Positions 1-64,000 of a stretch of DNA of 64,000 bases are shown here, one piece after another (the stretch's first letter is position 1; each line of letters begins with the position of its first letter). Source of the stretch: Spirochaetota bacterium (GTDB lineage Bacteria; Spirochaetota; UBA4802; JAFGJZ01); contig JAQIBV010000063.1 in assembly GCA_027858855.1 (NCBI GenBank), positions 1 to 64,000 on the forward strand, given 5' to 3'. Below the pieces are notes generated by a model, which had not been told where the DNA came from, did not search any database, and saw only the letters and a list, made by a program, of their open reading frames with translations. The position numbers were made by a program, and so were the translations under genes.

Positions 1-1007
1 CTGACATGCAATGCCGGATTATGCGTATCATAATGTCCGTCTTCCCCGGCAACAAAGGTGTAGCCGGTAAGTTCCGCCGCACCTGTCTTAAAAACCGGTA
101 TGGCACGATACACCTCAACCGTATAGGTCGTCTTCGTCACGCCATCCTGGGCGGTCACCACAACTGTCGCGTTATTTTTGCCAACATCAAGGTTATTTAT
201 CGTAAACGCACTGCCAGACGTGACTGACGTTCCATTAACGGTTATGGTTGCGCCGCTGTTGGCGGTTGTCGCGGTAACAGTAACCGACTGTGTGTCGTTG
301 TAAGCCGGGCTTGCTTCACTCGAAAAAGGCACGGGCGCGTTAAGGTAGTTTGTTGTGCCCGCGCTAAAGACCGGCTGCAGCATGCCCTTTGTAAAGGCAA
401 GCGAGGCTAAAGCCGCGTTTGTTGAAGGCGTCACCTCTTTTACTGTAATTGTAAAGGTTTTAGTCTCGCTGACACCGTTTTTGGTAATGGTCGCAGTCAA
501 TGTCACCGTTGCATCGCCCGAGCCGTAGGTTGGGCGCGTTACTGTTCCATCAGCAGCTATTACTGTAGTATCGCTCGATGTCCAAGTTATTGTCGTACCG
601 TTAGAGCCGTTTGCTGCCAGAGTAATATTCTGTGTTACACTATCGGAAGAATCCGAACCGGAATAGCCGACTGCAAGGTTTGCCTTGTCCTCTGCCACTG
701 CTTCGGCGTCGGTCATAGCCTCGTCCAACAAAGTATAATCTTCAGAGTATTCTTCATCGATCTTGCCATCGCCATCGGTATCTACACCGTCCGGTGTACC
801 ATCGCCGTCCACATCAATTGCCGTACCATCTGATACTCCGTCTCCGTCCATGTCTACAGATCCAATTTCAGTACCGGTTTCACCGATTACTGATTCTTTT
901 TCTGTGTTCGGATCATCAGACCCACCGCCTCCTCCGCCGCACGACAAAATAAGACTACAAAGCAGCACAAAACACAGGATTCCAGATTTTTTGATAATAT
1001 TTCGCAT
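1..1007 (-). CDS. Surface lipoprotein with bacterial Ig-like and cadherin-like domains (3' end outside the window)
   Basis: The reading frame is open from an ATG at 1007 to the window edge, so only the N-terminal 335 residues are visible. The start follows a GGGGGT ribosome-binding site. A signal peptide ends in a lipobox-like LILSC followed by a run of glycines, which predicts a lipid-anchored protein. Next comes an acidic stretch with DxDGDG repeats (DMDGDGVSDG, DVDGDGTPDG, DTDGDGKIDE) like thrombospondin type 3 calcium loops. A degenerate bacterial Ig-like domain follows (ITWTSSDTTVIAADGTV), then a cadherin-like beta-sandwich (LASLAFTKG to TTYTVEVYR). The last visible residues could lead into a DUF1566-like domain, but that is a guess. 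Role unknown; probably cell-surface adhesion or binding. Confidence 0.8.
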   Translation of the reverse strand, partial: MRNIIKKSGILCFVLLCSLILSCGGGGGGSDDPNTEKESVIGETGTEIGSVDMDGDGVSDGTAIDVDGDGTPDGVDTDGDGKIDEEYSEDYTLLDEAMTDAEAVAEDKANLAVGYSGSDSSDSVTQNITLAANGSNGTTITWTSSDTTVIAADGTVTRPTYGSGDATVTLTATITKNGVSETKTFTITVKEVTPSTNAALASLAFTKGMLQPVFSAGTTNYLNAPVPFSSEASPAYNDTQSVTVTATTANSGATITVNGTSVTSGSAFTINNLDVGKNNATVVVTAQDGVTKTTYTVEVYRAIPVFKTGAAELTGYTFVAGEDGHYDTHNPALHV

Positions 1008-1158
1008 AAGACCCCCATCAAGTTCACATTTATTTAGTAAAAAAAATATCCAAATTGGTTGGCAATTGGTATAACATTAGAAAGCAAGATATTTATATGT
1101 TAAAATTTTAAGCATTACATGCTGTTTTTGTAAAGTCTTTTTTGGTAAAATAGAAAAA

Positions 1159-1230
1159 GGCAAGGAAGAAGACAAGGAAGAAGGCAAGGAAGAAGGCAAG
1201 GAAGAAGGCAAGGAAGAAGGCAAGGAATAA
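1159..1230. repeat. 12-bp tandem repeat, six units
   Basis: The unit ggcaaggaagaa is repeated six times; the second unit has gacaagg and the last ends in aataa. Similar degenerate units (ggcaatgaagaa) occur at about 1724-1756 inside the next module copy. Confidence 0.9.
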
Positions 1231-1601
1231 TTTATAATGAAAAATTAATAATTTCGTTGCTCAACACATAAATAACGCAAAATCTAAAATAGTTTTAAAC
1301 AAAATTCATAAACCCAGAATTTCAAATCATGTAAACTGGCGCCGGTATTAAGTCACCACTTCGCGTTGTTGACACACCGCGAGAGTGGTGATGCATTTAT
1401 GGAGTATTTTCGGGCTAATCGCCCGAAATCGCCAAAACATTTGCGCTTGAGGACTGCGCAATTGTTTTGACTATATTGTCGGCGCTGTAGCGTTTCTGGC
1501 AGGATGCCAGTATAGCGAACAGTGCAAAGCAGGAATTACGTATAAATATCAAAGCCATAAAACCTTTAAGAATATTATTAATAATCCTTACCTTGCGGGG
1601 G

Positions 1602-1621
1602 CGAGGGGCAGCAGCCCCTCG
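1602..1621. repeat. Perfect hairpin, copy 1
   Basis: Eight-base arms (cgaggggc and gcccctcg) flank the loop agca. The same 20 bases recur at 1996-2015, inside the second copy of the larger module. Confidence 0.85.
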
Positions 1622-1995
1622 TGGCAGTTTTCTTTGGTCCTTTCTTTTTTGCTATTGAAAAAGAAAGGACAAGATTGTTGTTTTGTTAAAACAAAAAAAC
1701 CTCCTCTGGAAGAGGAAGGAAGGCAATGAAGAAAGGCAATGAAGAAGGCAATGAACAATTTATAATGAAAAATGAACAATTGTTATTTCACAACATAAAT
1801 AGTCCAAAACCGTCTTAAATAAAGCTCATAAACCCAGAATTTCAAATCATGTAAACTGGCGCCGACAGGAAGTCGGCGCAGTAGCGCTTTTGACAGGATG
1901 TCAACTTAGCGGACATCAAAAAGTCGGAATTACCTACCAAAATCGCATAAATAAAACCTTAAAGTAAAATATTAATAATCCTCGCCCTGCGGGGT

Positions 1996-2015
1996 CGAGG
2001 GGCAGCAGCCCCTCG
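1996..2015. repeat. Perfect hairpin, copy 2
   Basis: Identical to 1602-1621. The flanks also match: ttaataatcct on the left and cgtggcattttctttgg on the right, with few substitutions. This shows that a larger module was duplicated. Confidence 0.85.
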
Positions 2016-2404
2016 TGGCATTTTCTTTGGTTCTTTCTTTTTTGCTATTGCAAAAGAAAGAACAACATCGTTTTGTTAAAAAACAAACACCCCTCTCTGG
2101 AAGAGAAAGAAAGGCAATGAATAATTAATAATGAAAAATGAACAATGAACAATTGTTGTTTCTCAACAAATAAGAAATTTAAAAACCGTTTTAAATAAAA
2201 TTTATAAAACAAGAATTTCGAAGAAAAAAAGTCTTGCGAAGACACACCGTAGCGGTGCTCGGCTGAGCGCCATTGGTAAATCGAAAAAATCTCTCGCAAA
2301 GATCGCAGAGGTTACAAAGAAAAGATCACAAACAGGATAGCCTGCCGTGTCATAACCCTACAGGCGTACGGAAGTAAGCGGTTGCGAGCCATGTAGACTG
2401 CATC

Positions 2405-2432
2405 TGCGAGCAGCAAGAGTCATCTTGCGACC
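2405..2432. repeat. 28-nt dispersed repeat, copy 1
   Basis: The 28 bases starting tgcgagcagcaagagtcatc occur again unchanged at 21383-21410. They contain a small hairpin (gcaaga, gtca, tcttgc). Confidence 0.9.
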
Positions 2433-2577
2433 GGCAGAGGACGGCCAATCGAGCGACGAAGGGGGACCGGGGTCTCCCCGGCAATTTTTTGGTTACTTTT
2501 TGATTCCTCAAAAAGCAACAACCCGCGGGTTTAACCCGCACCTGTTTGTTTACTTTATAAAAGTAAAACTACCATAG

Positions 2578-2598
2578 ATTCCGGCACAAGGCCGGAAT
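2578..2598. repeat. Palindrome attccggc-acaag-gccggaat
   Basis: Eight-base perfect arms with a five-base loop. It resembles REP-type intergenic palindromes. No second copy was seen in this window. Confidence 0.7.
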
Positions 2599-2729
2599 GA
2601 CACTGGGTTAAAAATCATGTAGGAAGAGAATTGTCTGCTAATGTGAATCGAAAAGAAGAAGATGATTACGCATACATTTGCCCGAAACTATAACCCGGCA
2701 GGCATACAGGACGTACGCATGCCATCAGT

Positions 2730-4433
2730 CTAATTATGGTCGGCCAGGATCTCTCTGATTTTTTTTGAAAGATTATCCGGTTTAACTGCAGACTGCTCAC
2801 CGGTTTTTCTTATCTTTATCTCGAGTTCTCCATCCGCAAAATAGGATTTACCACATGTGATACGTACAGGCACTCCAAGAAGATCAGCATCGGCAAATTT
2901 TACACCGGGACTCAGCTTGCGGTCATCGTAAAGCACATCCAGCCCTTCTGAAATCAAAGAGTTATAGACTTCATCAATAGCAGCTTTCTCTTCATCACCT
3001 TTGCCAATACCCACAAGATGAACATCAAACGGAGCAACGGACGCAGGCCATGTAAGTCCGCTGTCATCATGATGCTGTTCAATAACAGCTGCAAGAGTCC
3101 GTGTAACTCCAATACCGTAACAGCCCATAAGCGGTACAACGGCTTTTCCGTTATTATCAAGTACTGAAACCTTCATAGACTCGGTATACTTTTTACCCAG
3201 TTTAAATATATGTCCGACCTCGATTCCTTTTCGTGTAATCATCGGCTCACCGCAGTCCGGGCAGAGGTCTCCCTCTACGGCTTCAACAAGATCTGCCTCT
3301 TCTTCGATGACAAAATCCCGTCCCGGTTCAACACCAGTAAAGTGGTAATCAGTTTTATTAGCCCCGGTAATTGCGCCATGAATATTTGCAACAGCCGAAT
3401 CAAATATAATCCGCGGTGCTTCACTTCTTACAGGCCCGGCAAAACCAACAGAACTCTTCGTTACTGCAACAACAGTTTCATCATCCGCCTGTTCTATATC
3501 AGTCGCCTGAAGATAGTTTTTCAACTTCGCCTCATTAATATCCCGATCACCAGTAACAACCGCAACCACCGGTTCTCCGTCAGCAACAAAAACGATCGTC
3601 TTTAAAAACAACTTTCCATCGCACGAAAAAAATTCGGCCAGATCATCTATTGTTTTAATCGCCGGAGTATTAACCTCAGTAAGTGCAGATTTTTCACCAA
3701 ACTCTGAACTGCTTCGTTTGAATTCAGCCTTCTCCTGGTTGGCACGGTAACCACACTTTTCACAAAGAAGCAGGGTCTCCTCGCCAACTTCAGACGCCAC
3801 CATAAACTCTTCGGATGCCGAACCACCCATTGTTCCGCTGTCTGCCTGAACCGGTATGGTCTCTAAACCGCAGCGGTCAAAAATCGCCCTGTATGCAGCA
3901 GCCATCTTCTGATATGACTCATCCAGCCCACCCTGATCGATATCAAAAGAGTAGGCATCTTTCATTATAAACTCTTTACTTCGTATAACTCCAAAACGCG
4001 GTCTGATCTCGTCTCTAAACTTTGTATTAATCTGATAAACATTAACTGGCAGATCCTTGTAAGATGAAACCACCGAACGTACAAGCGCCGTAAAGGCCTC
4101 CTCATGTGTCGGTCCGAGGGCATACTCCATCGAGTTGCGATCCCGTATACGAAACATCTCCGGTCCCATGCTGTCCCAGCGTCCGGACTCTTTCCAAAGA
4201 TCAGCAGTTGTAAGCTCGGGCATCAGACACTCCATCGCTCCGGCCTTATCCATTTCGTCTTTAACAATAGCACTAATCTTTCGCAAAGCCCTCAGACCGG
4301 CCGGCAGATATGCGTACATACCGGCAGCCTCTTTACGTATAAGCCCGGCTCTGATCATAAGCCTGTGGCTCGAAACCTGCGCATCGGATGGATCCTCTTT
4401 CTGTGTTGGTAAAATATATTGTGATAATCGCAT
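2730..4433 (-). CDS. proS: Proline--tRNA ligase (bacterial type)
   Basis: This 567-residue protein charges tRNA-Pro with proline in the cytoplasm and has the usual length of bacterial-type ProRS. Class II signatures are visible: GPTHEE at 107-112 and motif 2 around R140 (RDEIRPRFGVIRS). A CxxC pair (CEKC, 224-227) precedes the YbaK-like editing insertion (about 235-395, LFLKTIVFVADGEPV). A second CxxC (LCPDCGEPM) follows the insertion. The C-terminal anticodon-binding domain starts near residue 470 (APFDVHLVGIG). An AAAGGAAA ribosome-binding site precedes the ATG. The gene appears to be transcribed alone; a dispersed repeat sits directly upstream (4479-4562). Confidence 0.97.
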   Translation of the reverse strand: MRLSQYILPTQKEDPSDAQVSSHRLMIRAGLIRKEAAGMYAYLPAGLRALRKISAIVKDEMDKAGAMECLMPELTTADLWKESGRWDSMGPEMFRIRDRNSMEYALGPTHEEAFTALVRSVVSSYKDLPVNVYQINTKFRDEIRPRFGVIRSKEFIMKDAYSFDIDQGGLDESYQKMAAAYRAIFDRCGLETIPVQADSGTMGGSASEEFMVASEVGEETLLLCEKCGYRANQEKAEFKRSSSEFGEKSALTEVNTPAIKTIDDLAEFFSCDGKLFLKTIVFVADGEPVVAVVTGDRDINEAKLKNYLQATDIEQADDETVVAVTKSSVGFAGPVRSEAPRIIFDSAVANIHGAITGANKTDYHFTGVEPGRDFVIEEEADLVEAVEGDLCPDCGEPMITRKGIEVGHIFKLGKKYTESMKVSVLDNNGKAVVPLMGCYGIGVTRTLAAVIEQHHDDSGLTWPASVAPFDVHLVGIGKGDEEKAAIDEVYNSLISEGLDVLYDDRKLSPGVKFADADLLGVPVRITCGKSYFADGELEIKIRKTGEQSAVKPDNLSKKIREILADHN

Positions 4434-4478
4434 TTCAATTTCCTTTTATATGATGGAATCCTGTAAAAAAAGACTATT

Positions 4479-4562
4479 GGTAACCTCAAATAATTAAACG
4501 AGGTTACCTTCTGAAACATTGTAATTTTTCGAAGTTACCTTTTACCAGAAAATTCAGTTATT
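4479..4562. repeat. Inverted repeat and dispersed repeat between proS and ilvE
   Basis: Nine-base arms ggtaacctc (4479-4487) and gaggttacc (4500-4508) flank aaataattaaac. The following bases (cttctg...taatttttcgaagtt) closely match 49923-49944 in the element at 49852-49963, so both belong to one dispersed family. Confidence 0.7.
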
Positions 4563-4565
4563 CTG

Positions 4566-5591
4566 CTAATTTATTTCTAATAGCCAACGGTGCAAATCCT
4601 CAATCTCACCTGTTTGAATTTTAGTCAAAGTCTTGTAGAGTTTTGTTAAAACCGGACCTGCACTCTCTTTTGTTCCAAAAGCAAAGGTACGGTCGCCGTA
4701 TTTAATACTGTATACAGGCGTTATAACAGCTGCTGTTCCCACAGCACCCACTTCGTCAAAGTCTTCTACTTCATCAATTTCAACGGGTCGCTGTTCAACA
4801 TCCATTCCCATATCAGTTGCAATTGTGGCCAAGCTTTTATTGGTAATACTAGGCAAAATACTGGGTGATTGCGGAGTGATATAGCTTGATTTTTTTATTC
4901 CAATAAAATTGGACGTACTGAATTCATCAACATATTTATTATGCTGAGAATCAAGATAGAGCCCAACCGCACACCCCTGCTCTTTAACAAAATTGCTTCC
5001 TGGAAGACCAGCAGCATAGTTGCCACCAACCTTGCAGTCTCCAACACCATGAGGTGCAGCACGATCGAAGCCCTCTACAATTACAGCTTCAACCGGTTTA
5101 AAACCGCCTTTATAGTATGGCCCGACAGGTGTCGCAAATATAAGAAAAATATATTCATCTGCCGGCCCTAAACCGACCTTGGGGCCAACACCAATCATAA
5201 GCGGACGTAGGTAAAGGCTTGCACCAGTTCCATAAGGAGGCACAAAACGACGATTTTCACGAATAGCGGTTTCAACAGCACTTATAAAAAGATCTTCCGG
5301 AACTTCCGGCATACCAATTCTTCGATTTGTACGGTTCATTCGTTTGGCATTCTCATCCGGGCGAAAACAGACTACCCTGCCGTCTTTGGTTTCAAACGCC
5401 TTAAGACCCTCGAATCCCTGTTGACCATAATGGAGAGCCGGCGCCGCGATGCTGATCGAAAGCGTATCATCTTCATTAACCTCGGGAGCACTCCAGGAAT
5501 TATTTTTGTAATAATAGCGTATATTTTTATCAGTTTTTACGTACTGAAAAGGAAGATTTGACCAATCCAGGTCAGCTCTCTCAACACTCAT
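4566..5591 (-). CDS. ilvE: Branched-chain amino acid aminotransferase (group II)
   Basis: PLP-dependent fold type IV transaminase that interconverts Val, Leu and Ile with their 2-oxo acids. At 341 residues it fits the BCAT group II length. The Schiff-base lysine is K187 in CKVGGNYAAGL. Other family signatures are LHYGQQGFEGLKAF (53-66) and the substrate-loop region YLRPLMIGVGP. The start follows an AAGGAGAAAT ribosome-binding site. It lies far from leuA and ilvB in this window, so the branched-chain pathway is scattered here. Catabolic use is also possible. Confidence 0.95.
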   Translation of the reverse strand: MSVERADLDWSNLPFQYVKTDKNIRYYYKNNSWSAPEVNEDDTLSISIAAPALHYGQQGFEGLKAFETKDGRVVCFRPDENAKRMNRTNRRIGMPEVPEDLFISAVETAIRENRRFVPPYGTGASLYLRPLMIGVGPKVGLGPADEYIFLIFATPVGPYYKGGFKPVEAVIVEGFDRAAPHGVGDCKVGGNYAAGLPGSNFVKEQGCAVGLYLDSQHNKYVDEFSTSNFIGIKKSSYITPQSPSILPSITNKSLATIATDMGMDVEQRPVEIDEVEDFDEVGAVGTAAVITPVYSIKYGDRTFAFGTKESAGPVLTKLYKTLTKIQTGEIEDLHRWLLEIN

Positions 5592-5621
5592 GATATTTCT
5601 CCTTGTTTTATCTCTAAATCC

Positions 5622-5933
5622 CTATACGGGACGATTATTAATCAGATAACTTATATTGTCAAATGCTTCAGGTGTTTCCAGCAGGAACAGAAGACCATAT
5701 GAATTACTTTTTTTCCACACAACTTTACCATCAAGCTCTACCCCCCTGTTATTACAGATATGAACGGTTATTATATCATCCGTTTCGATAGCGTGAACCG
5801 TTTCAATACATGCTCCGGTAACCGAAATGTTTTTCAGAACACAGCTGTGGCGCTTATCCGCACGATCTGCAGAAAAAAAATAGTCGCCGGTACAATCATG
5901 CCGTTCCTTAATACGTCTTTCACCATTAACCAC
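5622..5933 (-). CDS. PilZ domain protein (probable cyclic-di-GMP receptor)
   Basis: A single 103-residue PilZ domain. The N-terminal arginine motif (RRIKER) and the strand NISVTGACIE match the two cyclic-di-GMP-binding motifs (RxxxR and D/NxSxxG). I chose the GTG at 5933, which has a GAGGT ribosome-binding site a few bases upstream. There is no output domain, so it probably acts by contacting a partner protein. In a flagellated cell that partner may be the motor, but nothing in the sequence proves this. It lies between ilvE and the orphan ABC ATPase. Confidence 0.85.
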   Translation of the reverse strand: MVNGERRIKERHDCTGDYFFSADRADKRHSCVLKNISVTGACIETVHAIETDDIITVHICNNRGVELDGKVVWKKSNSYGLLFLLETPEAFDNISYLINNRPV

Positions 5934-6071
5934 TCAAGACCTCACTTCCTTTTCCCGGTAATACATTAAACCAGGATATTTTGCAGGCAATCCTCAAAAG
6001 TCTTTTCAAAAAAAATTGTCATACTATATCTTTGAATCTCTCTTTCAGAAATAATTACTTTTATCCCCCGA

Positions 6072-6815
6072 CTAAAACAGATCGATGGGTCCATCCTCCG
6101 CCCCCTCAATAAACTGTCTGGCATACTCATTATCTTTGGAAAAAAACTCCGAAACAGTCATATTGCAAACAGCCTCTCCATTATACAATAAAATAACCGA
6201 ATCTGCGACCTTATGTGCAAAATTCAGATCATGGGTTACTATAACCGAAGTAATCGAAGCCGAATCACGAATCGAAAGAATTAAATCAGCAATGGAATCC
6301 GTTAAAACAGGATCTAATCCTGCTGTCGGATCATCATAAAGGATGACTCCCGGTTCAAGACAAAGACTACGCGCAAGAGAAACCCGTTTCTGCATTCCTC
6401 CTGAAAGTTCAGAGGGAGACTTGTCATCAGAACCCTCGAGCCCAACACTCACAAGAACAGAGCTTATTCTCTCCTTAATGGTTGTCTCTTCAAAATTCCG
6501 ACGACGCATTCCAAATGCTATATTCTCAGCAACAGTCATGGAGTCGAACAGACCGCCCTTCTGAAAAACATAACCTAATAACGAACGTTCGGTTGAACGA
6601 TCCTCATACAGTTGCGCACTCACCTCAACATCATTTATACAAACCTTTCCACTCTGAAACGGCAACAGAGCCGCAATGCATTTAAGTAAAACACTCTTGC
6701 CTGATCCATTTTTGCCCAGAACAACCAGAACCTCTTTTTCAGGCACATCAAAGGAGATTTTGTTTATAACGTTTACATCTGCGAATGATATTGAAAGATC
6801 CTTTACACTAATCAT
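6072..6815 (-). CDS. ABC transporter ATP-binding protein, MlaF/Ttg2A type
   Basis: A complete 247-residue ABC ATPase: Walker A GKNGSGKS (34-41), Q-loop FQKGGLFDS, signature LSGGMQ (137-142), Walker B VILYDDP (157-163) and a switch histidine in VIVTHDL. The FQKGGLFDSMTVAENI segment is typical of the Mla/Mce lipid-transport ATPases, which keep outer-membrane phospholipid asymmetry. No permease (MlaE) or MCE-domain (MlaD) gene lies nearby, so its partners must be encoded elsewhere. It starts inside the end of rsgA (ATGA overlap) and is probably translationally coupled to it. Confidence 0.85.
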   Translation of the reverse strand: MISVKDLSISFADVNVINKISFDVPEKEVLVVLGKNGSGKSVLLKCIAALLPFQSGKVCINDVEVSAQLYEDRSTERSLLGYVFQKGGLFDSMTVAENIAFGMRRRNFEETTIKERISSVLVSVGLEGSDDKSPSELSGGMQKRVSLARSLCLEPGVILYDDPTAGLDPVLTDSIADLILSIRDSASITSVIVTHDLNFAHKVADSVILLYNGEAVCNMTVSEFFSKDNEYARQFIEGAEDGPIDLF

Positions 6816-7762
6816 CGATATCGGTTCTCCCGGTCCTGAACAAGTGAAGATAGCATATTAAGATATGAGACATAACGCTCACTACTCACAACCCCCTCAT
6901 CGACCATCTTCTTAACATTACAACCCGGCTCATGTTCATGAGTACAATTTGCAAAGTTGCAATTATCGCTGTAATCATTGAACTCGTAAAAACAGCGGGA
7001 GAGATCCGCCGGTTCCATATCGACAAGACCAAATTCACGAACACCCGGAGAATCTATAAGCTGAGTATTGTCACTTTGTTGATACATAATAACATTGGTT
7101 GTAGTATGTCGCCCCTTACCGGTTTTATCAGAAATATCGGCAACTGCAAGATCAAGATCATTGTATATAGTGTTAATTAACGAGCTCTTTCCGACTCCTG
7201 AAAATCCAGCTAAAAGAGTCCGTTTTCCAGTAAGCAGGGCCTGTAATTCTTCAATACCGACTCTCTCTTCCGCGCTTGTTAATAGTATCTTCAGGTCAGT
7301 ATTCTTATAGTAGCTCTGTATCGACTGCTTCATATCTTCAGTTGCAAGATCCAGTTTATTCATGCATAAAACGGGAAGTATCTGCTCTTTAATGGCACGC
7401 ACTGCGAGACGATCCACAAAACGGGGGTTCGCAACCGGGTCGACAAAGGCTTGAATAATGAGTAAAATATCCAGATTCGCAGCAATAACATCTTCACGGG
7501 CATTACGCCCCTTATCCTTACGCGAAAAAAGGTTTTTCCGTGGTATCAGGTCAATAATTGAACCGCTGCCATCATCATTGTACTGAAATACAACATTATC
7601 TCCGACGGCAACCGGATTGGTATACCCCTTAAACTGTTTATTTATCCGGTTCTTACCCTTCAAAAAGCAGGCTATATGTCTGTCACCATCATCTACCGTA
7701 TAATAGAGCCCAAATACTTTAACAATAATTCCGGTGCCCTGGTTTGCCATACTTTTATTCAT
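6812..7762 (-). CDS. rsgA: Ribosome small-subunit-dependent GTPase A
   Basis: This circularly permuted GTPase helps late 30S subunit maturation. The 316 residues comprise an N-terminal OB fold, then the G motifs in permuted order: G4 NKLD (135-138), G1 GFSGVGKS (186-193) and G3 DSPG (237-240). A C-terminal zinc knuckle follows with C268, C273, H275 and C281. The ATG at 7762 has an AGGG ribosome-binding site. It is first in a two-gene unit with the MlaF-type ATPase. Confidence 0.95.
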   Translation of the reverse strand: MNKSMANQGTGIIVKVFGLYYTVDDGDRHIACFLKGKNRINKQFKGYTNPVAVGDNVVFQYNDDGSGSIIDLIPRKNLFSRKDKGRNAREDVIAANLDILLIIQAFVDPVANPRFVDRLAVRAIKEQILPVLCMNKLDLATEDMKQSIQSYYKNTDLKILLTSAEERVGIEELQALLTGKRTLLAGFSGVGKSSLINTIYNDLDLAVADISDKTGKGRHTTTNVIMYQQSDNTQLIDSPGVREFGLVDMEPADLSRCFYEFNDYSDNCNFANCTHEHEPGCNVKKMVDEGVVSSERYVSYLNMLSSLVQDRENRYR

Positions 7763-7920
7763 CTATTAACCCTATATCCACATCTGGTGTGTAAAACCAA
7801 AGTTAACTCTCTTCATTCACTCTACAATCAGTTTTTTATCTTTTGCAGTCACCCGCCCCCTATTTATACAGTAACAACTACACCATCGGAATAATTGCCC
7901 CCCCTAATAATTCAATAAAA

Positions 7921-7998
7921 CAACCTCCGTCCCCAATATCTCAACAAATCAACCTCCGTCCCCAATATCTCAACAAAACAACCTCCGTCCCCAATATC
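7921..7998. repeat. 29-bp tandem direct repeat, 2.7 units
   Basis: Units beginning caacctccgtccccaatatc start at 7921, 7950 and 7979 with no spacers between them. The third is truncated. Lack of spacers argues against a CRISPR array. Confidence 0.9.
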
Positions 7999-8156
7999 AA
8001 ATATCTGTTGATATATATGAAATTTTCTCCATTTTTGCAAAAAAAAAAGTAAAGTTTCAGCTCTTTTTACCGAAGATAATAACAGGGAACAGTCTTTAAT
8101 ATCCCTCCCGATAGACATTACTGTTCTCTGCACTGCGCGTCCAAACATGCAGAGAA

Positions 8157-8184
8157 GGCAGAATAGCCGCCCAGCTATTCTGCC
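8157..8184. repeat. 11-bp perfect inverted repeat
   Basis: Arms ggcagaatagc and gctattctgcc enclose cgccca. There is no long T-run on either side, so it is not an obvious terminator. Confidence 0.7.
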
Positions 8185-8273
8185 CTCTCTCTTGTTGCTC
8201 GGCCTTCACTTCAAGACCATATCCTTTAAAATCTAATAATTATCCAAAAGTCGTTTAACAATATAATAATACC

Positions 8274-8300
8274 AAAAAAGCCCGACATTAACGCCGGACT
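8274..8300 (-). terminator. Rho-independent terminator of the ORP-type operon
   Basis: On the minus strand an 8-bp stem (agtccggc with gtcgggct, two G-T pairs) encloses gttaat and is followed by six T. It lies about 100 bases after the last gene of the operon. Confidence 0.75.
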
Positions 8301-8399
8301 CTTTTACAAGACATATGGATAATAAAGCAAAGCCATTATCAATGCTTTTCAGAAAAACATCGTTTTGAGGGATGTTTTGTCACTAAAGGCGTCTGCTAA

Positions 8400-8738
8400 T
8401 TAATGATCACATCCATTCACACCTGTCTCTAACTTACCATTTAAATACGACTGTACTATCACACGCGGAACATCCGAGGGAGCGCCAACCAGTACCTCAA
8501 TCCCCTGAGAATTAAAAAGTTGCTGGGCACGCTGACCCATACCACCACAGATAACAAGAGAAGCATCACGCTCTTTAACCCATGCCGGCAAGAGCCCTGG
8601 TTCATGAGGTGGAGCATCCTCTCTGGTTTCATCAACAATAGACCTGGTGGTATCATCAACGGTAATAAATGTAAAATAGGCACAATGGCCGAAATGCAAT
8701 GACAACTTATCCTGAACACAAGGAATCGCAATCTTCAT
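8400..8738 (-). CDS. NifX/ORP-like dinitrogenase iron-molybdenum cofactor family protein
   Basis: A 112-residue single-domain protein of the NifX/NifB-C-terminal/ORP fold. It starts MKIAIPCVQDKLSLHFGHC, with FGHC where this family has its conserved loop, and continues with LVICGGMGQRAQQLF and a typical C-terminus (SYLNGKLETG). The His- and Cys-containing end (NGCDH) could bind metal. Family members carry or insert metal-sulfur clusters; the actual cofactor here is unknown. It is last in the sigma-54 operon, 16 bases after the Mrp gene, which suggests it is a client or partner of the upstream ATPases. Confidence 0.85.
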   Translation of the reverse strand: MKIAIPCVQDKLSLHFGHCAYFTFITVDDTTRSIVDETREDAPPHEPGLLPAWVKERDASLVICGGMGQRAQQLFNSQGIEVLVGAPSDVPRVIVQSYLNGKLETGVNGCDH

Positions 8739-8754
8739 ACTAAAACCTCCATTT

Positions 8755-9576
8755 TTATATCCGGCTCTTCACAAGCCCGGGAAAATTTTCTTTCAACAAC
8801 ACATCAACAATTAATTTAAAACTAATACCGACCTCATTTTCCAGATCTTCACTGACCATAAATGGCTTTCCGCTATCACCGCATTCAGGAATCCCGGTTG
8901 ATATAGGTATTTCACCTAAAAATGGGATACTACTGATATCTGCGATTTTTTTGCCACCACCACGTTTGAACAGGTCTGAAATTTTCCCGCAATGAGGACA
9001 CGAAAATCCACTCATGTTTTCTATTACACCCAGCCGAGGTATATTCAGTTTTTCACAAAAGGTGATGGATTTTGCAACATCGACAAGCGCAAGATCCTGA
9101 GGGGTAGTCACAATAACTGCCCCATCCGGGTTTTCGATCAACTGACAAACAGCCAGAACTTCATCACCGGTTCCCGGAGGTGAATCGATAATCAGAAAAT
9201 CAAGCTCACCCCAATCCACATCGGTAAGGAACTGTTTAATAACGTTATGCTTCATTGGACCGCGCCAGATCATAGCATCACTCCTGGAATCTGTTAAGAA
9301 ACCGACAGAAACTGTTTTCAAAGTTCCATTATAAAGAATCGGCATAATTTTTCCATCAGCACTTTGTGAATGACGTGTTCCCTCAAGCCCCAGAAGTGTA
9401 GGTACTGAAGGTCCATGCAGATCAACATCCAGCAAACCGGTCTTATAGCCACGCTCTGCTAACGAAACCGCAAGGTTTACAGCTACTGTACTCTTACCAA
9501 CTCCGCCCTTTCCAGAAAGGACAACAACAGTATGGTCAACATCTGTCATATTTTCTTTTACTTTTTCGTCTACCAC
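8755..9576 (-). CDS. mrp: Mrp/NBP35-type iron-sulfur carrier ATPase
   Basis: A 273-residue deviant Walker A ATPase (SGKGGVGKST, 21-30) of the Mrp/ApbC/NBP35 family, which binds a bridging Fe-S cluster and passes it to apoproteins. The DLHGPSVPTLLG segment and the CPHCGK motif (CxxC cluster ligand) identify the family. It lies between the second MinD-like ATPase and the last NifX-like gene. In ORP operons of Desulfovibrio an Mrp protein is also encoded beside the ORP and MinD-like proteins. Confidence 0.92.
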   Translation of the reverse strand: MVDEKVKENMTDVDHTVVVLSGKGGVGKSTVAVNLAVSLAERGYKTGLLDVDLHGPSVPTLLGLEGTRHSQSADGKIMPILYNGTLKTVSVGFLTDSRSDAMIWRGPMKHNVIKQFLTDVDWGELDFLIIDSPPGTGDEVLAVCQLIENPDGAVIVTTPQDLALVDVAKSITFCEKLNIPRLGVIENMSGFSCPHCGKISDLFKRGGGKKIADISSIPFLGEIPISTGIPECGDSGKPFMVSEDLENEVGISFKLIVDVLLKENFPGLVKSRI

Positions 9577-9600
9577 TCATACTCTCCTGTTATATCTATA

Positions 9601-10473
9601 CTATTTTTTATTATCAAGCAGATCCCGGCAAACTGCGCTCCACACATCTTTGACTTCACGCGCAGCACTGCTATCGGTAAAACCTGTAACAGCACAACGA
9701 TTACGCTGCGCCTTGTTAAAAAGGGGGGAATAACCGATTCTTCCGGCAAAGAAAAGACCTTTCTCCAGAACATACCTCTCTATCTGATTGCAGAGATCAG
9801 TATTAATATCCGACCTGTTAATAACAATAGATATCTTAATGTGCATCCGTAAAACCAGTTCAACCGCGCGCTTCATATCAGAAATACCAGAACAGGTCGG
9901 CTCTGTAACAATGACAACACCAGTAGTGGCTGTTACCGCCGCAATTACCGGACAGCCAACCCCGGGAGGGCCATCAAGAATCAAGAGCGACGCTCCAGAA
10001 GCTTCAGCACCGGCTTTAGCCAGTTCACGTACACGGGTTACCATTTTACCTGAATTTTCTTCTCCCGTCCCCAGACGCCCATACACAAAGGAACCGGTTG
10101 TGCTCTTTGCGTGGTGTATAACGCCACACTTCTTATCAATTTTATTAACCGCATCAACCGGGCATGCGTAATAACAGACATTACAACCTTCACACAAAAA
10201 AGAATTTATAGTAAAATTATCAATCGCATTAAATCGGCATAACTCAACACATCTACCGCACTGTGTGCATAAATCTGGATTTATAGAATAGTCAAACCCT
10301 GCAATAAAATCTTCACTGTCTATTACGGTATGATCAATTCCTATAAAGAGGTTTGCGCCATCAACGTCGCAATCGGCAGCGTATGCTCCGTTTTGCAACT
10401 CAAAAAAGGCCCGTGTTAAAGACGACTTTCCTGTTCCCCCTTTTCCGCTAATAACCGCAATTGTATCAATCAT
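9601..10473 (-). CDS. MinD-superfamily ATPase with inserted 2[4Fe-4S] ferredoxin domain (copy 1)
   Basis: 290 residues. The P-loop is at the N-terminus (SGKGGTGKSS, 9-18). A bacterial ferredoxin domain is inserted between the ATPase halves, with cluster ligands C69, C72, C75, C79 and C94, C97, C100, C104. The rest matches MinD (LILDGPPGVGCPVIAA). This is the COG1149 architecture found in ORP operons. The cysteines suggest electron transfer or cluster handling coupled to ATP hydrolysis. Its start overlaps the preceding gene by 8 bases, so the two ATPases are probably made together and may form a heterodimer. Confidence 0.92.
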   Translation of the reverse strand: MIDTIAVISGKGGTGKSSLTRAFFELQNGAYAADCDVDGANLFIGIDHTVIDSEDFIAGFDYSINPDLCTQCGRCVELCRFNAIDNFTINSFLCEGCNVCYYACPVDAVNKIDKKCGVIHHAKSTTGSFVYGRLGTGEENSGKMVTRVRELAKAGAEASGASLLILDGPPGVGCPVIAAVTATTGVVIVTEPTCSGISDMKRAVELVLRMHIKISIVINRSDINTDLCNQIERYVLEKGLFFAGRIGYSPLFNKAQRNRCAVTGFTDSSAAREVKDVWSAVCRDLLDNKK

Positions 10474-11329
10474 CGCTACTCTCCAGACTCATCAACTTTT
10501 CAACCATATCAACTACTGGTTCATAATGCACAGAACCACCCTCTTCAATATAACCTCGCAAATCACCAACTGAATATTTCGCGGCCAGAATATGATCAAA
10601 GGGAATAGAACCGATAATGGGAATCTTTCTTTCATTACATAACGAGTACAACGAAGATGAAACCCCCTCATCTTTGTTAATAACCACCGCACAGGGAATT
10701 CCCATCTGCCTTACAAGATCCTCTATCAGGGCGAAATCGCTCATTCCGAAAGGCGTAGGCTCAACCACAATTAATGCAAAATCTGCATCATACAGGGCCT
10801 GAACCGTATTACAGGCAGTACCCGGAGGCGCATCAACTATCTGTAAATCACACCTAACATTTTCACCAAGAAGCTCACGAATTAAAAGTGGTGATTGAAT
10901 CTTACCAACATGTATTCTTCCTTCACGAAACGAAATATCCCCTTTCTCTGAAGAGGCAATTTCACCATACTCACTATCAATTTCTGAAATTGCCTCCTGA
11001 GGACAAAGAGAACTGCACCCTCCACAGGAATGACATAAATCGGTAAAAATAAGTGGTCGCTCTTTTACTAATACAATTGCATTATAGGCACATAATTCCA
11101 CACAAACACCGCACCCATTACAGATTTCAGAACTCAAAAGAGGAATCTTTCTGTAAACTGTACGACTATTCAATGAAGCCTTTACGAAGAGGTTTGAATT
11201 AGGTTCCTCAACATCCGCATCAACAAGCTCTACATCCATTTTTTTATTCATTAACAGCGACACCGCAACGGCACACGTTGTTTTTCCTGCTCCACCTTTA
11301 CCGCTGACTACTACCAATCTTTTTGTCAT
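10466..11329 (-). CDS. MinD-superfamily ATPase with inserted 2[4Fe-4S] ferredoxin domain (copy 2)
   Basis: A paralogue of the next gene. From the ATG at 11329 it is 287 residues, with P-loop SGKGGAGKTT (9-18) and ferredoxin ligands C70, C73, C76, C80 and C99, C102, C105, C109. I chose MTKRLVVV because TAGGGG lies just upstream; a longer frame from 11377 runs into the MBL gene and adds an unlikely cysteine-rich extension. Paired MinD-like ferredoxin ATPases are a hallmark of ORP-type clusters. In Desulfovibrio such proteins belong to a complex linked to cell division; that role here is inferred. Confidence 0.92.
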   Translation of the reverse strand: MTKRLVVVSGKGGAGKTTCAVAVSLLMNKKMDVELVDADVEEPNSNLFVKASLNSRTVYRKIPLLSSEICNGCGVCVELCAYNAIVLVKERPLIFTDLCHSCGGCSSLCPQEAISEIDSEYGEIASSEKGDISFREGRIHVGKIQSPLLIRELLGENVRCDLQIVDAPPGTACNTVQALYDADFALIVVEPTPFGMSDFALIEDLVRQMGIPCAVVINKDEGVSSSLYSLCNERKIPIIGSIPFDHILAAKYSVGDLRGYIEEGGSVHYEPVVDMVEKLMSLESSDD

Positions 11330-11337
11330 GAAAACCC

Positions 11338-12165
11338 CTATATAGAATAAACTGATCCCGCAGAAGCATATACGCATTCACCCGAAACACGTGATTTCAG
11401 TTCATGAAAGCCATCAACACCGGTACAGTGACCACAAATAACTCGTGAAACATTGAAGTGATTGAGAGCAGTCGCACAACTGCTTAACTGGTCAACGGTT
11501 GCTCCTTTTAAATGAAACCCGCCCATCACTGTATGAAACTCCCGTATCGAAAATTCTGAAGAAAGATATTCAAGAATTGCACCAACGCCTTTATGCGCAC
11601 AAGAGGTAACAACCGAATAACCATACTCACCGGCGATCAGAAGAACCATCTCATCCAGGAATGCATCAGGTACATAATCACTATTATAACGAACAAACAG
11701 ATTTTGATTATGTGAAGCCCCTGGGATTTTTTTCCCAAGTGGAACAACCACAACATCTCCCATTTTTTCCGGTTCATCTATCAGTTTAAATCGGGCACCG
11801 ATTTTCTCATACTCCAGCATGGGCAAAGGAATTCCAACCGAACGTTGAGCCCCAGTTGAAGAGGAAAAGGCCTCTCGGAAAACATTCATTGAAGCAATAA
11901 CCGGTGTTGAAACAAGATCATCAGCACTAATGGCTTTTAACAAATGCTCCAAACCTCCGGTGTGATCAAAGTGACAATGAGACAAAACTATCCCATCCAA
12001 TGTCGACAACTGAAGTTCAAGCTCTCTTAAATTTTTAAGAAGATGGTTACTTCTCCCTGTATCCAGCAAAACTTTTTTTTCACCCTCAAGCAAATAACAC
12101 AAACCATGTTCGGCAGACAGTCCATCACGATAGGTGCAATTATCGATAACAACTGTTATTCTCAT
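11338..12165 (-). CDS. Metallo-beta-lactamase-fold hydrolase (COG1237 type)
   Basis: 275 residues with the metal motif SHCHFDHTGG (H63, H65, D67, H68) and a late histidine in VICGHCTGVDG. The layout fits the COG1237 branch, whose archaeal member acts in methanopterin synthesis and whose bacterial members have unknown substrates. It starts on the last base of the tandem NifX-like gene and ends 8 bases before the MinD-like gene, so it is inside the sigma-54 operon. Its link to the cluster proteins is unexplained. It could process a cofactor precursor, but no substrate can be read from the sequence. Confidence 0.85.
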   Translation of the reverse strand: MRITVVIDNCTYRDGLSAEHGLCYLLEGEKKVLLDTGRSNHLLKNLRELELQLSTLDGIVLSHCHFDHTGGLEHLLKAISADDLVSTPVIASMNVFREAFSSSTGAQRSVGIPLPMLEYEKIGARFKLIDEPEKMGDVVVVPLGKKIPGASHNQNLFVRYNSDYVPDAFLDEMVLLIAGEYGYSVVTSCAHKGVGAILEYLSSEFSIREFHTVMGGFHLKGATVDQLSSCATALNHFNVSRVICGHCTGVDGFHELKSRVSGECVYASAGSVYSI

Positions 12166-12893
12166 TACCAGTGCCCCTCTACATCAGCTTCATCTGACGA
12201 AGTCAGTTTACCATCACGATACATCTGCAAAGCATTCAGCACACTTCCCTCTGCACCCGTAAATATGGCAACGTCAGCAGCCTTCAAAACAGAGTGCGCT
12301 TTTGGCCCAACATGTCCTGTTATTATTACTGAAACCCCCTCATCAAGAACAGTTCCAGCTGCCTGAATACCGGCTCCCTGAGGCGCGTTATAGTTTTGGC
12401 TGTTTTCTACAAAGCTCCAGGACGAACTCTCTTCATCAAAAACCATAAAAGCCCGGGCACGCCCAAAACGTTGATCAACTTCGGCTTTTTCATCAGAACC
12501 ACTGGTTGTTATACCTATTTTCATAGATCTCTCCTTAAATTTACCATCTGTAATTATACCAAACTGTTTTCTGCAGCACAATTTAGGCTTGCTGCAAATA
12601 CTAACTTTTTGCCAATCATGTGTTAACATGCATAAAAGTTTTTTTACTGATACCGGATGACACATCAGAAGAGATATTCCAGCAGTTGCCAGCATATCTG
12701 CCAACTCACGACTTACCCTATTATAAACTACGACAGTACACATCTCAGCCTGTAACAGATGTAAAACCGACCGAGACTGCTCCCGCCAAACCTGACTAAC
12801 CTCTTCAGGATTTCTGGAAACAATTATGAAACTCTGTGCCGTATCAAGAAGCGGGGAAACACGTTCATTAAAAACCGGTATTGCAATCTTCAT
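12165..12893 (-). CDS. Tandem NifX/ORP-like protein, two domains with an internal translation start
   Basis: 242 residues. Domain 1 (about 1-95, MKIAIPVFNERVSPLLD) and domain 2 (124-242, MKIGITTSGSDEKAEVDQRF) both have the NifX/ORP fold; relatives are usually single domains of 110-120 residues. The linker is Cys-rich (C100, C106, C107). Domain 2 begins at an ATG (12524) with a perfect AAGGAGA at 12530-12536, so it may also be made alone. The start at 12893 has no ribosome-binding site and coincides with the predicted +1 of the sigma-54 promoter, hinting at leaderless translation. A longer frame to 12977 would begin upstream of the promoter and is rejected. Domain 2 is the best ORP candidate. 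Confidence 0.8.
   Translation of the reverse strand: MKIAIPVFNERVSPLLDTAQSFIIVSRNPEEVSQVWREQSRSVLHLLQAEMCTVVVYNRVSRELADMLATAGISLLMCHPVSVKKLLCMLTHDWQKVSICSKPKLCCRKQFGIITDGKFKERSMKIGITTSGSDEKAEVDQRFGRARAFMVFDEESSSWSFVENSQNYNAPQGAGIQAAGTVLDEGVSVIITGHVGPKAHSVLKAADVAIFTGAEGSVLNALQMYRDGKLTSSDEADVEGHW
12530..12536 (-). promoter_or_regulatory. Internal ribosome-binding site before the second NifX-like domain
   Basis: AAGGAGA lies five bases before an in-frame ATG (12524). It is the strongest ribosome-binding site of the gene, whereas the gene's own first codon has none. Confidence 0.65.
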
Positions 12894-12902
12894 ACTATAT
12901 AT

Positions 12903-12919
12903 ATGCACCAATTGTGCCA
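12903..12919 (-). promoter_or_regulatory. Sigma-54 (-24/-12) promoter of the ORP-type operon
   Basis: The minus strand reads TGGCACAATTGGTGCAT, which fits the TGGCAC-N5-TTGCW consensus with the invariant GG and GC at exactly the required spacing. The predicted start of transcription is 12893. The adjacent enhancer-binding protein gene and palindromes support it. Confidence 0.88.
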
Positions 12920-13095
12920 AAATAGAGGGCTGAAGTATATACAGATTATTTTTTGTCAAAATCAGGAGATAATTCAAAAAAAATACGGTTTTTTAGAAAG
13001 AAACGTCAATAAATACGAGTTAAATCTGCAACATAATAGTGACATTGCCAGATTTGTATAGAGAGTAGGGAATTTAGAAAAAAACAGAAGAATTA

Positions 13096-13110
13096 ATTGC
13101 ATTATGCAAT
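13096..13110. promoter_or_regulatory. Palindromic upstream activator site 1
   Basis: attgcattatgcaat is a perfect 15-mer dyad around a central base. It lies about 190 bases upstream of the sigma-54 promoter, in the gap after the enhancer-binding protein gene. Confidence 0.82.
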
Positions 13111-13126
13111 GTCTTAGACAGAGATT

Positions 13127-13141
13127 ATTGCATAATGCAAT
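13127..13141. promoter_or_regulatory. Palindromic upstream activator site 2
   Basis: attgcataatgcaat is the reverse complement of site 1. The centres are 31 bases apart, about three helical turns, so both would face the same side of the DNA, as expected for an oligomeric activator. Confidence 0.82.
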
Positions 13142-13194
13142 ATCGAACTCCGATTAAATAGCAGGGATATCGGGAGATGGAATAGTATCGGGGC

Positions 13195-14505
13195 CTATTC
13201 AAGCGATAAATCCTTGAGTTTTCTCCATAACGTGGAAGGGTTAATGCCCAGTTGACGAGCTGTTTCAGTACGATTGCCATTGTTAGCCAGGAGCACCTTG
13301 TGAATATGTCGCTGTTCGACATCATCCAGACGTAAAGAATCATCGTCAATTTCAGAAAGAATATTAGAAGGCAGGTCTCCCGTTTCTATTCTGTCTGAAC
13401 GGCTCATCACATAGGCATACTCGATTATATTTTCAAGCTCACGCACATTGCCTGGATAGTTATACACCATAAGCCGAGCCGTAACCTCCCCCGGAAGATA
13501 CTTGCTGCCCTTTCCGCGTATAACCTGAAGACGAGAAAGAATCGATTCAGCTAACAGAGGGATATCCTCTCTGCGGGCTCTAAGCGGCGGGATATCAATT
13601 CGTATAACGGCAATTCTGTAAAACAGATCCTCCCTAAACTCCTTGTTAGCAATCCCGGCTGCCAAATCCTTGTTTGTTGCAGCAAGGATCCTGACATCTG
13701 CACGTCTGGTCACATTGCTGCCAATCGGCTCGTAATCTTTGAACTGTAAAAAACGCAGTAACTTAACCTGTATAGAAATTGGCAGATCCCCAATCTCATC
13801 AAGAAAAAGAGTTCCGCCCTCCGCTTCAGCAATACGTCCAGGTTTATCCCTATTTGCTCCGGTAAAGGCTCCTTTTACATAACCAAAAAGTTCTGACTCA
13901 AGCAGCTGTTCCGGTAATGCCGCAGCATGCAGTGCAACAAATTTATTTTCGGATCTGAAAGACCTATTATGTAGCGCCCGTGCGAAGAGCTCCTTTCCAG
14001 TTCCACTCTCGCCTGCAATAAGGACTGTCGACTCGCTCTCTGCAATATCAGGTAAAATTTCGAACAACGAGTGCATCTGTCTGTTTTTACTGATTATATC
14101 CTCAAAGGTGTAATTTTCCGTAACAGCTTTTCGTAATTTTTCGACAGTACTCATGTCACGGAAAATCTCGACTGCGGCAACTATCATACCCGTTTCATCC
14201 TTTATCACGGATGTCGACACGGAAAGCGGAATACGGGTACCATCCGCCTTAACCACATATATATCCCGGTTAACAATTGGCGTACCAGTATCCATTGATT
14301 CACGCAAAACACAGGCCGTTTCACATACCGATGCGTGAAACACCTCATAACAGCGTTTACCAACAGCATCATCACGACTGATATCAAGAATCTGCAAAGC
14401 AGATCTGTTAATCATGGTTATTTTAAAATTTGTATCAATGCAAAAGAGTCCATCAGCAATGGAATCAAGTAGAATTTCGGCAGGTATACCTTCAGGAAGT
14501 TTCAT
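13195..14505 (-). CDS. Sigma-54 enhancer-binding protein with PAS sensor
   Basis: 436 residues in three parts. A PAS domain (about 8-120) carries cysteines C52, C61 and C65 (RCYEVFHASVCETAC), which may hold a redox or Fe-S sensor. The AAA+ domain has Walker A GESGTGKE (165-172), the sigma-54 contact loop GAFTGA (212-217) and Walker B GTLFLDEIGD. A Fis-type helix-turn-helix closes the protein (NRTETARQLGINPSTLWRKL). There is no receiver domain. It is the likely activator of the adjacent ORP-type operon through the palindromes at 13096-13141. Its start overlaps the HEAT-repeat gene by 14 bases. Confidence 0.93.
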   Translation of the reverse strand: MKLPEGIPAEILLDSIADGLFCIDTNFKITMINRSALQILDISRDDAVGKRCYEVFHASVCETACVLRESMDTGTPIVNRDIYVVKADGTRIPLSVSTSVIKDETGMIVAAVEIFRDMSTVEKLRKAVTENYTFEDIISKNRQMHSLFEILPDIAESESTVLIAGESGTGKELFARALHNRSFRSENKFVALHAAALPEQLLESELFGYVKGAFTGANRDKPGRIAEAEGGTLFLDEIGDLPISIQVKLLRFLQFKDYEPIGSNVTRRADVRILAATNKDLAAGIANKEFREDLFYRIAVIRIDIPPLRARREDIPLLAESILSRLQVIRGKGSKYLPGEVTARLMVYNYPGNVRELENIIEYAYVMSRSDRIETGDLPSNILSEIDDDSLRLDDVEQRHIHKVLLANNGNRTETARQLGINPSTLWRKLKDLSLE

Positions 14506-15892
14506 TCTCTAATTCCCTGAGAGTATCTTTAAGAATTGAAAGCTCTTCATCATCACAAACATTATCCAAAACATCACACAACGAATCGTATACCGAAGTA
14601 TCTCCGATTTTACGCAGCGCATCATAAACAGCAATGCGAATATCGCGATCATTATGGCAGAGATATTCACTTATTTTAGAAACTGATTGTTTATCCTCCA
14701 ATTCACCAAGGGCATAGATGATACACAAAAGCAGCTCATCTGTAAGATTTCGATTAAATAGATCCCTGATCTCCGGCGACAATCTCTTATTACCGCACTC
14801 GGCCGCTATTTCAAGAAGCGCAGGCAATGTCTCATCGGTACCTTTTTTAATACTCTCTGCTACAAATTCAGTCTGACTACAGAGAGTCTCGGTTGCCACA
14901 CAAATAAGAGAAGTTCTCTCTAATTCACTGTTAACAGCTCCGCTAAGTAAAATATCCATGGCCTTCTTGCCAGCATTAATTCCTGAACGACATAACAATT
15001 TTTCAGAGGATCGTTTCAGATGTAGATTTGAACTCGTAAGAAAACCAATAAGTAAATCAAACAGCTCTTCCGGAGCAGAATCGACCATATCAAGAAAACC
15101 ACGTTTTAGTTCACCCGGCAGCTGTTCAAGATATTCCCTGAACACATCACTCTGATGATCAAAAACGGATTCAGTAACCTTTTCAAAAATTCTTTCGCAC
15201 AATATCTCATCTGAACGATCAACAAAATGCAAAAGAGCTCGAGCGCCTTCAGGATCAGTAACACGTACATTATCCCAGTCACTGCGAATCGCATTACAGA
15301 GCATCTCATCAACCGGGTTCTCGAAAGAATACGACAACTGTTTTAAAAAACCGGCGGCACGATTGCGCAATGCACTGTCATCATCACGTAATAATCCAAT
15401 AAAAACACTGATATTGTCTTTCATCAAGATTTTGCCCAATGCCTCAAGAGCCTCTAAACGACAGTGTGATCCTGAGTGATTAATAACTGACCTTAATACA
15501 TCCTGAGCATCAACCGACCCGATATCTCCCAACGCCTTAGCAAATATGGGATCATCGCTCTGCTCGAGCAGAAATATAAAAAGAGGCACAGCCTCTTTCT
15601 CTTTAGTATGGCCAAGTGCCGCAACCACACCATAACGGATCAATCCGTTTTCATCGTAAATACTGTTTAACAGAAAACGGGTTGCAACAGGCCCTATAGA
15701 CGCAAAAGCTTCCGCAAGGGGGGCTTTTTCAGATAGAGTAAGATCATTTCGTGTTATCAGAATATCCAGCAGAAAAGGAACTGTAAGCGGTGAATCTATA
15801 GAAGCCAGACGTGAAACAGCAGTAATAAAGCGTTCCCCCTTCGAATGTTCAAGACGGGAATAATACCACTGAGCTCGAAAGCGATTAAACAT
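14492..15892 (-). CDS. HEAT-repeat protein
   Basis: 466 residues made almost wholly of paired-helix HEAT/PBS-lyase-like repeats (for example RYGVVAALGHTKEKEAVPLF and RLEALEALGKILMKD). There is no signal peptide or membrane segment, so it is probably a cytoplasmic scaffold. It sits between the HExxH gene (8-base overlap) and the enhancer-binding protein gene (14-base overlap), in one apparent transcript. Co-transcription with the activator suggests a part in its signalling, but that is only context. Confidence 0.8.
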   Translation of the reverse strand: MFNRFRAQWYYSRLEHSKGERFITAVSRLASIDSPLTVPFLLDILITRNDLTLSEKAPLAEAFASIGPVATRFLLNSIYDENGLIRYGVVAALGHTKEKEAVPLFIFLLEQSDDPIFAKALGDIGSVDAQDVLRSVINHSGSHCRLEALEALGKILMKDNISVFIGLLRDDDSALRNRAAGFLKQLSYSFENPVDEMLCNAIRSDWDNVRVTDPEGARALLHFVDRSDEILCERIFEKVTESVFDHQSDVFREYLEQLPGELKRGFLDMVDSAPEELFDLLIGFLTSSNLHLKRSSEKLLCRSGINAGKKAMDILLSGAVNSELERTSLICVATETLCSQTEFVAESIKKGTDETLPALLEIAAECGNKRLSPEIRDLFNRNLTDELLLCIIYALGELEDKQSVSKISEYLCHNDRDIRIAVYDALRKIGDTSVYDSLCDVLDNVCDDEELSILKDTLRELENETS

Positions 15893-16733
15893 TCGTTTCG
15901 CCCTGATCGGTTATCAGTCGATCACTTATAGAGCCTTCGAAACTGGTAATTCGCTCATCGATATTTTCCAACCGCTCAATCAGATGTGCGATGCTCTTTT
16001 CAAGACGAAGCTTCTCTTTCAGCAGCAACTCGACCTCATCCTGTTTTTGCAACTTGTACTTATCCGGATTAATAACCTCCGCCTTAACCATAGGCTCGGT
16101 CATCCCCTTCTTAAAACCGGCAAGAGCTCGTCGACGCATATCATCATCTTCGATACGGGCAACCAGTTTCATATTATCAATACCGATTTCACTTGTTATA
16201 TCATGCTGAAACGCCTTAATCAACGCCTTTGCCTCTTGACGTTTGAACCCCAACTCGCGGTCAAGATAGTCTTCGAAACTTGCGTGAGTTTCCATACATA
16301 ACGACATGGCCTCAAGTAATACATTACCAAACTTTTTCATTATTTCAGCATTGTTCTGTAAATACTCAGCTTTAATCTTTTTAGTTAATTCGGTAAAACG
16401 GGGATCCGTTTTAAAAAGAGAGTTATAGATGCCTTTTTTTTCCGCATCAAAAAGCAGGGTATGCAGGAGGTTCCAGAAAAGGGTTGTATGCGACTTTGAC
16501 GATATTGTCCCAGAAGATTCTGTAAACTGGATATGATGTGCAAATTCATGAATGGCGGTATATATCAGCCTGTTTTCAGATTCAAAGTTTTTATTATGAA
16601 TAATAATTTCACAACTTTCGGGTTTGTACAGACCGTCAACCTTACCCGACTTTTTCCCCGACAATATGACTGTAAAATCATCTACATCACTCTTCAGCTC
16701 CAGCAACTTCGCTTTTATCTCTTGTTGGTTCAT
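15885..16733 (-). CDS. Putative zincin-like protein with HEFAHH motif and C-terminal coiled coil
   Basis: 282 residues of an unrecognised family. HEFAHH at 62-67 is a good HExxH zinc motif (H62, E63, H66) in the context IYTAIHEFAHHIQFTE, as in minigluzincins. A third ligand cannot be fixed by eye. The C-terminal third (about 225-275) is a charged coiled coil. There is no signal peptide. AGGAAA precedes the ATG at 16733. It starts 47 bases inside the GIN-domain lipoprotein gene and is followed by the HEAT gene. Peptidase activity is plausible but unproven. Confidence 0.65.
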   Translation of the reverse strand: MNQQEIKAKLLELKSDVDDFTVILSGKKSGKVDGLYKPESCEIIIHNKNFESENRLIYTAIHEFAHHIQFTESSGTISSKSHTTLFWNLLHTLLFDAEKKGIYNSLFKTDPRFTELTKKIKAEYLQNNAEIMKKFGNVLLEAMSLCMETHASFEDYLDRELGFKRQEAKALIKAFQHDITSEIGIDNMKLVARIEDDDMRRRALAGFKKGMTEPMVKAEVINPDKYKLQKQDEVELLLKEKLRLEKSIAHLIERLENIDERITSFEGSISDRLITDQGETNV

Positions 16734-17442
16734 AATTTCCTGACTCTATCCTTCCGGCACCTGTTATTGAGGTTGAAACCCGTGGAGTGCCATTGTAAAT
16801 TACATTACCACGCCCCGATATGGTAACGTCAAGAAATTCTTCAACACTGATTTCGCTTTTAGTTAAACCGGTACTCTCTATCACAGCACGCTTAACCAGA
16901 AAATCCCGGCCTCGTAACTTCGAAGTACCCTTAAGCTTAGCCTGAAAAGAGTTTGCATGTCCATTAAGAACATGTACCGACTGGCCTCCGGCGATAACAG
17001 TCACCTGCTGGTGATCAAAATAGAGTTCAGATGCCGAGTGACCTGAACTTTCCACGGTAATCTGGTTGCCACTAAAGGTATTTTTCATTTTAACAATTGC
17101 AGCACCCTCAACGCCAAGATAATTTAACTCTGGCATCTCAATAGTAAACTCTGGAATAAAATCAGAAGAGAATGACTCAAGATATGTGATTGTTAAAACC
17201 CCCTTGTCTAATGTTACATCAGTGATTTTCAGTACATTTTCGTCAGCTTTAGCGCTGAATCGATAGTTTTCTGACTGTTTAAGATATATTATCCCCCGAC
17301 CTTCAAGCGCCACACCGGTAAAACCGTTAAAATCACGCTGAACAGTGACTACACGTCCATCTCTATTCCTGTTTCTATGCGTTTGACCACATCCTGATAT
17401 TAAAACAGCCCCGGCAATTAATAGAACAATATACCTTTTCAT
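16687..17442 (-). CDS. Lipoprotein with head-GIN (DUF2807) beta-helix domain
   Basis: 251 residues from the ATG at 17442, which has GGGGGC just upstream. A signal peptide ends in LISGC, the lipobox. The rest matches the head-GIN/DUF2807 family: VQRDFNGFTGVALEGRGIIY near the start, then repeated beta-strands such as ITVESSGHSASELYF and TISGRGNVIYNGTP. Such proteins are surface- or periplasm-exposed with unknown function. It may be the first gene of a four-gene unit that ends with the sigma-54 activator. Confidence 0.85.
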   Translation of the reverse strand: MKRYIVLLIAGAVLISGCGQTHRNRNRDGRVVTVQRDFNGFTGVALEGRGIIYLKQSENYRFSAKADENVLKITDVTLDKGVLTITYLESFSSDFIPEFTIEMPELNYLGVEGAAIVKMKNTFSGNQITVESSGHSASELYFDHQQVTVIAGGQSVHVLNGHANSFQAKLKGTSKLRGRDFLVKRAVIESTGLTKSEISVEEFLDVTISGRGNVIYNGTPRVSTSITGAGRIESGNYEPTRDKSEVAGAEE

Positions 17443-17519
17443 AAAAGCCCCCATTAACAAATCATTCAGCTACTAAACTATAAGCGTTATAATTTATAAC
17501 AAATCAGCAAAAGAAAATG

Positions 17520-19229
17520 CTACCTTTTATGGCGTCGAACCTGAGTTTTTTTATCGGTGCGGTTTTTATAAAAGAGGGAGTGCTGAGCTTCACGCGCTCT
17601 CTTGTCGCGCTCAACAAAAACCTTCTGATCCGTTAACGGATCAATCCCAGTATAATAGATAGCAGAAGAGAGTGTCAGAGGCAGCGGAAAGAAGGATTGC
17701 ACCTGTTCTGGTACAAAACCGAACATGTTTTTTATGCTTTTCTCGGCCCGTTTCATAGAAGCAAGAGTGCAACCTGGATGGTTAGACATCAGATAGGGAA
17801 TAAGGTAATATTCAACTCCAAGCTTTTTGCATAAGGACTTGAAATAAGTGACAAATTCAGGAAGTTCACAGAGCGGAGTTTTACGCATGACCGAAAGAAC
17901 CTCCTCCTCTGTATGCTCAGGAGCAATTTTCAACTGGCCTCCGACATAATGAGCAACAAACTCTTCAAGCCCCTTTTTATAGTCCTGATAAAAAAGGTCA
18001 TAGCGTATACCCGAACCGATTGTAACCTTCTTTACCCCCTCAGCAGTTCGGCATTTTTCAAGCAGTTTCATCCACTTGCCTGTTTCTGTAATAAGTGACT
18101 GGCATCGGTTCGGATAAAGACAGCTTGTCCGCACACATCTCCAGTTCGAACGGCAACTGACTTTGTACATATTAGCTGAAGGACCGCCAACATCACGTAG
18201 ATGCCCCTTGAACTCGGGTTTGGTTTTAATGATATCCAGTTCACGCAGTATACTCTCTTCGCTACGGCTGATTACACGCCGCCCCTGGTGCATGGCAATA
18301 GAGCAAAAGCCGCAACCCGATACACAGCCACGGTGAGCATTAATTGAGTTTTGGATCATAGTGAACGCAGGAATAGTTTTTCCTCTGTATTTAGGAGGAA
18401 GTGAATAGGTAAAGGGCAGATTGTAAACTGAGTCAAGCTCTTCACCTGTCATCAGGTGAGCCGGATACTGAATAAGAAAACGTTGACCGCTGCGCTGTAC
18501 CAGAGGCGAATCCGACGAAGTATAGAGAGTTTTAAAAAAACGGGAGTAATGCTTTTTAGCATTATCATCATTGCCTGTTAAGAGCTCTTCGTCAGGCAGT
18601 TGTTTATACTCACCAATATTTTCTGGCATGCACTTACGTACTATAACCGTTCCGGCAACACCATCACACGGTTTCCCGGCCTTGATTAAACCTGCAATAT
18701 TTACAATGGCATGCTCTCCCATTCCCCATACTAAAACATCAGCACGAGAATCGAGCAGTAAAGATCGGCGAATACGGTTATCTAAAAAATCATAATGCGC
18801 CAAACGACGCATAGAAGCCTCGATACCGCCTATAACAATAGGCACACCTTTGAATCTTGAGCGGATAAGATTGGTATAGGCAATAACAGCACGTAGTGGT
18901 CGAGGTGGGCAACCAGCCGGTCGGAAGGGATCATCATTTCGTACTTTCAGAGATGACGTATAACGCATCATTACAGAATCAACATTGCCACCGGTAACCG
19001 CAAAAAAAAGTCGTGGCGCACCAAACTGTGCAATAGAGTCTGGATCCTGATAGTCGGGGGTATCACAGACGGCTACACGATATCCCTGTCTCTCAAGAAT
19101 GCGTCCGATGACTGCGGCACCGAAAGAGGGATGATCGATATAGGCGTCACCAGAAACAAGTACGATATCAACAGAATCCCACCCCCTCTGTTTTAACTCT
19201 TCGGGGGTGGAGACAAGAAATTTATTCAT
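17520..19229 (-). CDS. ygiQ: YgiQ-family radical SAM protein
   Basis: 569 residues, close to the family length. The radical SAM cluster motif is CVSGCGFC (C302, C306, C309), preceded by an N-terminal B12-binding-like segment (IVIGGIEASMRRLAHYD). The family is widespread and its substrate is not established. It overlaps the end of leuA by 8 bases and would share the leuA transcript, and so its attenuation. A functional link to leucine synthesis is not implied. Confidence 0.93.
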   Translation of the reverse strand: MNKFLVSTPEELKQRGWDSVDIVLVSGDAYIDHPSFGAAVIGRILERQGYRVAVCDTPDYQDPDSIAQFGAPRLFFAVTGGNVDSVMMRYTSSLKVRNDDPFRPAGCPPRPLRAVIAYTNLIRSRFKGVPIVIGGIEASMRRLAHYDFLDNRIRRSLLLDSRADVLVWGMGEHAIVNIAGLIKAGKPCDGVAGTVIVRKCMPENIGEYKQLPDEELLTGNDDNAKKHYSRFFKTLYTSSDSPLVQRSGQRFLIQYPAHLMTGEELDSVYNLPFTYSLPPKYRGKTIPAFTMIQNSINAHRGCVSGCGFCSIAMHQGRRVISRSEESILRELDIIKTKPEFKGHLRDVGGPSANMYKVSCRSNWRCVRTSCLYPNRCQSLITETGKWMKLLEKCRTAEGVKKVTIGSGIRYDLFYQDYKKGLEEFVAHYVGGQLKIAPEHTEEEVLSVMRKTPLCELPEFVTYFKSLCKKLGVEYYLIPYLMSNHPGCTLASMKRAEKSIKNMFGFVPEQVQSFFPLPLTLSSAIYYTGIDPLTDQKVFVERDKRAREAQHSLFYKNRTDKKTQVRRHKR

Positions 19230-20901
19230 TATGGCTCATTACTCGGTTCAAGGCCGAAAAGACAGCATCAACCGCAGCCTGGTTCACATTAGGGTCAACA
19301 CCGGCTCCGACATAAATCTGAGAATCGCAAATCAGTTTCATAAAACATACAGCTCTGGCATCTGCACTGTGACCGGTTGAGTCTTCGTAGTAATCATCAA
19401 GCACAAACTCGGGAACATCCGGTATTTCCCGCAATGACGAAACAAGTGCCGAAATAGGACCATTTCCCTGTGAGGTTACCCTGTAATTCTTTCCGGCAAC
19501 TGTTACATCCAGTTCACCATTAATTATCCGTGGGTTCGCATCGTCCGGCCGTGGCCAATAGTTGTTCAACTTAACCGGCATACTTTTCTCAAGATAGGTT
19601 GTCTGGAACAGGTCCCACAGCTCTTCAGCAGTCAGTTCCCGGGCTTCAGTGTCCGCGTAATGTTGTACAATACGCGCGAAATCTATCTGTCCCCATTTTG
19701 GCATCTCTATATTATAGTTGCTCTTTAACACAAAAGCAATTCCACCCTTACCCGATTGACTATTAATTCTTATGAACTTTTCAAAACTACGCCCTAAAGC
19801 ATTCGGATCGACATGAAGATAGGGGATTTTCCAGCCACCAAAACTATCTATCAACTCGTTCCTTTTGTTAAAACCTTTATTAATCGCATCCTGATGCGAA
19901 CCAGAAAAGGCGGTAAATACCAGCTGCCCCGAATAGGGATGCCTTGCATGTATAGGCATATCGGTTACCCTTTCAACAATAGAACTGATTCCGTCAAGAT
20001 TCGAAAAATCAAGACCGGTATCTACTCCCAAATACTCAAGATTTAGCGCAATAGTAACCAGATCAAGATTCCCTGTGCGCTCGCCATGCCCAAACAGAGT
20101 ACCTTCAACACGTTGCGCGCCCGCCATCAAAGTCAGTGTCGATGCTGCAACGGCACATCCCATATCGTTATGCGCATGAACGGATACAATCGTACGATCT
20201 GCATTTTTATTATTTCGCATAAAAACTTCGATCATATCAGCATACTCGTTCGGCAAACGGCGTTCAACAGTCATAGGAAGATTCAAAATAACTTTTTCGC
20301 CCGCGTCAGGATTCCATTCATTAACCACTGCATCACAGATCTCAATTGCAAAGTCAAGATCCGTATCGGTAAACTCTTCAGGAGAAAACTCAAGACCAAT
20401 ATAATTACCCGCATCACGAATTGACTGCACCCCCTGTTTAATCAGTGCACAACCCTCAACAGCCATTTTAAGAACATCACCACGAGTCATACCAAAAACA
20501 TGATTCATGTGAAGATCACTGGTAGCAATATATTGGTGAATTACAGCACGTGGCGCACCCTTTAATGCCTCAATTGTTCGTTCAATCAGATGTTTCCGCG
20601 ACGGTACAAGCACAGATATTGTCACATCGTCAGGAATAATCTTTTTTTCTATAAGATCTCGGCAAAACCTGAAATCGTCTTCTGATGCTGAAGGAAAACC
20701 AACCTCAATCTGTTTAAAACCTATATCAACTAACAGCTTAAAATACTCCAGTTTCTGCTCAGGAGTCATTGGATTCGGAAGAGCCTGGTTTCCATCACGA
20801 AGGTCCACTGCACACCATTGTGGTGAAACCTCAATCTTTTTAGAAGGCCATTCACGATTCTCGTTCTTAATCTCTTTCATTGCTGCATAACGGGGTTTCA
20901 T
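19222..20901 (-). CDS. leuA: 2-isopropylmalate synthase (LeuA type 2)
   Basis: 559 residues. It condenses acetyl-CoA with 2-oxoisovalerate, the first committed step of leucine synthesis. The active-site strand DLRDGNQAL (33-41) and metal-binding HAHND are present, and a C-terminal regulatory LeuA dimer domain follows (ITVAGKNYRV-like segment through GAGVDPNVNQAA). The ATG at 20901 has AAGGAGAA eight bases upstream; a start at 20949 is less likely. Between promoter and gene lie a leucine-rich leader peptide and a terminator, so expression should fall when charged tRNA-Leu is plentiful. Confidence 0.95.
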   Translation of the reverse strand: MKPRYAAMKEIKNENREWPSKKIEVSPQWCAVDLRDGNQALPNPMTPEQKLEYFKLLVDIGFKQIEVGFPSASEDDFRFCRDLIEKKIIPDDVTISVLVPSRKHLIERTIEALKGAPRAVIHQYIATSDLHMNHVFGMTRGDVLKMAVEGCALIKQGVQSIRDAGNYIGLEFSPEEFTDTDLDFAIEICDAVVNEWNPDAGEKVILNLPMTVERRLPNEYADMIEVFMRNNKNADRTIVSVHAHNDMGCAVAASTLTLMAGAQRVEGTLFGHGERTGNLDLVTIALNLEYLGVDTGLDFSNLDGISSIVERVTDMPIHARHPYSGQLVFTAFSGSHQDAINKGFNKRNELIDSFGGWKIPYLHVDPNALGRSFEKFIRINSQSGKGGIAFVLKSNYNIEMPKWGQIDFARIVQHYADTEARELTAEELWDLFQTTYLEKSMPVKLNNYWPRPDDANPRIINGELDVTVAGKNYRVTSQGNGPISALVSSLREIPDVPEFVLDDYYEDSTGHSADARAVCFMKLICDSQIYVGAGVDPNVNQAAVDAVFSALNRVMSHNE

Positions 20902-20984
20902 ACTGTTCTCCTTTTTTTGTTTCAGAAAGACCGACACTAAGCGAAACAATGTTTATCATTTAGGTTTTATACAAGCGCCTAAAT

Positions 20985-21011
20985 AAAAAAACCGTCGCTT
21001 TCGCGACGGTT
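20985..21011 (-). terminator. Attenuator terminator of leuA
   Basis: On the minus strand aaccgtcgc and gcgacggtt form a 9-bp stem with loop gaaa, followed by seven T broken only at the end. It lies between the leader peptide and leuA, so it must be conditional. Confidence 0.88.
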
Positions 21012-21056
21012 TCCGATTTTTTCAAGATTTAAGCGTATCAGACCACCACCGCGAGA

Positions 21057-21113
21057 CTATCTATTCTCGAGTAAGAGAAGTGCGAGGAGGTTTAATACAA
21101 AATTTGTTTTCAT
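21057..21113 (-). CDS. leuL: leu operon leader peptide
   Basis: An 18-codon frame reads MKTNFVLNLLALLLLENR and stops at TAG (21057-21059). Seven of 18 residues are leucine, four of them consecutive. It ends 46 bases before the terminator stem. Stalling on leucine codons would favour an alternative pairing that spares leuA. There is no clear ribosome-binding site, and the best promoter would place the transcript start only one or two bases before the ATG. Confidence 0.82.
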   Translation of the reverse strand: MKTNFVLNLLALLLLENR

Positions 21114-21121
21114 AATGAGTC

Positions 21122-21149
21122 ATTAAGTAGCAAATCAGGTATCTGTCAA
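21122..21149 (-). promoter_or_regulatory. Candidate sigma-70 promoter of leuL-leuA
   Basis: TTGACA (21144-21149) and CTTAAT (21122-21127) are 16 bases apart. The -10 element matches four of six. The spacing to leuL is very short. Confidence 0.4.
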
Positions 21150-21382
21150 TAATTTTTGATAACTTCGACAGAAGTGACTCAAAAAAACCCCATTTAGATA
21201 CTGAATATTATATATCATCTTTCAAAAAATACAGATATTGAATTCACAAACAAGCTATTTTTTCAATCATTCACTTTTATTATTGACGATACCTGTCTAT
21301 AGCAAAATGTAATATAATACTCAGGTATTTTACTAAACAAAACCGCTAATAATGACTCATGGCAATCAGCACAGGCCGCATG

Positions 21383-21410
21383 TGCGAGCAGCAAGAGTCA
21401 TCTTGCGACC
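21383..21410. repeat. 28-nt dispersed repeat, copy 2
   Basis: Identical to 2405-2432. It lies 31 bases before the rsmI start codon, either in the promoter or in the 5' untranslated region. Confidence 0.9.
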
Positions 21411-21441
21411 AGCACAGCAAAGGAACTTAAATGGAGAACAT

Positions 21442-22125
21442 ATGACCAGCGAACCACAACTTTATGTCATAGCTACCCCCATAGGAAACCTGAAAGATAT
21501 CACTCTCAGAGCTCTGGATATTCTAAAAAATGACATTGACCTTCTTTTCTGTGAGGACACAAGGGTTACTGGCAAACTGCTTGCCCATTATGAAATCAAA
21601 ATTCGGCTCATGTCCCTTCATGCGCACTCATCACAAAAACCTCTTGAGAAGGCAATCGAAATGCTACGCAATGGCAAAAACATTGGCTACGCATCTGATT
21701 GTGGCACACCTGCAATTTCCGACCCTGGAAGCCGGCTCGTTGAAACGGTTAGTGCGGCTGGATTCAGAACAACTCCTCTGCCTGGCGCTTCGGCCGTCAC
21801 ATCAATAGTATCTGTATGTGGATTTAGTGGAAAACAGTTTATTTTTTCCGGATTTATCAGTAAAAAACCGGGAAGAAGAATCAACGAACTTACTGAACTT
21901 CAAAAGTTTAACGGAATAATCGTACTCTATGAGTCACCACACCGCATAAAAAAAACACTCCTGGCGATCTCTGAAGTGTTTTTAAATACCGACATAGTTG
22001 TCGGACGTGAAATATCCAAGAAATTTGAGGAGATAATACGTACAAATACGCGCAACATCGACGCTTTATTGGACAATTTAACAGAAAAAGGTGAATTTTC
22101 TATTGCAATTCATAACAATCCATGA
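21442..22125 (+). CDS. rsmI: 16S rRNA (cytidine(1402)-2'-O)-methyltransferase
   Basis: 227 residues. It methylates the ribose of C1402 in the decoding centre of 16S rRNA using SAM. The tetrapyrrole-methylase fold signatures are VIATPIGNLKDITLRALDIL, DCGTPAISDPGSRLV and PLPGASAVTSIV. I chose the ATG at 21442 with GGAG upstream. The frame stays open to 21352, but that extension crosses the dispersed repeat and reads as low-complexity sequence. The protein ends shortly after EFSIAIHNNP, so the C-terminal HTH seen in some homologues is absent. Confidence 0.93.
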   Translation: MTSEPQLYVIATPIGNLKDITLRALDILKNDIDLLFCEDTRVTGKLLAHYEIKIRLMSLHAHSSQKPLEKAIEMLRNGKNIGYASDCGTPAISDPGSRLVETVSAAGFRTTPLPGASAVTSIVSVCGFSGKQFIFSGFISKKPGRRINELTELQKFNGIIVLYESPHRIKKTLLAISEVFLNTDIVVGREISKKFEEIIRTNTRNIDALLDNLTEKGEFSIAIHNNP

Positions 22126-22174
22126 TATCATGGCATGGTCGACTTTATTTTTTTTCGTAATTTTTATACAATGT

Positions 22175-22201
22175 TAAAGATTGGTTTTGAATAACCGATA
22201 A
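22175..22201 (+). promoter_or_regulatory. Sigma-28 (FliA) promoter of flgM
   Basis: TAAA (22175-22178), a 15-base spacer, then ACCGATAA (22194-22201). This differs from the TAAA-N15-GCCGATAA consensus at one base. The flgM start is at 22232. Confidence 0.85.
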
Positions 22202-22231
22202 TAGTATTAGATCAAACAAGGGTTATATAAG

Positions 22232-22531
22232 ATGGTACTGAATAAAATTGGTAATATAAACAAAATTTTCGAAACTAAGAAGTCAAACTCTGTTAATAAG
22301 GCTAATAGCGCTGGCGCTTCTTCCGATTCGATACAACTCTCTACAGAGGGCCTTCGCGCTGCTGAAGAGGCTAAAACCCTGCAGATGGTACGGGAAACAC
22401 CGGACGTCAGAAGGGAAAAAATCGAAGCGATTAAGCAACAGATGCAGGATGGAACCTATGACCGTCACCTGGACGATAAAGTTCTTGGTCTTGTAGCTAA
22501 TAAACTTATGAACGGTATATTCAGCGAATAG
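22232..22531 (+). CDS. flgM: Anti-sigma-28 factor FlgM
   Basis: 99 residues. The C-terminal half fits FlgM: DSIQLSTEGLRAAEEAK, then VRREKIEAIKQQMQDGTY and a final helix (VLGLVANKLMNGIF). FlgM binds FliA and is exported through the finished hook-basal body, releasing late flagellar transcription. The gene is alone, divergent from the flagellar block and behind a near-perfect sigma-28 promoter, which gives negative feedback on FliA. A terminator follows at 22562. Confidence 0.87.
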   Translation: MVLNKIGNINKIFETKKSNSVNKANSAGASSDSIQLSTEGLRAAEEAKTLQMVRETPDVRREKIEAIKQQMQDGTYDRHLDDKVLGLVANKLMNGIFSE

Positions 22532-22561
22532 GGTCAAAAGAAATTTCTAATTGATTGTAAC

Positions 22562-22592
22562 AAAAGCGGTATATCTATGCCGCTTTTTTTTG
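22562..22592 (+). terminator. Terminator after flgM
   Basis: aaaagcgg and ccgctttt form the stem, with inner tata/tat pairing possible, followed by eight T. Confidence 0.8.
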
Positions 22593-22666
22593 TAACTTGA
22601 TATTTCCACCACCCCAATAAACAGAATGCGGCGTCTTGAAATAACGAACAGGGAATAAGCATTAGT

Positions 22667-23821
22667 ATGATATATCCAGACTTTCATCTTCCGACTCGGA
22701 TCTATTTACAACCCGACATTATATCAAATGTCGGCGAAATTATAGCCTCCCGAAACGCACGCCGGGCTCTTATAATCACCTCTTCAGATGACTATGAAAA
22801 ATACGAGAACATAATCGAATCAATAGTACAAAACCTGAACAATAACGGTGTCATAAGCATAATTTATGATGAAATACCGGGACAGGCCAACAATGAGTAT
22901 ATTGATTCGGCGGTCTATTACGCAAAAAAAACCAATACCGACATCATCATTGGCATTGGCCTGATTGAAAGCATGAACAGCGCAAAGGCCATAGCCCTGC
23001 TTGCGAACAACTACTATTTTTGTGACGATATTTTCGAATATCCCAAGGTTGAAGACCCGATTCCATATGCCCTGATCCCTTTCATGCCATCTATCGGACT
23101 TGAGATTCTTCCCTGCTTCTACATGCCTGATATCCACCGTAATCTGAAAAGAATCTACTACAATAACCGGTTGTACCCCGACCTTACAATTATCGATCCA
23201 CTGCTCTCGCTACAGGCCGAAGACTCGGATTTTGCAAATGCTAGTGTTGCCGCCCTGTCAATCGCGGTAGAATCGCTGATTTCGCAGACAACGAGTGAAA
23301 TTACAAACACCTACGCACTAAAAGCGGTCGATCTGACATATCGTAACCTTGCATCAGCATTCCGTGATCCTGACAATATTCAGTACCGGACTCCCCTTGC
23401 ATTAGCATCAGTTTTAAGCGGAATATCTTTAACAACATCGTTCATGTCAATTACACTGGCAATATCTCTTGCTCTATCTTCGTACACCCCCATACCACTG
23501 TCAAAAAGCATGGGGATTCTTCTTCCACACATCATGGAGTATAACCTTACAACCTCCACAAATAAATATGTGCAGATAGCCCGGATAATGGATGAAAATG
23601 TACATGATATTACGATTATTGAGGCGGCAATTAAGGCGATCGAAGCGATCAGAAAGACTACCCTGGACGTAGAGATCCCTCAAAGACTGAGTGAATTTGA
23701 GATATCTAAAACATTACTTGGAAAGGTCAGTGAACTTGCTCAAACATACCCCTTTATAAAGAATGCTCCACGAACACTCAATAAAGATGAGCTTGAGACT
23801 ATACTTGTAGCAGCTTTTTAG
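22667..23821 (+). CDS. Iron-containing alcohol dehydrogenase-fold protein, probably non-catalytic
   Basis: 384 residues collinear with Fe-dependent alcohol dehydrogenases: ALIITSSDDYEKYENII at the N-terminus, TIIDPLLSL before the helical domain and ILLPHIMEYN near its end. The nucleotide loop GGGSxxD is replaced by GIGLIES (96-102). By motif alignment all four metal ligands are changed: Asp to A195, His to I199, His to L264 and His to L278. The fold is kept but redox activity is unlikely. It lies between flgM and cheW, possibly a structural or regulatory paralogue in a motility setting. The start at 22667 has no strong ribosome-binding site. Confidence 0.72.
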   Translation: MIYPDFHLPTRIYLQPDIISNVGEIIASRNARRALIITSSDDYEKYENIIESIVQNLNNNGVISIIYDEIPGQANNEYIDSAVYYAKKTNTDIIIGIGLIESMNSAKAIALLANNYYFCDDIFEYPKVEDPIPYALIPFMPSIGLEILPCFYMPDIHRNLKRIYYNNRLYPDLTIIDPLLSLQAEDSDFANASVAALSIAVESLISQTTSEITNTYALKAVDLTYRNLASAFRDPDNIQYRTPLALASVLSGISLTTSFMSITLAISLALSSYTPIPLSKSMGILLPHIMEYNLTTSTNKYVQIARIMDENVHDITIIEAAIKAIEAIRKTTLDVEIPQRLSEFEISKTLLGKVSELAQTYPFIKNAPRTLNKDELETILVAAF

Positions 23822-23843
23822 AGTTTAAATGACGACTCCCGTT

Positions 23844-24320
23844 CTACTTGCCGGGAATCGTGCTCAACTCTTCATGAGAGAATATTTGATCAATATCGAG
23901 AATAACAACAAAACCGGCCTCGACCTTAGCAATACCAACGATGTATTTTCCTGAAATACCCCTTACAATCGGTGGAGGAGGCTCAATATCTTTTGAATCG
24001 ATCCGTATTACATGACTGACAGAGTCGATGGCTAAACCGACCTTTTTACCCTGAATATCCACAACTATTGCACGCAGGTTTTCACGCTCTTTGTTTTCAC
24101 GAATACCAAACTTATTACTCAGATTAATAACTGGAATAACCTGGCCACGAAGATCTATTATACCAATAATAAAAGAAGCTGATTTAGGCAATTTGGTTAT
24201 CTTGGGAAGTTTTAAAATTTCCTGTACCTTAAGAATCTCAAGGCCATACTCTTCTTCACCAATTTTAAAACAGACAACCTGCATTGACGTTGTCTCTTTC
24301 TTCTGAATATCTTTAAGCAT
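23844..24320 (-). CDS. cheW: CheW chemotaxis coupling protein
   Basis: 158 residues from the ATG at 24320, with GGGTGG upstream. CheW signatures are CFKIGEEEYGLEILKVQEIL, FIIGIIDLRGQVIPVINL and VRIDSKDIEPPPP. CheW bridges chemoreceptors and CheA at the membrane. Receptors and cheA are not in this window. It stands alone behind its own sigma-70-like promoter, downstream of a membrane protein gene on the same strand. Confidence 0.93.
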   Translation of the reverse strand: MLKDIQKKETTSMQVVCFKIGEEEYGLEILKVQEILKLPKITKLPKSASFIIGIIDLRGQVIPVINLSNKFGIRENKERENLRAIVVDIQGKKVGLAIDSVSHVIRIDSKDIEPPPPIVRGISGKYIVGIAKVEAGFVVILDIDQIFSHEELSTIPGK

Positions 24321-24346
24321 ATATACCACCCATATAACAATTATTC

Positions 24347-24375
24347 ATTGTACACAGACCTGAACAAAAATTCAA
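24347..24375 (-). promoter_or_regulatory. Candidate sigma-70 promoter of cheW
   Basis: TTGAAT (24370-24375), 17 bases, then TACAAT (24347-24352), each matching five of six consensus bases. Confidence 0.6.
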
Positions 24376-24398
24376 GCATTTATTTGTTAAGAGACTAC

Positions 24399-25133
24399 CT
24401 AATTAATATAGTAACCGTAAATGAAGAGTGCCACTCCCGAAACAAGGAAGAGAACTATTTTAAAAAAAATCGGTTCACGTTCTCTCATGAAAATATCAAC
24501 AAGACCAAGAGCAACACCATATACGGAAAGAAATGCTCCAAGGAACTGATAATTAAAGATAAAGTGATTAATAAGAGCGGCAACACCAACTCCCGCGCCT
24601 ATATCTATAAAATCTTTGAATCCTATACCCTTTCCAGGGTCAAAATCGCCCAGAAAAGGATCTCGCTCAACAGTCTCATTTCGAAAATACCGTTGTCGGG
24701 TTTTTTCAAGTTTTTCTCTTTTTATCTTTTCTCGTAAATCTTTGGTGTAGTCATCAAGGCCGTAATTTTTACCAAGTATGCGCAGAACTTCCTTGTTTGG
24801 CAATGTGGATATAAGAGGTGCAAGGGCTGAGAACTTGGAAGTAAGAGAGGTAGTACGTCCAGAGGTCATATTTCGCTCTGTTGTAACATCACCTTTATCA
24901 ACAATCGAATAGTAGGCCATTCCACCTTCATCGGCAGATTCATAAAAAATGCGAACTTTTTGACTCTTGGTGTTGTAATCAACCCGAATATAACTTCCAT
25001 CAGGATCGTTATAGTAGAAGGCTCGCTGGTAGCCTTTAATTTCTGACGGTCGACGCTTCCAATAAACTCCGGATGAAGCAGTGCTGTCTCCGATAAGCTG
25101 GTTAGCACGCGTCCTGTTATTTGATCCCCTCAT
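24399..25133 (-). CDS. Unknown protein with C-terminal membrane segments
   Basis: 244 residues; I do not recognise the family. The N-terminal half is soluble and polar, with aromatic strands (AFYYNDPDGSYIRVDYNTKS) and a basic helical stretch (DLREKIKREKLEKTRQRYF). Three hydrophobic segments follow at about 180-240 (VGVAALINHFIFNYQFLGAF, VYGVALGLVDIFM, IVLFLVSGVALFIYGYYI). It is located between cheW and the bTHX-type gene. No ribosome-binding site is obvious. Confidence 0.6.
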   Translation of the reverse strand: MRGSNNRTRANQLIGDSTASSGVYWKRRPSEIKGYQRAFYYNDPDGSYIRVDYNTKSQKVRIFYESADEGGMAYYSIVDKGDVTTERNMTSGRTTSLTSKFSALAPLISTLPNKEVLRILGKNYGLDDYTKDLREKIKREKLEKTRQRYFRNETVERDPFLGDFDPGKGIGFKDFIDIGAGVGVAALINHFIFNYQFLGAFLSVYGVALGLVDIFMREREPIFFKIVLFLVSGVALFIYGYYIN

Positions 25134-25498
25134 CGTAATACCCTTTCCCGAAATCTAACTAATGATCCGGTTTTAGCAACAGATCTTAGCTAATTAAGAA
25201 CACCCTGACTGCTAATGTACATAAAAAAGATAAACAACCACCAGTCTAATGGTAGCGCAGAAGTAGAATCCCGCAAAAAACATAAGATCTTCAAAAATAG
25301 AACCAGACTTCTGACAAACCAGCAAAATCAATACGCTACAATCCAACCAAAACTATTTTTACAAAATGTCTCTCAAAATATACATTTACACAGGTAACTT
25401 CTGCTATTTTAACAAAAAAGCTGTCCAAAAGGACAGCTTTTTATATTCCTGTTTGTAAACAAACGAAGAACTGAATAACAAACAGGGAAAACTATATT
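25134..25498. other. Intergenic region between the membrane protein and bTHX-type genes
   Basis: No gene seen. The only clear signal is the terminator at 25414-25443. Confidence 0.6.
25414..25443 (-). terminator. Terminator at the end of the long motility and housekeeping block
   Basis: aaaaagctgtcc and ggacagcttttt form a 12-bp stem around aaaa. It can act on both strands. On the minus strand it follows the bTHX-type gene by about 56 bases. Confidence 0.85.
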
Positions 25499-25588
25499 CT
25501 ACTTCTTCTTATGACGATTTTGTCTTCTGCGTTTTTTTCTTTTATGGTTAGCAATCTTTTGACGCTTTTTCTTTTTTCCGCACGGCAT
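25499..25588 (-). CDS. Tiny basic ribosomal-type protein (AURKAIP1/COX24, bTHX-like)
   Basis: A 29-residue protein, too short for most gene finders: MPCGKKKKRQKIANHKRKKR and then RRQNRHKKK. It matches the small AURKAIP1/COX24-domain family annotated in Bacteroidota and Fibrobacterota relatives, believed to bind the small ribosomal subunit. The ATG at 25588 has AAGGAG six bases upstream, which strongly supports translation. The stop is at 25499 and a terminator follows. Confidence 0.85.
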   Translation of the reverse strand: MPCGKKKKRQKIANHKRKKRRRQNRHKKK

Positions 25589-25702
25589 CGCAAACTCCTT
25601 AATTATTTGATAGTCAGAATTAAAAAAAAATTAAAAATGACAGGCAAATTCACATTACCACTGTTTGAAAAACCAGGAATAAGTCTAAATAATACCAACT
25701 GC

Positions 25703-26641
25703 TTACTTCAGATTATCTATATCTTCGCTGACTTTCTTATCTTTACTTTCTTTCGCATCTTCACTTTTTTTTACATCTTTTTTTGTTTCGCTTATCTTGT
25801 CAAGACCAAAAGCATACCCATCCGAATTTACAGGAATTATCATTTTTACAGAGGGTGCCAGCTTTTCAATATAGATATATTTTAAAACATCAGGATTACC
25901 CGCAATAATATCTGAAATTTTCTGTAAATGCTCATAGTAGGTACCGGTTTCGATACTTTTTAAATCGAGTGAATGTTGAAGAGCTTCGCGCTCTACCAGA
26001 TGTTTCTTTCGCAGCTCCATCAAATCGGTACGCAACTGCAAACCATAATTATAGATCTCTTCATCAGGGATTTTCAATATGGTTAAAGCATCAATTCCAT
26101 TAACAGAAATTCCATATTCCTGAGCCCGGCTTCTGCATCTTTCTTCGATTGTTACAAGCAAATCGGGCCATTGTTCCCGCAAACGGTCAGGAGCAAAGGG
26201 TGAATTCAGATAGGGTCGCATAATCGAAGCAAATTCTGATAGAAGATCAGACTCCAGTTTGTCGGCAATTGCAGCAGCCGGATCTTCAAGCTGGGAAGCC
26301 GACGGTATATAGCTTTTAGCGTCAACACTATAACGCATGGAGAGTTTAACAGAAACTGAATAGAGCGAATCGTCAAGCAACTCTAGCTCTTGAAGCGGTA
26401 GTGAGCAATCCACTTCAAGAGTACCATTCGTTTCGATAGTATAAAATGCGACCCGCCCTGGAATCAATGCATAGGGAGCAATTACCCATCCGCTCCCAGA
26501 AGATGTTATTATACGTTTGTCTTCGGTATCATAGGCAACGAGGATCTGCCCTCGTGGGGTAAATTTAACAGAACGATAGGCAGTATACCCTGCCCCGCCA
26601 AGAATAACTACAAACAAAATAAATAATAAAAACTTTTTCAC
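25703..26641 (-). CDS. SPFH/prohibitin-like membrane-anchored protein
   Basis: 312 residues. One N-terminal membrane segment (LLFILFVVILGGAGYTAY) is followed by TPRGQILVAYDTEDKRI and WVIAPYALIPGRVAFYTIE, which resemble the start of SPFH/band-7 domains. Helical regions follow (about 120-260), then a lysine- and glutamate-rich tail (KKDVKKSEDAKESKDKK). SPFH proteins form membrane-associated assemblies, but the match here is by eye and moderate. The GTG start lies two bases after the hfq stop, so translation is probably coupled. Confidence 0.55.
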   Translation of the reverse strand: MKKFLLFILFVVILGGAGYTAYRSVKFTPRGQILVAYDTEDKRIITSSGSGWVIAPYALIPGRVAFYTIETNGTLEVDCSLPLQELELLDDSLYSVSVKLSMRYSVDAKSYIPSASQLEDPAAAIADKLESDLLSEFASIMRPYLNSPFAPDRLREQWPDLLVTIEERCRSRAQEYGISVNGIDALTILKIPDEEIYNYGLQLRTDLMELRKKHLVEREALQHSLDLKSIETGTYYEHLQKISDIIAGNPDVLKYIYIEKLAPSVKMIIPVNSDGYAFGLDKISETKKDVKKSEDAKESKDKKVSEDIDNLK

Positions 26642-26643
26642 GA

Positions 26644-26865
26644 TTATGACTCTTCATCGTATTTTAAAGGTTTTGACGGCATAATGGTAGAAATAGCGTG
26701 CTTATAAATCAGATTCTGTTTTGTATCGATTCTCAGAAGAACTGTAAAGTTATCAAAAGCCTGAACCTTTCCCTGCAAAGGCACCCCATTGGTCAAATAG
26801 ATAGTTAAAGCGACCTTCTCCTTACGCGCGTTATTTAAAATCTTATCCTGAATATTTACACTCAT
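26644..26865 (-). CDS. hfq: RNA chaperone Hfq
   Basis: 73 residues, near the minimal Hfq core. Sm1 is seen in [27 protein letters not shown] and Sm2 in [13 protein letters not shown], where YKHA keeps the proximal RNA-binding pocket. It forms a hexameric ring that pairs small RNAs with mRNAs. It follows miaA by about 100 bases; the miaA-hfq order is also classical in Proteobacteria. The C-terminal tail is very short. Confidence 0.95.
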
Positions 26866-26971
26866 AACAACTCCCCCTTTTTTTTATATATATAGTTACG
26901 GCTGTAGATCGCAATTTTAAAGATGCACCAACCGCAGGAAGCAGTGTTTTGTTTATGAATTAGATCGATTA

Positions 26972-27886
26972 TTACAATAAAAAAAGCTCTCTTACACCTG
27001 CATTAAGTGATTCATAATCGGTATTTTCAAAGAAGTTTATCTGCGAATAACGATTTAACCATGTAATCTGTTTTTTGGCATACTTACGCGTCATCTGCTT
27101 CATCAGACTCACAGCTTCTTCTTTACCAATTTCACCTGTAATATAATCATATATTTGCGAGTATCCAATAGAATTCATCGAATTCATACTCTTATTATAT
27201 CCCTTTTTTATCAAACCGTCTACTTCATCAATAAATCCGTCTGCTACCATTGCATCAACACGCCTATCAATTCGACCATAGAGAACTTCCCGTTCAAACC
27301 GTGGTGAAAAAAAATGTGTTGAAGAAGAAATCCGCTGCACGCGTTCACCACGCAAACTGCTCATCGGTTTTCCGGAAAGATAAGTAACCTCAAGAGCCCT
27401 GATGATTCGTTGAGCATCATTAGGGTGAATTAAGGAAGCCGAAACAGGGTCAACAGATTCAAGCTCTTTGTGCAATTCCGAAAGTCCCTGCAACTGACAT
27501 TTTTCTCTCAAACGGGTACGCAACTCAGGGTCGGCATCGGGCATAGGAGAAAAGCCAAAAAAGAAGGAATCCAGATAGAGAAGTGTTCCCCCTACAAAGA
27601 GCGGAATTGCACCGCGACTGGTAATATCAGTGACAGCAATATCGGCAAGGGAACAGTAGCGTACAAGATCGAAAGGCTCATCAGGATAGACAACATCAAT
27701 GAGATGATGCGGCACAAGGTTTCGCTCGGAAGGAGAGATTTTCCCGCTGCCAATATCCATACCGACATACACCTGTACCGAATCGACAGAAACAATCTCA
27801 AAACGGTTGGGAAACGCATGACAAAGAGCAAGGGCTACATCACTTTTTCCCGAAGCAGTAGGTCCAGGAATTACCAGCGCATTAAT
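26972..27886 (-). CDS. miaA: tRNA dimethylallyltransferase MiaA, apparent AUU start
   Basis: 304 residues; adds the dimethylallyl group to A37 of tRNAs reading U-starting codons. The P-loop is IPGPTASGKS, followed by SVDSVQVYVGMDIGSGK, LIDVVYPDEPF, GGTLLYLDSFFFG and QRIIRALEV. The frame is closed by TGA at 27902-27904, and no ATG, GTG or TTG lies between it and the P-loop. The residues expected of MiaA begin exactly at ATT (27884-27886), reading (I/M)NALVIPGPTASGKS. This ATT overlaps the rpoZ stop by one base. Starting at GTG 27772 would lose the P-loop. Confidence 0.88.
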   Translation of the reverse strand: MNALVIPGPTASGKSDVALALCHAFPNRFEIVSVDSVQVYVGMDIGSGKISPSERNLVPHHLIDVVYPDEPFDLVRYCSLADIAVTDITSRGAIPLFVGGTLLYLDSFFFGFSPMPDADPELRTRLREKCQLQGLSELHKELESVDPVSASLIHPNDAQRIIRALEVTYLSGKPMSSLRGERVQRISSSTHFFSPRFEREVLYGRIDRRVDAMVADGFIDEVDGLIKKGYNKSMNSMNSIGYSQIYDYITGEIGKEEAVSLMKQMTRKYAKKQITWLNRYSQINFFENTDYESLNAGVRELFLL

Positions 27887-28094
27887 CGTCGCTATCCACG
27901 CTCATATCAACTTTAACATAATGGATATCCTCTTTTAAAAGAAGATTCAGAACATTAGGAACAATCTTCCAGTTCAAATCGGGTTCAGGATAATTTTTAA
28001 TCTTATTAAGCCGCATAACCGTCTGCATAGCAGCTTTGGTAAATTCAAACTTATTAATTTCAAGAGCATTCAATTTATCTAAGGGTATTATCAT
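27882..28094 (-). CDS. rpoZ: RNA polymerase omega subunit, RPB6-like
   Basis: 70 residues. NKFEFTKAAMQTVMRLN and IVPNVLNLLLKEDIHYVK fit the RPB6/omega fold of non-proteobacterial lineages rather than the classical RpoZ sequence. Position supports it: it follows gmk by 12 bases, as rpoZ does in many genomes. Omega helps assemble and stabilise the beta' subunit. Its last codons contain the apparent AUU start of miaA. Confidence 0.75.
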   Translation of the reverse strand: MIIPLDKLNALEINKFEFTKAAMQTVMRLNKIKNYPEPDLNWKIVPNVLNLLLKEDIHYVKVDMSVDSDD

Positions 28095-28106
28095 TTTTTA
28101 CCACCA

Positions 28107-28706
28107 TTAATTTTTAAGAATTTCTAAGCTGTTTCTCATCCTATCCATGCGCAATTGCTCTGCTTTGAGAATTGATTCAATGTCTCCGACAGCGTCTTCT
28201 ACAACAGAATTGATAACTGCATAATCAAAATTAGTACTACCTCTCATCTCTTCTAAAGAAGCTGCCAGGCGTACACGTATCTGCTGATCTGAATCAGTTT
28301 TTCGATTTCTAAGACGGCTTTCAAGCACTTTAAGCGAAGGAGGAAGGATAAAGATAAATACTCCGTCCTGAATTTTTTCTCTAAGAATAGAGGCTCCTTG
28401 CACATCTATATCAAGTACGGGAATTCTGCCGGAGGCCTTTATTCTGTCAATCTCTTTTTTTCGGGTACCATAGTAGTGACCATGCACCTCGGCCCATTCA
28501 AGAAAGTCATCATTTTCGACGTCCTGCTTGAAAGTTTGTGAATCAGTGAAGTAATACTCACGTCCATTCTCTTCACCCGACCGCATAGCACGCGTAGTCG
28601 ACGAAATAGCAAAAGCTAAATCGGAATTCTGGCGTAATAGATGGTTAATAATGGTCGATTTACCCGCACCGGAGGGGGCTGATATAATTACAGTAAAATT
28701 ACTCAT
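28107..28706 (-). CDS. gmk: Guanylate kinase
   Basis: 199 residues. It phosphorylates GMP to GDP. The P-loop is [10 protein letters not shown] (near residue 9); GMP-binding segments are [17 protein letters not shown] and [14 protein letters not shown]; and VLDIDVQGA closes the core. It overlaps remA by 8 bases and precedes rpoZ, a conserved order. Confidence 0.97.
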
Positions 28707-28950
28707 CTTTCTCCTGATTCATTCTGTTGATCAAAGTTTCAGGCTGCATGCCAGACAATACAATGTGATTGCTATCCATTATAACAATTGAACGCGTTTT
28801 ACGTCCATGAGTAGCATCAATAAGCATACGCATATCACGTGCCTCTTCACGAATGCGCTTGCCCGAAGCTGAAACCGGCGACACTATAGCAACAACCCGG
28901 TTTAGGGCTACCGCATTACCAAAACCAATATTGATTAACTGATTTTTCAT
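28699..28950 (-). CDS. remA: RemA-family (DUF370) DNA-binding regulator
   Basis: 83 residues from the ATG at 28950. [19 protein letters not shown] and [20 protein letters not shown] are family hallmarks. In Bacillus, RemA activates biofilm matrix genes. In other phyla it sits, as here, between yicC and gmk with no known target. The start overlaps the yicC stop by four bases (ATGA). Confidence 0.9.
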
Positions 28951-29813
28951 ACTACATTCCTGCACTGTTCCCGGATTTTGTCTATCAAATTCTTGACATC
29001 TACAACAGCATGCGCTACATCAGATCGGTTTGATTTCGAGGCGATAGTATTAATCTCGCGAAACATCTCCTGAGAGATAAAATCCAGTTTTTTACCAATT
29101 GCCTCATTCAGCGTACATGTCTGCTTAAACTTTGCTATGTGATCTTTCAGGCGTGAAAGCTCTTCACTGATGTCAAGACGATCAGTAATAAGTGCAAATT
29201 CTGTATAGAGTCGCTGTGTATCCATATCTGCATTTACAAGTGATGAAACGCGATCTTTAAGTTTGTTAAACTGTTCTGCCGCACTGTTTTTTGTAAGCTT
29301 AGAAATATGAGAAACATTTGAGACTATCGCTTTGAGTGATCCAAGAACATCACGCTCAATCGATTTCCCCTCCTGTTGACGCATTTTAACAGCACTCGCA
29401 AGAGCCTTATGAAGAGCTTTCTCAATTTTTTTCTGCGAATCTGAAGATAAAGAGGTTCTGCCCTTGGTTACCACTCCATCGAAAGAGAGAATTGTATCAA
29501 GACTGAACCTGCGATCTTCAGGAAGAACTTTTTCGGCCGATGACAGCTGCTTAAAATAGCTCTTTATAAGATCACTATTTATCGAGATCTGACGGTCTTC
29601 ACTCCAGTCAAAAACATCAATACTTACCTCGACCTTCCCCCGGCTCATATACTCCTTTACAGCTGATGAATAAGTTGCCTCTTCATGCCGTAAAAATCGT
29701 GGTACATTAATATAAACTTCCAAAAATTTTGTGTTTAATGTTTTAACCTCAATCGAAAAAGAGAACTGAGAAGTTTTCCCTTCCAAAGAGGCATACCCTG
29801 TCATACTTTCCAT
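28947..29813 (-). CDS. yicC: YicC/YloC-family endoribonuclease
   Basis: 288 residues with the family start [12 protein letters not shown] and the DUF1732 C-terminus ([20 protein letters not shown]). E. coli YicC is an RNase that acts on small RNAs. AAAGGTGAT precedes the ATG. The start overlaps cheD by 13 bases, so the chemotaxis and housekeeping genes share a transcript. Confidence 0.93.
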
Positions 29814-30334
29814 TTATCACCTTTCATCACGGATATTTCCGGTTTTATTTCATCGACTCGAACCCTTCCATTGCTCAGATCAAATGTGACAATTCTGGCA
29901 CTATGCCCGCCACAGACATTTGAGAGAATAGGTATATCCAGTTCCGTTACAAGCCTTTTAACAGCACGAACATTGGAATTTCCAACATCAAAGAGTATCG
30001 GGCCACCGGGCCTTGAATACATGTTTGCTCCACCTGCAATTCGAGCAATGAGCCGATCTATTCGTGCTCCTTTTTTTTGAAGATCGGTAATCATCAAGGG
30101 AATCATGCGGTCTGCAAATCGTTCTTCAGTTCCGCTTGATTTAAAAAATTCCGGTAAAACTACATGCCCCATGCTACCTACATGAATAATAGGGTCATAG
30201 AGGGCGAGAGAGACACAGGATCCAAGTATAGTCCGCAGAATTGCAGGCGAAAATGCAGTCCTGTACTCACCTATGCCGACATCAATTTTCTTTATATTCA
30301 CGGAGCCGCTGGTTTGGGACGTAAACGGGTGCAT
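29801..30334 (-). CDS. cheD: Chemoreceptor glutamine deamidase CheD
   Basis: 177 residues. The catalytic Cys lies in LGSCVSLALYD (C40) and the His in GSMGHVVLPE (H57). CheD deamidates glutamines in chemoreceptor methylation helices. Its ATG lies 53 bases inside cheR. A later GTG (30301) is possible, and neither start has a clear ribosome-binding site. It follows cheR directly. Confidence 0.92.
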   Translation of the reverse strand: MHPFTSQTSGSVNIKKIDVGIGEYRTAFSPAILRTILGSCVSLALYDPIIHVGSMGHVVLPEFFKSSGTEERFADRMIPLMITDLQKKGARIDRLIARIAGGANMYSRPGGPILFDVGNSNVRAVKRLVTELDIPILSNVCGGHSARIVTFDLSNGRVRVDEIKPEISVMKGDKWKV

Positions 30335-31151
30335 CTTTGATTTTTACATAGGAAAAATCTTCTGAAATAGAATGCAGGGTTTCCGAATGACCAATAAAAA
30401 GAAAACCGGTCTCTTTGTTAATTGAACTGAAGAAATTGTTTACCAGTACCCTTTGATGCAGATTGTCAAAATAGATCATTACATTCCTGCAAAAAATAAT
30501 ATCAATATTCCTTGGAAAGGGATCTTTAAAAAGATTAACTCGACTGAAAGAGACATATTTTCGTAAATTATCCTTAACTGTATAGAGTATTTCCGAATCG
30601 GGAACTTTTGCAAAATAACGATCCAACCGATCTTTGCTGACTTTTTCAATTCTTCTACCGGAATATACTCCCTTCTTCGCAAAGTCCAGTACCGAGTGAG
30701 CGATGTCGCTGGCAAGAATTTCGATTCGCCATCCGGGAAAGAGGGAAAGGCACTCATTGATGCAGATAGCGATTGTGTAGGCCTCCTCACCAGTAGAACA
30801 TCCGGCACTCCAGATGCGTAAGACTCTGTCCTGTTTTTTTGACGCTATTTCGGGCAGACAATTATTTATCAGTGCATCGAAATGACGCTCATTACGAAAA
30901 AAATAGGTCTCATTGGTAGAAACGACATCCAGAAGCTGTTCTATCTCGACCGATCTGTCCCTTTGATTATTTATATAATCAAAATATTCGGCAAAGGTTT
31001 CAAGCTCTAATAGTTGCAATCTTCTGCGTAATCTGTTGGAAAGAAGTGTAATCTTGGAATCTTTCATGAAAATTCCGCTCTCAGAATATATTAGATCCGC
31101 AAATTTCTTAAATTCATCCTGACTAAGACGCCGTATTGAATCAAAATCCAT
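30282..31151 (-). CDS. cheR: Chemoreceptor methyltransferase CheR
   Basis: 289 residues. The N-terminal helical domain and NETYFFRNERHF (80-91) are followed by the SAM site WSAGCSTGEE (114-123) and IFCRNVMIYFD. It methylates receptor glutamates for adaptation. The ATG at 31151 has GGTGAG upstream. It overlaps the preceding gene by 11 bases. Confidence 0.95.
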   Translation of the reverse strand: MDFDSIRRLSQDEFKKFADLIYSESGIFMKDSKITLLSNRLRRRLQLLELETFAEYFDYINNQRDRSVEIEQLLDVVSTNETYFFRNERHFDALINNCLPEIASKKQDRVLRIWSAGCSTGEEAYTIAICINECLSLFPGWRIEILASDIAHSVLDFAKKGVYSGRRIEKVSKDRLDRYFAKVPDSEILYTVKDNLRKYVSFSRVNLFKDPFPRNIDIIFCRNVMIYFDNLHQRVLVNNFFSSINKETGFLFIGHSETLHSISEDFSYVKIKDAPVYVPNQRLREYKEN

Positions 31152-31758
31152 GAATCTCACCATTTTCGTTCAGTTCTATACCATTCAATTGCAGGATAAG
31201 AAGTACTTCGGGTAAAGTAACATCAGAAGCCTCTGAAATTATTTCAGGAGAAAATCCCTGACGATAGAGAGAGACAAAAGTCTCATGCTGGTTACCGCCT
31301 TCACGAAGCTGAGTCTCGGGGTCAGGCATCTCATCCTCAACCCGCCCCGGTTCAAGATCAAGATCATCATCCACAAGATAAGAGTGAGATGACTTATCGC
31401 TGTTCACTCCTGAAGTTTTCATCTCGCGCACAAGTGAATAATCTTCGGCGACGCTGACACCTATGTCAACGGAAGGAGTTTCTGGTTTAACCTGTGCAGC
31501 ATCTATTGATCTTATATCTATTGACTCGATAGAGCCACTAATTTTTAGAAGTTTTTTACACATCTTGATACGGTTTTCCAGCAGGGTGATGTTTCGCTCC
31601 GCGCTCTGGTTAAACTCACGCATCATCTCTTCTATTTCGCGTTTATACTTCTGAATATGATAGTTTGTGGAAGACTTTTCCAGTTTTAATGTTAATACCA
31701 AGTATAAGATAACACCTGTGAAGATATTTGTCAGAAGGATCATAAAAAAATTCAGCAT
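31141..31758 (-). CDS. Membrane-anchored coiled-coil protein with C-terminal SwrB-like segment
   Basis: 205 residues. An N-terminal membrane helix (ILLTNIFTGVILYLVLTL) is followed by a coiled coil (about 30-75), an acidic linker, and a C-terminal helical segment (FVSLYRQGFSPEIISEASDV, then EVLLILQLNGIEL). This layout resembles SwrB of Bacillus and similar proteins in flagellar operons that promote export-gate assembly. The similarity is in architecture only. It lies between the 108-residue protein gene and cheR. Confidence 0.6.
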   Translation of the reverse strand: MLNFFMILLTNIFTGVILYLVLTLKLEKSSTNYHIQKYKREIEEMMREFNQSAERNITLLENRIKMCKKLLKISGSIESIDIRSIDAAQVKPETPSVDIGVSVAEDYSLVREMKTSGVNSDKSSHSYLVDDDLDLEPGRVEDEMPDPETQLREGGNQHETFVSLYRQGFSPEIISEASDVTLPEVLLILQLNGIELNENGEIHGF

Positions 31759-31766
31759 AATTGGCC

Positions 31767-32093
31767 CTATCGTGTAAAATCTATATTATTTCCTAATGAA
31801 GGATCGTGTGGTTTTTCATCTGCATCGTCATCGTCATTGTTTTCACCGGCATGCTCTCGTTTCTGAGCATCACGCTTCTCACTATTTTCCCGTTCCTTTG
31901 CGCTTTGCATCCTGCTCTCATCACTCTCTTTATTAGAATCAAGCCGATCCTTGTGCCGGTTCGATGCCTCCTCTGATTGGTGATCAAGAAACTGGTGCTG
32001 ATTAATGAGATTTTCTGTGCGAACTTGAGTCTGTTTGGCAACATCCTGCAAATGCCCCATATTTGCCTGAAGATCTATAGGAGAAACGGCCAT
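31767..32093 (-). CDS. Charged unknown protein in the flagellar operon
   Basis: 108 residues, no recognised family. The first 30 residues could be helical (PIDLQANMGHLQDVAKQTQV). The rest is extremely charged and probably disordered (ESDESRMQSAKERENSEKRD, NNDDDDADEKPHD). It is packed between fapA, whose stop adjoins its start, and the SwrB-like gene, which argues for a real gene of the motility operon. Confidence 0.6.
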   Translation of the reverse strand: MAVSPIDLQANMGHLQDVAKQTQVRTENLINQHQFLDHQSEEASNRHKDRLDSNKESDESRMQSAKERENSEKRDAQKREHAGENNDDDDADEKPHDPSLGNNIDFTR

Positions 32094-34058
32094 TTAACGC
32101 CTCCTGCGTGAAGATGATGCCATCGAGTCTATAGACTCGGGCTTTATGTAATTTGCAAAAACCCAGTCATTGTTTTTCATTGATATGCTGACATTTGAAT
32201 AGGGATCCTGTACCGGTAAACGTTCATTTTTTATAATGATTTCTACCCCGGGATAGAGCTGTTTTTCGGCACACACAATTCCCTTATGCTCAATAACTTC
32301 AAGATACTGTTCAAGTTCCTCTTTTTCAAGGCTTATATCATCCCGACGTTTTGTAAGTTTCTGCTGCCGATCAACCATCATGTTAAGTTTTTCGTTCTGC
32401 TCTTCAGAAAGACGGGCACTTTTTTTACGGGAAGTCAGTGTCTTGACATCAAGCTCAAGTTTTTCAAGCTCTTCTTTCGTTGTGGTAAGCGAATTGTTGA
32501 GGTCATTCATCTGTTGTAAAATCTTGGGATTCATACCCACATAAATATAGGTCTTGGTATAAGAATCCGAACCGATCTGTTTAGCATTAACCTCATCCCC
32601 GGCACGAATTACACCGCCGACAATCTGAGCGCGACGTCCATTACAGAATACGGTACCTCCTGCATCAACATGCGATTGCAGAAGCTCTTCTGTTACCACT
32701 ACATTTTTTTCTGCTATAAGGTTAGCCCTGTTTACAAATTTTGCAAAAATGGAGCCGCTTGTAGTTTCAATACGACCTTCGTCCCTTCCGTTTATTCCCT
32801 GACGTATTACAATATCACCTTCCGCCTCAATTACCGCTTTCTGAACAGAACCGCGTACCTCTACATTTCCGGAAGCCTTTACCGAAAACTCATCAAGAAC
32901 ATTACCCGTTATCAAAACAGACCCCATCATTACGATGTTTCCTGTAACGTTGTTCACATCGCCCTGTACAACAAGAACCTCATCAACACAGATCTTCTCA
33001 CCCTTAAGGATCACCTGACCATTACGTTCGGCAGTCAACTCTGTTGCATCATCCGACAGAATTGTACCCTCTCCATGCTTGATTGTTGTATCCTTTCCGG
33101 AATGAACAGGGATTATATTGTTTTTAACAGTGCGCCCTTCAACTCCATTAGTGGCTGGACGCTTAACAGCCAGAAGTTGACCAACTACAACATTTTCAAT
33201 CAGGTTCAGATCTTTAAAGTCTACAGAATCATCATCATTATCGAAAGAGATCTCTTTTTCGACACGAACCTTATACTCTACATAGGCATCAGTCCCATTC
33301 TTGGGCTGAACTCCCTTGGCAGCAACAAGAGGAGTACTGTAGTTCATTGATTCAAGATAGTTGTTAATGGCCTCTTCATCAATACCAAGCACGACTCCGG
33401 CACTCTTTAGAGCATGAAGAACATCATCAAGTTCCATATGTCGCCCTGAATGGCGCGGGGGCTCAAAATGAGCGACAGCAAGCATCTCATTATCACTGAC
33501 TTCAATATACATTGTACCGTCGTTTTCAATGGTAGGAACCCAGTCTCCTATTCTGACCGGTTTACCAGTTTGAGCAGATATAGTTTTTTTAACAAGATTT
33601 TCATCAAAATTCTTGATCTGTAACTGATCAATCCGCTGAGCAACATCGGAAACGGCTACCTTACGCCCACGTCCCTTTGGAGGGCGAACAGTAAACCAGA
33701 TTCCGCTCTTGGTAACACGAACAGAAAAAGTTCCCGGTGCATTAGGGTCAGAAACTTCACGAGTCAATTCGTCAGAAATATTACGAGACAGTTTCTGGTC
33801 AAGATCACTCAAGTCGTCAAATGCCGCCTGCTCATCAAGTGCACGAACATAGAGTTTGTAGGGATTTCTACCAAAACCGAATAGTCCAGAGCTTCCGCGT
33901 TGAACCACCTCGTAGTCGAGCATCGAAATATCGACATTCAACTCTTTCGCAGCAAGCTCGAGCCCCTGACGGATGGAATCGGCATAAACTTCAAGTTCAT
34001 TTTCATCAGCAGAACCTTCAGAACCGATTGTATGTAGCAGATCTTTTAATTGTGACAT
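32094..34058 (-). CDS. fapA: FapA-family (DUF342) protein with Jag-N-like N-terminus
   Basis: 654 residues. Residues about 10-75 resemble the Jag N-terminal domain (ELNVDISMLDYEVVQRGSSG, LFGFGRNPYKL). The DUF342/FapA core follows, with a beta-helix of repeats (GNVEVRGSVQKAVIEAEGDI, VVTEELLQSHVDAGGTVFCN), and then a coiled coil (about 520-600). FapA is encoded in many flagellar operons and affects polar placement or assembly of the flagellum. It directly follows fliA, with a one-base gap. Confidence 0.85.
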   Translation of the reverse strand: MSQLKDLLHTIGSEGSADENELEVYADSIRQGLELAAKELNVDISMLDYEVVQRGSSGLFGFGRNPYKLYVRALDEQAAFDDLSDLDQKLSRNISDELTREVSDPNAPGTFSVRVTKSGIWFTVRPPKGRGRKVAVSDVAQRIDQLQIKNFDENLVKKTISAQTGKPVRIGDWVPTIENDGTMYIEVSDNEMLAVAHFEPPRHSGRHMELDDVLHALKSAGVVLGIDEEAINNYLESMNYSTPLVAAKGVQPKNGTDAYVEYKVRVEKEISFDNDDDSVDFKDLNLIENVVVGQLLAVKRPATNGVEGRTVKNNIIPVHSGKDTTIKHGEGTILSDDATELTAERNGQVILKGEKICVDEVLVVQGDVNNVTGNIVMMGSVLITGNVLDEFSVKASGNVEVRGSVQKAVIEAEGDIVIRQGINGRDEGRIETTSGSIFAKFVNRANLIAEKNVVVTEELLQSHVDAGGTVFCNGRRAQIVGGVIRAGDEVNAKQIGSDSYTKTYIYVGMNPKILQQMNDLNNSLTTTKEELEKLELDVKTLTSRKKSARLSEEQNEKLNMMVDRQQKLTKRRDDISLEKEELEQYLEVIEHKGIVCAEKQLYPGVEIIIKNERLPVQDPYSNVSISMKNNDWVFANYIKPESIDSMASSSRRRR

Positions 34059-34059
34059 T

Positions 34060-34860
34060 TTATCCGACCAGATTTGACTTTATTCGTCCTAAACGACCGC
34101 GCAAACGCATAATTGCCTTTGTGTGAAGCTGAGAGATACGGCTTTCTGTAACGTCAAGAACCTGGCCAATCTCTTTGAGGGTAAGGTCTTCATAATAATA
34201 GAGAACTATGACCTTTTTTTCTTTATCGGGGAGTTTTTTTATAGCTTCAATTATATGCTCTTTTATCTCTTCTTTCTCAACAAGAACATCAGGATTCATG
34301 TTATCGGGTGCTTCGAGTGTCTCCATTATCGAAAGCTCATCATTATCGTCGCCAAGATACCAGATATCATTTAGCGAAACCATGGATGTACCGCTGACCT
34401 TGTTCAGTATTGAATGGAACTCCTCTATAGAAATACCCAGTTCTTTTGATACCTCTTCATCCTCTACAGTGCGTCCAAGCTTGTTCTCAAGATCTGCAAT
34501 GGTTGTTTCGATCTCTTTAGCTTTTTGACGAATGGATCGTGGAATCCAGTCGATTGAGCGGAGTTCATCGAAAATCGAACCGCGTATACGTGTCATAGCA
34601 TATGTTTTGAATTTTATTCCACGGTCGGGATTATACTTGGTAATGGCATCCATGAGACCAAAAACACCATATGATACCAGATCATCGAATTCGATATTCT
34701 GAGGCATTCCCATCGCAACTTTACCAGCCACATATTTGACCAGGGGAGCATATTTTATAACAAAGAAGTCGCGAATTACCTGATCGTTACTTTTCGAAAA
34801 AGTCTGCCACAGATCCTCCTCGTTCAGCGCTTCAAACTCTGCAATTTTCTTCTTGTTCAT
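34060..34860 (-). CDS. fliA: RNA polymerase sigma-28 factor (FliA/WhiG type)
   Basis: 266 residues from the ATG at 34860 (GGATGG upstream; 34872 is an alternative). Region 2 ([38 protein letters not shown]), region 3 ([20 protein letters not shown]) and region 4 ([20 protein letters not shown]) are all present. It directs late flagellar and chemotaxis transcription and would be inhibited by FlgM encoded at 22232. It sits inside the operon it may partly control. Confidence 0.95.
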
Positions 34861-34880
34861 TACACCATCCACGATTATTT

Positions 34881-34960
34881 TTCGTCTCTACTCATCTTTA
34901 CTCATCTTTACTCATCATAGTTCATCTTTATTCATCTTTATTCATCTTTGCTCATCATAG
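34881..34960. repeat. 10-bp tandem repeat at the 3' end of a flagellar-operon gene
   Basis: Eight units of ctcatcttta type. On the minus strand GATGANTAAA units begin inside the last codons (SKDE) of the gene ending at 34938 and continue past its stop towards fliA. Confidence 0.9.
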
Positions 34961-35438
34961 TTCTTATTGCTTCAGCCATAATCTTCGGTTCGTATTTGAC
35001 GCCTTTCTCTTTAAGTATGTGACGCCCCATTGCACGATCCTTAATCCCAAGACTTTCGGACGTTGATGGAGCAAGGCCTGGATCGAATGCCCCCATACCG
35101 GATTCCGGTTCATCTTCGGTATGTTCTGCCGATTCGCCATCTTCTCTGTATGACTCACCACCCTGTTCCGGTTCAATTCCGGTATCAACAGCCTCAACAT
35201 CGGTATCAAACGGATCGGAAGAGTGATTAATCACATTATAAACTTCCGGAACAAAACGCTTCAAAATAGTCACAATAGCAAAACCGATACCCGCAAAAAA
35301 AAGAGCCAGTAAAATCGTTCTGAAAACAACAATTCCTACAGATATACCGGAAAGAGCCCCTACCAGTGGCGACAAAAACAGCGCGATTCCTGAAAAAATC
35401 AGCGCGACCTTATATTCAATTTTTCTCAAAATAAACAT
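34938..35438 (-). CDS. Two-TM protein of the flagellar operon, unknown
   Basis: 166 residues. Two membrane segments (VALIFSGIALFLSPLVGAL and VFRTILLALFFAGIGFAIV) are followed by an acidic cytoplasmic region and a conserved-looking tail (GRHILKEKGVKYEPKIMAEA). No known domain. Its position between flhG and fliA suggests a motility role. The last codons merge into a 10-bp tandem repeat. Confidence 0.65.
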   Translation of the reverse strand: MFILRKIEYKVALIFSGIALFLSPLVGALSGISVGIVVFRTILLALFFAGIGFAIVTILKRFVPEVYNVINHSSDPFDTDVEAVDTGIEPEQGGESYREDGESAEHTEDEPESGMGAFDPGLAPSTSESLGIKDRAMGRHILKEKGVKYEPKIMAEAIRTMMSKDE

Positions 35439-35584
35439 AAAATAGTTATGTCACCTTTAAAAAATAATTTTGAATGATACAAAAAAAATCAAGCCCTTTT
35501 TTCCTCGCGACACTCAAAAGGACAGAGTTTAGATCAAATCGGGAAAATAGAGATAAAACAGGGAAGAAATAGAGAATAAATTGA

Positions 35585-36457
35585 TCATTCAACTTCTTCT
35601 TCATCCACCTGAGTAAAAAGTTTTTTAAATAGTCCAGATATTCCACCACCTGTGTTATTTTCTGGTTCCCGCCCTGCAATCTTGTCAGCAATTATATTAA
35701 CACAACCGGCTGCTCGTGACTTTGGATAACTGGATATAAAAGGCTTTTGATGTCTTACAGCCTTGGCTACAAAGGTATCTTCGAAAATAAAACCAAGATT
35801 TTCAACCTTAATATTTAAAAACTGACTGGCTATGTTAATAATCCGGTCGGCAACTCTGCGTGCCTCTGAAACTGTCTGACAACGATTCACAATAAGGCGA
35901 ATTGTCTTTTCGGTAGACTGTGAAGCTATAGATTTTATAATTCCGTAAGCGTCAGTTATCGCAGTCGGCTCTGGTGTTGTCACAACGATTATCTCATCAG
36001 CCGAAGTTACGAAGCTGAGAACATTCTGTGACACCCCCGCCCCTGTATCAACGATCAGATAGTCGTCATTCTCCATATCTCCCAACTGAGAGATAAATTT
36101 CAGACGGGTCTTCTCATCAAGATTTGCAAGCTGATGATATCCAGGAGCACCGGCAATAATCTTTATTCCCTCAGGAACCGAAACAATAATCTCGTTTAAT
36201 CGCTTCTTTCCTTTTATTACATGGTACAGGTTATATTTAGGGATTATCCCCAGCACAACATTTACGTTTGCCAGCCCTAAATCGGCATCCAGCAGAGTTA
36301 CACTACTTTTATCACGCGCAAGGGCTATTGCAAGACTCACCGAAAAACTTGTTTTACCGACTCCCCCTTTCCCGCTGGTGACAGCAATTGTACGTGTTTT
36401 TTTTGTACTATCATTTTTGGCTACAACAAGTTTTCTTAAATTAGACGCCTGATCCAC
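35585..36457 (-). CDS. flhG: FlhG (MinD-like flagellar number regulator)
   Basis: 290 residues. The deviant Walker A is SGKGGVGKTSF (near residue 28), followed by LLDADLGLANVNVVLG and DYLIVDTGAGVSQNVL. FlhG limits flagellar number and works with FlhF. The C-terminal end (FKKLFTQVDEEEVE) lacks extra domains. It follows flhF by 18 bases. The 146 bases after it hold no gene. Confidence 0.93.
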   Translation of the reverse strand: MDQASNLRKLVVAKNDSTKKTRTIAVTSGKGGVGKTSFSVSLAIALARDKSSVTLLDADLGLANVNVVLGIIPKYNLYHVIKGKKRLNEIIVSVPEGIKIIAGAPGYHQLANLDEKTRLKFISQLGDMENDDYLIVDTGAGVSQNVLSFVTSADEIIVVTTPEPTAITDAYGIIKSIASQSTEKTIRLIVNRCQTVSEARRVADRIINIASQFLNIKVENLGFIFEDTFVAKAVRHQKPFISSYPKSRAAGCVNIIADKIAGREPENNTGGGISGLFKKLFTQVDEEEVE

Positions 36458-36475
36458 TCTCTTTCTCCATCACGC

Positions 36476-37894
36476 TTATTGAGGAGTACCGTTTACTATC
36501 ATTTCTGCCAGATTTTTAGAATCGGCCGCATACAGATCGTTAGGTACTTCCTGGCCGTTCGCTATATAAGAGATCGGCTTATTATATTTATCGGCAACTT
36601 TTACTATATTCCCCACAAAAGAAGTTTCATCCACTTTTGTTATCAAAACGCTGTTACACTCTACGGATTTGAAAGCGTCGAAGATATGATCAACATCTCT
36701 GCGTTTTGTACTGGCACTTACACAAAGTATCTTTTCAAAATCACAATCAACCGCATCGGCAAAACTTTTAATTTCTGATATTTTCAAAGTATTTTTATGC
36801 GACCGTCCCGAAGTATCAATCAGTATAACATCTGCATCTGTTTTATCAATGACGCGTTTCAGCTCTTTTTGTTCATTAACAACATGTATAGGAATACGCA
36901 TTATTTCTGCATATTTTTTAAGCTGTTCGGTTGCGGCAATACGGTATGTATCAATTGTTACGAAGGCAACTTTTTTCTTGTCACGCAGTGCAAGATGTGC
37001 CCCCATTTTAGCAAGAGATGTGGTTTTACCTACTCCTGTGGGGCCTACAAACATAACTATCTTTTTACGTCCTGTATGCTTAACTGGCCCTGAAGTTACG
37101 ATTTTACTCATAATCAGTTCTTCAAGATTCTTTTTGATAATAGAACTGTCATTTATTTCGACATGACTAAGACTCTCTTTTACAGCACAAATAAGTTCAC
37201 TGCTCTCTTCATCTGTGTACTCATTTTCCTGTAAAATGCGAATGTACTCTTTGATATTATCATGCTCCTCTTCAGGTTTTGCCTGAAACGGAGTCGAGTT
37301 CTGTTTTTCAAGTAAACGGTTCAGGCTTGCCTTTACATCATAAAACTCTTTTTCAAAATTTTTAAGTTTTTCATATTCATCGGTTGATATCTCAACAATT
37401 GGATCTTTGCTCGAGTCTTTGCCCGGCTGATACTCATTATTCCGTTCGGGCTCAGGTTGTGCGTATTGCTTATTGTATTGATATTGCGGGGCAGTTCGTT
37501 CAGAAGTAAAACCTGTCTGAGATTCACCGAAATAGGGCTCACGGGCAGCTGCTGTACGGTTTTCATCGCGAACAGCACTACGATTTCGAACCGATGCAGA
37601 GCCAGTTTCTGAATTGAGTGACTCACGCTTGATTGAAGATCGAAGCGAATCGGTTACGTCATTATTAACTTTAATATCAAGTGAACTACGACGTGGTGCC
37701 GGGCTACGGCTAGTAGAAGGTTCAGGAATAGCTGCCATAAGCTCGACAATCTCTTTAGCAAAAAAACGGTTATTAAAGATTCCACCATCTTTTACATATT
37801 TATGGCTGATTGGTATTGCATCTTCGCCATATTTCTGTTTTAATAATTTCAAGGCTTCATTGTAATTTTCTGCTGTAAATTTGACATACTTCAT
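36476..37894 (-). CDS. flhF: FlhF (SRP-type flagellar GTPase)
   Basis: 472 residues. The N-terminal motif MKYVKFTAENYNEALKLLK is followed by a long variable linker (about 60-200) and the NG domain: helical bundle, P-loop GPTGVGKTTSLAK, DTYRIAATEQLKKY, LIDTSGRS and ITKVDE. FlhF recruits early flagellar parts to the right pole or site. It is coupled with flhA upstream and flhG downstream. Confidence 0.95.
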   Translation of the reverse strand: MKYVKFTAENYNEALKLLKQKYGEDAIPISHKYVKDGGIFNNRFFAKEIVELMAAIPEPSTSRSPAPRRSSLDIKVNNDVTDSLRSSIKRESLNSETGSASVRNRSAVRDENRTAAAREPYFGESQTGFTSERTAPQYQYNKQYAQPEPERNNEYQPGKDSSKDPIVEISTDEYEKLKNFEKEFYDVKASLNRLLEKQNSTPFQAKPEEEHDNIKEYIRILQENEYTDEESSELICAVKESLSHVEINDSSIIKKNLEELIMSKIVTSGPVKHTGRKKIVMFVGPTGVGKTTSLAKMGAHLALRDKKKVAFVTIDTYRIAATEQLKKYAEIMRIPIHVVNEQKELKRVIDKTDADVILIDTSGRSHKNTLKISEIKSFADAVDCDFEKILCVSASTKRRDVDHIFDAFKSVECNSVLITKVDETSFVGNIVKVADKYNKPISYIANGQEVPNDLYAADSKNLAEMIVNGTPQ

Positions 37895-37913
37895 CTTTTT
37901 TTCTCCCCTTTAC

Positions 37914-37958
37914 TAAGCTGTTAGAGCTGTTAGTGCTGTTAGTGCTGTTTAAGCTGTT
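37914..37958. repeat. 9-bp tandem repeat at the flhA 3' end
   Basis: Five units of the 9-mer (on the minus strand AACAGCNNN). The first unit contains the last flhA codon and stop; the others fill the gap before flhF. Confidence 0.9.
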
Positions 37959-40045
37959 GCCGACTGCATCATCGCTGACGAGACGACATTTACGTTTATA
38001 TTTGAAATGATTTCATTATAAGACAGTACAATAGCGTCACTCACCTCACGCTCGAGAAGCGAGAAAAGAACAGAGCGTATATGCGGAGAAACGAGATAGA
38101 GAGGCATATACCCTATCTGCTTACAATTTTTATACGACTCGAGCAGAGCATTCATTACCATAGAATGAGTCTGCGGATCAAGACCAACTACACGGCCTTC
38201 AACAGGGTCATCATGTATTCCTTCACGAATTATACCTTCAAGTTCGGGATCAACCGTAATCGCGAACATGACTCCACCGTCACTATAATCATTGCATATC
38301 TGACGGGCCAGTGCCGCACGCACATATTCAGTTAGCATTGAAGGATCAGTTGTGTATTCCTGATAGTTAGCCAGTGTTTCGAAGATGGTCACAAGGTTTC
38401 TGATAGATACCCGTTCGCGAAGCAGGTTCTGCAGAACTCGCTGAACTACCGAGAGTGACATCTTGTTTTTATCCATAATGTCGCTGACCACGGCGGGATA
38501 ATCGTTTTTAATATTATCAATAAGCTGCTGTACTTCCTGGCGACCCAGAATTTCATCAGCATGACGCTTAATAATCTCTGTAAGATGCGTTGCAATAATT
38601 GTTGGGCAATCAACCACGGTGTAACCATTTCGCTCAGCAAAATCACGTTTTTCAGCATCAATCCATATAGCACTCAAACCAAAAGTTGGCTCAATAAATT
38701 CCTGGCCTTCAATCTTCTCGATTACGTCGCCCGAATCCATGGCCATCAGTTTACCGACCATCAGAACTCCATTACCGATATCGACACCCTTTATCAATAT
38801 CGAATAGGACTCCGGTGCAAGCTCCATATTATCACGGATCCTGATAGGAGGAACAATAAGCCCCATATTCAGAGCACTCATACGGCGTATCTTCGTTATA
38901 CGATCAAGCAGGGTTCCCCCCTGTTTCGGATCAACGAGAGGAATCAGATTATAGCCGATTTCGACTTCCAGAGGATCAACTGAAACGTAGGGAACAACAG
39001 ATTCAGGTTTATCGGCTCCACTTTTTTCAGCCTCTGTTCTTTTAAGTTCATCTGCGGCATCATTCTGTGTACGTTGCAAGAAGATTGCAAGTGCACCAAG
39101 TGCAATAGCAATAACCAGAATTGACATCTTCGGAAACCCGGGAATCATGGCAGAAGCTGCCAGCGCCGCAGCACCGATAAGGAGAGCTCGCGGTTGAGCA
39201 CTGAACTGTTTTGCTATTTCTTCAGGAAGGTTGCCCTCGGATACCGAACGGGTTACAATGATACCTGTTGCTGTTGTTATCAAAAGAGAAGGTATCTGAC
39301 CAACGAGGCCGTCACCTATTGTAAGCAGAGAATAGGTTCTACTTGCAACATCAAAGGTTTCACCGCGCATTGCCATACCTATTATAAAACCACCGAGTAT
39401 GTTAATAAAGGTAATAAGAATACCTACCTTAACGTCTCCCTGTACGAATTTACTCGCTCCATCCATGGCTCCGTAAAAGTCGGTCTCTTTTCGCAATTCA
39501 CTGCGACGTTTATTGGCCTCCTCTTCGGTTATAACTCCATTTGCAAAGTCAGAGTCGATAGTCATCTGCTTGCCTGGCAAAGAGTCGAGAGTAAAACGGG
39601 CTGCAACTTCCGCAGTACGGGTTGCACCTTTGGTGATTACTATAAACTGAACAGCAACAAGAATAATGAATATTATAAAACCGATTACATAGTTGCCACC
39701 AACTACAAAGGTTCCAAAAGTTCGAACAATTTTGCCATCAAACGCAGCGCCATGAAGCAGAATCAATCGAGTAGACGAAACATTCAAAGCCAGACGAAAA
39801 ACAGTTGTTACCAGAAGCAGTGTCGGAAAAATGGAAAAGTCATATGCTCGTGGAACAAACATAACTATAAGAAGTGTCAGAAGACCAATTCCGATACTTA
39901 TAATCATTAGAAAATCGAGAAGAAAGGTCGGCAACGGAACAATAAGCATGGCAACAATCGAAATAACTCCGACGCCGAGTAAAAGATCTTTCCGATGCAT
40001 CCAGTCGCTACCGCGAAAACCAGTACTGAGTGGTGCTTCTGCCAT
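37949..40045 (-). CDS. flhA: Flagellar export gate protein FlhA
   Basis: 698 residues, normal length. The N-terminal half has eight membrane helices with the FHIPEP-type conserved loop region (DFAKQMTIDSDFANGVITEE-like segment, here GKQMTIDSDFANGVI). The C-terminal cytoplasmic domain follows from about 330 (VEIGYNLIPLVD). FlhA forms the nonameric gate ring and docks chaperone-substrate complexes. It lies between flhB and flhF. Confidence 0.97.
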   Translation of the reverse strand: MAEAPLSTGFRGSDWMHRKDLLLGVGVISIVAMLIVPLPTFLLDFLMIISIGIGLLTLLIVMFVPRAYDFSIFPTLLLVTTVFRLALNVSSTRLILLHGAAFDGKIVRTFGTFVVGGNYVIGFIIFIILVAVQFIVITKGATRTAEVAARFTLDSLPGKQMTIDSDFANGVITEEEANKRRSELRKETDFYGAMDGASKFVQGDVKVGILITFINILGGFIIGMAMRGETFDVASRTYSLLTIGDGLVGQIPSLLITTATGIIVTRSVSEGNLPEEIAKQFSAQPRALLIGAAALAASAMIPGFPKMSILVIAIALGALAIFLQRTQNDAADELKRTEAEKSGADKPESVVPYVSVDPLEVEIGYNLIPLVDPKQGGTLLDRITKIRRMSALNMGLIVPPIRIRDNMELAPESYSILIKGVDIGNGVLMVGKLMAMDSGDVIEKIEGQEFIEPTFGLSAIWIDAEKRDFAERNGYTVVDCPTIIATHLTEIIKRHADEILGRQEVQQLIDNIKNDYPAVVSDIMDKNKMSLSVVQRVLQNLLRERVSIRNLVTIFETLANYQEYTTDPSMLTEYVRAALARQICNDYSDGGVMFAITVDPELEGIIREGIHDDPVEGRVVGLDPQTHSMVMNALLESYKNCKQIGYMPLYLVSPHIRSVLFSLLEREVSDAIVLSYNEIISNINVNVVSSAMMQSATA

Positions 40046-40129
40046 TATGTTTCTCCTTGAATATTATATAACGCCTGATAACAGTTTTAATTCAGACAAA
40101 TGAACAATTTAAGCCATGCAAAGTACAGC

Positions 40130-41290
40130 CTACACTACAGAACCAAGACGCCCTTTTTCATAAAGAACAAAGTATATTTCTGAAACAGCCTTGAACAGTT
40201 CTGCCGGAATCTCTTGGCCGATTTCGACCTCTTTATAGAGTGCCTGTGCCAGGGGTCGATTTTCTATCAACATTATATTATTCGACCTTGCCACCTCTTT
40301 GATTCGCAAAGCCATGGAATCGACTCCTTTTGCGATAACCGCCGGAGCCTGCATGATCTGCTGATCCCACTGCAGGGCGATAGAGAAGTGAGTCGGATTC
40401 GTTACTATTACATCAGCTTTCGGGACTTCCCTGATCATATTACGTGTTAAAATATCACGCTGCATTTCACGTAATCGCGCTCTCATTTGCGGATCTCCCT
40501 GAGCCTCCTTAAACTCCTCTTTAACCTCTTGTTTAGACATCTTTAAAGACTCCATGAATTCCTGACGCTGAAAAATATAATCAGGAACCGCAAGAATCAG
40601 CATGAGTACCGCTGATGAAATAATTATCTTAAAAGCTATCCAGCATATCTGAGATAGAGCCGTGGCTATCGAGACATCCGGAGAGCGGAGAACAATATCA
40701 AAATCAGCAGAAATTATCAGATAAGAACAGGTACCAACAACCGCTATTTTAAAAAGCGTTTTAAACAGATTCATCAGAACCCGTTTAGAGATCAGAATCT
40801 TTTTCATCATCTCGGCCGGACTAAGCTTAATTTTCGAGAAATCGAGCTGAAGCGGATGGGCTGTAAACTGAAAACCAACCTGTATAACATTCCCCATTAC
40901 ACCCGCGACAAGACATATACCGAAAAGAGGGGCAAGTAGCTTAGCCAAAAAGAGAACAATCCGAAAGCCTTCGTTCAACGCTGTACGATCAGTTAAATGA
41001 AATCCTTTAAAGTTAGCGATATAAAACTTGGTCATGGCTGCCAGTTCGGTAAATATCCAATCACCCAGAAAGAAAATGAATGTAAAACCCAGTATTACAA
41101 CGAGAGACTGCGGCAACTCCTCTGTTTTCGCAACCTGCCCCTTTTTACGGGCATCCTGTATCTTTTTTTCGGTCGGTTCTTCGGTACGACCCTCGTCGTC
41201 AGGATCAGCAAAACGCTGAAGATCAAGACGATACAGCTTCAGATCATCATCCGAAAAAATCGCAAACTTTTTCTTTAAAAATTCACTCAT
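40130..41290 (-). CDS. flhB: Flagellar export switch protein FlhB
   Basis: 386 residues. The N-terminus carries RTEEPTEKKIQDARKKGQVA (35-54), then four membrane helices and the autocleavage site NPTH (298-301). FlhB switches export from rod/hook to filament substrates. Its start follows the fliR stop by one base on the minus strand order fliR-flhB. Confidence 0.97.
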   Translation of the reverse strand: MSEFLKKKFAIFSDDDLKLYRLDLQRFADPDDEGRTEEPTEKKIQDARKKGQVAKTEELPQSLVVILGFTFIFFLGDWIFTELAAMTKFYIANFKGFHLTDRTALNEGFRIVLFLAKLLAPLFGICLVAGVMGNVIQVGFQFTAHPLQLDFSKIKLSPAEMMKKILISKRVLMNLFKTLFKIAVVGTCSYLIISADFDIVLRSPDVSIATALSQICWIAFKIIISSAVLMLILAVPDYIFQRQEFMESLKMSKQEVKEEFKEAQGDPQMRARLREMQRDILTRNMIREVPKADVIVTNPTHFSIALQWDQQIMQAPAVIAKGVDSMALRIKEVARSNNIMLIENRPLAQALYKEVEIGQEIPAELFKAVSEIYFVLYEKGRLGSVV

Positions 41291-41291
41291 T

Positions 41292-42071
41292 TTACACCGG
41301 CCAATACATAAGAATTTTTGATATAAAATGAAAACTGCGTTCCATAGATACCTGCATGATTCTGATAATAAGCGGTGCTAAAAAAACGATAAGCACAAAG
41401 GCCACCAAAATTTTAAACGGAAAACCAAGCATCATAATATTCATTTGCGGTGCAGTTTTTGCCAGCACTCCCATTGCAACAGAAACCAGAAAAACAGTAG
41501 CCATAATTGGCAGGGCTATCTTCAAAGCGACAACGAACATGCCAGAAAAAGAGTATATCAGATACTTCATATGACTCTCAATTGCAGTTGGAGAAAATGA
41601 CATTATCGGTGCAAGTTCAAAAGAACGATAAATGGCACTTAATAAAAAATGGTGACCATTAATATAAAGGAAAACCAGTAAGCCCATCATGTTTTTCATC
41701 TGACCAATAATTGGTACCGAGATCTGAGCCATTGGGTCGACTACTTCACTAAAACCGAATCCTATTTGAACAGAAAAATACTGCCCCGCAAGTTGAAAAG
41801 CCGTAAAAATAATTGAAGCTATAAAACCGATATAAATACCAATAACAACCTGCCAAAGAACCATCAATCCATATTCGAGCATGTTGCCGGAGACACTTAT
41901 TCCATTTTTCATAATAAGTGGAAAAATCACCAATGCTACAAAAAATGCAAGCAGCGACTTCAAACGAATCGGAGTTACTCCACTTGAGAAAAAGGGCGCT
42001 ACCATAAACATCGAATGCACACGTATCATTACCAGAAGAAACGCCTGAAAGTTATAGATAAAATAGAGCAT
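41292..42071 (-). CDS. fliR: Flagellar export gate protein FliR
   Basis: 259 residues with the expected hydrophobic helices (FQAFLLVMIRVHSMFMVAPF at the N-terminus; GFSEVVDPMAQISVPIIGQM in the middle). FliR joins FliP and FliQ in the core of the export gate. It starts on the last base of fliQ. Confidence 0.95.
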   Translation of the reverse strand: MLYFIYNFQAFLLVMIRVHSMFMVAPFFSSGVTPIRLKSLLAFFVALVIFPLIMKNGISVSGNMLEYGLMVLWQVVIGIYIGFIASIIFTAFQLAGQYFSVQIGFGFSEVVDPMAQISVPIIGQMKNMMGLLVFLYINGHHFLLSAIYRSFELAPIMSFSPTAIESHMKYLIYSFSGMFVVALKIALPIMATVFLVSVAMGVLAKTAPQMNIMMLGFPFKILVAFVLIVFLAPLIIRIMQVSMERSFHFISKILMYWPV

Positions 42072-42343
42072 TACGCTGCACCAATTTTAGATATTTCCAT
42101 AAATAACTGCTGTGTGTAATTCACAAGCATGTGGATCATCCATGCAGCCGATAGGACAATCGACAGGAAAATAGCTACTATTTTCGGAACAAAAGTCAGT
42201 GTCTGCTCCTGAATAGAGGTAGTTGTCTGGAAAATAGAGACAATAAGTCCGACAACCATGGCCGAAATCAAAACTGGAGAGGCCACCATAAGTGTTATCA
42301 TCAACGCGTTACGCAATAACATTACAACTGTAACATCTGTCAT
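42071..42343 (-). CDS. fliQ: Flagellar export gate protein FliQ
   Basis: 90 residues with two membrane helices (LMITLMVASPVLISAMVVGL and KIVAIFLSIVLSAAWMIHML) flanking the conserved QTTTSIQEQTLTFVPK. Family length is typical. It lies 15 bases after fliP. Confidence 0.96.
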   Translation of the reverse strand: MTDVTVVMLLRNALMITLMVASPVLISAMVVGLIVSIFQTTTSIQEQTLTFVPKIVAIFLSIVLSAAWMIHMLVNYTQQLFMEISKIGAA

Positions 42344-42358
42344 CGTACACTATCTCCT

Positions 42359-43126
42359 CTATACAAAAGATCTAACCAGCTCGTAAATAATGAGATTCCA
42401 TCCGTCCACCAGAACGAAGAGAATTATTTTAAAGGGCAGCGAAATCATTACCGGCGGCAGCATGATCATACCCATAGCCATCAGAGCACTTGCAACAATC
42501 ATATCGATAACTATAAACGGAATAAATATCCGTACTCCTATTTCAAATGCACGCCGCATTTCGCTTATCATGAAAGCTGGTATCAGACAGTATGATGGAA
42601 TATCACTTTCAGTCTGCGGCTTATCGATATTTCCCAATTCTATAAACAGGGCAATGTCTTTCTTTCTTGTCTGTTTGAACATGAATTCACGCATAGGATC
42701 CATAGCGTTTTTAAAAAACAGTTCATTAGACAACTCTCCCTTCATATAGGGTTGCAGGGCATTCTCGTTTATGGTCTTGAAAGTCGGCGCCATAACGAAA
42801 GCGGTTAAAAAGATGGAGAGCCCGACAATAACCTGAGTCGGGGGCATCTGTTGAAGAGCCAAAGCACGTTTAACAAAATCGAGTACAATTACAATCCGTG
42901 TAAAAGCCGTCATCATAAGCGCTATTGACGGAGCCAGGGTCAAAATTGTGAGTAAAAATAGCACCTGTAAAGCCAGGGCTACATCCTGTGGGCTATCGGC
43001 TTCAGTAATGTCGAAGGCAATCTTCGGTATAGGCATCTGAACACCGCCTACATCCTGCGCCGCAATCAAAGACGGTACAAACAATACACTGAAAATTATG
43101 AAAATAGATATTACTTTACTCTTCAT
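42359..43126 (-). CDS. fliP: Flagellar export gate protein FliP
   Basis: 255 residues with a cleavable signal peptide (IFIIFSVLFVPSLIAAQ). Family signatures are MMTAFTRIVIVLDFVKRAL and the C-terminal MIMLPPVMISLPFKIILFVL. Five FliP subunits form the pore ring with FliQ and FliR. It overlaps fliO by 11 bases. Confidence 0.97.
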   Translation of the reverse strand: MKSKVISIFIIFSVLFVPSLIAAQDVGGVQMPIPKIAFDITEADSPQDVALALQVLFLLTILTLAPSIALMMTAFTRIVIVLDFVKRALALQQMPPTQVIVGLSIFLTAFVMAPTFKTINENALQPYMKGELSNELFFKNAMDPMREFMFKQTRKKDIALFIELGNIDKPQTESDIPSYCLIPAFMISEMRRAFEIGVRIFIPFIVIDMIVASALMAMGMIMLPPVMISLPFKIILFVLVDGWNLIIYELVRSFV

Positions 43127-43904
43127 CGTATCTGTTTATCTCCCGCAAGCGTGACCGCTGCTTCCGCATATATTCGATACGTTCATCATCGAAAAACTTC
43201 CGTTCAGTAACTCGCTCTTCATCCCGAACCGAAGAGACAACCATCTGTTCAAAATTATCCGTTGGAACAGCATCCTCAGACTTCTGCTGTCTGGACGAAC
43301 CTGATGTTTTATTGTTTTTTTGTACAAAATCTATAAATGTTTCAATTTGCCCTTTCAAGAAATGCTGAAACCCACCCTCCTGCACAGTGACCGAGCGGGA
43401 ACTCTGTAATTTTATGCGATCTATTTCGTCACGGTCAGAAACCTCTTTCAGAAGTGAAATATTCGAGTCACAAACACCCAGCACAAGAACGCGGGAACCT
43501 ACCTCGACTACCTGAATCTGTTTATTTGTTCCCAACGGCATTACAGCAACCGTCGAAAGAACACCGGCTCCACTTGAAGCTATTGCACCATGGCGTGTCA
43601 GATAACGCACAAAGAAATAGAAACCAAGAACAATCAAGGCTATTATGAAAAGAGCCTTGAAGATCATCCACCCATAAGAGGTCTCTTCAACAATGGGCGT
43701 CTCATAGTCGTATAGAGTCTCTTCGACAGGAGGGTCAGCTACGGCACCCTCTTCAGCAACAACTTGAGGAGAGACGACCTCATTTTCTGCTTCAGTTTGA
43801 TCGGCAAATGCCGATTGTAGATACAGGGTACTGCATACAAGAGCAATAATTACAACAAGAACCATCCTGTTAATAATATGGCCGACGTTCTTTAATAGGT
43901 GCAT
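43116..43904 (-). CDS. fliO: Flagellar biosynthesis protein FliO/FliZ
   Basis: 262 residues. A signal-like N-terminal helix (MVLVVIIALVCSTLYLQS) precedes an acidic periplasmic stretch, a membrane helix (FKALFIIALIVLGFYFFV) and the FliO beta domain (STVAVMPLGTNKQIQVVEVG). A long charged cytoplasmic tail follows. FliO helps FliP assemble. Spirochaetes call this gene fliZ. The 150 bases before it contain an imperfect hairpin at about 43976-44000. Confidence 0.88.
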   Translation of the reverse strand: MHLLKNVGHIINRMVLVVIIALVCSTLYLQSAFADQTEAENEVVSPQVVAEEGAVADPPVEETLYDYETPIVEETSYGWMIFKALFIIALIVLGFYFFVRYLTRHGAIASSGAGVLSTVAVMPLGTNKQIQVVEVGSRVLVLGVCDSNISLLKEVSDRDEIDRIKLQSSRSVTVQEGGFQHFLKGQIETFIDFVQKNNKTSGSSRQQKSEDAVPTDNFEQMVVSSVRDEERVTERKFFDDERIEYMRKQRSRLREINRYDEE

Positions 43905-44054
43905 CTGATTTTTCCTGTCTGATTGATTTTCGAAATTTTAAAAACTACTAAAGCTGTGCAAATTTATTCAAACGTGAAACCGTCCCCAACGGCTTCACGT
44001 TATGTCTCATTAGAAAACGGGCTCTGCACCAGACAGAACCGGAATCATTCACCG

Positions 44055-45110
44055 TTACGAATTACTACCAACCCTTGTTAAACGTTCTGATGGTGAAACA
44101 ATATCAGTTACACGAACACCGAAGTTTTCATCAATTACTACGACCTCACCCTTTGCGATCAACTTACCGTTTACAAGTAGATCGACAGGCTCACCAGCAA
44201 GTTTATCAAGCTCTATAATGGAGCCCTCCCCCAAACCAAGAACATCTTTAACCAGATATTTTGTACGGCCAAGCTCGACAGTCAACGTTAACTGTACATC
44301 CATCAACAGGCCTATATTCTGGGTGTTTTCTGGCATTCCGGAACCAGAAAGTGGAGGGAATTTTACCGGCGCAATATCTACCTGACCGGGTTGCTGCATT
44401 TGCTGCTGCATGCCTCCACCAGATGAACCCTGTGACTGAACATTTCCAGTAAGACTGTTTGCAAGCGACAGATCAAGCAGGTGATACATTTTAGAATTAA
44501 GAACACCGGGTATTGATAAGTTGTAGGTTATCTTTATTATTTCACCAGAGGGAAACCTGAAGTCTCCCGGAGAATTGACTACGTTAATTTCAGGTGGAGT
44601 TGTCCCAATTGGTGCACCAATTTTGCTGCTTATCTGTGTAGCAACCGAAGAAAGCATAGTACCAATCAACTCGGATAGCATACTCTCGTGAGCTTCCGTA
44701 AGTTGATCTGGAGCGGCGCCCTTTTGCCCCATCATCAGACCTGCAATCTGTGCCGCATCGACACCTGAGAGTAAAATACTGTTTTGACCGGTAACGCCAC
44801 CATTAAAACCCATCTGCACCTGTACGAACTGGCCCGAAAAATCCTGAGAAAGAGATGAACCATCTTTAGACTCGACCATTGAATTACTGACAGTCAGGTC
44901 ATTCTGAAGATACCCACCAACTCCTGGAGAAACAGCAGCCATAACAGAGTTCATCAAGTCGGATAACGCCCCCTTCTGCGCTGCAGAAAGAGAACCACCA
45001 CCGCCAAAAGATGCCGAAGCAGCTGGCTGATCTGAAGCCTGTGGTGTCACATCATCAGTACCTTTTAACAGAGCATCTATTTCGTCTTGAGAAAGGGAAC
45101 CATCACCCAT
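44055..45110 (-). CDS. fliY: Flagellar switch protein FliY/FliN
   Basis: 351 residues from the ATG at 45110 (GAGG upstream). The N-terminal EIDALL motif (10-15) is the CheY-P-binding-type peptide shared by FliM and FliY. A CheC-like middle domain follows (about 45-230, LTEAHESMLSELIGTMLSS). A Q-rich linker leads to the SpoA/FliN domain (about 270-345, LLMDVQLTLTVELGRTKYLV). FliY-type proteins build the rotor C-ring and may dephosphorylate CheY-P. No fliM lies next to it. Confidence 0.9.
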   Translation of the reverse strand: MGDGSLSQDEIDALLKGTDDVTPQASDQPAASASFGGGGSLSAAQKGALSDLMNSVMAAVSPGVGGYLQNDLTVSNSMVESKDGSSLSQDFSGQFVQVQMGFNGGVTGQNSILLSGVDAAQIAGLMMGQKGAAPDQLTEAHESMLSELIGTMLSSVATQISSKIGAPIGTTPPEINVVNSPGDFRFPSGEIIKITYNLSIPGVLNSKMYHLLDLSLANSLTGNVQSQGSSGGGMQQQMQQPGQVDIAPVKFPPLSGSGMPENTQNIGLLMDVQLTLTVELGRTKYLVKDVLGLGEGSIIELDKLAGEPVDLLVNGKLIAKGEVVVIDENFGVRVTDIVSPSERLTRVGSNS

Positions 45111-45211
45111 GACAAACCTCACACTTAAGTTTCATTACATACATAAACCGTGAAAGAAACGGCTTGGGTCACATGGGCAAGCAGACCAGCCCAGACTACA
45201 TACCCGTAAGT

Positions 45212-45736
45212 TTAGTTAACTACAAACTCTCGAAAATATACTTCCTTTATCTTTCCTGAAATCAGGATAACATTCACGTGTGCTTTTATCTCTTCAGCCA
45301 GCGCCACGGTATCTTCGACAGAGTCAAGATCCTCATACCGCTTTCCACGCAGAATAATATTTACCAAATGCTGAATCTGAACTGTACGTCTGATAAGCTC
45401 TGTGTTAAGCTCGACATTATCATCATAGCCCAACGAGATAGATATTTTTGCAAAATGAGGCTCGGCATCCTTCGTCGTCACCGCAAAATCAGGCAGACTG
45501 AAATTTGATAACGGTTGTGGCGGTGGAGCGACAACTATGTCCTGCTCACGTTCATAGGCGCGCTCCTGAACATACTTCGATACCGTATACGAAATCAAAA
45601 TTATTACAAATACGCCCGCGATTGCCCCGACCCCAAACATCAGAATCTTTATAAGCTTCGAAGCACCCGCGGATCCCGCTTCCTCGACGGACCCTTCACC
45701 GGACTCTATGTCATCATTTAGATCTTCATCACCCAT
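45212..45736 (-). CDS. fliL: Flagellar basal body-associated protein FliL
   Basis: 174 residues. One membrane segment (LIKILMFGVGAIAGVFVIIL) near the N-terminus is followed by a periplasmic FliL domain (PHFAKISISLGYDDNVELNT, EIKAHVNVILISGKIKEVYF). FliL rings surround the stator units. It is located between motB and fliY, as in spirochaetes and Firmicutes. Confidence 0.92.
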   Translation of the reverse strand: MGDEDLNDDIESGEGSVEEAGSAGASKLIKILMFGVGAIAGVFVIILISYTVSKYVQERAYEREQDIVVAPPPQPLSNFSLPDFAVTTKDAEPHFAKISISLGYDDNVELNTELIRRTVQIQHLVNIILRGKRYEDLDSVEDTVALAEEIKAHVNVILISGKIKEVYFREFVVN

Positions 45737-45842
45737 GAAATCCTCTCACTCCGGAGACAAACTATACTATTACACATTCATGCGACATAATAATACAGAT
45801 ATTTCTCCTGTCAATTAATTTAACATATAACGGAATCGCCCG

Positions 45843-46619
45843 TTAACGCCACTCTTCACCCGGAAGTGGCCGCTCTATTCCCGGCTTGCTGGACTCAGTA
45901 TAGACCTGATCACGTAAAATCACTATATCTACCCGTCGATTAAACGCCCGTCCCTCCGGGGTATTGTTATTATCCACTGGGCGATACTCGGCAAACCCCA
46001 CCGCCGAAAGCTTTCGCGGCTCTACATTTTCGACTTCGGTTAAATAACGGATAATATTCACACTCCGGGCGGACGAAAGCTCCCAGTTTGTCTCATATCG
46101 AGCTTCGGTGGTACCCGGACTTATCGGATTACTGTCTGTATGGCCCTCTATTCGGGTAAAGTTCGGAATAGAGCCCATAATCGCAGTCACCTTACTCAAA
46201 ACAGGTCGTATCTCTTCTTTCAAAGCTGCTGAACCGGGATCAAAATAAGCGTCACTCGCCAATGATATTATCAGCCCGCGTTCATCCTCTCGTATACGAA
46301 CCTTTTTAGACTGAATTTCGGGCTTAAAGGCCTCAAGCGCTTTTTTTAACCGCTGAGCCAAAGACCGCTTCTTAGCCTCGGACGGCAGAGTATTTATATT
46401 AAGACCCATCTCTTCAAGACGCCCCTTTGACAAGGTATGACCACCCTCAAACATTCCTAACGAACCGCGAAACGAAGAGAGTATCAAGAAAAAGTCTTTA
46501 CCATCAATATCCGCAGTCGAGAACATCAGAATAAAGAAAGTTAGCAGAAGAGTAACCAGATCAGACCACGATGTAAGCCACGTCGGGGCCGGAGGTGGGC
46601 ATTTCTTTTTTTTCTTCAT
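45843..46619 (-). CDS. motB: Flagellar motor stator protein MotB
   Basis: 258 residues. A short basic N-terminus is followed by the plug/membrane segment with the proton-conducting D20 (WLTSWSDLVTLLLTFFILMF). The C-terminal OmpA-like peptidoglycan-binding domain carries IEGHTDSNPI and NWELSSARSVNIIRYL. Its start abuts the motA stop. Confidence 0.96.
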   Translation of the reverse strand: MKKKKKCPPPAPTWLTSWSDLVTLLLTFFILMFSTADIDGKDFFLILSSFRGSLGMFEGGHTLSKGRLEEMGLNINTLPSEAKKRSLAQRLKKALEAFKPEIQSKKVRIREDERGLIISLASDAYFDPGSAALKEEIRPVLSKVTAIMGSIPNFTRIEGHTDSNPISPGTTEARYETNWELSSARSVNIIRYLTEVENVEPRKLSAVGFAEYRPVDNNNTPEGRAFNRRVDIVILRDQVYTESSKPGIERPLPGEEWR

Positions 46620-47398
46620 TAACCCTCAACCTCATTAGAAATAGCTTCACGCTCTGCCGGTTCAAGATAGGCAATAAGTTTATCCTTAACAAGACGCGGG
46701 TTATCACCAGCCTGTATTGAAATAGTTCCCTCGATCATTACCATCTTCATAAGAACTTCTTCGTTAGCACGGGCCTCCATCTTATTTGCTATCGGAATAG
46801 CAAACCAGTTGGCGATTACTGCACCATAGAGGGTAGTAATCAAGGCTGCCGACATACCAGGACCAATGGCGGATTTATCTTCTATATTCACGAGCATCAG
46901 AATCAGACCAATCAGTGTACCAATCATACCAAAACCTGGTGCTAATGATGCCCAGTCATCAAATATCTTCTTCATTGAATCATGACGGTCAATCATCTGT
47001 TCAATCTCGGTCTCCATGATTCTGCGAACCATCTCGGGATCTGTACCATCAACAACAAGCTGAATCCCTTTTTTTAGAAATTCATCAGGGAGTTCATCCA
47101 GATCATCCTCAAGAGCAAGAAGACCTTCTCGTCGAGCCTTCTCGGAAAATGATATCAGCGTCAAAATCATATCGTTTGGACTGTTATTTGGAGAAAAGAA
47201 TGCAATACGGATTGCCCGCCCAATATTTAAAAAGCGCTGCATTGGATTAGAAGCCAACAGAGCCGACAGAGAGCCACCAACTGTAATAAGTATGGAGGCC
47301 TCATCCCAGAAGAGTCCCAGATCACCCTTTGCGGCAATAATACCAATTAAAAGACAGACAATACCGGCTATCAGACCGCCTATAGTAGCTATATCCAT
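46619..47398 (-). CDS. motA: Flagellar motor stator protein MotA
   Basis: 259 residues from the ATG at 47398, which has ACGGAG seven bases upstream; a longer frame to 47479 adds a poor extension. Four membrane helices include GGLIAGIVCLLIGIIAAKGD and FGMIGTLIGLILMLVNIEDK. The cytoplasmic loop has the charged residues that meet FliG (about 85-150). It is the first gene of the flagellar block; the divergent Smr gene starts about 210 bases away. Confidence 0.95.
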   Translation of the reverse strand: MDIATIGGLIAGIVCLLIGIIAAKGDLGLFWDEASILITVGGSLSALLASNPMQRFLNIGRAIRIAFFSPNNSPNDMILTLISFSEKARREGLLALEDDLDELPDEFLKKGIQLVVDGTDPEMVRRIMETEIEQMIDRHDSMKKIFDDWASLAPGFGMIGTLIGLILMLVNIEDKSAIGPGMSAALITTLYGAVIANWFAIPIANKMEARANEEVLMKMVMIEGTISIQAGDNPRLVKDKLIAYLEPAEREAISNEVEG

Positions 47399-47619
47399 AC
47401 AAAACTCCGTTATTCTTAGCAACCGTGCCGTGTGTTCCTTCACGTTAACATACAACCGGACACACCGTACAGTCATCATGCGACTGCGCTTTGCGACTAT
47501 TACTTAAATTTTCGACAAAAAGAGAAAAAAAAAGTAGTATTTTTCAGCAAACCGGCTCTTTACCATAATAACTGGCATCAAACACTGCAATATGCACATA
47601 TTTGAAAATGGAGAGGATA

Positions 47620-47865
47620 TTGAAATCTGATTTTCTGGAATTGGACCTGCATCTTTGTGACAAAACTGATACCCGCAACCTGCTTACAGATCTGATCGTA
47701 CGAGCAGAAACCGAAGGAATCAAAAAAATACGAATAATTCATGGCAAAGGAACATCATCGAAAAAAATCGAAGTCTATAAAATTCTTGAGAAAGATGATC
47801 GAATATACGGTTATAATGACGATGGAGCCAACTGGGGCGTGACTATTGCTCATTTACAACAGTAG
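47620..47865 (+). CDS. Small Smr-domain protein
   Basis: About 81 residues forming a stand-alone Smr domain: LELDLHLCDKTD, the catalytic-type IRIIHGKGTSS and NWGVTIAHLQQ. Smr domains nick or cleave DNA or RNA; stand-alone ones are poorly understood. I favour the TTG at 47620, which has GGAG well placed; an ATG at 47608 lacks a ribosome-binding site. It is divergent from motA. Confidence 0.8.
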   Translation: MKSDFLELDLHLCDKTDTRNLLTDLIVRAETEGIKKIRIIHGKGTSSKKIEVYKILEKDDRIYGYNDDGANWGVTIAHLQQ

Positions 47866-47973
47866 ACATCAATTCATTTGAGGCCGGCCGAAATCTTCTG
47901 AAATATGAGAATCATCATTTATACATTTTTCTTGACAGAAAAGGGTTACTTTTTAATAGTTCTCACAGTTCAC

Positions 47974-48046
47974 AGGCGCATGGCCCAATTGGTAGGGTTG
48001 CGGTCTCCAAAACCGTCGGTTGCAGGTTCGAGTCCTGCTGCGCCTG
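47974..48046 (+). tRNA. trnW: tRNA-Trp (CCA)
   Basis: A full cloverleaf: acceptor aggcgca with tgcgcct, D-arm gccc/gggt, anticodon arm gcggt/accgt with CCA at 48007-48009, and T-arm gcagg-ttcgagt-cctgc. The 3' CCA is not encoded. A TTGACA box at 47932-47937 may serve as its -35 element. It stands alone. Confidence 0.96.
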
Positions 48047-48087
48047 CATAAAGAGAGAGCCATCAATCGATGGCTCTCTCTTTATGC
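48046..48087. terminator. Shared bidirectional terminator of tRNA-Trp and ferredoxin
   Basis: A 19-bp perfect stem with loop aatc. Both ends carry AT-rich tracts (gcataaag, ctttatgc). It separates two converging genes and adjoins the last base of the tRNA and the ferredoxin stop. Confidence 0.88.
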
Positions 48088-48258
48088 TTACTCTTCTTTC
48101 ATCGAGATGGCATCAACGGGACAAACCTCTACACAAGCTCCACAATCGATACACTTATCATCAATGCGATACTTATTGGTGCCTTCATGAATTGCATCAA
48201 CCGGACACTCCGGTTGACATGCCCCGCATACGATACATTCGTTACTGATTACATGCAT
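48088..48258 (-). CDS. 2[4Fe-4S] ferredoxin
   Basis: A 56-residue clostridial-type ferredoxin with two CxxCxxCxxxCP motifs: C8, C11, C14, C18 and C36, C39, C42, C46. It carries low-potential electrons in the cytoplasm, which fits an anaerobe. The ATG at 48258 follows a GGGGGGGGAG ribosome-binding site. It is monocistronic and ends at the shared terminator. Confidence 0.95.
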   Translation of the reverse strand: MHVISNECIVCGACQPECPVDAIHEGTNKYRIDDKCIDCGACVEVCPVDAISMKEE

Positions 48259-48372
48259 AACTCCCCCCCCTTAAAGACCAATTACTTTCAAGTGTTTTAA
48301 TAATAGCACACGCACACAACATAAGCGCGCCCCCTGGATGCAAACTACCGATAATATAATTAATTGCAATTA

Positions 48373-49698
48373 TTATTCCTTATCAGACTTTATATCTGCA
48401 ATAAGAACCGGACTATTTTTACCAACAACAACTGTAATGTCTGTTTCAGCGCCTGGCGTGCTGCTGGCTGTTATTTCAAAGCCATGAAGGTCAGCTATGC
48501 GCTTACAAATAGTCAGACCAAGGCCGTTTGTGCCGCCTTTGTGCGAACTGGATTTATCGACCACGTAAAAGGGCTCAAAGATATAGGGAAGATCGGCAGA
48601 GGGAATTCCTATACCGTAGTCACGTATGGTAATCAGAACAAGACCTTGGCTTTTCTGAACCAGAACAGTGACCGGTTCTGAAGAGCCTTCAGAATAGAGC
48701 AAAGCATTTTGCAGCAGATTATTAATAAGTATTGTAAAAAGACGACGATCAGCATTGATACTTGCTGTCTCATCTATATGGAATTTAAGACGGGAACGAT
48801 CGATACGCTGTTTTTGTCGTAAGCCGTTGAAAAAATAGACTAGGTTAACAGGTTCAATAGTGAGCGATTCTGTTGTATAGACTGTCATAAATGTTTTAAA
48901 AACAGCATCGATTATAGAATGAAGCTGTTCCACATTTTGATAGATAGAGTCATGCGCCTCCCCCTCTATAAATTCGGCCGCCAATTTAATACGGGCAAGA
49001 GGCGACTTGAGCTTATGGCTGACATCGACGAGAAGTTTATCCTTAGCCTTGATAAGTTCACTGAGCCGCCGGTTCACCCGATTGTATGCATCTGTAACAT
49101 CCGCATACTCGTCGCCGGCGTGTTCCAGTGATGGTGAAAGATTATCCAGTGGAACGTGGCTCTTTTTACTTAGTGAGAACTTTGACGGCCATAAAAGATA
49201 ATGGAAATAAAGCGCAGCTAACGCAAGAATCAGGACTAAAAAGGCCAAAACCGACAAGGCAAGAAACAGGTTGTAACGCACGGAGTGTTCCACCAGAAAA
49301 AGATAGGTATAACCATCTCTTTCCACGGATAGAAGACCATGACAAAATAGGGGACCGAAACGATTTTGTTGTCGGCTATAGTCGCCAATAAGAGCGGGAA
49401 AATCAAACGAGCCATCGCGAGATGCCCATTCAAGGCCAGGTCCCTTAATGTAGATCACTAATCCGGTCTGTTCGGCAATGGTTGCGGCAGTATCTATTGA
49501 CGGTGGAGTGCCAATCTCCTGAACTATATAATCTGAATACAGCTTAAAGCGATTTGCCAGGATCTCATCATGATACTTATCAGTAAAAAGAGTTACGATA
49601 ACTCCGATTCCCAGTATAATAACAAGCCAGAGAACAAAAAACGTAACTACTATCCTGAAAGAGATTGATAGATTTAAGGAGTTAAATATTTTTCGCAT
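48373..49698 (-). CDS. Membrane sensor histidine kinase (orphan)
   Basis: 441 residues from the ATG at 49698. Two membrane helices (about 13-36 and 142-170) flank a periplasmic sensor. A HAMP-like linker leads to the H-box DVSHKLKSPLARIKLA (H228). The ATPase domain carries NNLLQNALLYS (N), DYGIGIPSADLPYIFEPFY (G1/F) and GLGLTICKRIADLHGF (G2). No response regulator gene is adjacent on either side. Its trigger cannot be read from the sequence. Confidence 0.92.
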   Translation of the reverse strand: MRKIFNSLNLSISFRIVVTFFVLWLVIILGIGVIVTLFTDKYHDEILANRFKLYSDYIVQEIGTPPSIDTAATIAEQTGLVIYIKGPGLEWASRDGSFDFPALIGDYSRQQNRFGPLFCHGLLSVERDGYTYLFLVEHSVRYNLFLALSVLAFLVLILALAALYFHYLLWPSKFSLSKKSHVPLDNLSPSLEHAGDEYADVTDAYNRVNRRLSELIKAKDKLLVDVSHKLKSPLARIKLAAEFIEGEAHDSIYQNVEQLHSIIDAVFKTFMTVYTTESLTIEPVNLVYFFNGLRQKQRIDRSRLKFHIDETASINADRRLFTILINNLLQNALLYSEGSSEPVTVLVQKSQGLVLITIRDYGIGIPSADLPYIFEPFYVVDKSSSHKGGTNGLGLTICKRIADLHGFEITASSTPGAETDITVVVGKNSPVLIADIKSDKE

Positions 49699-49851
49699 AA
49701 CACCTCTCACACTACTGTTAGATTAACTTTTTATTTTTCAGCGCGGCTTAACTGCACTTGTCACAAAATAATCTTTATCAATCCATAATACTTTTCTATC
49801 ATATCGCAAGCTTATTTTACTGTCATTTTAACGGATTATTATTGGATACCT

Positions 49852-49963
49852 CTAATAATTAAACTTTTTAACTAGGCACTTAAACGATGTTCCCTTCTGG
49901 AATTTAGAAATTTTTTCAAAATTCTTCTGTAATTTTTCGAAGTTCCCTATTATCAATTATTAG
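49852..49963. mobile_element. 112-bp MITE-like element with terminal inverted repeats
   Basis: The ends ctaataattaa and tcaattattag pair with one mismatch. The interior contains two related copies of a ttctg...aatttttcgaagttccc-type segment, and a relative lies at 4479-4562. There is no transposase. Target duplications were not evident. Confidence 0.45.
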
Positions 49964-50075
49964 AATTTAAGTCCATTTTTGAAACATCACACATAAACAG
50001 GTTATTCAGGCATGAATAGATATTGTATCTAAAAACATAAATTTCCTAAAAAATTCAAAATAATAATCTTATTTC

Positions 50076-50102
50076 TTGACAGAGAGCAGATAACGTTACA
50101 AT
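50076..50102 (+). promoter_or_regulatory. Candidate promoter of the CBS gene
   Basis: TTGACA (50076-50081) and TACAAT (50097-50102) are good boxes, but the 15-base spacer is short. Confidence 0.4.
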
Positions 50103-50172
50103 ATTATATAAAAATGTGGATTACGCCTACCTTTATCACCCCCTTCCTCTCCACAAAAAAAGGAGAAATACT

Positions 50173-50610
50173 ATGACCGCTAATGATCTTTTAAAAAGAC
50201 AGGTTGGAGGATTATTCTCTGTATCCGGCGAGACATCACTGCACGAATGCGCGACCTTAATGACCGATAAAGATGTTGGCGCCCTTGTTGTTCTGGATGC
50301 ACAGAATCAATTGTCTGGAATTGTCTCGGAACGTGACATAATAAGAGTGCTATCAAAAAATCAAATTTCAGATTCGACCAAAGTGAAAGAGATCATGGTT
50401 TCAGCCGATGAAATCATAAGCGCACAAAAGACAGAATCTATTACAGATGTTATGGAAAAGATGAACAGCAACTTTATCCGTCACATAGTAATTATGGATG
50501 GTGACAAGTTGTTAGGCTTGGGATCAATACGCGACGTTGTGCGAATGGTATTAGACAGTACTCTTCTTGAAAATCAACAACTGAAAGACTATGTATATCA
50601 GGCCAGATAA
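50173..50610 (+). CDS. CBS-pair protein
   Basis: 145 residues made of two CBS motifs (LMTDKDVGALVVLDAQNQLS to IVSERDIIRVLS, and NFIRHIVIMDGDKLLGLGSI). CBS pairs bind adenosyl ligands and report energy state. With no effector domain, it must act on a partner. The ATG at 50173 has AGGAGA upstream. It is monocistronic with a terminator at 50656. Confidence 0.9.
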   Translation: MTANDLLKRQVGGLFSVSGETSLHECATLMTDKDVGALVVLDAQNQLSGIVSERDIIRVLSKNQISDSTKVKEIMVSADEIISAQKTESITDVMEKMNSNFIRHIVIMDGDKLLGLGSIRDVVRMVLDSTLLENQQLKDYVYQAR

Positions 50611-50655
50611 ATAGGCTAAAGCCACTTTTACAATAAACATCATATTCAATCTTTT

Positions 50656-50686
50656 AAACAGTGGATCATTTTGATCCGCTGTTTTT
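50656..50686 (+). terminator. Terminator after the CBS gene
   Basis: aaacagtggatca and tgatccgctgttt pair with one T-G wobble, followed by a T-run. Confidence 0.8.
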
Positions 50687-50756
50687 GTCTGTGATCATCA
50701 AAAAATCCAAAATATGCATTAATCGAATCGATAAACTGGAAATTGAAGCTCTTTAA

Positions 50757-51056
50757 GTAATCAGCCCGACTATTTTGCAAGCTATACAATCTTATGGCAC
50801 AACACAAAAAATAATTATCACCGAGTTTTGCGCAATTGACTGGTCGGGCAAGTGGACTTCGAAAAACGATACAGGCCATGCACTATGCTCTTTTGAAATT
50901 GCAGGAGAACAGCTTAACAGTTCACAGATTGAACACTCTTTTTTCTGGACAACACGATGGGTCAACGATGATGGATACCCTTATCACTCCTTTGACCAAA
51001 ACGGCAAAGGAATCCTTGCCGTTTTAAATGAGCATATATTTCATATAACTATATGA
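50757..51056 (+). pseudogene. C-terminal relic of a glycoside hydrolase
   Basis: A 100-codon frame with no start signal. IIITEFCAIDWSGKW and NDTGHALCSFEIAGEQL, then FFWTTRWVNDDGYP, look like the end of a clan GH-A glycoside hydrolase (a catalytic Glu in TEF, then a conserved FWNTRW-type strand, as in arabinofuranosidase-like enzymes). The frame begins after a stop at 50754-50756, and the rest of the enzyme is missing. The family cannot be assigned. Confidence 0.5.
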
Positions 51057-51096
51057 CAATAGCGGTATTTATCAGAAAATGAGAATTAAAGAGATC

Positions 51097-52806
51097 CTAA
51101 TCTACAATTTCTTTAATATACGGCCCTAAAACCATCTCATGGTACCCTTTACCGACGGGAACAAGTGGATAGATAGCTTCATCAATATCGGTAATGACTT
51201 CAAGAAGAGCAGGCCCCTTCGCGGCAAACAGCTCTTTTAGAGCATCTCCAACTTCATTAGTTTTAGTAATTCGTCTGCTGTACCCGAAACCGAAAACGGA
51301 AGCCATCTTTGCAAAATCAGCATCTATCAGCCGTTCAGTTGCGGAATGTCGCCCTCCAAAAGAAAGATTCTCCAGGTTGCGAACCATACCGTCACTACGA
51401 TTATTAAGCAGAACTATTTTTACCGGCAAACCGTACTGCCCGATTGTATGAATCTCACCCATGTTCATCCGGAAACTGCCATCACCGTCAATAACAAGAA
51501 CATTATTATCAGGATTAGCATAATAAGCGCCGATAGCTGCTGGCATCCCGAAACCCATGGTACCAAAACTACCCGAAGTTAAAAATCGACGAGGTTTTTT
51601 CATTTTTATATACTGTGCTGCAAATAACTGATGGTTTCCGACTCCCGTGGTTATTATTGTGTTTTCAGGTAAAACCTGATTCAGAGTATCGATAACCATA
51701 GACTGCTGTATCTTTTCACTTTCACGGTTATAGTTTAACGGCCATCTTTTCTTATATCCGGCTGCATAACTATTCCATTCTGTAAAATCATAATGTATTT
51801 CTCGCTCGGCAGCATAGCGTAAAAGATCATCCAGAATATGTGATGCGTCACCCACCGCAGAAAAATCGGGTTGGCGCTCAATTCGAATCTGTTTTACTTT
51901 CGCTGGGTTGATATCGATATAAGCTATACGGGATTTGATAGCGAAGCCTACCTTCTCGGCAACACGGTCGTCCCATCGTACACCAACAGCAATAAAGAGG
52001 TCATTATCCTCAATGACTTTGTTGGCATAAGGTGTTCCAAACATTCCAAGAAGGCCAAGTGAATCATCGGCAGTCTCATCTATCGCGCCCTTGCCCATCA
52101 ACGTGTTAACAGATGGAATTCCAAAGCGGCTGCTGAACTTTCGAAGAGCCTCAGATGCCATAGGACTGTTAACTCCTCCACCAACATATAGCAGTGGTTT
52201 TTTTGAAGCCGCCAGAAGATCGAAAAAATTAGAGCATTGTAATTCAGAAAGATGAGACTCATACTCATAGGCATTCTTAAAACGGCTTACCGGGATATCC
52301 TGGTAAGCGCCCTCGGCCTTTTGAAGATTAAGTGGAATGTCAACAACAACAGCCCCTGGTTTTCCAGTACAAGCCAAAAACCAGGAATCCTTTATAATGG
52401 ACTCGATCTTGGATAAAGCATCAACCAGAACAACAGCCTTGGCTGCTCCCTTAAAAATGTCACATACGTTTATATGCTGAAAAGAGTCGGTTCCAATTTT
52501 GTATTCTGGAACCTGCCCGGCAATTACCAGAAGCGGAATGCTGTCGGCATTTGCATCGGAAACCGCTGTCAAAGTATTTGTAATGGCCGGTCCGGATGTT
52601 ACAACCGCAACCCCCACAGTATCACTTGAACGGGAATACCCGCCAGCACTAAAGGCCGCAGACTGCTCGTTGGAATTGACAATGAACTGTATATCTGACT
52701 GACCGATCTCATCGATAACCGGAAGAATTGCAGCCCCGGTATATCCAAAGACATGGGAAACGCCCAGATCCCTTAAAGCCTGTACCAAAATTTTTGCGCC
52801 TGTCAT
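51097..52806 (-). CDS. ilvB: Acetolactate synthase large subunit
   Basis: 569 residues. This ThDP enzyme joins two pyruvates, or pyruvate and 2-oxobutyrate, for valine, leucine and isoleucine synthesis. The catalytic Glu is E47 (NSNEQSAAF). The ThDP-binding motif runs from GDGSFRMNMGEI to NNRSDGMVRN. No small subunit (ilvN) gene follows, so the regulatory subunit must lie elsewhere or be absent. The leader peptide and terminator upstream imply attenuation. Catabolic or related ThDP enzymes are less likely given that leader. Confidence 0.93.
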   Translation of the reverse strand: MTGAKILVQALRDLGVSHVFGYTGAAILPVIDEIGQSDIQFIVNSNEQSAAFSAGGYSRSSDTVGVAVVTSGPAITNTLTAVSDANADSIPLLVIAGQVPEYKIGTDSFQHINVCDIFKGAAKAVVLVDALSKIESIIKDSWFLACTGKPGAVVVDIPLNLQKAEGAYQDIPVSRFKNAYEYESHLSELQCSNFFDLLAASKKPLLYVGGGVNSPMASEALRKFSSRFGIPSVNTLMGKGAIDETADDSLGLLGMFGTPYANKVIEDNDLFIAVGVRWDDRVAEKVGFAIKSRIAYIDINPAKVKQIRIERQPDFSAVGDASHILDDLLRYAAEREIHYDFTEWNSYAAGYKKRWPLNYNRESEKIQQSMVIDTLNQVLPENTIITTGVGNHQLFAAQYIKMKKPRRFLTSGSFGTMGFGMPAAIGAYYANPDNNVLVIDGDGSFRMNMGEIHTIGQYGLPVKIVLLNNRSDGMVRNLENLSFGGRHSATERLIDADFAKMASVFGFGYSRRITKTNEVGDALKELFAAKGPALLEVITDIDEAIYPLVPVGKGYHEMVLGPYIKEIVD

Positions 52807-52908
52807 AAAGACCTCCTGTTAGTTTTAAGTAATCAGTTTTAACTCATCTTTAGAGTTTTTGAGTCTTAGATTTTTTTGAGTCTTTCGAATTATCAAACAG
52901 CCAGACAT

Positions 52909-52945
52909 AAAAAAAGCCCCTTCCGGTTAATCCGGAAGGGGCTTT
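52909..52945 (-). terminator. Attenuator terminator of ilvB
   Basis: On the minus strand a 14-bp perfect stem (aaagccccttccgg with its complement, loop of five bases) is followed by seven T. It lies between the leader peptide and ilvB. Confidence 0.9.
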
Positions 52946-52970
52946 GCTGTTTTTTTTACATCAGAGATCC

Positions 52971-53066
52971 CTACGGTAATAACCGTAAACCATTGTTATA
53001 AAGGACGCTGACGACGACTGATAAAACAGTCATGGAAAAATCAGATCTTACAAAACATGTTCTCAA
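52971..53066 (-). CDS. ilv leader peptide
   Basis: A 31-codon frame starts at TTG 53066, seven bases after a perfect AAGGAGA (53074-53080), and ends at TAG 52971. The core MTVLSVVVSVLYNNGLRLLP has five valines and five leucines in 20 residues; an internal ATG at 53033 is another possible start. It ends 26 bases before the terminator stem, as in ilvB and leu leaders of other bacteria. Val/Leu starvation would stall the ribosome and relieve termination. Confidence 0.78.
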   Translation of the reverse strand: MRTCFVRSDFSMTVLSVVVSVLYNNGLRLLP

Positions 53067-53090
53067 AGGGATATCTCCTTGAGTTTCCTG

Positions 53091-53108
53091 TTTTTAAAAA
53101 CAGGTTTA
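53091..53108. repeat. 18-nt palindrome upstream of the ilv leader
   Basis: cctgtttttaaaaacagg is a perfect palindrome just before the leader's ribosome-binding site. It could be an operator or a terminator for the opposite strand (a T-run follows on the plus strand). Coordinates are good to about one base. Confidence 0.45.
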
Positions 53109-53188
53109 TTTTTTTACTCGTGATCAAAAGTTTTGACTAAAATAATAAAATACATAAAAGCGTCAAGGGAAAAAAAGCTTCGTAAAGA

Positions 53189-53824
53189 TTATTTTTTTAC
53201 CTTCTGGATGTCTACGACCTCATTATCATCATGACTTATTATTCTTTTTTCAAAACAGAAAAATTCACCTTTTCTAAACTCGACAACACCACAACATTCA
53301 TAGCCCATTTTATTATAAATTGCAACTGATATCGGATTTTTTACAAACGCATCGAATCTGATTGTTTTAAAACCATTTTGTTCCGCGTAATTTTCCGCAA
53401 AAAGAATCATTTCTTTGGCAATACCTCTATTTTGATATTCCGGTGATACACATAATCTATGCAATATCAGAGGATTATTATCGTGATAAGTCCAGTTTAT
53501 CTGTGAATACTCCTCAGACTGCACGTTATTTAACACCTGAACGGCACATAGTTTACCATTTTGAAAATATCCATACATTTATGGATTATTTATAGGAACA
53601 TCGAAAAATTACTTTTTTTGGAATGGCTATGCCGTCAAAAGCATAATATAATAAGGATAATTTTTCTCGCAAGCTCAAAAAACCGCGGAAAAAAAGCACT
53701 TTAAGAATAGTGCCATTTTTCCGCTTTATAACTGATTAATTCCCTGTTTCTCCATAAGAGCTGTTGCTGATCTGAATATGTCTATAACAGCATCCAGTTG
53801 TTCAACTTCAACCTTTTTTATCAT
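53189..53824 (-). pseudogene. GNAT acetyltransferase gene split by a hairpin element
   Basis: The N-terminus is at 53726-53824 (MIKKVEVEQLDAVIDIFRSA, ending GINQ before a stop). The remainder is at 53189-53578, with YGYFQNGKLCAVQVLN, the acetyl-CoA loop QNRGIAKEMI and ISVAIYNKMGYECCG. Between them are about 150 bases of unrelated DNA that include a copy of the dispersed hairpin family (53658-53728). About 18 residues expected in between are missing, so the event was insertion with loss. The intact gene would have overlapped the DUF3795 gene by 17 bases. Confidence 0.78.
53658..53728. repeat. Dispersed hairpin element, copy inside the GNAT gene
   Basis: The head aatttttctcgcaagctc resembles the copies at 59092 and 59168. 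A nested stem follows: gcggaaaaa with tttttccgc outside, gcact with agtgc inside. Confidence 0.7.
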
Positions 53825-54245
53825 CCTGATTACCTGTTATAGAAGTAGTATGAATCTCATTCAAGATATCACGCTTTTTAAAAAATGCTCTATCCATTTC
53901 ATGAAATTCCGTTTGGGAACATAGAGCCTCACAACGAAGAGCCAACTCATCTGTTTTATTAAAAACTGATTCTATTTTTTTACACGGAAAAATATCACAC
54001 TCTCCACAATTACTTTTTCCGGTCAAATTTACGCAATGAATTAAATCATAGCCACAGTTTTTATCCTTTGAACAACCGGAGCATTTTAACTGTTCGTAAG
54101 GCAAAATGCCCTCCCTAAAACCCAGTCTGAACCAGAGCCTAGCAAGCTTTTCAAGTTTTGACACATCGTTTTGCTGTGTCGCAATATAACGAGGACACTC
54201 GGAACAGACGTCTCCGCATATCGAGATTAAAGGTAAATTATTCAT
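53808..54245 (-). CDS. DUF3795 cysteine-rich protein (copy 1)
   Basis: 145 residues from the ATG at 54245. Cysteines are arranged as in DUF3795: ICGDVCSECPRY, LKCSGCSKDKNCGY and NCGECDIFPCKK. This probably binds zinc or an Fe-S cluster. Function unknown. A second member is at 58350-58766. It is followed by the broken GNAT gene, which starts within its end. Confidence 0.82.
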   Translation of the reverse strand: MNNLPLISICGDVCSECPRYIATQQNDVSKLEKLARLWFRLGFREGILPYEQLKCSGCSKDKNCGYDLIHCVNLTGKSNCGECDIFPCKKIESVFNKTDELALRCEALCSQTEFHEMDRAFFKKRDILNEIHTTSITGNQDDKKG

Positions 54246-54262
54246 TGAAAGATCCACTATAG

Positions 54263-54421
54263 CTATTTTTTGTCAAGTTTCTGATTAGCCGAATTTTTAT
54301 GACTACAACTATTGCCATCCTCCTGTAACAGCTTCTTCTGGTTATAATCTGTTTTATTAATATTTTTTTTGATTCTTTCAACTTGATCAAAAAGTACATG
54401 TTCTTTTTTTTTCTTCGCCAT
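54263..54421 (-). CDS. Small basic unknown protein
   Basis: 52 residues (MAKKKKEHVLFDQVERIKKN at the start, NQKLDKK at the end), hydrophilic and without a known domain. The ATG at 54421 has AAGGAG eight bases upstream, and the gene follows the nitroreductase stop by 11 bases. This supports a real co-transcribed gene despite its size. Confidence 0.6.
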   Translation of the reverse strand: MAKKKKEHVLFDQVERIKKNINKTDYNQKKLLQEDGNSCSHKNSANQKLDKK

Positions 54422-54432
54422 AACTTTGCTCC

Positions 54433-54972
54433 TTACAAACTGTCAAATTGTTCACTGGAACAGATTTCACTTAAACCTAACCGTCCAGGACGTTCAGACT
54501 CATCGTCATTATCTGAATCATTTGATTTTTTACCCAGAACAAGCAAAGTGATAATATTAAACCCGTCGGGTATTGACAAAATTTCATGAACCTTATCCGG
54601 TGAATAACCGGCTATGGGATGAGCCACCAGTCCCAACTCCGTAGCACGAAGCATCATTTGGCCTACGGCTATACCCGTGTCAAAAAGATAGTACTCACGG
54701 TCTTTGATAATACAGTCACTCTCTCTTGATGCAAAGACCACCACAACAGCCGATCCCTTGTGCGCCCATTCGTTGCCAGCGCTGTAGGCCTGCTTCATCT
54801 TCTGCAACCCTTCAGCTGATCTTACAAACACGAATTTCCAGGGCTGTTTGTTGTAACAGGAGGGCGCGAGACGTGCTGCCTCTGCCAGTTCGCTGACTAT
54901 ATCATCACCTATTTGGACAGGTTCAATATTACGGTACGATCTTCTGTTATTAATTGCATCTTTTACATCCAT
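54433..54972 (-). CDS. Nitroreductase-family flavoprotein
   Basis: 179 residues. INNRRSYRNIEPVQI and ARLAPSCYNKQPWKFVFV are FMN-binding hallmarks, and GIAVGQMMLRATELGLVAHP is the central helix. Such enzymes reduce nitro compounds, quinones or flavins with NAD(P)H. The C-terminal tail (NDDESERPGRLGLSEICS) is acidic and includes LGLSEI, common in this branch. Substrate unknown. Confidence 0.9.
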   Translation of the reverse strand: MDVKDAINNRRSYRNIEPVQIGDDIVSELAEAARLAPSCYNKQPWKFVFVRSAEGLQKMKQAYSAGNEWAHKGSAVVVVFASRESDCIIKDREYYLFDTGIAVGQMMLRATELGLVAHPIAGYSPDKVHEILSIPDGFNIITLLVLGKKSNDSDNDDESERPGRLGLSEICSSEQFDSL

Positions 54973-54990
54973 ATAATTCCTCCCGTATTA

Positions 54991-55197
54991 TCAGAAATTT
55001 GCTCCAGCCGATACGCTAAACTCACTATTACCGGTTCCAAGATTTCTGGCATAATTAAAACCCAGTGCCGGAATAGCTATTCGCTTAAGATAAAATAAGA
55101 ATACTCCAAGCAAGTTTTTGAAGCTCATTAAGAAGTTATACTTTCTTGTTATCACTATATTCTTTCCAATCTTTGAACTTTTGCATATTAACGGCAA
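54991..55197 (-). pseudogene. Possible C-terminal relic of an outer-membrane protein
   Basis: The last 30 codons of this frame (RIAIPALGFNYARNLGTGNS, then EFSVSAGANF) look like closing beta-strands of a barrel protein ending in Phe. The preceding codons do not look like a barrel, and there is no signal peptide. It may be a remnant; the evidence is weak. Confidence 0.25.
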
Positions 55198-55226
55198 CTA
55201 CCAAGGTATTTCGAAAAAACGTTCAT

Positions 55227-55252
55227 AAAAACGCTTTAATGACAGCGTTTTT
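55227..55252 (-). terminator. Terminator after the TPR-like lipoprotein gene
   Basis: aaaaacgct and agcgttttt form the stem, with T-runs on both strands. It adjoins the stop codon of the frame-restored lipoprotein. Confidence 0.7.
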
Positions 55253-55266
55253 ATTTCACTTTATTA

Positions 55267-56313
55267 TTAAATTTTTTGCGAATTCTTCAAACAATGGTTC
55301 GTTTGTCTGGTACGAGTTGGCTGTTGAAACAAACGATAAATAATATCGATATCCGTTTTTTTGTCCCCAAAAGTGTACATATTAGCGCGTTTTTTTATAT
55401 CATCGATAAACGAGTCAACCGTCCCTCCTGCGGGATTTCTATCAATGGCAATGGCAATCGCGTTTGAATTAACAATCCCATCCGGTTCGGTATTTGGGAT
55501 ATTTAGGACCACAAGACCTTTTTCATAATCATCATTAAAGAGTATCCACCCTTGCGGAATAATAAACTGATAACCGAATTTGCTGTTGGTAAACTCGATA
55601 CCGTAATCGCAATGTACAATATGGTTTCCCCAATAATGATTATTAAGAATAATTGATAATTCTGCAGCGTAACCATCATACGGATTTTTGTGAAGATAAG
55701 CACGTAAGTAATTTAATGAATCGCTAATAAACTTGTATTTGCCTGGTTTTTTGAGCCTATAGTACCCCATTTTTCCAGGTTCAGCCCCCCCATCTTGTGG
55801 GAAGTTCAAAGCATTAAAGAATAACCCCTCTGAAATATAGAGATACACTTTGGGATTGATTTTATCCTCACCTTTTTTAAGTGCTTTAAAAAGAATATCA
55901 AGCCCCTGGCCAATAGTCGCAGGTGAATGAACATAAAGATTTCCAAACTGAAAATAGGCTTCCCATCGGTAAGAATCCATACTAATAGCTTTTTTTAATA
56001 CTTCTTCAGCTTTTTCAAAAGAATCAACTATATCCAGATTATGCGCGTAAGAATTAAGCATCCCATATATCACTTTAAGATCGTAATTGTCAGGATTTTC
56101 TTCTATAAGTTTTTCAAACAGAGTAATGCTTTCAATTAGATCCTGCTTTAAGTCAGATCCTTCATACTGTTCTTTTAGATCGGGGTAAAATCTGCCGAAT
56201 TTGTCTTCGAACTGCTCAAAAAGCTCCGTTTTGTCTGTTATTATTTTTTCAGGTGTTTTAGTACAACCGGATAAAAAAAAAAGAAATACAGAAAAAACAA
56301 CGACATGTCTCAT
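55267..56313 (-). CDS. TPR-like lipoprotein with a 3' frameshift
   Basis: 348 residues as read. A signal peptide ends in FLSGC (lipobox), followed by helical repeats (EVLKKAISMDSYRWEAYFQF) and a C-terminal domain (YQFIIPQGWILFNDDYEKGL). The last 25 codons look wrong. Adding one A to the A7 run (plus-strand T7 at 55356-55362) continues in a convincing frame, GYRYYLSFVSTANSYQTNEP then LFEEFAKNLIIK, to a TGA at 55256-55258 beside the terminator. So a one-base loss is likely, natural or from sequencing. Function unknown. Confidence 0.75.
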   Translation of the reverse strand: MRHVVVFSVFLFFLSGCTKTPEKIITDKTELFEQFEDKFGRFYPDLKEQYEGSDLKQDLIESITLFEKLIEENPDNYDLKVIYGMLNSYAHNLDIVDSFEKAEEVLKKAISMDSYRWEAYFQFGNLYVHSPATIGQGLDILFKALKKGEDKINPKVYLYISEGLFFNALNFPQDGGAEPGKMGYYRLKKPGKYKFISDSLNYLRAYLHKNPYDGYAAELSIILNNHYWGNHIVHCDYGIEFTNSKFGYQFIIPQGWILFNDDYEKGLVVLNIPNTEPDGIVNSNAIAIAIDRNPAGGTVDSFIDDIKKRANMYTFGDKKTDIDIIYRLFQQPTRTRQTNHCLKNSQKI

Positions 56314-56381
56314 ATAACTCTCCTTTGATTCTAAACAATATGATAATCACTAAATAAGTCAAAAACTACAAGAAATTACCA

Positions 56382-57434
56382 TCAATCATTATTCAAATCT
56401 TCAATCCTGCACTTTAACAGATTATATACCCTTTCGGAGTATCTTCCAACCAACCAGAAACTTATTGCCAATAACGCGAAAAAGACGGCTTTATGCGCAA
56501 CATCCCAAAAGTACTCGAAATATTTTGTATACAGGTTAATAAATAGAAACGTGATACCAAATTTTCGGGCAACAGAATCATCATTTTTTAAACCGATTAC
56601 TATCGTAACCAGGGCAGTTAATCCGAAAATCAGTGACCAGATTAGAAGTTCCGTAACCGATGCACTATGCCAGGAAGTGATGTCACCATAATTGCCAAAA
56701 ATTGACATTATCCATAATGATATAAAAAGATAGAGGTACCCCATAGCAGAATTGGAATTGGCAACATGATTGAAACGGCTTTTTTGCAAAAAAAACGAGG
56801 CTGCAACCAAAATTACTCCAAGGAGAACAAATCTTAAGGGATAATTCATACCCAGAAAATAGGCTCCCCATCCCGAGAGATATCCGGTTTCGGTACCAAG
56901 CCATGTTCCAAGAGCCAGCAAGCCTGTAACCCACATTAGTGTTGAGGGAAAGGTAATACCGATCCCCAGATATACAAGAACTGCAAAAAGTATTAGAATT
57001 GAAAAATGACCACTTCCGGTATCAACTGCAACACCCAAAAAAGCCAGGGCTACACCAGTAAGAATTGCACCGATAAAGAGCAGTGATTCATTGGTGAAAT
57101 ATTTGTCCGGCTTTTTCTGTCTTCGAACAAATCCCCAGATATAAAAAGCGACCGAGCAGAATGCTATTATAATAGATTTAAAAAGAGGTGGCATTTTAAA
57201 CAAATTTTTAAGAATTTCAAATATAACATCATCCAAAACCAGAGTAAAAATAGAGATTGCGAGACTGATCGCCGCGATCCAGAAAGAGTAGCGGGCAAGC
57301 CGTTTCCAGTCAAACCGAAGTATACCGATTGATTCTTTAAGCTTGATAGCCTGATCGTCGTTAATGATATCCTTACTGCTCCAGGAGTCGATTACCCTTA
57401 ACAGAAAAGCGTACTGTTTCTTTTTTACGAGCAT
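56382..57434 (-). CDS. DUF2157-like polytopic membrane protein
   Basis: 350 residues. A cytoplasmic N-terminus (DIINDDQAIKLKESIGIL) is followed by about ten membrane helices from residue 48 (YSFWIAAISLAISIFTLVL). This matches the layout of DUF2157/DUF4401-type proteins. It starts 68 bases before the lipoprotein gene on the same strand, so the two may be co-transcribed. Function unknown. Confidence 0.75.
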   Translation of the reverse strand: MLVKKKQYAFLLRVIDSWSSKDIINDDQAIKLKESIGILRFDWKRLARYSFWIAAISLAISIFTLVLDDVIFEILKNLFKMPPLFKSIIIAFCSVAFYIWGFVRRQKKPDKYFTNESLLFIGAILTGVALAFLGVAVDTGSGHFSILILFAVLVYLGIGITFPSTLMWVTGLLALGTWLGTETGYLSGWGAYFLGMNYPLRFVLLGVILVAASFFLQKSRFNHVANSNSAMGYLYLFISLWIMSIFGNYGDITSWHSASVTELLIWSLIFGLTALVTIVIGLKNDDSVARKFGITFLFINLYTKYFEYFWDVAHKAVFFALLAISFWLVGRYSERVYNLLKCRIEDLNND

Positions 57435-57707
57435 TTTCTTTTCCTTTGGTTATTATTGTGAAACATTTGATTCTGCTTATTCCTTATAGACCTCATCCCA
57501 GGCTTTCGCCGCCCCTTCTCCTTAAGGAGAAGGAGGCTCAAATCTTCTGTGGAAAATTGATCATCACTTCTGATTAGTTCTTTCTACTGCTTCCCCTCTC
57601 CTCAAGGAGAGGGCTGGGTGCGCGAAACTACGTTTCGTTCCCTCAAGCAACGCGTTTGTTACACAAACACTGCCTGCTTGGGCACTAGGTGAGGTCAAAG
57701 ATTTAAT
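57435..57707. repeat. Dispersed GC-rich repeat, copy 1
   Basis: From about 57489 the sequence holds gacctcatcccaggctttcg-type and cctctcctcaaggagaggg hairpin segments. The part 57593-57700 (gtgcgcgaaactacgtttcg and on) is nearly identical to 58920-59005. No gene is present. Confidence 0.75.
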
Positions 57708-58334
57708 TCAGCCAACCAGCTTTGCGGCATCACGGATAAGCACTCTGAGCTCTTCCCACTTTTGATCACGTACAAGTTTAGGGCTAACAAGCCAACTGCC
57801 CCCACAGCAAAGAACGTTAGGCAAAGCAAGATAGTCAAGAATATTGGCCGCGTTTATGCCGCCTGTCGGTATGAATTTTGTATCGGGATAAACGGAGGCG
57901 AATGCCTTAAGCATACCTGTTTTGCCGGCATCTTCGGCTGGGAAAAATTTTAACAGTTTAAGGTCGTACTCCATGGCCTGTTCAACAAGAGAGGGATTGC
58001 TGACACCGGGGATAAGATCCTTTCCATGTGATTTTGCAAACTCCACGATTTTGGGATTAAACCCCGGAGCTACAAAAAACCCGGCACCACTACCGATAGC
58101 TTTTAAAACAGAATCACGTGTAGTCAACGTACCTGCACCCACAACCATATCGGGAAACTCTTTCCGGATTGAGCTGATCGCTCCTGCTGCAGCCGCACTC
58201 CTGAAAGTGATCTCCATAATCGGTAGATTTTGTTCTACAAGGAGATCGGCCAGACGCAGCGCCTGCTCCTCACGCTCTACAACAACAACGGGAATGATTT
58301 TATGTTTCGTAAATACCTGACTATAATTATCCAT
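57708..58334 (-). CDS. eda: 2-dehydro-3-deoxy-phosphogluconate aldolase
   Basis: 208 residues. It cleaves KDPG to pyruvate and glyceraldehyde 3-phosphate. The catalytic Glu is E41 in MEITFRS, with R45 beside it, and the Schiff-base lysine is K129 in LKLLKFFPAE. FIPTGGI forms the phosphate site. Edd is not nearby, so it may serve uronate or other sugar-acid breakdown rather than a full Entner-Doudoroff pathway. Confidence 0.95.
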   Translation of the reverse strand: MDNYSQVFTKHKIIPVVVVEREEQALRLADLLVEQNLPIMEITFRSAAAAGAISSIRKEFPDMVVGAGTLTTRDSVLKAIGSGAGFFVAPGFNPKIVEFAKSHGKDLIPGVSNPSLVEQAMEYDLKLLKFFPAEDAGKTGMLKAFASVYPDTKFIPTGGINAANILDYLALPNVLCCGGSWLVSPKLVRDQKWEELRVLIRDAAKLVG

Positions 58335-58349
58335 AACTTTTCCTGATTC

Positions 58350-58766
58350 TTAGATCTGAGGCCCACTTCCGAGAACCATTTTGCCGGTAAAATAACGTTT
58401 ACGGTTTTCAAGCGCCTCTTGCAAAAACTTTTCCGGGCCAAGTTGCTTAATGCGACAAAGATTATATACTTTCATATTATGAGGAAGACGATCGGCCATA
58501 TCCTGTGCAGGTATCAAGTAGTTGCACGGGAAATCCGAGCACTCGAAACAGTAATCTACTCCTTTTGTCTGCACACATTCCAGAGTTTTACAGCCCTCAT
58601 GAATTACACATCCATTCTGATCGAGGCAACCTTTGCATTTTATCTCTTCAACTGTTTTGTTCATATTGGCAGCAACCATTTGCTGTATATCTATTCGGGT
58701 ACTGCTTTGATGCAGCTCACAATTAATACAATCAATACCACAAGGTGCAATGTCACTTCTATTCAT
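58350..58766 (-). CDS. DUF3795 cysteine-rich protein (copy 2)
   Basis: 138 residues. Cys pattern: IAPCGIDCINCELH, IKCKGCLDQNGCVIHEGCK and YCFECSDFPC. It is related to 53808-54245 but clearly diverged. Metal binding is likely and the function unknown. It is 15 bases upstream of eda on the same strand. Confidence 0.85.
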   Translation of the reverse strand: MNRSDIAPCGIDCINCELHQSSTRIDIQQMVAANMNKTVEEIKCKGCLDQNGCVIHEGCKTLECVQTKGVDYCFECSDFPCNYLIPAQDMADRLPHNMKVYNLCRIKQLGPEKFLQEALENRKRYFTGKMVLGSGPQI

Positions 58767-58869
58767 AATCTTCTCCTTAACCCAGTTGAGCTTCCTAAAT
58801 TTTGTTACTCATAATTCAGATTATTAATAGTATTCTGGATCTGTCTACAAAGATTTTTTCATTCATTTT

Positions 58870-59005
58870 GACCTCATCACGGGCTTTCGCCGCCCCCTTC
58901 TCCTCGAGAAGAGAGGGCGGGGTGCGCGAAACTAACGTTTCGTTCCCTCAAGCAACGCGTTTGTTACACAAACACGGCCTACTTTCGGCGCTGAGTGAGA
59001 TCAAG
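58870..59005. repeat. Dispersed GC-rich repeat, copy 2
   Basis: It matches 57489-57510 and 57593-57700 almost base for base (gcgaaacta-acgtttcgttcc, caagcaacgcgtttgttaca). It appears to be a collapsed version lacking the middle of copy 1. Confidence 0.85.
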
Positions 59006-59091
59006 AAAGTTTCTTTTTTGTAGTATAAACTGTGAAGTGACTGTGCAGGTAACGATGATTCAATTCGATTATATGAGGGGGTATTAAGGAG

Positions 59092-59160
59092 AATTTTTCT
59101 CGCAAAGGCTCGAAAAAACGCTAAATATTTCGCTTTGAGGACAGCGAAAATATTTTTGCT
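59092..59160. repeat. Dispersed hairpin element, tandem copy 1
   Basis: Head aatttttctcgcaaaggctc, then a long stem with apical segment cgctttgaggacagcg. The next copy follows after eight bases. Confidence 0.8.
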
Positions 59161-59167
59161 TATTGAC

Positions 59168-59240
59168 AATTTTTCTCGCAAAGGCTCGAAAAAACGCTGA
59201 AAAATATCGCTTTGAGGCCAGCGATTTTTTTCAGCTTTAT
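59168..59240. repeat. Dispersed hairpin element, tandem copy 2
   Basis: The same head as 59092 but a different stem (gctgaaaaatatcgct pairing with agcgatttttttcagc). The apical loop tttgaggcc is kept. Confidence 0.8.
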
Positions 59241-59246
59241 TACAAA

Positions 59247-59284
59247 AAAAAGAGGAGTCATTTCTGAACCTCCTCTTGTGTTTT
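59247..59284 (-). terminator. Terminator-like hairpin
   Basis: On the minus strand aagaggag and ctcctctt pair around 12 bases and run into eight T. The stop codon of the 62-codon frame lies in its loop. Confidence 0.55.
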
Positions 59285-59446
59285 GTCTTTCGTGTGTAGA
59301 CATTTTTTGGTGTTTCTGTTTTGGGCGGCGGTGTCTTGAGCCGAACCCCGGAGCGCATCATCTTGAGAAGCTCCTTTTGTGTGATTTTTTCTTTCACTCC
59401 TTTCCTCCATCTTGCTACATGCATCAGCTATTTTTTTAAAAGCCAT
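59258..59446 (-). CDS. Doubtful small ORF in two competing frames
   Basis: A 62-codon frame (MAFKKIADACSKMEERSERK) is very hydrophilic and ends exactly in the loop of the terminator, but it lacks a good ribosome-binding site. In another frame a GTG at 59397 has a perfect GGAGG upstream and reads KEKITQKELLKMMRSGVRLK, then YTRKTKHKRR, before running on through the hairpin repeats. At most one is real. Neither has a recognised domain. Confidence 0.3.
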   Translation of the reverse strand: MAFKKIADACSKMEERSERKNHTKGASQDDALRGSAQDTAAQNRNTKKCLHTKDKTQEEVQK

Positions 59447-59550
59447 CTTCTGACAGATAAGCTCTTAAAACCCATTTTTTTTGATTATTTCATCCAAATA
59501 TCCTGTCAGAACCTGCCTTTATCCTGCACCCTATTGTAATAATAATAGCT

Positions 59551-60906
59551 CTATCTGTCAAGTATCACAACAATTTTACGGCGAACATTTGCGCGTAAAA
59601 CCAGAAGCCCAATAGATGAATGGTTACTCCGACCTGCCAGAACCTGCTCAAATTCATATGAGTTACGCACGGGAATACCCTCTACCTCCTGCACCAAATC
59701 ACCTGCAATGATACCGGCACGAGATGCCGGAGAGTCTTTTTGGACATCGACAACAACGGCTCCATACTTTTCGGTGATACCAAACTTATAAGAGCTATCC
59801 TCATCAATTGAAACAACACGCATTCCCTGATTGGGAAAAACAGATTTTTTACCTGATAATTCGGGCATTGGCATCTCGGTTAGGGTAACCTTTATTGAAA
59901 GACTCTTACCATCACGAATAAGAATAAACGTAACAGTTATTCCCGGTTTAAGACCGGCTACCTGTTTGCGCAATTCACTAACCGTGGCAACAGCAGTACC
60001 GTTTATCTTATCAATTATATCATCCTGGCGCAACCCGGCCTTTGCGGCCGGTGAGCCTTTAATAACACCGGAGACAAGAACCCCGCTCTTTTTAGGAACC
60101 TTCAATCGCTCGGCTACCTCGTCAGTAAGTTGCTGAACCTGTACACCAAGAAAGCCTCGAACTATTTTTCCCGACCGTATTAGCTCTTCTGTAATTGCAC
60201 GCACCTGGTTTGACGGTATAGCAAATCCAAGGCCATCACTTCCTCCACTGCGCGAATATATTGCAGTATTTATGCCGATAAGTTCTCCCTTTATATTAAC
60301 AAGGGCTCCTCCCGAATTGCCAGGATTTATGGCTGCATCGGTCTGTATCAGGTTTTCATAATCTGAAAGTCCAAGATTATTGCGATTAATTGCACTTACT
60401 ATGCCCATTGTAACGGTATGCGATAAACCAAAAGAATTTCCAACCGCGATTGCGATCTGCCCTGGTGCAAGTTTATCCGAATCGGCAACTTCAATAACCG
60501 GAAGCTCGGCTGGTACACTACCCTTTATCTTTAATACAGCGATATCCGTTGGTGGATCAGTTCCCACAACATCGCAGAGATACTCTTTAGTATCAAAAAG
60601 TACTATTTTAATTACAGGTGAATTTCGTATTACATGATAATTAGTAACGATGTATCCCCGTTTATCAATTATTACACCAGATCCCATGGCGCTTTTCTGC
60701 TGCCGGGGAACCGGAAGCCCGAAGAGGCCTCTTGTAGGCTCACTACTTTCAGACTCGCCTATTGTACTTACCACCGAAGGCAAGACCTTGGCCGCAACGG
60801 CTTCGAGCTCTTTATTAAGATCCTCGAGAGATGCGGAGAACAGATTAAGAACCGGCATGTATGCCGTAATCAGTATTATAAGAACAGTTACCAAAGTTTT
60901 TTTCAT
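59551..60906 (-). CDS. htrA: HtrA/DegP-type periplasmic serine protease
   Basis: 451 residues. A signal peptide (about 1-25) precedes the trypsin-like domain with the triad H91 (TNYHVI), D121 (TDIAVL) and S198 (GNSGGA). Two PDZ domains follow (about 250-335 and 355-445). It degrades or refolds misfolded envelope proteins. It appears to be monocistronic. Confidence 0.96.
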   Translation of the reverse strand: MKKTLVTVLIILITAYMPVLNLFSASLEDLNKELEAVAAKVLPSVVSTIGESESSEPTRGLFGLPVPRQQKSAMGSGVIIDKRGYIVTNYHVIRNSPVIKIVLFDTKEYLCDVVGTDPPTDIAVLKIKGSVPAELPVIEVADSDKLAPGQIAIAVGNSFGLSHTVTMGIVSAINRNNLGLSDYENLIQTDAAINPGNSGGALVNIKGELIGINTAIYSRSGGSDGLGFAIPSNQVRAITEELIRSGKIVRGFLGVQVQQLTDEVAERLKVPKKSGVLVSGVIKGSPAAKAGLRQDDIIDKINGTAVATVSELRKQVAGLKPGITVTFILIRDGKSLSIKVTLTEMPMPELSGKKSVFPNQGMRVVSIDEDSSYKFGITEKYGAVVVDVQKDSPASRAGIIAGDLVQEVEGIPVRNSYEFEQVLAGRSNHSSIGLLVLRANVRRKIVVILDR

Positions 60907-61157
60907 GTTTAACTTCCGCCGTTAGTTTACCATTTTCCGGTTTAATACCGGATGTGTACCTGTTAAATCAGACTATTGCATAGACTCTATCTTCAAAAAT
61001 CCTGAAACAATGAGATTTTATCAATCAAACACCTCTTACAAAGAAAGCATTTATAAAACGTCCTGTTATCTTCTTTATCGACTGATAGCATTAAGCTCTA
61101 TAACTAATAATAAAGCGTTAATTAGTCTTTAACAATAATATACGTTTATAATATTTG

Positions 61158-61565
61158 CTATCTTTTAACAGCATCAGGTTCATATTTTTTCAGAAATGAG
61201 ATAACCAGATCCCCAATCATGCGTGCCCCATAATCATTCTGATGCACAGTATCGACTGTTAATTGCAGTCCTTTTTTTTCAGAAATTTCATTCCCTACTC
61301 CTCAACTATTATATCATCGACCATACGGCGGACACTTACCGGATCAGGATATGAGTCAACATAGCCCACACGCGCAAGCATATGCACTCTTCCGTTAAGC
61401 TTTATTTGATTCAAAAACTCTTTTTCGAAATTGTCCTATTCGATTTATCCTTTTAATATCAGAATCGTGTTTCACCTCTTTAAATCCGGAACGGGTTGCC
61501 GTGCATGACAATAACACAGTTAGTAAAACTGAACATCCGGCTAAAATCAATATATACGCTTTCAT
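61158..61565 (-). pseudogene. Broken SGNH/GDSL-type lipoprotein hydrolase gene
   Basis: An intact start (ATG 61565, AGGAGG upstream) gives a lipoprotein signal (LLTVLLSCTATRSG), then the frame breaks. A second frame reads RVHMLARVGYVDSYPDPVSV and stops at a TAG, and a third restores a GDSL-type C-terminus (GLQLTVDTVHQNDYGARMIG) with the expected Asp and His. Most of the catalytic domain is missing. It starts on the last base of the barrel gene stop and was once coupled to it. Confidence 0.65.
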
Positions 61566-62455
61566 TATTTTCCTCCTAGCTTATACCCAAGTATAAATAC
61601 AGCTCTATAAAATGTTAAACTTCGAGTATTATCTTTATCAATTCTGCGAGTCTGATAAAAATCGTTATCACCGGTTCCTTCTATGTAATTGCGCTCTGTT
61701 CTGAATTGAACCAGGCATGTCCCAGATAATTTTTCAGTGAAATCAAACGATACAAGCGGACTTATTGTCCATCGTACAAGGTCATCGCCCCAGTCAGAAC
61801 CATTTTTTGTATCATATAACCTAAGATCCGACTCGAACAAAACTCCAATCATACTCAATTTCACAGGCATTTTGTAACCAATAAAGTAATTAGCGTAATA
61901 GTTTAAGCCATTGCGATTTTCACCCTCATCGTTTTCGTACATCCACGATTGATCGTTATCTGCCGAAGTTAATCCCTGGTAAAAACAGCTGTGATAAGTT
62001 CTAAAAAGCAGATGATTCCATTCGCCAGGCATAATTGCAGCAAGATCAAACTGAAAGGCTCCTCCCAGTCCTGCACCGTACACAACTCCATCACAATTGT
62101 CACCAACCAGACGATTGCCGGTTTCTCCATCAGGTTCGTTTATGCGTAAGCCGTCGGCCAGATCGATATTCCAACCGGTACCGGCCGAACCTGCAGCAAC
62201 AAGCTGCAGAAATGGCACAGGTGTCCATACCGCCTCACTTTCGGCTTTAACAGTTACAGGAGAAACTGATCCTTTAACCTTTAAGTCAGTATTAGCCGGC
62301 AGCACAAAGGTATAATCCGCGCTTGCCTGAAACTCAGGCAATGTTGATGCTGTTAATGACAGATTAGCACTGTTTTTTTCGGGCTCTTGTGCCAGAACCG
62401 GTAATGACAGCAGAACAATAATACTAATAAGCATGATTCTAATTTTTCTTTTCAT
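61565..62455 (-). CDS. Outer-membrane beta-barrel-like protein, unknown
   Basis: 296 residues from the ATG at 62455 (TGAGG upstream). A signal peptide (IMLISIIVLLSLPVLA-QE) is followed by alternating strands (SLTASTLPEFQASADYTFVL, WTISPLVSFDFTEKLSGTCL) typical of outer-membrane barrels. Family not recognised. It is coupled to the broken SGNH gene by a TAATG overlap. A longer frame to 62569 is rejected because it places residues ahead of the signal peptide. Confidence 0.75.
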   Translation of the reverse strand: MKRKIRIMLISIIVLLSLPVLAQEPEKNSANLSLTASTLPEFQASADYTFVLPANTDLKVKGSVSPVTVKAESEAVWTPVPFLQLVAAGSAGTGWNIDLADGLRINEPDGETGNRLVGDNCDGVVYGAGLGGAFQFDLAAIMPGEWNHLLFRTYHSCFYQGLTSADNDQSWMYENDEGENRNGLNYYANYFIGYKMPVKLSMIGVLFESDLRLYDTKNGSDWGDDLVRWTISPLVSFDFTEKLSGTCLVQFRTERNYIEGTGDNDFYQTRRIDKDNTRSLTFYRAVFILGYKLGGK

Positions 62456-62757
62456 TTTTAGCCTCACAAGATCAAAGTTTAACAGGCGCCTCTGCAAAAC
62501 AGTTGGTTTAAAAGTCACCAGGTGCACTGCATGTTGCAAAAAAAGGATCGAAAACCGTAACCTTATCATCTCCAGCGCATCACACCAGGTTCTGCAAGCT
62601 CTACTGATTCATTGCGAAAATCACCGCAGTATTTTGATTTACAGCATAAATAACAACTTTATGCTGGTAAACGATTAATTTAATCCAATAGTGCAGGATT
62701 CAGAGTGTTTGAACGACTGAATAACGCAAAACAATAAATGACCATTATGGAGAACCA
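62456..62757. other. Divergent intergenic region
   Basis: 302 bases between the barrel gene and the SRPBCC gene. I see no gene, no terminator and no strong promoter match. Confidence 0.5.
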
Positions 62758-63300
62758 ATGAGGATACAGCGACTTCTTTTCATGGCGATTCTTTTCACTC
62801 TCTCCGGTACTACGGCAACGGCCGAAGAACCGATCAGTTACTCTATAGATCAAAACAATAAACTTACTGCCCGATTTGAGCTTGATGGCACTCCGGGACA
62901 GGTGTGGAAATTAATCACCAATTACGAGCAATCTCACCTTATTATGCCAAACGTAAAGAAGACCATAATTCTTTCACGTGAAAATAATGTGGTAACGGTT
63001 GAAACGACAGTTGGAACCGGCCTCTTTTCTATGACCTACACAGCCATAATGACAGAGATTCCACGTGAACGCCGCCTTATCTGGCAGCAAAAGAAGGGAT
63101 CATTCAGTAAGAACAACGGAAGCTGGAAACTGACATATCTTGATGACAACCGTACAGCTGTGATTTATCAGATTGAAATGGATCACGTCATGCTGCCAAA
63201 CGGTCTGCGACGCAAGCTTGTTAAGGGAAGTGTTCCGGATCTTTATGAGTCCCTACAAAAACATCTTAAAATAATGAACTACAATGGAAAAGTTGAATAA
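62758..63300 (+). CDS. Secreted SRPBCC (START-like) domain protein
   Basis: 180 residues. A signal peptide (LLFMAILFTLSGTTATAEE) is followed by a SRPBCC/polyketide-cyclase-type domain: VWKLITNYEQSHLIMPNVKK, VTVETTVGTGLFSMTYTAIM and a long C-terminal helix (PDLYESLQKHLKIM). Such domains bind lipids or other hydrophobic ligands in a deep cavity. A periplasmic lipid-binding role is possible but unproven. The start follows TGGAGAACC. Confidence 0.8.
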   Translation: MRIQRLLFMAILFTLSGTTATAEEPISYSIDQNNKLTARFELDGTPGQVWKLITNYEQSHLIMPNVKKTIILSRENNVVTVETTVGTGLFSMTYTAIMTEIPRERRLIWQQKKGSFSKNNGSWKLTYLDDNRTAVIYQIEMDHVMLPNGLRRKLVKGSVPDLYESLQKHLKIMNYNGKVE

Positions 63301-63393
63301 TCCTCTCAGACTTTTTCTTATGTGACACCACTTTTTATGTTGACTCACATCTGCCCTGTTACCACTATTCTTATGTACTCAAAGCAGGGATGA

Positions 63394-64000
63394 ATGAAAG
63401 ATAAACTAAACTTTAATAAAATTGTATTTATTTCACATAAAGCGTCTGAAGCAATCGAAAAACCAGATTCGACTATCACCCACTGTATGGTGGGTGATAT
63501 TGTTGAAAATATTACACATGCAATACCTACCGAGTCAGAAGAGACTCCGGTTATTGCAACGATATTTGTTCATGAATCAGAGTATGCCTCAGTTCGTGAT
63601 ACCATCTCTATTTTTAAACAGTGGAACTTTCTGTACGGTTTCTCTGTTTTCATCGAAGACAGCAGTGTAAACAACCCTCTTGTTCAAAAAGAAGACATCT
63701 TTTATATATGGACCGAAAAACTTAAACCAATTGAGTTTCGTTTTGCGGTTCTGAATACATTTGCCGCCCTGCAACGTCTATTCAACCGGGAAATGAGCAG
63801 TAACGAATATTTAGCACGATTGATGGACATGAAACAGGATCAGGACAACCTGATCAAGATAGGACGCAACCTCTCTATTGAAAAGAACTCTGACAAACTG
63901 TTGCGACTGATCCTTAAGATGAGCAAAACCATTACCGGCGCCGATGCCGGCAGCATCTATATCATAGAAAGTAATGAAAACGATACAAGACAGATTCGTT
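63394..64000 (+). CDS. GAF-domain regulatory protein (5' part; continues past the window)
   Basis: 202 codons are visible from the ATG at 63394 (AGGGATG upstream). The first 145 residues (NKIVFISHKASEAIEKPDST) are not a known domain and end in a possible coiled coil. From about residue 150 it reads QDNLIKIGRNLSIEKNSDKL, LLRLILKMSKTITGADAGSI, the start of a GAF domain. Such proteins often end in HD-GYP, cyclase or phosphatase domains, but the output part is not in the window. Confidence 0.75.
   Translation, partial: MKDKLNFNKIVFISHKASEAIEKPDSTITHCMVGDIVENITHAIPTESEETPVIATIFVHESEYASVRDTISIFKQWNFLYGFSVFIEDSSVNNPLVQKEDIFYIWTEKLKPIEFRFAVLNTFAALQRLFNREMSSNEYLARLMDMKQDQDNLIKIGRNLSIEKNSDKLLRLILKMSKTITGADAGSIYIIESNENDTRQIR

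Follow-up and report, generated by a model that had tools for sequence, protein, structure and literature searches.

An ORP-like operon of a spirochaete appears to be controlled by an OrpR-type sigma-54 switch with a variant operator, a predicted leaderless first cistron and a regulon of just one operon; taken as a whole, we consider this reading likely. It comes from a window of 64,000 nucleotides, the whole stretch of contig DNA that was analysed. ORP regulation has so far been described mainly from Desulfovibrio. In D. vulgaris, two divergent orp operons are under the control of sigma-54, the activator DVU2106 (OrpR), palindromic sites and IHF (PMC3897727, PMC6345978). An earlier note on this DNA had proposed that the same wiring operates here, probably in a different phylum. 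The host indeed belongs to Spirochaetota, and comparison across its order and other phyla strongly supports the proposal at the level of sequence. The elements of the locus are listed below.

13195-14505, minus strand: PAS-AAA-Fis sigma-54 activator, OrpR-like (Pfam domains and alignment)
13127-13141, no strand assigned: distal operator palindrome ATTGCATAATGCAAT (exact match and genome-wide uniqueness)
13096-13110, no strand assigned: proximal operator palindrome ATTGCATTATGCAAT (exact match and genome-wide uniqueness)
12904-12920, minus strand: sigma-54 -24/-12 promoter TTGGCACAATTGGTGCA (conserved layout in relatives)
12891-12893, minus strand: first start codon, at the predicted +1 (promoter-ATG spacing)
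12165-12893, minus strand: first cistron, ORF1, 242 aa, NifX-like with a second NifX/orange-protein-like domain
11338-12165, minus strand: metallo-beta-lactamase-fold (MBL-fold) protein (Pfam)
10466-11377, minus strand: MinD/ParA-like ATPase with a ferredoxin insert (Orp3/Orp4-like), its true start probably about 50 nt downstream of 11377
9601-10473, minus strand: second MinD/ParA-like ATPase with a ferredoxin insert (Orp3/Orp4-like)
8755-9576, minus strand: Mrp/NBP35-like ATPase, matching the P-loop part of MrpORP
8400-8738, minus strand: NifX-like protein, the domain that is fused to Mrp in D. vulgaris MrpORP (PMC6345978)

The gene content resembles the orp genes of D. vulgaris Hildenborough: MinD-like ATPases with ferredoxin motifs (here two, each with two such motifs), NifX/orange-protein-like proteins and Mrp. 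The Mrp/NBP35 and NifX-type parts of MrpORP, fused in D. vulgaris, are two adjacent genes in the spirochaete, and the Mrp of the operon scores 352.6 bits against a cut-off of 450 for the fused protein. The spirochaete also differs in having an additional MBL-fold gene and a single operon, co-oriented with the activator gene, instead of two divergent operons. Homology to orange proteins is of the NifX type (PF02579); the Mo-Cu cluster is a putative property here, and the roles of the ORP proteins and the signal that induces the operon are likewise putative. ORF1 and the NifX/orange-protein-like domain that follows it form one frame in the window and two ORFs in relatives; at one locus (L073) the two ORFs are adjacent and in the same frame, yet separate.

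The regulatory layout shares with D. vulgaris orp a sigma-54 promoter, an adjacent cognate activator and two upstream palindromic activator sites, which are predicted here (PMC3897727, PMC6345978). The earlier note was right about the presence of the promoter and its GG-N10-GC spacing but placed it one base off, at 12903-12919. The element has one mismatch against YTGGCACRNNNNTTGCW. It should be noted that with up to two mismatches allowed the window contains 6 such matches against 8.0 expected, so the element alone is not above chance, and its support comes from conservation in relatives. Both 15-bp palindromes were located as described earlier: they are mutual reverse complements and lie 31 bp apart from start to start, i.e., about three helical turns. 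A genome-wide scan for the palindrome, which the earlier note had suggested, found two exact copies in 3,352,184 bp, both at the ORP locus, and no one-mismatch copies in the 3.35-Mb genome. The paired pattern TTGCA-N3-TGCA-N19..21-TTGCA-N3-TGCA likewise occurs once in the host genome, where rpoN was also found, which agrees with the description of the regulon as self-contained. A larger regulon in the host was considered and rejected: other palindrome copies, with one to two mismatches, are unpaired.

ORP/activator loci of relatives were collected for comparison. Most ORP-like loci of the same order for which the stretch between activator and operon was available have a -24/-12 promoter preceded by an ATTGCA-N3-TGCAAT pair whose members are 31-33 bp apart. 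At least two spacer-3 sites are present in 13 of 20 order loci versus 0.02 in shuffles, and the excess is confined to spacer 3. Among 393 Spirochaetota genomes, the exact pair was found in 15 (14 of them inside the order), once in each except G039, which has two; the reversed-control pattern gave no hit in the same scan. No pair was seen at the same-order ORP loci of G004 and G005, nor any site in same-genus G001 within the 488 bp from the activator end to the contig end. A promoter look-alike and a palindrome pair might arise together by chance in AT-rich DNA, the operator-promoter interval being 72% AT and -24/-12 look-alikes occurring in the window at the expected frequency. Given the conservation over the order and other phyla, the uniqueness of the pair in the genome and the shuffle controls, we find this hardly credible.

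The protein encoded at 13195-14505 has a PAS domain, a sigma-54-activator AAA+ domain with GAFTGA and a Fis-type HTH (Pfam), the domains expected of an OrpR/DVU2106-type activator; the ORP genes next to it are preceded by a -24/-12 promoter and paired palindromes. Its reading frame ends 54 bp past the distal palindrome, so the earlier claim of a PAS-type sigma-54 activator gene ending just beyond the palindromes holds. PAS cysteines C52, C61 and C65 form a CX8CX3C motif. The three cysteines are invariant among 19 aligned activators, and the motif is found in every EBP that is not truncated or mis-framed at the N-terminus. The PAS domain of OrpR/DVU2106-type activators reportedly binds an Fe-S cluster; judging from this motif, the activator of the locus probably senses iron-sulfur through its PAS cysteines. 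Activators at the same position in Desulfovibrionales are homologous and share CX8CX3C. The sigma-54 contact loop reads GAFTGA in the window and in a genus mate, and GAFTDA in 19 of the 20 other order sequences scored; GAFTDA is a functional variant according to the list in PMC4641369.

Homologous activators with CX8CX3C also adjoin a -24/-12 promoter and ORF1 in other Spirochaetota families, in Planctomycetota and in Desulfobacterota. Operators beyond the order are mostly TYGCA-N4-TGCRA and often paired; at Desulfovibrio-type loci neither the N3 nor the N4 operator was detected at the threshold used. Operator spacer and one residue of the recognition helix are concordant in 52 of 55 cases: a residue other than K/R accompanies 19 of 21 N3 operators, and K/R accompanies 33 of 34 N4 operators (naive Fisher p 1.4e-11). 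On an activator tree built without the HTH, the operator class changes only about three times, and for this reason the covariation of spacer and recognition helix is suggestive and not an independent proof. In the same tree, activators of the order cluster with those of Planctomycetota and Desulfobacterota, apart from most other Spirochaetota, including G002 of the same family. The activator of G002 (L096) belongs to the other main clade and no N3 operator is present at its locus, a pattern suggesting that lineages have exchanged the activator module.

These comparisons bear on what the palindromes are for. In many genomes no more than about 100 bp separate the pair from the activator stop codon, as would be expected if it were a signal of the activator 3' end (a terminator or processing site) or the site of an unrelated regulator, with no role in activating the operon. 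However, no T-run follows the palindromes, and the operator class tracks a residue of the activator HTH. Moreover, the pair remains beside the ORP promoter in genomes whose activator gene lies on a different contig (G016, G011) or kilobases away (L084, L087, L089; G031, G040, G039). We therefore regard a 3'-end signal or an unrelated site as very unlikely, and treat the palindromes as candidate activator sites.

The spacing between promoter and start codon is a further conserved element, new relative to the earlier note, which gave a transcript start at 12893 without remarking that it coincides with the first ATG. The C of the GC at -12 puts the predicted +1 at 12893, the A of that ATG, with an uncertainty of a few nt, since the sigma-54 start was derived from the promoter. 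All 19 loci of the first set, which were selected for an ATG at that position, have predicted leaders of 0-3 nt. A broader homology search was free of that condition; of the 29 Spirochaetota loci in it that have a site, 26 again gave 0-3 nt, and the exceptions (L240, L241 and L248) have 12-13 nt and a Shine-Dalgarno-like sequence. If the -24/-12 promoter is used, the leader of ORF1 is too short for a Shine-Dalgarno, and none precedes the ATG whatever transcript start is assumed. Thus, the ORF1 mRNA is predicted to be leaderless, starting at or a few nt before the AUG.

Leaderlessness would be only apparent, the wiring still being correct, if the transcript began upstream or translation started further inside. 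The few-nt uncertainty of the start, the 8-13 nt spacing reported for C. jejuni (PMC3847290) and the frame of ORF1 in the window, which is open upstream with possible TTG/GTG starts, leave room for this. In at least nine relatives, on the other hand, an in-frame stop lies 4-10 nt before +1 with no ATG, GTG, TTG or CTG between it and the ATG, and conservation of the ORF1 protein starts at or close to this Met. Together with the near-zero spacing at 26 of 29 loci and the lack of a Shine-Dalgarno before the ATG, this makes an apparent leaderlessness rather doubtful in our opinion, and we retain the prediction of a leaderless mRNA.

Leaders of 1-4 nt also occur in some Planctomycetota (L135/L261, L288-L290) and some Desulfovibrionales (L295, L305-L308, L312). 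At Desulfovibrio-type loci the leader measures 15-16 nt and in most cases contains GAGGAG; for the remaining Desulfobacterota, lengths of 16-43 nt predominate. Leaders are longer where ORF1 is not first (L077, L093) and at the host genome's other intergenic sigma-54-like sites; several members of this longer-leader set, which includes the other G011 genes, have a Shine-Dalgarno. G011 provides an internal control: by predicted starts, its ORF1 is leaderless, and two other operator-bearing genes have long leaders and a Shine-Dalgarno. On this evidence it is an evenly balanced proposition that many families of spirochaetes, and a few lineages in other phyla, have kept a sigma-54 promoter and its dedicated activator at a spacing that makes this one first cistron leaderless. 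Leaderless translation initiation would then act as a built-in second layer of ORP control, and normal leaders would be retained at the activator's remaining promoters.

The spirochaete Leptospira interrogans commonly produces leaderless mRNAs, about 440 of its transcripts having a UTR of <10 nt (PMC5243855). The ORP case resembles leaderless mRNAs of this and other bacteria in having an AUG at or near the predicted 5' end and no Shine-Dalgarno; unlike them, it combines a sigma-54 promoter and a dedicated activator, and a single gene has retained the near-zero spacing in many families. The D. vulgaris promoters, in contrast, are drawn with a Shine-Dalgarno (Figure S1 legend, PMC3897727). In the literature searched, the coverage of which was incomplete, we found no description of a leaderless sigma-54 ORP transcript or of such spacing kept at one sigma-54 gene over many families.

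We propose that the activator would bind the two helically phased palindromes (13096-13141), perhaps in response to iron-sulfur or redox state perceived through the PAS cysteines, and remodel a sigma-54 polymerase waiting at 12904-12920. The operon (8400-12893) would then be transcribed from at or within a few nt of the first ATG, and the NifX-like first cistron translated from a leaderless mRNA. The N3 operator is one difference from D. vulgaris orp. Another concerns IHF: no match to the consensus WATCARNNNNTTR was found in the interval between operator and promoter, and the host genome has two HU/IHF-family genes. Dependence on IHF characterizes the D. vulgaris promoters (PMC3897727) and is not a necessary mark of an OrpR-type activator. 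The comparison places a dedicated ORP switch in Spirochaetota and Planctomycetota. It yields a concrete operator that comes in two spacer classes, together with a candidate residue of the activator that matches these classes, and it leads to the prediction that a sigma-54-controlled transcript is leaderless in a conserved manner.

G011 has operator pairs at three separate promoter regions, those of the ORP operon, ORF1 and the gene of a small MPGGDGTGP-type protein, the last with a degenerate -24 element. Small MPGGDGTGP-type proteins under the same operator pair are encoded at L326/L353 (G011:C14) and L110 (G011:C23); we take these proteins to be DUF5320-like, and the shared operator pair suggests that they belong to the ORP response. 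In a spirochaete outside the order (G057:C86, L339/L352), a -24/-12 look-alike is preceded by an exact N3 pair; the 3-kb stretch inspected there contains no ORP gene. Upstream of the activator of the window, on the same strand (14492-16733), are a HEAT-repeat gene, overlapping the start of the activator, and the gene of a 282-aa protein with no Pfam match; given this arrangement, the activator may be cotranscribed with these two genes.
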